The notes under the pieces were generated by a model. The model saw nothing but the letters and a program-made list of their open reading frames with translations, had not been told where the DNA came from and ran no database searches. From IMG/VR virus record IMGVR_UViG_3300044620_001313, positions 1 to 27,139 of that record: DNA of 27,139 bases. One strand, 5' to 3'. A program made the translations under genes and the position numbers. Each line of letters opens with the position of its first letter. Positions within the stretch are counted from its first letter, which is position 1. Positions 1-27,139 of this stretch are shown here, in pieces. This DNA is from a virus.

Positions 1-2993
1 TAATTCTTCCCTTTATATTCATACCATGTTCCTCCTTTAATTATCGTTTGACCTTGAGCAAGAAATATAGGTTCTGTCTCAATACTTAATTCGATTGGAG
101 TTGATATTTTTTCTGGATTACCTCGTCCAGGTATAGTCACTGTTTCAGATTGAGTAGTAGGAGCTGGCGGAGTAGGAGGAACAAAAGTAGGAACAGTAAT
201 ACCTGTTGTACTAGCACTTTCTAATTCTACTAAATATTCCTCTATTGCATTAGATTCTTCTGTAAGTTTTTCTGCTTTAGCAATTTCTGCTTGGAGATCT
301 CGTTCTACTTTTATTATAGGTTCTCCAAACCAATAGTCAGTCATAACTTCTAAACGAGATTTTAAATCGTCTATTTTCTTAGTTATTTTTCCAAGTTCTA
401 TAGCATTCTTTTCTAATTGTTTAGTATACCGCTGAATAAGACGTTTAATAATTAAACTGTTGTACCCTCTAATAGTATCATCTTTAAGTTCAGTTTCCTG
501 CACTTCTTTTAATCTCTGCTCTTTTATCTTTTTCTGTAACTTTTGTAATTCCTTAAAATAGTTTTCTGAGTTCTTTTTTAACTTGGATAATGTTTTAGCC
601 TGAGTGAGTTGTTTGTTAGCTTCTTCTAGTACTGCAACTTTATCTTCTAAATGAGATATTCTGCTATTTAGTCTTTTGCTGTAAGCAGATTCTTGAAGAG
701 TTTTACCCATAGTATCATAATAATCTTGAAGAGTTTTATCTGCATTTGCAGGTTTCTCTTTCCAAGCAGTATAACTTTCAGATTCTAATACTTCAGCACC
801 AAACTGTTCTACTTCTGAAGCTCTTTTTTCTTGAAGAGCTTTTAAAGAAGTTAAAGACCGTTGTAAAAAATCCATTCCAGATTCTCCTTCCATTACAAAC
901 AACCCTAAATCATTTAAAGCATTTTCTGCTTCTACTGCTCCGGCAAGAGTTCCTGTCTGTAATGATGCTAAGGCAGTATCTATAATTGCTTTAGTTTTAT
1001 TATAGTTTTCTACATGTGTCAGGTGTCTGCGGTATTTACGCATATAATCTCTTCGAGCTTTTTCTGTAAGTGCTAAATCGTTTGCAGTTTGATTAAACAC
1101 TTCATTCATAACATCTGTATCATTGCTAGAAAGTTCTTCTTGAGATCTTTTTAAAGATTGTTTTGCCTGGTAAAGATCGGCAGCAGTTTGAAAAATAAAA
1201 TCTGCTAAGTGCACATCTTCCATTTTTCCAAAGTCTTTATCTATACCATATTTATTGTATACAGCATCATGAAGTTTTTTTAATTGAGTTAAATCTTCTA
1301 AAGCTTCAGTAGCTTTTACTTTATAAGCATTATCTTGCTTATTCTTAGCTAAACCTAACTTCATGGCAGCAGTAATACCATTTTCATCTTCAACTTCGTT
1401 GTCTACATTTTTTAAATCTTCATAGGTAGTCTTTAGATTTTCTTCCATTCCAAAAAGTACACTATTGGTATTATGTACATCAAAGAGAGTTCTCCTAATT
1501 TCTTCCGCTTTTAAAACATCTCCAGAAGCAACAGCTTTTCTTAAATCTTCTTGAGTATTTAAAATGTGTGATACATCATCAACTATCTTATCTTTAATAC
1601 TTGAGAAATATTTTTCTTTAAACACCTTGCTTCTTTGTACAGAACTCATACGTCTTCCTTCATTGTAGTACTCTACATCAGCATCTTCAGGATTTTCTAC
1701 TGGATTTCCTTGAGCATCCACTAATTTTCCATCCACAGTTTTAGCTCCTTTGACTACTTTATGTAAAGGCAGATAACTTGCTACTGTGTTTTGTACTGGT
1801 CCGGCAATTGCACCTAATACAAAGTTTAAAGCTCCTTCAGCATTCATAGTGTGATCAAAATAGTCACTTAACAAAGATAATTGTTCCAAGAAGCCATGGA
1901 CTTCTCCTTTCTTTCCTTCTTGTATTCCAACCTGCTCAGCAAATAAATTGTTTAATTCTTCTACACCTTCTGCTCCTGCTTCTTTTGCAGCAATTCCTAC
2001 TCTCTTTAAAGCATCTTTTTGAGCTGCGAAAGGTTCAGCTCCAGCCCATCTATAAGTGGTAGGTTCAAACTCTTTAAGACGTTTTAAATAAGCTTCAGTA
2101 CTTTCCCCTGCCTCTTGTTTTAAAACTCTTTTAGCAGCTTTCATTACCTCATCAGAACCATGATTAAAAAACATTCCCATTCCTCCGGCCATGTTTAAGC
2201 CAGTGTTTAACATGGTATTCAATTGAACAGTTGTAGCAGCGCTTTGAGCTGCAATACTTTGAGCTTCTTGCTCAGATTTTCCAGCTGCTAATTGGGCTGT
2301 ATAGGTTTCATTGAAAACTCGTCTTCCAGACATTGCTCCTTCTGCAAAAGCTAAAGTACCGGCTGTTAAAGTTTTTTCTCCTAATTGAGCAAGTTTGGCT
2401 GCATTTGCCGGACTTGCTTTTAATAAAGCTAATCCAGCTTCCACTCCTTTGCCTATTTTTCCAAGTCTTCCTAAGGCTCCTAAACCTTTAGCAATTCCTG
2501 TTCCTCCTAAAGCAAACCCTGCAACAGAGGCAGTTAGTCCAGAAATATTTTGAGTCCACCAAGCAGCGTCTGTAAAATCTACTAAATCTTTAGAGGTTCT
2601 GTACATCGGAAAGTTTCTATCTAACCATGCGTTTGCTGCATCTGTTCCTTCAGTAAAAACATTTTGATAATCTCTGTCATCCCCCCATTCAAAAAGTAAG
2701 GATTGAAGACCTCCTGCCATATCCAATAGTTGAGTACCAATTTTTCCTATTGTTTGAGGAATCATGTTTCCCCATTTGTCCCAAGCACTTTGAGCTTCTC
2801 CTCTTTGAATATCAGGATCACCTTTATCTTCGAATAAACCGCCAGTTAAATACCCCGTATATTCTACGGGCTTGTACATAGATACTTGGCCTCCCATGTA
2901 GCTGGGAGAACCTGATAGCATCTCTGACTGCTTCTTAGTTAAATCGTCGTCAGATAATCCTTTGTCATAAATATCTGTTGGATCTATAGGCAT
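1..2993 (-). CDS. Very large capsid-cargo/ejection protein, C-terminus beyond the window
   Basis: An ATG at 2993 opens a frame that stays open to base 1, giving at least 997 codons. It starts 6 bases after the stop of the 755-aa cargo gene, in the same operon. Residues about 150-195 form a Gly/Ala-rich hydrophobic stretch (SVAGFALGGTGIAKGLGALG), with further apolar segments near 205-222 and 257-277. Roughly residues 500-900 are Lys/Glu/Leu-rich and look like long coiled coil. A Pro/Thr-rich linker (VPTFVPPTPPAPTT) follows, then the frame leaves the window. Known crassviruses carry several giant cargo proteins after the muzzle gene, with virion RNA polymerase genes nearby. The apolar segments suggest membrane insertion during genome delivery, which is inference. 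No polymerase motif is visible in the part present. The virion-protein call is firm; the exact role is unknown. Confidence 0.8.
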   Translation of the reverse strand, partial: MPIDPTDIYDKGLSDDDLTKKQSEMLSGSPSYMGGQVSMYKPVEYTGYLTGGLFEDKGDPDIQRGEAQSAWDKWGNMIPQTIGKIGTQLLDMAGGLQSLLFEWGDDRDYQNVFTEGTDAANAWLDRNFPMYRTSKDLVDFTDAAWWTQNISGLTASVAGFALGGTGIAKGLGALGRLGKIGKGVEAGLALLKASPANAAKLAQLGEKTLTAGTLAFAEGAMSGRRVFNETYTAQLAAGKSEQEAQSIAAQSAATTVQLNTMLNTGLNMAGGMGMFFNHGSDEVMKAAKRVLKQEAGESTEAYLKRLKEFEPTTYRWAGAEPFAAQKDALKRVGIAAKEAGAEGVEELNNLFAEQVGIQEGKKGEVHGFLEQLSLLSDYFDHTMNAEGALNFVLGAIAGPVQNTVASYLPLHKVVKGAKTVDGKLVDAQGNPVENPEDADVEYYNEGRRMSSVQRSKVFKEKYFSSIKDKIVDDVSHILNTQEDLRKAVASGDVLKAEEIRRTLFDVHNTNSVLFGMEENLKTTYEDLKNVDNEVEDENGITAAMKLGLAKNKQDNAYKVKATEALEDLTQLKKLHDAVYNKYGIDKDFGKMEDVHLADFIFQTAADLYQAKQSLKRSQEELSSNDTDVMNEVFNQTANDLALTEKARRDYMRKYRRHLTHVENYNKTKAIIDTALASLQTGTLAGAVEAENALNDLGLFVMEGESGMDFLQRSLTSLKALQEKRASEVEQFGAEVLESESYTAWKEKPANADKTLQDYYDTMGKTLQESAYSKRLNSRISHLEDKVAVLEEANKQLTQAKTLSKLKKNSENYFKELQKLQKKIKEQRLKEVQETELKDDTIRGYNSLIIKRLIQRYTKQLEKNAIELGKITKKIDDLKSRLEVMTDYWFGEPIIKVERDLQAEIAKAEKLTEESNAIEEYLVELESASTTGITVPTFVPPTPPAPTTQSETVTIPGRGNPEKISTPIELSIETEPIFLAQGQTIIKGGTWYEYKGKN

Positions 2994-2999
2994 AGCACA

Positions 3000-5267
3000 T
3001 TATTTTCTCAAAGATACTTCCAAAAATCCAACTACATTTAACATGCTTAAATCTTTACGGACAATCTTGTTTGTACTTAAATCTACTGCAGCATAACTTC
3101 CATCTCGAAGTCTTTGAAATCCGATAGCAGTTCCCTTGTACATAATCGGCTCACCAGGAGTTAAAGGATTTGTTGTTATCAAACCACCTAACTGACTAAG
3201 AGCTGCTGTGTACTGAGGCATTCTTTCAGATTGAGTTGCTGCACCCAAAGCTGCTACAAACGGATCTGGATTGGACATTAATTGTCCTCCTTTTACTTTG
3301 GTAAGATTCATTCCGGTGGCATCAAATAGATAAGTTTTTACAGATCCATCGGCTTTAGTAACTGTGGCTCGTACTTTGTTTAACTCAGGTATCCAAGACA
3401 CTTCAGAAGTTTTACTCCAATCTGCTCCTTCCAACTCATCTGCTGGAATTGGAGTAGTACCAGAAACATCTAAGGCTGTAGCACCTACTAATAAAGATTT
3501 AATAGCTTTAACTTCTGCTTCTTTTATAATTGGAACAGCTGTAGTAGTAAGACTAATTCCTTCAGTAGAAAGAGTTTTAGCTTTTTCATCTACTCTTTTA
3601 CTTAGTGTAGACTGCGTTTTGTTGTAAGCGTTATAAACAAATTCTGCAGTTTCAGATGAAATTTGTTTTCCATTTATAGACATTGTTACAGGAGATTTGT
3701 CGTAACTAGAAGCAGCTCCTCCAAGGGATCCTGGGGCATCTAAAAAATCTAAAAAAGAATCATTAGAATTTTTTGCCTTTACTTTAAATTTGACATCTCC
3801 TCTTTCCATAGCCAAAAATAAATCTTTATGACTCATGCCTGTTTCAGATACATCCACTTTATTTAAAGCTTTCCATTTAGCATCTCTATCCGCTTTCTTA
3901 ATCCCTGCTAAAGTTGTACCAGGTTGTATTTCATCTAAAGCTTTTTGACGTAATCTGTCTTGTACTTCCTTGATGTACTTAGAAGCAACTTGATTACTTG
4001 CTCTAGCATTTTGAACATCTATTAAATCTGCATTTGCTTGAATCTTAGATTCTTCAGAGCTTTGTGGATTGCTTAAAATTTCGTTGGCTCCGTCTTCTTT
4101 TGCTTTAAGAGCTTCATCAGAAATTTGAGTCTTATCCGCTTTATCAAATACTTCTTTTCCGGTTTTAGCCCAAGATTCTACATTGGTACTAGAACTTTTT
4201 CCAATGATAGTTGCAGCTTCAGTATCAGAGTCATTTTTTAATCCAGTTGCATTTTCCTGTAATTTTTTTTGTTTGTTAAACTGCGCTTCTAGTTTTTGAC
4301 CTTCTGTAGGAGCACTTGAGTATGTTGTACTGGTTTGCTGATTTGCATGATTTTGAGCAAAAGCTTCTATACTTTTAACAAGAGATTGTTTATGTTTTTC
4401 TTGAGATGCTTTTAAAATTGCTTGCTCTGGACTAAGATTATATTTCATAGCATACTCTCTAGCTACTTCTGCTTCAGGTCCTTCGGCTGTTTGTAAATAT
4501 TGAGCAGCAGTTTCTGGAGTCAAAGTTTCATTTTCTAAAAATGCTTTAGCCTCTGTTTCCTGGTTTATAGAATTAGCCCACTCACTATCAATAGCCATGG
4601 CTTGTCTAATATGATTAAGAAGTTTAACAGTATCTACATACTTAATTTCACTTCCTACTTTGTAAGCAGTCTTTCCTGGAGTAGTATCTAAAGTATCAAA
4701 TTCTTCTAAAGTTGCATTAGCATCTCCTGTTACAGTTCTCAGAGCTTGTTGTGCTCTTTCTAAGTTGTTTACACTCTTAGATACTCTTGAAGGAGTATAA
4801 CTATTTAAGTTTCTTCCAAATTCATCAAATTCTGCTCCTTGGTACATTTTATCTGCTTGAGCAATTTTAGCTCTTCGAATTTCTTCTGTAAGCTCTAATT
4901 TAGGATCATTTAAAGTTGCTATAAACTCATCTCTTTTTTTCTTTTCATCTGAGAGAGCTTTGACTTTAGTTGCCACATTGCCGGCATATCTGTACAACTC
5001 CGGTAAAGCATTCTCTAAATCTCCTCGTTGTTGCCAAGAATTTAAAGTTTGATTTGCTTCCTGATTAAGTTTTTGCCAGGCTGCTTTATCAGCTTCCATA
5101 AAAGGAGCATTAGCTGCATCTGTTTGAATCTTTAATCCTAAATCCATAGATTTAAGATAAGAGTCATCCAATTGCGCTTTAACAGCTGCCATTTCCTGAA
5201 ACTTACTTCCAGGAAATTGTTTTACAACAGTAGAATTAGTCAATTTAAAATTATCGAAAAGTCCCAT
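3000..5267 (-). CDS. Large helical capsid-cargo protein
   Basis: A 755-residue protein, mostly charged and helical, with Gln, Lys, Ala and Glu-rich stretches through about residue 600 that look like coiled coil. The last ~150 residues are more globular and beta-like, with conserved-looking Gly/Asp/Tyr turns (DGSVKTYLFDATGMNL, RDGSYAAVDLSTNK). There is no signal peptide, membrane helix or recognised catalytic motif. Its ATG shares one base with the stop of the peptidase-cargo gene (TAATG), implying coupled translation. Position after the muzzle and between two other cargo-type genes matches the crassvirus proteins found packed inside the capsid and ejected with DNA. Function is inferred from context only. 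Confidence 0.75.
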   Translation of the reverse strand: MGLFDNFKLTNSTVVKQFPGSKFQEMAAVKAQLDDSYLKSMDLGLKIQTDAANAPFMEADKAAWQKLNQEANQTLNSWQQRGDLENALPELYRYAGNVATKVKALSDEKKKRDEFIATLNDPKLELTEEIRRAKIAQADKMYQGAEFDEFGRNLNSYTPSRVSKSVNNLERAQQALRTVTGDANATLEEFDTLDTTPGKTAYKVGSEIKYVDTVKLLNHIRQAMAIDSEWANSINQETEAKAFLENETLTPETAAQYLQTAEGPEAEVAREYAMKYNLSPEQAILKASQEKHKQSLVKSIEAFAQNHANQQTSTTYSSAPTEGQKLEAQFNKQKKLQENATGLKNDSDTEAATIIGKSSSTNVESWAKTGKEVFDKADKTQISDEALKAKEDGANEILSNPQSSEESKIQANADLIDVQNARASNQVASKYIKEVQDRLRQKALDEIQPGTTLAGIKKADRDAKWKALNKVDVSETGMSHKDLFLAMERGDVKFKVKAKNSNDSFLDFLDAPGSLGGAASSYDKSPVTMSINGKQISSETAEFVYNAYNKTQSTLSKRVDEKAKTLSTEGISLTTTAVPIIKEAEVKAIKSLLVGATALDVSGTTPIPADELEGADWSKTSEVSWIPELNKVRATVTKADGSVKTYLFDATGMNLTKVKGGQLMSNPDPFVAALGAATQSERMPQYTAALSQLGGLITTNPLTPGEPIMYKGTAIGFQRLRDGSYAAVDLSTNKIVRKDLSMLNVVGFLEVSLRK

Positions 5268-6652
5268 TAGTAAATAGATTTAAGTTTTTTAAACATTTTT
5301 CCAGACGTAACAGGTCCTCCAAATTTTAATTCTTTAGTTTCTTTGGAACGTTTCTTTTCTTGGAATCTTTTCCAGGTACCATACTGATCAGCATCTAAAA
5401 GAAGCTCCAATTTCTCATTCTCTAAATCCATTTGATTCTTAGCATTTTGCTGCATCATGAACTTATCTGAAGCATTTGCAAGGTTAGCAGATTTATTAGC
5501 TTGAATTGCATTAGTTCTTTCAGTCTCTAACAACCTGGTATTGTACAAAGCTAAATTATTACCTTGTTTAATTTGATTGTTTAAGGTGGTTTCCTGGTTG
5601 GATATCTGAGTATTTTGATTTCTTTCTGCTTGATTTACCTGAGAAAGCTGATTAAACTTCATTCCTTTTGCAAACATTTTTACAGGAACTGCAGTATTAC
5701 CATCAAGAGTCTGATCAGCATTTCCAATACTTGCTCTGTAATCATTGTTTACAGCAGTCCTATCTGCATCCATATTAACTCTCTCCAATTTCAAAGGAGC
5801 ATTAAATACCGGTCTTGGAACAGCCCCAGGCTTTAAACTTGCATTGTACAAGTTAGACAGATATGGAACTAAGTCAGAGGATATTTGAGAAAGTTTCTGT
5901 AAATTTTTACCGCTAGTACCTGTTTCATCAGTTTTAATTGTAGTAACTTTTTTAGCATTTGGATTACTTCTAAGGGCTGCTTTCCTAGAAGTTTTTGAAG
6001 AAGTTATAGGCGCAGCAGTTCTCCAATCTCTTACACCTGTAGCATCTTCTGGAAACCATTCTTTATAATCTTGTACAGGAATACTTTTCATATTGTTAAG
6101 TTTGTACAATGTTGTTGGATTTTTATTTGGAATTGCCATAGACTGGTATGTTTTAGTTTGTTGAGTTGTAGGTTGTTGATTTGCGGTTGGCTGGTTTTTG
6201 AACGATCCTTCTCCAACTGTTTTAGATATTAAAGGGTCAGCAGTTTTTCTTGTTGTATCAGCCCCCCAAACTTTCATTATACCACTATTATCCATTCCTA
6301 AGTGAGCAGAAGTAGTACCTTTCATATAACCTTTACCATACCCAAATTGATTAACACCCTCTTCTTTTAGTCTTCGAACTAAGGTTTCTTTTAATTTAGG
6401 GTCTGATTCTAAATCAAAAACTTTACCATTCTTTTTAAAAAGAACATCTGCAGCTCCTCCACCGTCTCCACGATTATCATGATTTGTGGCTCCTACACGC
6501 TTTCCTTTAGATCCTTTTGGGGGTTGACCTCCGGAATATATTTCGAAGTCCATACCCAACTCTTTTGAAACTTTATCCAAAGCATCAAATAAAGATTTTT
6601 TTACTTTTTGATTTCTGATAGCATTCTCATTTGTGTAAATAGCATCTAACAT
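5267..6652 (-). CDS. Cargo protein with N-terminal LAS-type peptidoglycan peptidase domain
   Basis: A 461-residue protein with two parts. Residues about 15-130 look like an M15/LAS-type D,D-peptidase. The segment RVGATNHDNRGDGGGAADV (52-70) holds H58 and D69, an expanded form of the usual HxxxxAAD zinc motif. Next come GVNQFGYGKGYM (99-110) and SAHLGMD with H117 as a possible third ligand. Residues from about 140 on are Gln/Asn/Thr-rich, disordered or helical, with a coiled coil near 370-440. The tail ends with a LKFGGPVTSG box followed by basic residues. The likely role is local peptidoglycan cutting during DNA ejection, carried in the virion rather than acting as a free lysis enzyme. There is no signal peptide. 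The gene is one base downstream of the 304-aa cargo gene. The peptidase family is inferred from motif spacing. Confidence 0.7.
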   Translation of the reverse strand: MLDAIYTNENAIRNQKVKKSLFDALDKVSKELGMDFEIYSGGQPPKGSKGKRVGATNHDNRGDGGGAADVLFKKNGKVFDLESDPKLKETLVRRLKEEGVNQFGYGKGYMKGTTSAHLGMDNSGIMKVWGADTTRKTADPLISKTVGEGSFKNQPTANQQPTTQQTKTYQSMAIPNKNPTTLYKLNNMKSIPVQDYKEWFPEDATGVRDWRTAAPITSSKTSRKAALRSNPNAKKVTTIKTDETGTSGKNLQKLSQISSDLVPYLSNLYNASLKPGAVPRPVFNAPLKLERVNMDADRTAVNNDYRASIGNADQTLDGNTAVPVKMFAKGMKFNQLSQVNQAERNQNTQISNQETTLNNQIKQGNNLALYNTRLLETERTNAIQANKSANLANASDKFMMQQNAKNQMDLENEKLELLLDADQYGTWKRFQEKKRSKETKELKFGGPVTSGKMFKKLKSIY

Positions 6653-6653
6653 T

Positions 6654-7568
6654 TTACTTCAAATTATATTGTGAACGAATATACTCTTGAGCTTCTATTA
6701 ACTGCTGTTCCTGCTTTTCAAGAAGTTTAAGAGCATTTAATCTATCCGGAGTTGCAGCTTTTTGCTCAATTTTTCCTTTTGCTTTAGCAATCTTTTTATG
6801 CATTGGAGCAAACCCTAATCTTTTAGAAAATACGTAATTATCTGTCATTGATTCTCCTCCTTCTAACTCTGTATTATTTCCAACAGGTACTCCCCCGTTT
6901 TCATGTGAAGGTCCTTGTATCTCTGCTGTATTGCTTGAAGTTTGTTTGACTCCTTCTTTATCGGAGTAAAGTGAACTAGTTAAAGGACCTCCGTAAGCAT
7001 AGTATTGAGAATTAATGTTTCCGGAAGTTGAACTGTTGTTGGCTTGCATGTTCAATCTTTCTTTCTCCATAAATTCTTTATCATCTAAGGATCTTTGAAG
7101 TTTAGCTTCTTTGTCCATTTTGTTCCCTTTAAAAGCTCCATAGATTCCTCCAGCAAAAGCTCCTACAATACCTCCTATGCCTGGGTAAATTTTATTCCCT
7201 AGGTTCCACCCGGCTGCAATACCTTGAGCACTTTGCACAGTTCTATTTTGCCCATCAGCAGTATAATTAGAATTAGGATTTCTTTTCTTTTGAGCTTGGG
7301 CTACAATTGCTGCAGAACCTAACTGAATCCCAGCACCTACAATAGTTCCTCCCATATTTCCTAAACTTCCCATTCCTTTTCCAGTAGATTGAAAAGATTG
7401 ATCAGAGCCTATTGCAGGTTCTGTTGAATTTTGAAATAAACCTTTTTTACCTTCATCATAATTTAAGCCAGCTTTATCGGCATAAGTATCTGTATAAGTA
7501 TCTTGTACTCCATCCCAAGGACCTCCCATAGCCAATTTTCTGTACTTCTTTGTTTTAATCTGTATCAT
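6654..7568 (-). CDS. Glycine-zipper cargo protein with SHExGG...EGGE motif
   Basis: A 304-residue protein. Residues 66-91 and 116-148 are Gly/Ala-rich and apolar; the second contains IYPGIGGIVGAFAGG, a glycine zipper that could pack in a membrane. Residues 219-251 read GPSHENGGVPVG, then ELEGGE and YVFSKRL, a motif block I recall from cargo proteins of crass-like and other Bacteroidota phages. The C-terminus (255-304) is a basic coiled-coil helix. Two short GGP boxes occur, LAMGGPWD near residue 12 and YAYGGPLTSS near 190. The start overlaps the preceding gene by four bases (ATGA). A role as an ejected, membrane-active inner virion protein fits, but is inference. Confidence 0.7.
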   Translation of the reverse strand: MIQIKTKKYRKLAMGGPWDGVQDTYTDTYADKAGLNYDEGKKGLFQNSTEPAIGSDQSFQSTGKGMGSLGNMGGTIVGAGIQLGSAAIVAQAQKKRNPNSNYTADGQNRTVQSAQGIAAGWNLGNKIYPGIGGIVGAFAGGIYGAFKGNKMDKEAKLQRSLDDKEFMEKERLNMQANNSSTSGNINSQYYAYGGPLTSSLYSDKEGVKQTSSNTAEIQGPSHENGGVPVGNNTELEGGESMTDNYVFSKRLGFAPMHKKIAKAKGKIEQKAATPDRLNALKLLEKQEQQLIEAQEYIRSQYNLK

Positions 7569-8347
7569 CGGTGTGCTTTTTTTGCTTGTATGGTAGTATC
7601 ATGTAAAATTAAGGTTTTTTCTATTGTGTTGTCAAACTCAAACCTTACTATAAAGTACTTATCTTGGAGTAAGTCTAATTCGTACCATGGTTTATTTCCT
7701 ATTGTAGCTGGATCTAAGCTATAATCTTGAAATAAATCATAGATAAATTGTGAACCTCTGCTGGCTAAAATGTTTCTAAAATCATTGAAAGACCACTGAC
7801 CATTAGTATTTCTACTTGTGTCATACTGTAAATTCTGAAAAAGTTGACTTATAGCTATTCTTCCGGTATGCTGTTGAGAGTTCCAAACAGTAATATGAGT
7901 TAAAGTATTCCACTCAGAATCTCTTGAATTGTTATCACTTTTATCTAAAAGTAAAGAAGATACCCAATTAACTGTTTCTAAAAGCAACTCAATATTGTCT
8001 GTTGTTCTGAAAGCTACGTCTACAAAAAAAGGTTTTACTTCATCATAGTAATTACCTGGTGCACCTTCATGATGTTGATAAAACTTTTGGTTTGTAACAT
8101 TGAAAAGTTTTTCTCTGGTAGTAAGATAATAGTCTGGAATGTAGTCATGAAAAAATACCCAAGCACCTAACTTTACTGAATAGGAAGCTGTGAAAGATCT
8201 ATCTTCAAATTCTGTTGTATCTTCAAACAATAAACAAATACTTCCAGAGGGAATGGTACTTTTTAGCAAGTACTGGCAACTGTGGTCCCAAGTTAAGGCA
8301 TTAGGATCGTAATTGACTGCTGTTGGTATGTTGCATCCTGTTGACAT
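7565..8347 (-). CDS. Muzzle-tail domain protein, apparently a separated C-terminal part of the muzzle
   Basis: A 260-residue protein. Residues 4-25 (TGCNIPTAVNYDPNALTW, then a second Cys at 24) match the Bacteroidota GCTDxTAxNYxPxAxxDDGSC repeat, usually a short disulphide-bonded extracellular unit. The rest contains FEDRSFTASYSVKLGAWVFF and HDYIPDYY, then YQHHEGAPGNYYD and KPFFVDVAFRT. From memory of the family, this pattern lies in the C-terminal part of crassvirus muzzle/tail stabilisation proteins. The gene follows the muzzle with a one-base TAATG overlap. I therefore read it as a muzzle subdomain made as its own chain in this phage. A separate tail-tip protein is the alternative. There is no signal peptide, so it should act in the virion. 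Confidence 0.65.
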   Translation of the reverse strand: MSTGCNIPTAVNYDPNALTWDHSCQYLLKSTIPSGSICLLFEDTTEFEDRSFTASYSVKLGAWVFFHDYIPDYYLTTREKLFNVTNQKFYQHHEGAPGNYYDEVKPFFVDVAFRTTDNIELLLETVNWVSSLLLDKSDNNSRDSEWNTLTHITVWNSQQHTGRIAISQLFQNLQYDTSRNTNGQWSFNDFRNILASRGSQFIYDLFQDYSLDPATIGNKPWYELDLLQDKYFIVRFEFDNTIEKTLILHDTTIQAKKAHR

Positions 8348-11300
8348 TAGTAAAAGTATAAGTGAACGAAAGAAAGGAAAGAAGGACTAATATCTACACC
8401 TGTCCAGGTGATTTCATTGTTTGCAGCTCCACCAATTACACCGGGTACCGTTACTAAAGCAGTTGTGTGCATTGGCATAGGATTTAGGGCCCCTGGTGTT
8501 ATTGTTGCAGCTGAACCTCCAACATTCTTTAAAACCATTTTAACTGTTGCATTAGTTAAAGAACCTGGAGTAGCAAACACTTGTGAAGGACCTATTTGTG
8601 AGTGATGAAGCCAAGTATTAGTAAACGGATTGATTATACAAAAAGTAAAGCTTAAACCTAAATTTGTACCCAATGTGACTCCATTTACAATCAAATCATA
8701 TTTAGTTGCATTACTTACATTACTTATTCCACAACTTAAAGGATGTTTTGGCACAGGAACGTTATAAGGATAGTACATGATGTTTGTACTTCCTCCGGAT
8801 GGAGGAGGTATAATAATTACAGGAGTTGGAATAGAAAAAGTTCCAACTGTTGGACTACTTAAAATACCATCACTACAGATGTTAAACACTTGAAAGTAGT
8901 AAACTTTGTTTGAGTCTAACACACTGTCATCTAAAGTAAGTACATTAAAGCTGGTAACTTGGCTTTGAATTTGAATTAATCCTGTAGCAGTTACTTCGTA
9001 CAAAATCCATAGGTAGTTATTACTTGCTGAAGCAGCCCAGGTAATGGAAGCAAATGGAGGATCTCCAGATTCTATAATAGTTAAATCTTCTACTGGGTCA
9101 CAAACTTCTTCATCTGCTTGACAAGCATAGTCAGAAGTTGCTCCTGCAGTTACATTGTTAATTCCTTTATATACAACAGGTCTTCCATAAAGAAGTATTA
9201 CCTCTCCTACATATACATAGCCTTGATCGGTTACAAGTACATCAGAATAGTTAGGAGGACCTGCAATGTTAATTATATCCAGTATCTGATTTTCATTTGT
9301 AATACTGATGGGAGCTGGGTTTCCAATAGGTCTTAAATTTTTAACAGTGGCTATAAACCTTTTATACTTTTGATCCCAAGCAACAGTTACACCATTTCCT
9401 GTAAAAGGATTCTTTCCTACTACAACTAAAAACTCTCTTAAAAATCTGTGTATACCATCATTTAATAACTTTAAATCTTTGTTTTTGTACAAGTAAATTT
9501 CCCCTTGTTTAGCATCTGGAAACAAATACCCCAGAGGAGTTTTAATACAAGCTAAATCGTGTTGTGTACCGGCAAATCCTTGTTCAGCGGATTGAACTTC
9601 TTGGGGTTCAAATTGAAATATATCTCCTGTACCTAAGGTGATGGATAAAAGTCCAGATTCAAGTTTTGTTTTATCTTGAGTTACAAACAATGCATTAGTA
9701 CAATGTATGAGCAGTCTGTCATCCATACCTTCCAGGTGTTCTATAAAGCCCATGTTTTTTTGAACTTCATAGAAATCTAAAGCAAGAAAAGTTCTCCATG
9801 ATCTGCTATATTGTCTTGAAAGTTTTCCTCCTCTGTGAATTCTGTAAGGAAATTTAGTTTGATAAACTCTGTAAGGATTATAAATGTCATCTACTGTGAA
9901 ATCGTTGATTGCTTCAGAGCCTTTAGAATATCCGAACTGGTTTGGATCTACGTATCCTGAATAAAGTACTGGATAATACTGTGGCCAAGTTATAAAGGAG
10001 CCATAATCAGGTACCGGAAACTTTGGGTGCCATTTTGAATACTCATTTCCTACAAGTTCATAACGAGTATAAAGATTTGCAACAGACTCACAAGCAATCC
10101 TGTTTATAACTCTTCTTCCTCTCATATCTGGTCCAGCAATATTGGTTCCATCATCATAAGGAAGATTCCATACACCATCCATTATTCCATACGTATGAAA
10201 AGAGTATTCACATACAAAAATATCGCCTCCCCAGAAAGTTGCATTACTATTTAAAAGCACTGAATCTCCCATAGATATTAACTCCTGGTTATAGAAGTTT
10301 TCGTAAACATTGGGTTTTATATCACACAAATCTATTAAGTATGCTTCTGAAGTTGGAGTTATAGTACTAAAGTCACCTTGACCAGAGGTATCTTGAGCTT
10401 GTACAGTAAAGGGAAATGCAGTACCTAAAAGAGTTCCTACAAAAACTTTTTCCATGTACTGATTAATATGATTTCCGGAGGTAACATCATTGTTTAAGTA
10501 CAGTGTATCTTGTAATCCTCTGATGTTATTTGTTGGAGCATTAGAAGCTACTCCATTGGAAATATTGTCTAATAGATGACAACAGTTTCCATAAGAATCT
10601 TGAGGAGATGAGCCAGTGTTATAACTCCAAGAAAGATATTTATTTTTAATACCAGCTGTTAATTTATACTGAGCAGCAATAAAAGCAGGGTTTATTCCAG
10701 GCTGATTAAAGAGTACATCAAAGCCGTGGAATCTCATCCAATCTTCATTTGGAGAATATCCGGCTCCAGCTCCCGCTATTCGCCAGTTATGTCCCAGAGA
10801 ATATCTGGAACTAGGTTCAGTTACAACTGTCCAACCTGTGTTGGTTTTATGAGCACTGTATAAAAGTAACCCTTGACCATAGTTGGTCATGTTTTGAATA
10901 GTTCTTTTAGCATAAAGAATTTCGTACCCTACTATAATATTTTGATACTTTGGAGGTATAATAATATTGAAAGCTTTAGCTCCTAAAATATCTAATTTCT
11001 TAGTACCATAATCAACTTCAGTGCTGTACAAGTTTTCTTTGCACCACTTTAAGCTTGGAGTTTTATGATGTCTTACTTTTTGGCCTCTTAAATCATCTCC
11101 TCCCAAAGAAGATGAATCAAATGTATCTTCTATTGGGTACAACTCAGTATCATTTTCATAGCTCCCAGGAATAACAATATTTGAACTACTTGAGAAAGTT
11201 GTAATACAATCTTCTACTTTATATTTTGGAACTCCTAAACCTCCTGCAGTTCCTATTGCAGATGTTGCAATGTAAGCAGAGTCCATAGCTTCTCCGGGCA

Positions 11301-12390
11301 CATGGTAAGCTATTGTTTTGGTACCATTAGATAGTTTGTACTTAATGTAAAATCCATAAACTTCGTTATGTTTTAGAGATTTCTTTGTCCCATTTTTCAT
11401 GGATAAAGGAGCATTTTCTACATCAAGCAACTCAGATTGTAAAGCTATTTTTATCAGATTTGCATAAGGCTGCATGTCTAGTACAGCAGCAGTTTTTTCA
11501 AGTTTTCCCAGATAAAGAGAATCATTCAACTGTGTAATGCTTCCTACTCTATCGTAAAATACTTGAGAAGTTAAAACTTCCTCCAAAGAAATTTCTTCAT
11601 AGATATTATCTCCAGAAAAAGTAACTACGTTTGTGCCTGGTAAAACTGGAATCTTTTTTAAAAGGTATGCTTTTGTTATTCCTAAAACTTTAGATACAAC
11701 TACAGGTTCAAAAAACTCATACCCTAAATCCATGGAAGAGTATTGAAGTACAACAGACTTGTCTGCTATATTATCAGAATCATTCGAAGTAATTGCTATG
11801 CCGGAGCTTACTTCTGAAAAGGAGGTACGTGTTCCATCACTTTTATAGTATCTTCCTGCAAAAAAGTAAGAACCTACTTGAATGTATCCTCCTACTTGTT
11901 CAAACTTGTATAAGCTTGGGTAAATACACTCTGGAAATAAATTCCAATCTCTCAATTGGGCTATCTGGGGATTATCAAAGTTTACAAACTTAGGAAATGT
12001 ATGCTTATCTGTAAAAGCACATATCATTTCTCCCAGATAGTTTCTTTGTACTTGACCTGTGATATAGTTCTCTACTTTATGGCCAAGTTTATAACTTGTA
12101 GTACTATCTTCAAATGTAAACGAAACAACTTTAGTTAAAATGTTGACTCTTTTAATAACTGTATTTACATTATCTGTAGCAAAAATAATAACATCGTCGG
12201 TATCTGTTCCAAGTACACCATTTACTTTATATTGTACCGGTAGAAGATCTTGTAAAACTTTTTTAAAGCCTGGTTCATTAATGATGGAGTCCAGGTATTC
12301 TGCTTGAATACCATTTTTCCCATAAGGATATGTTCCTTCTGGTTGGTCCTCTGGACGACCTTCAAAGTTTAAACCTCTAGTTAATTTCAT
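8347..12390 (-). CDS. Muzzle / tail stabilisation protein (P22 gp10-like)
   Basis: A 1347-residue beta-rich protein, the largest complete gene here. The N-terminus (MKLTRGLNFEGRPEDQPEGT, then NGIQAEYLDSIINEPGFKK) has the layout of phage tail stabilisation proteins: residues naming the gene product's own genome-end start, then a long propeller-like body. Around residues 900-1000, FIEHLEGMDDRLLIHCTNAL and LGTGDIFQFEPQEVQSAEQG resemble crassvirus muzzle sequences. Residues about 1097-1188 look like a fibronectin type III domain. A Pro-rich linker (IIIPPPSGG) leads to a final beta domain of about 150 residues. In crAss001 the muzzle forms the distal tail barrel below ring 1. The start overlaps the 82-aa gene by 14 bases. 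Family call is strong; the C-terminal extension is unusual. Confidence 0.85.
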   Translation of the reverse strand: MKLTRGLNFEGRPEDQPEGTYPYGKNGIQAEYLDSIINEPGFKKVLQDLLPVQYKVNGVLGTDTDDVIIFATDNVNTVIKRVNILTKVVSFTFEDSTTSYKLGHKVENYITGQVQRNYLGEMICAFTDKHTFPKFVNFDNPQIAQLRDWNLFPECIYPSLYKFEQVGGYIQVGSYFFAGRYYKSDGTRTSFSEVSSGIAITSNDSDNIADKSVVLQYSSMDLGYEFFEPVVVSKVLGITKAYLLKKIPVLPGTNVVTFSGDNIYEEISLEEVLTSQVFYDRVGSITQLNDSLYLGKLEKTAAVLDMQPYANLIKIALQSELLDVENAPLSMKNGTKKSLKHNEVYGFYIKYKLSNGTKTIAYHVPGEAMDSAYIATSAIGTAGGLGVPKYKVEDCITTFSSSSNIVIPGSYENDTELYPIEDTFDSSSLGGDDLRGQKVRHHKTPSLKWCKENLYSTEVDYGTKKLDILGAKAFNIIIPPKYQNIIVGYEILYAKRTIQNMTNYGQGLLLYSAHKTNTGWTVVTEPSSRYSLGHNWRIAGAGAGYSPNEDWMRFHGFDVLFNQPGINPAFIAAQYKLTAGIKNKYLSWSYNTGSSPQDSYGNCCHLLDNISNGVASNAPTNNIRGLQDTLYLNNDVTSGNHINQYMEKVFVGTLLGTAFPFTVQAQDTSGQGDFSTITPTSEAYLIDLCDIKPNVYENFYNQELISMGDSVLLNSNATFWGGDIFVCEYSFHTYGIMDGVWNLPYDDGTNIAGPDMRGRRVINRIACESVANLYTRYELVGNEYSKWHPKFPVPDYGSFITWPQYYPVLYSGYVDPNQFGYSKGSEAINDFTVDDIYNPYRVYQTKFPYRIHRGGKLSRQYSRSWRTFLALDFYEVQKNMGFIEHLEGMDDRLLIHCTNALFVTQDKTKLESGLLSITLGTGDIFQFEPQEVQSAEQGFAGTQHDLACIKTPLGYLFPDAKQGEIYLYKNKDLKLLNDGIHRFLREFLVVVGKNPFTGNGVTVAWDQKYKRFIATVKNLRPIGNPAPISITNENQILDIINIAGPPNYSDVLVTDQGYVYVGEVILLYGRPVVYKGINNVTAGATSDYACQADEEVCDPVEDLTIIESGDPPFASITWAASASNNYLWILYEVTATGLIQIQSQVTSFNVLTLDDSVLDSNKVYYFQVFNICSDGILSSPTVGTFSIPTPVIIIPPPSGGSTNIMYYPYNVPVPKHPLSCGISNVSNATKYDLIVNGVTLGTNLGLSFTFCIINPFTNTWLHHSQIGPSQVFATPGSLTNATVKMVLKNVGGSAATITPGALNPMPMHTTALVTVPGVIGGAANNEITWTGVDISPSFLSFVHLYFY

Positions 12391-12625
12391 GTAGAATCAG
12401 TGCTTTGTACAAAAATATTAAATCTTTATGTAAACTTCTTTTACTGTTAAGGATTTCTAACCACTCTTTTAAGAAAGTTTCTTGTGCTGGTTGTACAGTT
12501 CCTGAATCAGTTAAAAGATTGTCTACAATACTTTGAATAATCATCAAATTATCGTAAGACTCTACTACAGGAAGTAAAGCTAACAGCGCATTTTTGCACT
12601 CTGTTGGAAGTTGATTAAAAGTCAT
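12377..12625 (-). CDS. Small helical protein upstream of the muzzle
   Basis: An 82-residue, Leu-rich, probably all-helical protein (NALLALLPVVESYDNLMIIQ near the start). There is no signal peptide, and its hydrophobicity reads as amphipathic helices rather than a membrane span. It overlaps the 104-aa gene by four bases and the muzzle start by 14, so it is embedded in the operon and probably coupled to muzzle translation. It is the only gene in the window ending in TAG. I do not recognise it; a fibre or muzzle assembly chaperone would fit position and size but is a guess. Confidence 0.65.
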   Translation of the reverse strand: MTFNQLPTECKNALLALLPVVESYDNLMIIQSIVDNLLTDSGTVQPAQETFLKEWLEILNSKRSLHKDLIFLYKALILHEIN

Positions 12626-12936
12626 AATTGAAAATCTTGTTTTAAAGCTTCTAATTCTTCAAGACTAAGTTTTTCCTTAGCATCTTTAACCCAAAGTTCT
12701 TGTAAACTAATTGTATTAACTACATTGATTGGGACTTTAACTACTCGACAATTTGGTAATTTTCCATACTTACTTTGCAAGTAATTGTGATAAAGTGTAG
12801 ATGGAGGCTCTTGTCCTTCTTCTAATACTTCTGGGTCTTGAATAAATTTTTCAGTTTCGTCATCGTAAATTGCTGTGGTAACACCTTCAGCATTTTTAAA
12901 TTCGTACACAACGATAACAATATAAAGGTTGTTCAT
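12622..12936 (-). CDS. Small acidic protein of unknown function
   Basis: A 104-residue protein with a beta-like N-terminus (NNLYIVIVVYEFKNAEGVTT), an acidic middle (DPEVLEEGQEPP) and a helical C-terminus (LWVKDAKEKLSLEELEALKQ). It sits between the Kelch-like fibre gene (10-base gap) and the 82-aa helical gene (4-base overlap). I see no known motif. Small partners next to fibre genes often help fibre trimerisation or attachment, but nothing in the sequence proves that here. Confidence 0.65.
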   Translation of the reverse strand: MNNLYIVIVVYEFKNAEGVTTAIYDDETEKFIQDPEVLEEGQEPPSTLYHNYLQSKYGKLPNCRVVKVPINVVNTISLQELWVKDAKEKLSLEELEALKQDFQL

Positions 12937-12946
12937 GAGATTAAAT

Positions 12947-14395
12947 TTAGATAATTAGTGTTCTTATAAACTCGGTTCTTCCTTGTGAAGCTGCGTATAG
13001 AAACAATAAAGTTCCACCGCCCGGGTCAGGTTCTACAAAAGGAAGTATAGCTAACTTGTTACCTTGAACTCCGGCATTTTGAGGTACAGTTATAAATGAG
13101 AAAGATTTTATTGCCCAATCACTAATACTAAATTTGAGTATTCTACCTGTATTTTCTTTCATAATAAAAACATTATCGTTAAGGTCCACAATGTTTGTAC
13201 CTGTAGTAAATGTTTCATTACGATTACCGTAATCTAACCCACTAATCCAAGTATTTGCAGCTATGTCATACATATCTAAGCTATTAGCACCCCCACCTCT
13301 GAAAGCAAGTATATACCTTCCGTTTTGTTTGTAAACAGTAGAACCTACTGTTAAGGCATTTGGACTTCCATTGGCGTTTAATGTCCAAGTTGCTTTCGAT
13401 ACCCAAGAAGCAAAACTTCCTGCACCTGGAGCACCTGCTCTTGCAGCACCTGGAGAAAGTGTAGTCCAGTTATTCCCAGAAACTGAAAATCTGTACATAG
13501 TAACAGCATTATTGCCAATCAAGTAAAAGAAATCATCATTGCCTTCTATTACATATTGACTTGTAGCATCTGGATTGACAGTCCAAGTAGGTACAGTTAT
13601 CACAGTTCCTGTATTTGAACTAATTGTTCTAATTTGACCGACTCCTGTACCCGCAGTAATTCTAATTTGAGAATTAGCCCATTGATTTGTAAGCCAAGCC
13701 TTGCCGGAGTTAGTAATTGTAGTACCTGCTCCTGCTGTAGCAGTACCTGTTTCAAATGATTCTGCACCGCCTGGTGTAGCAATTAAAGAACCTTCTGTGC
13801 CCCAAGTAACACCTACAGCTGTTCTAGCAGTCCAAGCATTAGTAGCTATGTCATATACACTAAATCCTGCTGATGCTCCTGCGTTTTGAAACCATACAGA
13901 TCCTGCAAAAATCTGAAATTGTGTAGTACCATCAAAAGTTGTACTGCCATCCACTGTAAGTACAGCATTAGCGCCAATAGTATTAGATACAACTAATCCT
14001 TCATAACCAACTCCTAATCCAGCTATAACTCTTACTTTTCTACCAGCTAAATTTCTAACTATAGTTCGATTTGTGTTTATAGTACTTAAAGCTCCTCCTG
14101 TTGCAGTTTGAGTAAATACTCCACCCATAGCACTTAATCCTCTGTATTCTCCACAAGCTCCTATCCCAAAGGTTCCGGCTGCTCCCGATGCTGGTAATTG
14201 TAACCAAGAATCCTCATCTCCATCATATCTATGAATTGCAGCAGCAGTTTGAAAGAAGTATATAGGACTGTTAGGAGTTAAATTTCTTTTATCTCCTACA
14301 AGAAACATACCTGCTGCCGTAGATGCTGGCAATGGGGATAAATACTCCCAGTTTTTTCTATGTACAAGTTTTCGTAATTTATTAGTTATGCTCAT
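12947..14395 (-). CDS. Kelch-like fibre/adhesin protein with duplicated insert
   Basis: A 482-residue beta-rich protein. Kelch-type blade signatures recur: IHRYDGDEDSWLQL (54-67), VYDIATNAWTAR (180-191), MYRFSVSGNNWTTL (300-313) and MYDIAANTWI (375-384). This suggests an incomplete or small beta-propeller. Two homologous ~65-residue modules interrupt it, at about 100-163 (VRVIAGLGVGYEG, then AVLTVDGSTTFDGTTQFQI) and 217-284 (IRITAGTGVGQIRTISSNTG, then WTVNPDATSQYVIE). The second form is common in phage structural proteins. The N-terminal 15 residues are basic and could anchor it to the virion. It overlaps the 183-aa gene by four bases. Receptor or glycan binding at the tail is the likely role, by inference. 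Confidence 0.65.
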   Translation of the reverse strand: MSITNKLRKLVHRKNWEYLSPLPASTAAGMFLVGDKRNLTPNSPIYFFQTAAAIHRYDGDEDSWLQLPASGAAGTFGIGACGEYRGLSAMGGVFTQTATGGALSTINTNRTIVRNLAGRKVRVIAGLGVGYEGLVVSNTIGANAVLTVDGSTTFDGTTQFQIFAGSVWFQNAGASAGFSVYDIATNAWTARTAVGVTWGTEGSLIATPGGAESFETGTATAGAGTTITNSGKAWLTNQWANSQIRITAGTGVGQIRTISSNTGTVITVPTWTVNPDATSQYVIEGNDDFFYLIGNNAVTMYRFSVSGNNWTTLSPGAARAGAPGAGSFASWVSKATWTLNANGSPNALTVGSTVYKQNGRYILAFRGGGANSLDMYDIAANTWISGLDYGNRNETFTTGTNIVDLNDNVFIMKENTGRILKFSISDWAIKSFSFITVPQNAGVQGNKLAILPFVEPDPGGGTLLFLYAASQGRTEFIRTLII

Positions 14396-14943
14396 AAGAA
14401 TTCAATTTGATTGTAGATATGCGCTGATCCAATGTTAGACATGTGGTAAGGAAGTGGTGCTGCATTACCCCCAGCGAAGTTGTTTAAGTTTGTAAGATTT
14501 GTTAATGTAGTAACACCGGCTACAGTAGTGACGTTTGCTAAAGTAGGCAAAGAAGATACTGCTACTGTTCCAGTTTCTACGTTAATAGCCATACGATCAG
14601 CTGTATCTAACCTGGCCATTTTTTCAATTATTCCTACTAATAAGAATATTGCTGTATCCAATGATGCTTGAACATCTTTTTCTGCACTATTGTCTTCGTA
14701 GATTATTTGAAGAATGTCATCAGCATTATTAGAACTGGTGTCAAAAGTTAATGTAACTCTATTATCATTTATAGCAAATAACCCTTTAGCTTGACTCGTA
14801 GGCAAATAGATGATTGTTGCTGTTGTTACATTGATTATAGCAACAAGTTTTTTTATGTCAAAATCATCTAATGTAATTTCAACATTTCCTATTCCAGAAA
14901 TTCCTGGACTAAAAATGTATGGAGGTGTTATAAATTTTTTCAT
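14392..14943 (-). CDS. Fibre-associated structural protein
   Basis: A 183-residue protein. The first ~85 residues are beta-like (NVEITLDDFDIKKLVAIINV and following). Residues 90-115 form a helix. From about 128 a repetitive Thr/Val/Asn/Leu strand runs (LPTLANVTTVAGVTTLTNLT), ending NNFAGG. Such repeats are typical of trimeric phage fibre shafts or their adaptor proteins. The C-terminus (YHMSNIGSAHIYNQIEFL) looks like a conserved docking peptide. It lies three bases after the long fibre gene and overlaps the Kelch-like gene by four bases, so all three probably form one appendage. Exact role unknown. Confidence 0.6.
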   Translation of the reverse strand: MKKFITPPYIFSPGISGIGNVEITLDDFDIKKLVAIINVTTATIIYLPTSQAKGLFAINDNRVTLTFDTSSNNADDILQIIYEDNSAEKDVQASLDTAIFLLVGIIEKMARLDTADRMAINVETGTVAVSSLPTLANVTTVAGVTTLTNLTNLNNFAGGNAAPLPYHMSNIGSAHIYNQIEFL

Positions 14944-14946
14944 AGT

Positions 14947-16467
14947 TTATCCAAAAATTAAAGCGTTTGCTATTGATTCATCTGCTGATATAGGAGTGTA
15001 TCCCAATATTGAAGCTATTGAAGCTGTTTTCCATTGTGCAGGAGAAACTGTATTGTCATACCAAAGTGTATCTTTTAAAGTAGGACTTTGTGCTTGCACA
15101 TTATGTAATTCATCTAACTCATATCCATTTTGTATTCGAACATACCATCTTCCCGCAGCTCCATTACTTGCTGTAGTTACATTACCTAAATAAACTAAGT
15201 GATTTGGAGCATATGGTTTAACTTTAGTAATACTTCCTGGAGTTGATCCAAGATACAAAGGATCTCCATCATTATACGTAGCAGTTGGAAGAATACTAAG
15301 ACCATCTAGTAAACCTTGAGTAATAATTACTCCTTTCTGATTAGCTGCAATAGATGTAGATAGAACAACACCAACTGTCTGTGCTGAAGTAGGATCTCCT
15401 ACATTATTTGCCAACTTAACAGTCATTCTATCTCCTTGTCCTCCAAAAGCATAAACTACTTGCCCTTTTGTTATTGTAACAGAATCAGCGTTTGTAATAT
15501 AAGCATACATTGCATTTGGAGAAGTTCCTATTAATTGGAATCCTCCTGTTGTAGAATTATAAATACATAACATCTCTGCTCCATTCCAAATGTCACCACC
15601 TATAACAGGACCATCATTATTTCTATATAATGTTATTGCTCCTAATCCGTTTATATTTAGTGTAGCACCTGTGGTGTTACCATTAGTAAACCTAATCAAA
15701 TAAGCATCACCATTTGCATAAGAAGAAGGTCCTGTTATTGTTACCGTGTAAGTGTCTGTACCAGAAGCTGTTCCTTTAAGAATTCCGCTGCTAGTTGTAG
15801 CATTTAATGTTCCAGCAGATAATGTAAGACCTGTTCCTAAAGTTATTTCTTCCATGACTCCTGCTCCAGTACTACTTCTACCAATTAATTTATTAGTAGA
15901 CATTAATGTATTTACATTAACAGAACCAGTTGATCCAGAAACTGTAATGGGACCAGTTGCAAATATAGATGTTACAGCAGATGTCAAATATCCTGCTGAA
16001 GCATGGTTTCCCCATCCAAAAGCTGTATTCCAATTTGCAGAATTATCTGTTAAAATAGAATAAACTCCAGAACTTGCACCTCGTAACATGATACCTTGAC
16101 TTCCAAAGTCACCATCTACTACAACATCAGTATGACTTATTTGAGAAGTTAAATAACCTTGAGATGTTACCCAACTTTGTGTAGCATAACCACTTAAAGC
16201 AGTGCTTACTTGTGCAGCAGTTTGATAACCACTTGGATTGCTGGCATTGTACTTGGCATCTAAAGCAGCTTTTAAATCCAATTGTAAATCAATATTTCCA
16301 GTTAAATTTCCCCAATTGGTTCCTGCAGAAGCACCGTACACTAATGTAGGATTTCCTTCATTATCTGTTACATACTGATCCACTCTCGTAGGAGATTTAT
16401 CTACGTAGACTGTGGCAGTAGCTGGCCAGTAATTAGGGGTAGTTTTAAATCTGAAAACTCTATACAT
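14947..16467 (-). CDS. Tail (or head) fibre protein
   Basis: A 506-residue protein, low in charge and rich in Gly, Ser, Thr and Asn, as in trimeric phage fibres. The N-terminal ~60 residues (FRFKTTPNYWPATATVYVDK) may attach it to the virion. Residues 64-110 carry short repeats such as SGYATQSWVTSQGYLTSQ. WNTAFGWGNHASAGYL (146-161) is a signature seen in many tail-fibre proteins. Beta repeats with GTGLTLSAGTLNATTSSGIL follow. The C-terminal ~40 residues (TPISADESIANALIFG at the end) may be a trimerisation or tip segment. Its ATG shares one base with the stop of the membrane-protein gene. Fibre identity is well supported; whether it decorates tail or head cannot be told. Confidence 0.75.
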   Translation of the reverse strand: MYRVFRFKTTPNYWPATATVYVDKSPTRVDQYVTDNEGNPTLVYGASAGTNWGNLTGNIDLQLDLKAALDAKYNASNPSGYQTAAQVSTALSGYATQSWVTSQGYLTSQISHTDVVVDGDFGSQGIMLRGASSGVYSILTDNSANWNTAFGWGNHASAGYLTSAVTSIFATGPITVSGSTGSVNVNTLMSTNKLIGRSSTGAGVMEEITLGTGLTLSAGTLNATTSSGILKGTASGTDTYTVTITGPSSYANGDAYLIRFTNGNTTGATLNINGLGAITLYRNNDGPVIGGDIWNGAEMLCIYNSTTGGFQLIGTSPNAMYAYITNADSVTITKGQVVYAFGGQGDRMTVKLANNVGDPTSAQTVGVVLSTSIAANQKGVIITQGLLDGLSILPTATYNDGDPLYLGSTPGSITKVKPYAPNHLVYLGNVTTASNGAAGRWYVRIQNGYELDELHNVQAQSPTLKDTLWYDNTVSPAQWKTASIASILGYTPISADESIANALIFG

Positions 16468-16718
16468 TATTCCTTTTTTGAATTATCAGGGTGTTCTATA
16501 ATTTCTACCGGAGTCCTTTCTACCTCAGCTAATAAAGACTGAAAAAGATCTGCAATAGCACTTTGAATAACTTTGACAATAATCATAATTTTAGTGTCTC
16601 CATAATCTAAAGATATCATAATTAAGAGAACTAAATTAACTATCCAAGAAATTATAATTCTTAAAAGTCTAAACCATCTTGGAGCCGGTTTGTAGACATT
16701 TTTGTAACTTAGGTTCAT
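16467..16718 (-). CDS. Small membrane protein, holin candidate
   Basis: An 83-residue protein. A basic N-terminus (KNVYKPAPRWFRLLR) precedes a clear membrane helix, IIISWIVNLVLLIMISL (about 21-37). A second, weaker apolar helix (IMIIVKVIQSAIADLFQSLL, about 44-63) follows, then a charged tail (EIIEHPDNSKKE). Size, two possible spans and charged tail fit a holin. It is wedged by a 4-base and a 1-base overlap between the gp4-like adaptor and the fibre gene, so it is made with late structural proteins. No endolysin gene neighbours it, so a virion-linked membrane role remains possible. Confidence 0.6.
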   Translation of the reverse strand: MNLSYKNVYKPAPRWFRLLRIIISWIVNLVLLIMISLDYGDTKIMIIVKVIQSAIADLFQSLLAEVERTPVEIIEHPDNSKKE

Positions 16719-17533
16719 ACATAAGGATTTTCGTGGTTATCTACTCTAAAAAAGTTAGACCAGTAATTATCTGGAGGTATAAGTCTTACTTGGGTTTTAA
16801 CTTGCTGCTCTTTCTGGTCCGGAGTAGGATAAGTTATTTCATTAATAGCCCTTCTTCCATAGATTTCAAATCTTTCTATCAACTCTCTTTCATTGTACAC
16901 AGTATCTTTAAATCCTGCGCCTATTAGTTTGGCTCGTACATAACAATAGATGGCTTCTTTATAGTTTTCATTGTCTGGAATTAGTGGGAGGCCGTTAACA
17001 TCTAAAGGTCTGGAGTAATAATGTAATCTTAGTACTCCATCAGCAATAGAAGTTGTTATCCAATCCATTTCAAAAGAATACCAATGGCTTGGATGTACAT
17101 CACAACTTTGAACTGCTTCAAGAGTTTTGGTTGGAGAAATATCTGAGGTCCATAAAATATTGTTTTGATCAATGTAAGTATCGTTTGGAACTGTAGCAAT
17201 AACTGATTCAAAAATTGGAATACTGTCCATCTCTAGATTAGAGTTAGTCAGATTATGCCCAGTTGCATAGTGTTTTGCAGTACTAGAATAATGGAGTCTG
17301 GCACCTTCGTATTCTACTGCTATTAAGTCAATTAAACCACAAGGCATTTTCCCTTTATGAAAGGATATTGTACAATCATAGTATTTATACGTAAGCTCCA
17401 TGGAAGTTTTTAATTGTCCCATAGCTTCCGGAATCCATTCTAACATATCAGGAATAAAGGAAGAATCCTGTAATCTCGTGTTTCGAATTATCCTGGCAAT
17501 CACTTCATCAATACTGGTAGATCTGAAATTCAT
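16715..17533 (-). CDS. Tail tubular/adaptor protein, P22 gp4-like (ring 1 candidate)
   Basis: A 272-residue protein. The N-terminal helices (STSIDEVIARIIRNTRLQ and PDMLEWIPEAMGQLKTSMEL) followed by a beta domain and a C-terminal helix with RAKLIGAGFKDTVYNERELI fit the head-tail adaptor fold of P22 gp4 and T7 gp11-like proteins. In crAss001 the protein just before the muzzle forms a dodecameric ring at the tail barrel; this gene sits at that position apart from the inserted fibre cassette. It overlaps the membrane-protein gene by four bases and follows the basic 202-aa gene after four. Adaptor identity is good; the ring number is inferred from gene order. Confidence 0.7.
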   Translation of the reverse strand: MNFRSTSIDEVIARIIRNTRLQDSSFIPDMLEWIPEAMGQLKTSMELTYKYYDCTISFHKGKMPCGLIDLIAVEYEGARLHYSSTAKHYATGHNLTNSNLEMDSIPIFESVIATVPNDTYIDQNNILWTSDISPTKTLEAVQSCDVHPSHWYSFEMDWITTSIADGVLRLHYYSRPLDVNGLPLIPDNENYKEAIYCYVRAKLIGAGFKDTVYNERELIERFEIYGRRAINEITYPTPDQKEQQVKTQVRLIPPDNYWSNFFRVDNHENPYV

Positions 17534-17537
17534 GTTG

Positions 17538-18146
17538 TTACTTTGTTTTAGTGTTATTGTACAAAGGATAATGAGGGTATTTAAACTTTAGAGAAGGATT
17601 CTTTTTTAAAGCTTCTGCAAACATTTGTTTAAATCCTTTCTTGCCTTTACTATCCCCGGTGGTAGGATCAAATTCGTAAACTCCTAAATTTCTTAAAGCT
17701 TTGTTTAGTTTTCTCCATCCTATTCTACACCAATCATCATTTGTAAAATAAACAATTTTGCTTCTAACCATTCGCTGTTTTTCTTCACTCCAAACTTTTG
17801 GATATAATTTAGTTTTGGCATAGTTGATTACTTTTTTAGAATGATCTCTGTCTACTCTTTTTGCAAAAATAACTCCTAAAGAGTTTGAAAGTTGTAAAGC
17901 TTCTCCTTGAATAATACGATCTTTAGCCATTTCAAACATAGAAGTTACAATCAACTTAAACTTTTTGTAAGACATAACTTCCTCCACTCTTTTCTTATTG
18001 TCAGAATTTACAAACTTTGCATATATGTAATAGTTTTGAATTTTATCCTTATACACACCACACCAGGTTGGGTTTGCTGCCAACATTTTTAAAGCATACC
18101 ATTCCCAGATATCTTTTAAATAGTGTGTTTTTGGTTTTTGTCTCAT
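17538..18146 (-). CDS. Conserved basic protein of the crassvirus neck region
   Basis: A 202-residue, strongly basic protein with many Lys, Tyr and Trp residues. A helical segment YKKFKLIVTSMFEMAKDRII (about 60-79) leads to QGEALQLSNSLGVIFAKRV, then DHSKKVINYAKTKLYP, KIVYFTNDDWCRIGW and the basic KGKKGFKQMFAEAL. I recall a family with this pattern (GE..L...LG, then a Lys-rich segment, then a YxTN box) recurring in crass-like and other Bacteroidota phages beside tail genes, without a settled function. Its charge suggests contact with DNA or with acidic virion partners. It lies between two ring-protein candidates, overlapping the upstream gene by four bases. Confidence 0.6.
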   Translation of the reverse strand: MRQKPKTHYLKDIWEWYALKMLAANPTWCGVYKDKIQNYYIYAKFVNSDNKKRVEEVMSYKKFKLIVTSMFEMAKDRIIQGEALQLSNSLGVIFAKRVDRDHSKKVINYAKTKLYPKVWSEEKQRMVRSKIVYFTNDDWCRIGWRKLNKALRNLGVYEFDPTTGDSKGKKGFKQMFAEALKKNPSLKFKYPHYPLYNNTKTK

Positions 18147-18790
18147 TGCTGATTATCATTTGCTGGATTAACTGCTACAGATAGTTCTTTTTGAAGAGGA
18201 GCTTCTCTAAAATCTATCTCTCGAATAGACTGAAGAATCAGTTGTAAGATTTCATTTGTACAAGGATACGGAGCATTCCAAAAATCACAGGTTCCAGAAT
18301 CTCCTCCACAAGTGTAAGCTTCTAACTCGGAAGGTTTATCTGGTACAAAATCAACTCTAATCATGGGCACATTTTCCAATAAGTAAAGTCTATTGTTTTG
18401 ATAGAGGTAAGGAATTACTTTAGAAGAATATTTACCTTTATTCTTGTACTGTACCATTCCAGCTTCTGTATAAGAAAAAGGATTCATTCCATTAATAGCT
18501 CCTACATAATCAAACAAAATAGAATTGGCTCTGAGTATCCCTGGGAGTTTATCTGTTCTCCAAATTTTACAGTTTACCGGTACATCACACTCTATGGTAG
18601 AACTTTCTTGTAAGGAAAGGTAGATTGTTGATTTGAAGAATTTTCTGTCTTGAGGTTGCTTCTCTAATGCATTTCTAATATGACGACTTCTCCAAATATC
18701 TACTCGTTCCATCAACATCAGTTTAAATGGAGTATCAAAGACTTTACCATAAGGAGCAGTTAATACTGTTGTAATTTCATTTGGAGTCAT
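18143..18790 (-). CDS. Ring/neck protein candidate
   Basis: A 215-residue protein from the ATG at 18790; an in-frame TTG at 18796 would add two residues but is less likely. MERVDIWRSRHIRNALEKQP near the N-terminus is a basic helix, followed by beta-rich sequence (TIECDVPVNCKIWR, VIPYLYQNNRLYLLENVPMI). A Cys-rich loop, TCGGDSGTCDFWNAPYPC, precedes the final helix NEILQLILQSIREIDFR. This layout resembles portal-vertex ring proteins of crassviruses. It is the first gene after the terminator at 18817-18842 and overlaps the 202-aa gene by four bases. Ring 2 of crAss001 is the best positional match. Confidence in a neck role is moderate. Confidence 0.55.
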   Translation of the reverse strand: MTPNEITTVLTAPYGKVFDTPFKLMLMERVDIWRSRHIRNALEKQPQDRKFFKSTIYLSLQESSTIECDVPVNCKIWRTDKLPGILRANSILFDYVGAINGMNPFSYTEAGMVQYKNKGKYSSKVIPYLYQNNRLYLLENVPMIRVDFVPDKPSELEAYTCGGDSGTCDFWNAPYPCTNEILQLILQSIREIDFREAPLQKELSVAVNPANDNQQ

Positions 18791-18809
18791 AATCAAAAAT
18801 ACAAATTTT

Positions 18810-18842
18810 AAAAATAACCCCGAAGAATAAAATCTCCGGGGT
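18810..18842 (-). terminator. Rho-independent terminator after the 325-aa ring gene
   Basis: On the minus strand a 9-bp stem with one G-U pair joins 18842-18834 to 18825-18817 (ACCCCGGAG with CTTCGGGGT) around an 8-base loop, followed by a T-rich tail (TATTTTTAAAA). It begins about 24 bases after the stop at 18866. It separates the ring genes above from the tail adaptor genes below. Confidence 0.8.
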
Positions 18843-18865
18843 AAGTAAAATTGTTAGTTTAAGCT

Positions 18866-19843
18866 TTAAGCAAAAATTGCAACAATCTTGGCTCCTTCTC
18901 CGGATGGTACAGCAATCAAAGTGGTATACTCTTGACTGTGCTGCCCTTTAGGAGTTGGACTCCACTCAGCTTTTACTCCTCGAAGAGTAACCATATCGAA
19001 CTGAGTTGTACCAATTGTATTGGCTACTGTAGCTGGCAATCCAAATTCATTTGGGTTAGCCAGAGATTCGTGAGTGTATTGTGTACCAACACCATCACGG
19101 ATTTGAGCTTGTCTCCAGATTTCCTCTACTTGAGCCAGGGTACCAATTCCCAAAGATTGAGGAGTAGTAGTAGTCATAGTATAAGTAACACCACTTTCAT
19201 CCGGATCAGCTTTAGTAGGAACAGTAGTTGCTGTTAGTTTGAAACTGCGGGTAACATCAGTAGAAGTAATTGTAATTCCAGTAGCACTGGCTACAGCGGT
19301 AAAGAATTCATCATCTTTAGCAGCATTGATTTTTGCAGCAATATTTGTCCAGGCTTGAGCTTCTCCGTAAATGAGAGGTTGCTCATAATCCCAGATAGGC
19401 AAGTTACTGTTTTGAGGAGTTAACTCGATTACTTTGAAAGACAGCATTTGTTGAGAACTGATAGTACCTAAACCGGAATTTACACATTCTGTTACTTGAG
19501 CAGTAGCAGCTGCATAAGCATTTACAGTTGCTGTAATAGTTTCTCCAATCATTGGACTTGTGTAACGCATACGATAGGTACCGTCAGCATTTTGACCTAC
19601 TACGTATCCAACATAAATAGGTTGTTTTTTAAGAGCTGCAGATAAGCCGGTATTAACTACAATTGCATAAGGTTGGACATCATTGGTATCCACTCTCCAA
19701 AGGTATAAACGACCTACAGCAGAGGAAGCTATAACTTCATTTAATTCGATATCTGTAGTACTACCAGCTACAGGTAAGTTTGAGCCAAAGGCAAAGTCTA
19801 CATCTTTTCCGATAGTAGATTTAAAGAAACGATTTTTTTGCAT
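18866..19843 (-). CDS. Ring/neck or tail structural protein candidate
   Basis: A 325-residue beta-rich protein with low charge. It begins QKNRFFKSTIGKDVDFAFGS and contains RLYLWRVDTNDVQPYAIVV, YRMRYTSPMIGETITATVN and an Ala/Thr-rich middle. The C-terminal half includes TLAQVEEIWRQAQIRDGVGT and ends in a beta-hairpin with ATLIAVPSGEGAKIV-like sequence. No enzyme motif is visible. It follows the 353-aa gene after 12 bases and ends in a strong terminator, so it is the last gene of the promoter-started block. By order it matches ring 3 of crAss001, but the sequence does not prove this; a capsid-associated or tail-tube-like protein is possible. Confidence 0.55.
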   Translation of the reverse strand: MQKNRFFKSTIGKDVDFAFGSNLPVAGSTTDIELNEVIASSAVGRLYLWRVDTNDVQPYAIVVNTGLSAALKKQPIYVGYVVGQNADGTYRMRYTSPMIGETITATVNAYAAATAQVTECVNSGLGTISSQQMLSFKVIELTPQNSNLPIWDYEQPLIYGEAQAWTNIAAKINAAKDDEFFTAVASATGITITSTDVTRSFKLTATTVPTKADPDESGVTYTMTTTTPQSLGIGTLAQVEEIWRQAQIRDGVGTQYTHESLANPNEFGLPATVANTIGTTQFDMVTLRGVKAEWSPTPKGQHSQEYTTLIAVPSGEGAKIVAIFA

Positions 19844-19855
19844 GATTTTTTGTTT

Positions 19856-20917
19856 TTAAATTATTACTCTTGTTTCTAAATCTTGTCGAATTAAGCTCTC
19901 TCCCTGGGGATTCTCTATTCTTCCTTTTATGTACTCTACTGCTAGATCACATATTGTTTGATGAAAAGAAGAACTTAACTCGCAATTAGAACCCAAAACT
20001 AAAGAGATTGGACGAGGTTTTCTAATGTAAGTTATCGTCACTGCTCTTACTGTAAAGGTTTCATCTTCATAAATATAGAGTCTTTGACCGGCTAATTCTG
20101 CTATAGGACTTTTGTAAGAAGTCTTATAAAAGGGAGTATTTAAATTGGTAAATACATCATAAGTTGACAAGAGTCTGTTATCCACGGAACTCAGCGTAGC
20201 AGTATCTCTGTCTTTTTGAACTGTGTGGGAGAATGTGGTACCATTGGTAACTACTGCTCCATCCCAACTTAAAGCGGGTACTTGAGTAGATATAATACTT
20301 TCAGGGTAGTATTTGTCTGCAAAATTCTCCCAATAAACTTTGGCCCCCAATTCCCTAAGTTTGTTTAAAATGTAATCCTTTAGAAAAGTTACATTAGCTT
20401 TTAATGGAAATCCAGTATACTGATTTTCTACCCCCAAATCTGCAGGAATATTTATTGTGTACGAACCAACTGTAATAGCTCCTGTAACATAAAAAGGTGC
20501 ACTAACTTTTGTTGTTTCAGATAACTCCAAAACTGTGTAAGTAGTACTTTCATTTTCAAAGTTTTTAGCTGCGCCACATAAAAGTTTATAGTGACTCATG
20601 TCTCCCATCAAGTACTGATAGTCTCCGGGAAGGTCTGCTACTACTCTGTTTAAAAGTTCTCCAACAACCTTGTAAGTTGTAATACGATGACCTGTTACAG
20701 TGATAGGTTTTAAAGCATCCTGTTTTAACTGATCAACTACTTGAAATCTACCTTTAGCCCCAGGAGTTTCTACAGGTCTTAAACATTGTTGAATAAACCG
20801 GTCTTGCATTTTACATAAAACCCAATCAATCTCTTCAGTTAAAAATTTTCTAGTAGTATTAGCTGCTACTTTTTGAAGAGATTGATTGACTTCTATATGC
20901 ATTTCTAAGGCAGTCAT
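19856..20917 (-). CDS. Portal-proximal ring/connector protein candidate
   Basis: A 353-residue protein. The N-terminal ~60 residues are helical (ALEMHIEVNQSLQKVAANTT) and the middle is beta-rich (VSAPFYVTGAITVGSYTI). The C-terminus ISLVLGSNCELSSSFHQTIC followed by AVEYIKGRIENP and a final acidic/basic helix resembles the C-terminal helix of head-tail connector proteins that pack around the portal. It starts 22 bases after the 148-aa gene and precedes the 325-aa gene by 12. A TATCTTTG sequence lies just upstream but lacks a -33 partner. Ring 4 of crAss001 is the positional match. Structural role is likely; ring number is inference. Confidence 0.55.
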   Translation of the reverse strand: MTALEMHIEVNQSLQKVAANTTRKFLTEEIDWVLCKMQDRFIQQCLRPVETPGAKGRFQVVDQLKQDALKPITVTGHRITTYKVVGELLNRVVADLPGDYQYLMGDMSHYKLLCGAAKNFENESTTYTVLELSETTKVSAPFYVTGAITVGSYTINIPADLGVENQYTGFPLKANVTFLKDYILNKLRELGAKVYWENFADKYYPESIISTQVPALSWDGAVVTNGTTFSHTVQKDRDTATLSSVDNRLLSTYDVFTNLNTPFYKTSYKSPIAELAGQRLYIYEDETFTVRAVTITYIRKPRPISLVLGSNCELSSSFHQTICDLAVEYIKGRIENPQGESLIRQDLETRVII

Positions 20918-20940
20918 GGTAAAGTTTTTACAAAGATAAT

Positions 20941-21387
20941 TTATTTTTCATCTCGTATCCTTCCTAATTCAAATCCTAAGTGAAATCTTGCTTCTCCTAA
21001 ATGCTGGTAAATACTTATTAAGCATGTGATTGCATCAATAGCAGAAGTACTTTCTCCTTCCGAAAGAGTATTAAAAGTACTTAATAGACTATTTAGCTCT
21101 TGTCGTAACCAATCAATTCTTTCAACTTGATTAAGGTTTGTGATATTTAAATAGGTTGCTGAAACATCCACTATAGGTTCTATATCCTCTTTGGAATGCC
21201 TGTTACCATCTTTTTTGTACGGATTTTCTTTTCCTACAATTCCAGCTAATTTTCCCATCCAAGCTCTGGCCAAACGAAGGGATTTTAAAAAGTCTGCAAC
21301 GTGGGTTGAAGAAGGTACATGATTTTCTGTGGTAGAGTTAAGTGCATGGCACTTTTGTCTCATTTCTTTTAGAACTTGTAGAACCAT
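20941..21387 (-). CDS. Small helical protein, possible Acb2/Tad1-hairpin relative
   Basis: A 148-residue, mostly helical protein. Residues 1-60 form helices rich in basic residues (LKSLRLARAWMGKLAGIVGK). After a linker, VERIDWLRQELNSLLSTFNT and AITCLISIYQHLGEARFHLG form two helices that could pair as a hairpin, ending ELGRIRDEK. The last helix loosely recalls the LTKLEEAVMWANAAIA helix of Acb2-type cyclic-nucleotide sponges, but the match is weak. It overlaps the 292-aa gene by one base (TAATG) and sits among virion genes, so a capsid or neck assembly factor is equally plausible. No catalytic residues stand out. Confidence 0.6.
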   Translation of the reverse strand: MVLQVLKEMRQKCHALNSTTENHVPSSTHVADFLKSLRLARAWMGKLAGIVGKENPYKKDGNRHSKEDIEPIVDVSATYLNITNLNQVERIDWLRQELNSLLSTFNTLSEGESTSAIDAITCLISIYQHLGEARFHLGFELGRIRDEK

Positions 21388-22265
21388 TATTTTACAGTTT
21401 TATCTTGATACCTGGCTTTTAACAATCCTATTTTTTCTGAATTGCTGGAATCATCTTTTAAGAATGTCACCATATCTTCTTTAGATTCAGCTATTTTAGT
21501 GTCATCTTCTACATCATAAAAGCGTCCACCAACTTGTTTAATTACTTGAGCATCTAAAAGAGATTGAATCCAATAGTTTGCTTCAAAATCTTTATGAAGT
21601 ACTACATCTACAAACTTCTGTGGATTGCTTTCAGCTATTTTTCGAAGTTCTGTTTCAGCGGGATCTTCTAAAGAACTTAAACTTTTACCCAACAATAAGA
21701 GAGCTTGTTGTACTTTATTAGCATCATCTTTTACTTCAAGATAAGCTTGAATAGCATCATCTTTGATAGCAGCTTGGGCTTTCTTACGTTTGTTCGTTAA
21801 AGCTTTATCTTGAATATAAAACCAAATGTTATTCTGTCCTTCGGCTTCTTCCGGGCTTTTAGATACCCTGGGATGCTTCAATGCATGTCGGTAACGAATG
21901 TAATCAATTGTTTTAATTGGAAGATTTGAAGCAGAGATAGGAGCATTGTTGTCCTCACTTAATCCTATCTCCAATGTTAATCCTGTATCAAAAGGAATTT
22001 TAGTATCCATGTTGATAAAGAAGGTTCGTACTTCTTTTTTAAATTCAATTTCTTTTGGATCAATGTAGAGAATTTCTGGAAGTAATAGTTTTTCTTCTTC
22101 TGCAGTCAATCCACTTGCAATTTTAGTTGAATTGACTGATTCGTAATAAGAACCTATGGATTGATTTCCGGCAGCAAAAAAAGGTCTTACATCCTTTCCT
22201 TGAGCTGCTGCAAGAAAAGATGTGTTTCGGTAGATAACAATTCTGTGGCTGTTGGGATGAGTCAT
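21387..22265 (-). CDS. Conserved structural protein after the capsid gene (auxiliary capsid candidate)
   Basis: A 292-residue protein. It opens with RIVIYRNTSFLAAAQGKDV followed by RPFFAAGNQSIGSYYES, a distinctive N-terminal block. A middle beta region (FFINMDTKIPFDTGLTLEIG) is followed by a Lys/Glu/Asp-rich helical half (NKRKKAQAAIKDDAIQAYLE) and a globular C-terminus ending KARYQDKTVK. It is the first gene after a good Bacteroidota promoter, with an AGGAG site 13 bases before the ATG. In crassviruses the genes just after the major capsid protein include capsid-associated proteins, and the auxiliary capsid protein is the best positional match. No enzyme motif is visible. Confidence 0.55.
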   Translation of the reverse strand: MTHPNSHRIVIYRNTSFLAAAQGKDVRPFFAAGNQSIGSYYESVNSTKIASGLTAEEEKLLLPEILYIDPKEIEFKKEVRTFFINMDTKIPFDTGLTLEIGLSEDNNAPISASNLPIKTIDYIRYRHALKHPRVSKSPEEAEGQNNIWFYIQDKALTNKRKKAQAAIKDDAIQAYLEVKDDANKVQQALLLLGKSLSSLEDPAETELRKIAESNPQKFVDVVLHKDFEANYWIQSLLDAQVIKQVGGRFYDVEDDTKIAESKEDMVTFLKDDSSNSEKIGLLKARYQDKTVK

Positions 22266-22285
22266 ATTTGTACAGTTTTCTCCTA

Positions 22286-22317
22286 CAAATGTAAATACAA
22301 ATTATTCTAAAAACAAA
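22286..22317 (-). promoter_or_regulatory. Bacteroidota-type promoter upstream of the 292-aa gene
   Basis: On the minus strand a TTTG (22317-22314) lies 20 bases before TACATTTG (22293-22286), matching the Bacteroidota consensus TTTG-N19-21-TAnnTTTG. The start codon at 22265 leaves a leader of about 15-20 bases that contains AGGAG. The -33 box overlaps the U-tract of the upstream terminator, so one block ends where the next begins. Confidence 0.6.
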
Positions 22318-22341
22318 ATCCTCCTTTTAAGGGGAGGATTT
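22310..22341 (-). terminator. Rho-independent terminator after the secreted-protein gene
   Basis: On the minus strand, AAATCCTCC (22341-22333) pairs with GGAGGATTT (22324-22316) across an 8-base loop, then TGTTTTTAG gives a U-rich tail. The stem starts about 21 bases after the stop codon at 22363. It closes the single-gene unit of the signal-peptide protein. Confidence 0.85.
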
Positions 22342-22362
22342 ATGCTTGTAAAACTTAAAAAA

Positions 22363-22956
22363 TTAATAGACTTTCCTGGTAAAAAATCGCCATCGAACAC
22401 TGCTTACTTTAGCATTTGTATTAGCAGATCCTTGGTAAGAGGTACTAAATTTATAGTAATTAAATCCAGGATTGTACAAAGTAAGGATGTACGATACAGC
22501 TGTTCCTGCAGTTAAACCACTGCCTACTGCAATTGTATCGGCTGCTGTCCAAACTGATCCTGCAGAACTATTGACTCCTAAAGCTGGCTGACTTATAACT
22601 GGATAAGTTCCGGAATAAGTGTAAGAAGGAGATTTAGATACATGCGCATAAGAAGGAGCAAATATCTTATTTAAATCTACCCTGTACCAGTTACTGTTAT
22701 CATTGGATGCCCACAGAACTAACCCTAAAGATTGAGGTGTTTCATGTTTAGTAGCGACTACTATTTGAAACTGTACAATAATATTGTTAGCTGTAGTACA
22801 TACTTTAGATTCACCAAAAGCTACACCTCCTGAAGTGGTACCGGTAAAAGATAAGGTATCCATGTTCCATTGTGACCAGGTGGATTTAGTAGCTACATTC
22901 TGTGCCATGGCAGAGCAGCCGAAAAGAATTAAAGTTAAAATTAAAAGGTTTTTCAC
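22363..22956 (-). CDS. Protein with Bacteroidota signal peptide, GTG start
   Basis: A 197-residue protein translated from GTG at 22956; no ATG lies between it and the in-frame TAA upstream. The N-terminus KNLLILTLILFGCSAMAQ is a textbook signal peptide, cut by signal peptidase I after AMA (residue 18). LFGC at 11-14 could alternatively act as a lipobox. The mature part is beta-rich, with LGLVLWASNDNSNWYRVDL and YNPGFNYYKFSTSYQGSA, resembling small beta-sandwich proteins of Bacteroidota phages. It stands alone between two terminators, right after the capsid gene. Possible roles are altering the host surface during infection (for example exclusion of other phages) or a capsid decoration that keeps an odd leader. 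Secretion is strongly suggested; function is unknown. Confidence 0.75.
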   Translation of the reverse strand: MKNLLILTLILFGCSAMAQNVATKSTWSQWNMDTLSFTGTTSGGVAFGESKVCTTANNIIVQFQIVVATKHETPQSLGLVLWASNDNSNWYRVDLNKIFAPSYAHVSKSPSYTYSGTYPVISQPALGVNSSAGSVWTAADTIAVGSGLTAGTAVSYILTLYNPGFNYYKFSTSYQGSANTNAKVSSVRWRFFTRKVY

Positions 22957-22974
22957 TTGTTTTGTATTTAAAGA

Positions 22975-23008
22975 TTAAAAATTAAGGGGAGGGTTACTCC
23001 CCTTTTAT
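22975..23008 (-). terminator. Rho-independent terminator after the major capsid gene
   Basis: On the minus strand AAGGGGAG (23004-22997) pairs with CTCCCCTT (22991-22984) around a 5-base loop, followed by AATTTTTAATC. It starts about 10 bases after the capsid stop at 23014. It would cap the portal-scaffold-capsid transcript, with read-through feeding the signal-peptide gene. Confidence 0.8.
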
Positions 23009-23013
23009 TTAGA

Positions 23014-24531
23014 TTAGAGTCCAGCTTCACATTGTAAATCAAAGCAACGGTTTGCACGTAAGATTTGAATACCGGCTGACTTCATACGAGTGTATGAACT
23101 TTCATCAACATCAGTAGCCAAAAACTTGCTTGCTTGCATTCCAGAATTACCGGCTAAGATATCCAAAGATTTAGGCATTGGAGTAAGACCAGGAATAACA
23201 CCATCAATGTAAGAACGTCCTTTTTGAGCTACGTGCATAATGTTTGGTTGTCCATCAACATCAGAATCATCCAAGAATACCATACGGTAAGATTCCAAAG
23301 GTAATCCATCAGGGTGTTTCAAACCTCCCATAGCTACTCGACCAATGTCGAAAACAGGGTTCTTTTTCACTTTGATTGTGTATCCATCAATGTGATAGAA
23401 TGTATCAAAGTAACCTCCTAAAGCCAAGTTGTAGCCTGTACCAGTTACAAATTTGGAAGCAATATCTCCGGCACCTAATGGGCCTAAGATTTGTGCACCG
23501 GCATCAACCATAGCAGCATGGAATTCCCTCATACCTCCTGTACCTGTCATCAAAGTGATAGACATGTTACCAGAATCAGATTGTCCAAACAATGCATCTC
23601 CTACTTTGTTTACCAAAGTTTTATAGGTCAACTTAGAGTAAGTGGATTTGTTACCGATTTGAGATAAAATTCCTGCTCCTAATGGAATTGTTTTTCCAGA
23701 ATACAAATCTTTCAAAGGAATAGTTCCATCAGTAAGACGGTTGTACTCGGAATACCAGTAGAAGTGTTCACAATCATTTACCCAGTTTTTCTCAAACTGC
23801 CACATGAACCAATCCATCCAAACAGAAGTTTCAACTCCTGTGTTAGGATTTTTCATAGTAATCTTCATTACCTTGTTAGCAGCATTACCAGCCCAACTCA
23901 TACCAGTCCTCATAAAGGACATTTGGTTTTTGTACAAGCCTGGCATAACCATGTTGGATTCAGTTGTACGAGATTGACTTTCAGGTACAGCAGCAAACAA
24001 CTTAGTCCAGTTAGTTTCTGTTTGAGTTTCAAGAATTGGACAGAAGTCCTGAGCATTACTTGCAGCAAGTTGTACTTTGTACCGGTAAGTGCCGTCTGGT
24101 TGTAATTCTGGAGCTTCTAATACGTAAGCTTGTGTTCCACGAGAAGATTGGATAATGTAAAACCGCTTGATCCAATTATCATAAAAGAATAAATAGAAAG
24201 GAGCATGGCCAATACCTGGTTTATCTCCTGTACCATAAATACTCTTTGCAATTGGAGAGGTTTTATCATCTCTTCCCATAACCGGGTAAGTAAACTGCAC
24301 ATCGTCAATTTCTTTTGAAGTGTTGTTTACATTGTAACCTACACCCCCAACAGTCATTCCAGAAATTGGAAAAGATCTGTTGTAGTCTCCTAAGATGTAA
24401 GTTAGTTTACTGGTTAAAACGGAAGGACCTCCTTGACGCTGGTTATAAAAGTTTTCTTCGTCTAATCGACTTTCTGTGTCGAACATTTGTTCCTGAACCT
24501 GGAACTGTAGTTTTGGATATGGATTAGTCAT
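23014..24531 (-). CDS. Major capsid protein (crassvirus type, HK97 fold)
   Basis: A 505-residue protein, the usual length for crassvirus major capsid proteins. It starts TNPYPKLQFQVQEQMFDTES, then a globular body with SFPISGMTVGGVGYNVN, WVNDCEHFYWYSEYNRLTDG and GTGGMREFHAAMVDAGAQIL. The end, VDESSYTRMKSAGIQILRAN and FDLQCEAGL, matches the conserved C-terminus I recall for this family. It would form the icosahedral shell. The gene follows the scaffold candidate by 10 bases and ends at a strong terminator. The leader is A-rich with no Shine-Dalgarno site, which suits the highly translated genes of Bacteroidota. No N-terminal scaffold region is fused, consistent with a separate scaffold gene upstream. 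Confidence 0.85.
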   Translation of the reverse strand: MTNPYPKLQFQVQEQMFDTESRLDEENFYNQRQGGPSVLTSKLTYILGDYNRSFPISGMTVGGVGYNVNNTSKEIDDVQFTYPVMGRDDKTSPIAKSIYGTGDKPGIGHAPFYLFFYDNWIKRFYIIQSSRGTQAYVLEAPELQPDGTYRYKVQLAASNAQDFCPILETQTETNWTKLFAAVPESQSRTTESNMVMPGLYKNQMSFMRTGMSWAGNAANKVMKITMKNPNTGVETSVWMDWFMWQFEKNWVNDCEHFYWYSEYNRLTDGTIPLKDLYSGKTIPLGAGILSQIGNKSTYSKLTYKTLVNKVGDALFGQSDSGNMSITLMTGTGGMREFHAAMVDAGAQILGPLGAGDIASKFVTGTGYNLALGGYFDTFYHIDGYTIKVKKNPVFDIGRVAMGGLKHPDGLPLESYRMVFLDDSDVDGQPNIMHVAQKGRSYIDGVIPGLTPMPKSLDILAGNSGMQASKFLATDVDESSYTRMKSAGIQILRANRCFDLQCEAGL

Positions 24532-24542
24532 TTCGTAAAAAA

Positions 24543-25664
24543 TTAAATTTCACTCAAAGGTATAAACTTTTTAGAGGTATCTGATTCTCCTGCATTCTTT
24601 TTCTTATCTGCACTATCCCTTGATGCCTTTAGTTTTAATCTCTGTATAGTTTCTTTCTTTGCTTCTTTAGCTACAACTTTAGAAAGATCTCCTTTCACAT
24701 ATTGCAAGTACAAGCTATCCATTGTAGTGGCTAACTGTTCTTTAGATACAGGGAGAATTGCAAAAAAGTTACTTTCTCCATCATGTTGGATATGAGTCAT
24801 TACAAAGTTTGCAAACTCTGTTTGCTTTGTTTCTGGAACCAGACTTTTCATTCCATTTTTAATTGTACTGGACACTTCTTGAGTGAGGGTTTGTACATTA
24901 GTTTCGAAAGCTCTTTGACGCTCAGCTTCTTTAGTTTGAATTTGCTGAAGACGAAGTTTATCCTCTTGAACAATTTGATCATAAACCTTTAAAGCCTGTT
25001 CTGTCAGTTTTCTTTGAGTGATGTACTCTTTAACTTGAAGGTCTACAATAGTTTGAGAAAGTCCTTTCTTTAAAAGGTCTTTTTTTACCCAGGCTTCTTG
25101 TACATCCATATCTTCTTCAAATACTTCTCTTGCTACTACAGCTGGAGCAGGAGTTTTAAAAAATTCTTCGTCATTTCCACCTTCCTTGTTATGTAAAAAG
25201 AAAGCATAGGCTCTTGGATATTCTGTTTTTAAAGCTTCTTCAAAGTCGTTTCTTACTTGTTGAACTAAAGCTAAATCTCTTAAAGCTACTCCTTCTGGAG
25301 ATAGCGGATCTACAGTACCAAAATCTACTTCTAATTCGATACCGGTTTGAGCACTCACAGCATTATAAAATGCTTCAGGAGTAGTATCTTCCTCGGGATT
25401 TTCTTCTCCATTTGAAGGCTCTTCTCCTTCTCCTTCTTCCCCATCTTCAGGAATCTCAGGATTTTTTACAATGGTACCGTCTTGTTGACGAGTATAACCA
25501 TCTAAAACATTTCCATTTGCGTCCAACCCTTCTACTGGAGGTTCTTCTCCTGATTTGTTAGTTGGAGGTTTATAGTTTGGATCATCCAAATCTGCTAAGC
25601 TAGGTAACTTGCTTGTTCCTGCACTTTCTATTCCGGCATCCCGGTAAATTCTGTTGAACTTCAT
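24543..25664 (-). CDS. Probable scaffolding protein
   Basis: A 373-residue protein between portal and major capsid genes, the classical scaffold position. Residues 30-100 are disordered, Pro/Gly/Glu/Asp-rich and strongly acidic (PEDGEEGEGEEPSNGEENPE). Residues 110-190 look like a compact helical domain (GTVDPLSPEGVALRDLALVQ). Residues 200-300 form long charged helices likely to be coiled coil (QEDKLRLQQIQTKEAERQRA). The tail is Lys-rich, then ends FIPLSEI, like the basic capsid-binding tails of other scaffolds. No protease triad is apparent. Spacing is 8 bases to the portal and 10 to the capsid gene. Function is inferred from position and composition. Confidence 0.65.
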   Translation of the reverse strand: MKFNRIYRDAGIESAGTSKLPSLADLDDPNYKPPTNKSGEEPPVEGLDANGNVLDGYTRQQDGTIVKNPEIPEDGEEGEGEEPSNGEENPEEDTTPEAFYNAVSAQTGIELEVDFGTVDPLSPEGVALRDLALVQQVRNDFEEALKTEYPRAYAFFLHNKEGGNDEEFFKTPAPAVVAREVFEEDMDVQEAWVKKDLLKKGLSQTIVDLQVKEYITQRKLTEQALKVYDQIVQEDKLRLQQIQTKEAERQRAFETNVQTLTQEVSSTIKNGMKSLVPETKQTEFANFVMTHIQHDGESNFFAILPVSKEQLATTMDSLYLQYVKGDLSKVVAKEAKKETIQRLKLKASRDSADKKKNAGESDTSKKFIPLSEI

Positions 25665-25672
25665 AAAAATAA

Positions 25673-27139
25673 TTAAGATTTTTTAGGTTTACGTTTTGCA
25701 ATCTTCTCTTTAGACTTCATCTCTTTTTCTTTTAAAAGCATAGAGTCTTTGTGAATTTGCATATCATGTTTTCGTTGTTCTTTTTTATCGGAGGAGTCTT
25801 TAAGCATTTTTTCCCTTTCTAAAAGAATTTTATTTGCTTCCTTAGCATCTGCTACACCGTTTGCATTAGCATCTCCGTTTTGAAATGTAAAAGTATTATA
25901 AGTTCCTTGAATATGCTCCAAATCTTCTTTTCGATCATACTCCTCATGCATGGTACCTCTTCGTAAAATTTCCAGGAATTGTTCATGAGCTTGTACTCTT
26001 TCTTGTCGAAGATTTTCAGCTTCTTCTTCCGACTCCGCTATTTGACTTTCTATCTGCTGTTGAATTTCTTCAATATGTTTTATTTTAGCTTCAATTTCTG
26101 CAATGTTATCACTTTTAAAAAGAGAGATAATAGCGGAAGCTTTTACATTGTTTTGCATCATTGCTTGAGCAATAGATTCTATCTTATTCTTTTTAATAAT
26201 GATATCTGCAGAAGACTCCATGTACAATCCTAAATCAGCATAACAGTACTCTACTGGATCCAGTTGAAGAATTTCTGTAGACATATCAGATTCATTCCAA
26301 ACCTTATAAACTCCGTCTAAAGCTGTAAACCTAGACAAATCTAAAATTCCTTGTAACTCTCTTTCTACAAATTCATCAAAAAGGTTAAAGATCATATCAG
26401 TCATTACAGTAGATTGGAATGTAGCTCTTTCGTTGTTACCTACCAAATCAGATGCATACGTTTGCCCTTTTCTTTGACGATTGATTCCAATCAAATCATC
26501 CCACTCTTGTTTAATATGCTGTTGAAGTTCTATAAGTTGTCTAATAGAATCAAAGAGTGTTAAATCTAATACTGTGTACTGATTAAAAGATTTATCAGCT
26601 CCTAATTGATTTCTATTTATTAAGGCATATCCTAAAGCATCAGAGTAATAGAAAAACTTTTCTTCTGTCCAACCTTCTCCTCTTGGAATAACGTTCTGAT
26701 CAATTAAAGCTATTTTACCTTTAGATTTTGCTAAAGTTCTTTCAAGTGTCCAGGTAATAATGATATAAAGTATTTGAAGTGGTAAACCCATTTCAAGTAC
26801 AGAAATGTTTTCTGAATGTAGGTCTGAGTATTTTCTCCCGTTGTAAGGTAGTTTTGTACGGGAGAAATTATTCATTGAGTTTCTTTGATATGGAAAAGGT
26901 CTGGCTCGTACAAACAACTCTGGAGTAATTTGAGTAATTTCATAGATTTCATTTACCCAAAAACTTTCAGCGCTTTCTTTTTCTTCTGGAGTTAATGGAT
27001 AATCTTCATCCACAGGCATAGGTCCATCTTCGGTTTGAAGTACATGAATCTTCTTTTTCCCTTTCCAAACAATATGGTAAACTTCTAGCTTATCTCCTTT
27101 TAAATCTCCCTCAGATAATAAGTGATTGTAAAGATGTGA
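25673..27139 (-). CDS. Portal protein, N-terminus beyond the window
   Basis: The frame is open from the right edge, so 488 residues plus the stop are present. The ATG at 27019 is internal: the upstream frame reads YHIVWKGKKKIHVLQTEDGP without a stop. Features include a beta/helix wing region (FWVNEIYEITQITPELFVRA) and a long helical stem (LDLTLFDSIRQLIELQQHIK). Further on are MTDMIFNLFDEFVERELQGI and LDPVEYCYADLGLYMESSAD. The C-terminus (about the last 180 residues) is a Glu/Lys/Gln coiled coil with a basic end (KEKIAKRKPKKS). A full crassvirus portal is longer, so 200-300 residues are probably missing. It should form the dodecameric channel for DNA packaging and ejection. Gene order supports the call. 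Confidence 0.8.
   Translation of the reverse strand, partial: SHLYNHLLSEGDLKGDKLEVYHIVWKGKKKIHVLQTEDGPMPVDEDYPLTPEEKESAESFWVNEIYEITQITPELFVRARPFPYQRNSMNNFSRTKLPYNGRKYSDLHSENISVLEMGLPLQILYIIITWTLERTLAKSKGKIALIDQNVIPRGEGWTEEKFFYYSDALGYALINRNQLGADKSFNQYTVLDLTLFDSIRQLIELQQHIKQEWDDLIGINRQRKGQTYASDLVGNNERATFQSTVMTDMIFNLFDEFVERELQGILDLSRFTALDGVYKVWNESDMSTEILQLDPVEYCYADLGLYMESSADIIIKKNKIESIAQAMMQNNVKASAIISLFKSDNIAEIEAKIKHIEEIQQQIESQIAESEEEAENLRQERVQAHEQFLEILRRGTMHEEYDRKEDLEHIQGTYNTFTFQNGDANANGVADAKEANKILLEREKMLKDSSDKKEQRKHDMQIHKDSMLLKEKEMKSKEKIAKRKPKKS

Follow-up and report, generated by a model that had tools for sequence, protein, structure and literature searches.

A putative Sec-exported protein encoded directly behind the major capsid gene in one clade of crAss-like phages

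Llp of phage T5, a small exported protein, acts on FhuA from the periplasm and averts loss to the fragments of lysed cells, and exclusion proteins in general are described as early products (PMC9586334). Llp and Cor of the T1-like phages are both lipoproteins made early, and llp lies beside the receptor-binding gene. In Bacteroidetes, the substrates of signal peptidase I have as their hallmark a Gln at position +1, known as the Q-rule (PMC5837995), and phage-encoded genes with Q-rule signal peptides, to which no function is assigned, have been described in the phages of Porphyromonas gingivalis (PMC10367356). Bacteroidetes are also given as the hosts of Crassvirales (PMC10136315), and Crassvirales are the most abundant human gut viruses (PMC10172136).

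The gene studied here, which we name SEC, resembles the P. gingivalis genes in being phage encoded, in having a predicted signal peptidase I site before Gln, and in its Bacteroidota host; those five genes belong to integrating phages (proposed Nixviridae), whereas SEC stands behind a crAss-like capsid gene. With Llp and Cor it would share the condition of a small exported phage protein, as well as the envelope site and the block of adsorption that we propose for it. It differs from them in its larger size, its predicted jelly-roll fold, its place beside the capsid gene, and the lack of a lipobox common to its homologues. The cargo of type IX secretion likewise consists of exported Bacteroidota proteins with a Q-rule signal; for a C-terminal sorting domain in SEC, Pfam and NCBIfam gave no family match at the E-values used, at which divergent domains could be missed. 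Q-rule-like signals can also be noticed in the neighbouring gp001 and gp002 of Cellulophaga phage phi14:2 (L135:9-266 and 283-1278; gp002 is annotated as an OmpA-domain protein), and a short protein of genome G008 (L125:5000-5257) resembles this pair.

SEC was found in a stretch of viral DNA of 27,139 nucleotides (IMG/VR record IMGVR_UViG_3300044620_001313), hereafter the window. It is an open reading frame of 197 codons with a GTG start, on the minus strand at 22363-22956, and its start lies 57 nt beyond the stop codon of the preceding gene, that of the major capsid protein (23014-24531, minus strand), which matches PF23898 (Crass_capsid, E 1.7e-55) and whose profile matches gp32 of crAss001 at 1.1e-19. 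The gene downstream of SEC (21387-22265, minus strand) is a homologue of crAss001 gp33, since a profile of this gene type built from ten relatives matched gp33 at 4.4e-11 and none of the other nine crAss001 proteins tested significantly. The earlier note on this DNA had described a GTG-started gene with a signal peptide directly after the major capsid gene, and this description holds, given that the frame is present, the gap measures 57 nt, and the predicted signal, VKNLLILTLILFGCSAMA, is followed by QN. The gp32-gp33 junction of crAss001 has the same flanking genes with no gene between them, and cr110_1, unlike the SEC locus, has no gene between the capsid gene and the next one either. The window is a linear fragment, off whose left end runs an open frame of 997 aa (3-2993, minus strand).

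A search with the capsid protein retrieved relatives at 55-100% identity, and alignment searches with the capsid protein and with the gp33 homologue extended these to about 60 distinct capsid-gp33 junctions, most of which are roughly 50-180 bp long and geneless. SEC-like genes occupy the junction in four lineages, namely, the window (with a near copy, L001), L004/L005/L006 (nearly the same phage), L007/L008, and L013. In about 55 of the 60 relatives' junctions there is no such gene, the slot being empty or taken by an unrelated one, in agreement with the earlier remark that a Sec-exported product rarely lies beside a phage capsid gene. The proteins of the four lineages are 20-35% identical in BLASTP, with the window-L008 pair aligning over the N-terminal half only. 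By these alignments, the homology of the SEC proteins of the window, L013, and L006 is beyond doubt (E 3e-19 for window-L013 and 1e-10 for window-L006); L008 gives weaker values (5e-4 to 5e-3) but agrees with the others in the position of its gene, in the signal, and in the motif at the C terminus. A conserved position after the capsid gene, which had been proposed as a check, is thus seen in L006, L008, and L013, and because these homologues keep the position, the signal, and both of the flanking hairpins, the arrangement is more than chance.

In a tree built from 64 capsid proteins, the SEC carriers group as one clade (bootstrap 94, SH-aLRT 91), and the presence of SEC needs one change, compared to 5.8 with shuffled labels, so that the simplest account would be a single gain on this clade. 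No additional carrier emerged from the capsid and gp33-homologue searches over the about 60 distinct junctions, and no further copies of the family were found elsewhere in the records of 23 relatives, many of which are fragments. Searches of viral contigs that used SEC, two of its homologues, or an alignment of the family as queries gave no members outside the four lineages, and those of genome contigs with a three-member alignment and with the L006 protein returned candidates only and no relatives; both collections were searched from short seed patterns, by which more distant members can be missed. All four family members gave no tblastn match in 50,697 phage records. Pfam, PHROGs, NCBIfam, and PADLOC searches with SEC gave no meaningful match, the weak hits to CBM65 (E 0.56), to a PHROG (E 0.013-0.2), and in NCBIfam (E 0.03) being disregarded.

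Other genes are found at the capsid-gp33 junction in L055, L074, L075, L076, L079, L081, L083, and L085; that of L075 is HNH-endonuclease-like, and the others are small and have no assigned function. The junction seems to accept insertions repeatedly. A single gain in one clade, at a site that takes other genes as well, would suit exported cargo, that is, a moron-like accessory gene that alters the host surface or surroundings (adhesion, aggregation, matrix binding) and has no part in exclusion. The Q-rule exported proteins known in P. gingivalis phages (PMC10367356), which look to be present in phi14:2 as gp001 and gp002, point the same way. We consider this a possible but rather unlikely role, since, in a phage that is presumably lytic, a gene expressed late would act on a cell soon to die, whose way of life could hardly still be altered, and SEC has no match to known adhesins in the family libraries. 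On the other side of the gp33 homologue, metallophosphatase-like and GNAT-like acetyltransferase genes are present in L006 (8247-9634), L013 (8246-9648), and L005 (6102-7489); between L006 and L013 this pair has 97% DNA identity, compared to 69% for the gp33 homologue just upstream, and it looks like a recently exchanged cassette.

In all four lineages, the N terminus of SEC consists of M-K followed by K or N, a hydrophobic stretch, a small residue-x-Ala, and then Gln; the traits of a Sec/signal peptidase I substrate of the Q-rule type (positive n-region, hydrophobic h-region, small residues at -3 and -1, Gln at +1) are therefore kept in every lineage. The predicted cleavage sites are AMA/QN, SQA/QV, SQA/QI, and TSA/QE, the slash marking the cut. 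In the window, the signal peptide, MKNLLILTLILFGCSAMA, spans codons 1-19 (22900-22956, minus strand), with Q at +1, its n-, h-, and c-regions having been assigned by eye and by a heuristic. When the combination of signal and Gln was sought with a home-made rule, different from SignalP, five of 839 distinct open reading frames of at least 100 aa near the relatives' capsid genes passed it, four of them being SEC genes and the fifth a spurious antisense frame. A signal and an x-Ala site before Gln retained in 4/4 lineages at 20-35% identity speak for the earlier claim of export, and we hold it very probable that SEC leaves the cytoplasm.

The window gene begins with GTG and has an ATG at the end of its signal, as would be expected if the signal were accidental and translation truly started at this internal codon (MAQNVATK...), giving a cytoplasmic product. 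Such a start is highly improbable: the homologues begin with ATG (MKK...) and have the signal complete, the alignment of SEC is continuous from residues 1-2, and L006 and L013 differ less in the signal than in any other part of this gene. A lipoprotein of the Llp/Cor type was also considered and rejected, as the LFGC of the window corresponds to LTGF in L006 and L013, and the IGFC of L008 is not a lipobox. Because LFGC is not a lipobox common to the homologues, our interpretation is that SEC is exported in soluble form.

Between the capsid gene and SEC lies a hairpin (22984-23004, minus strand) of -13.2 kcal/mol (z -2.85), which none of 200 shuffles equals in folding and which is followed by a short tail, AATTTTTAAT. 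Counterparts that differ in sequence occur in L006 (z -4.38), L013 (z -4.68), and L008 (z -2.86), and in three of the four SEC genomes the hairpin is followed by a short U-run. The natural reading is a weak terminator or attenuator that would lower SEC relative to the capsid protein; a role in message stability would look alike. Behind SEC, a strong intrinsic terminator (stem 22316-22341, minus strand, tail TGTTTTTAGA) has counterparts in the other SEC genomes. The earlier view of a terminator on each side is therefore upheld for the distal one, whereas the front hairpin is real but short-tailed, and resembles a weak terminator or attenuator.

In most of the displayed genomes without SEC, the terminator comes directly after the capsid gene; in the SEC genomes, SEC is placed upstream of the terminator that ends the capsid unit, which would put it in the capsid transcript. 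The next operon has a Bacteroidota-type promoter, TTTG-N20-TACATTTG (22286-22317, minus strand), 28 nt ahead of the start of the gp33 homologue. The element TAnnTTTG is present in 26 of the 60 gaps of the relatives, compared to an expectation of 4.5, and usually stands 24-31 nt ahead of the gene; by this motif the gp33 operon has its own promoter in the displayed genomes without SEC. No host-type promoter was found in the 57-nt gap between the capsid gene and SEC in the window, and the idea that SEC has one of its own there was dropped; because of this gap, SEC probably belongs to the capsid transcript, though it stands alone between hairpins. The front hairpin and the promoterless gap likewise agree with the earlier proposal that SEC depends on read-through of the capsid terminator. 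SEC would then be expressed late, the timing being taken from position only, and at a reduced level.

An exported and presumably late product could also be a lysis accessory in the periplasm or at the outer membrane. This is doubtful, less probable than cargo, in that SEC has no second membrane segment, relatives lyse without it, and the SEC-bearing genome G001 has a separate gene resembling a one-piece spanin. The product of the latter (P0010, L122:2184-2714), 176 aa long, starts like a lipoprotein and has a membrane helix at its C terminus; it is a candidate one-piece spanin.

The mature region (22363-22899, minus strand), which has the C-terminal motif FNYYK...RFFTRKVY, is predicted from alignments and AlphaFold2 to form a jelly-roll beta-sandwich. 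The prediction for the window protein from four sequences reached a pLDDT of 55, too poor to be used alone; the AlphaFold2 model of the shorter L008 homologue, without its signal, has a pLDDT of 68, a pTM of 0.65, and eight strands in a jelly-roll-like sandwich. We thus assign the jelly-roll with modest confidence. An outer-membrane barrel was set aside, the better model being a sandwich, and a PDB sequence search with SEC gave no match. The structural neighbours of the model (Z 8-9.6) are many and unrelated, including a birnavirus VP2 domain, Pgp3, BC2L-C lectin, C1q/TNF heads, and phage tail domains, with BC2L-C lectin, PLTL lectin, and the CBD of a cyanophage short tail fibre (Z 8-9) as surface- or sugar-binding representatives; the cement protein of phage KHP40 is also among them (E 4e-3). 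These neighbours would indicate a common fold rather than a function.

The KHP40 protein and the fold itself, together with the place directly behind the capsid gene in the same transcript, would be compatible with a minor protein of the virion surface, a decoration of the head or a jelly-roll of the fibre type, either left uncleaved in the cytoplasm or joined from the periplasm at lysis. Furthermore, in genome G005 (relative L017) a Q-rule signal also precedes a large protein that resembles a tail fibre, P0009 (L132:11541-14081, 846 aa, signal ending in VNA before Q, no Pfam match); this would be a second instance, in a related phage, of a fibre-like protein that is exported. We judge a virion role unlikely, somewhat less so than lysis, for the kept signal and signal peptidase site direct SEC away from the compartment of head assembly, the auxiliary and head fibre proteins of crAss001 are encoded elsewhere (PMC10172136), and most relatives manage without SEC. 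A SEC profile compared with ten crAss001 proteins of the gp31-gp43 block (gp31-gp36 included; the head fibres gp21 and gp29 lie outside this set) gave no significant match, the best being gp36 (E 0.17).

Between L006 and L013, the SEC signal is 90% identical in both DNA and protein, whereas the mature part retains 58% identity in DNA (111 gap columns) and 33% in protein. For the same pair, protein identity is 92% for the capsid protein and 70% for the gp33 homologue, and the intergenic stretch with the terminator behind SEC has 88% DNA identity. The pN is 0.48 for mature SEC and 0.06 for the capsid protein, and the pS is 0.60 for mature SEC, 0.50 for the capsid gene, and 0.74 for the gp33 homologue, with alignment errors inflating the SEC values. 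Mature SEC thus appears to change fast, far faster than the capsid protein, while its export signal is held, weak constraint being the alternative; a rapidly changing protein with a retained signal would suit contact with a host surface that itself varies. A recombination event that replaced the mature part by that of a remote homologue seems less likely, because pS in the mature part is no higher than in the gp33 homologue.

SEC most likely acts on the outer side of the host cell, not within the capsid. As to its role, for which the earlier note had raised superinfection exclusion and an exported adhesin carried as cargo, we tentatively rank first, by inference, that of a late envelope protein that blocks the adsorption of sister phages, a reading that we favour above the others without holding it probable. 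SEC would be transcribed late with the capsid gene, the hairpin stopping part of the polymerases and so reducing its amount; as a substrate of signal peptidase I, it would pass out through the host Sec system, be cut before Gln, and fold as a small jelly-roll outside the cytoplasm. There, it may attach to some variable feature of the host surface, either a receptor protein or a glycan, and block it, so that sister phages and fresh progeny would not be wasted on infected cells and debris. The late timing, reduced level, envelope location, receptor binding, and blocking are what we infer, with T5 Llp as the precedent. The signal with its x-Ala site before Gln in 4/4 lineages, the fast-changing mature part, and the surface- and sugar-binding neighbours of the fold count for exclusion. 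Against it, SEC lies in a structural-gene transcript, whereas exclusion proteins are made early, and Llp is a lipoprotein, whereas SEC has no lipobox common to the lineages. Moreover, no receptor-binding gene adjoining SEC was identified, most relatives live without SEC, the neighbours of the fold are unrelated, and fast change can mean weak constraint.

Secreted Q-rule proteins of phages are a kind already known (PMC10367356); what is new, as far as our searches go, is the SEC family, its location within the capsid transcript, and the hairpin that resembles an attenuator. No published description of the family was found in the open-access literature. It is possible to speculate, at long odds, that in some environmental crAss-like phages fast-changing jelly-roll or fibre-like proteins are regularly made late and exported through the host Sec system, to serve as soluble shields against self-adsorption or as parts of the virion surface loaded outside the cytoplasm at lysis, SEC and P0009 being two examples. 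To our knowledge, the effects of Crassvirales on the surface of the infected cell are hardly known. SEC is a tangible candidate for what such a phage may place at the surface of its Bacteroidota host, being small, predicted to be exported, probably tied to the capsid transcript, clade-wide, and apparently fast-changing, and its locus suggests that a cargo gene can sit upstream of the terminator of an operon and leave the neighbouring promoter undisturbed.
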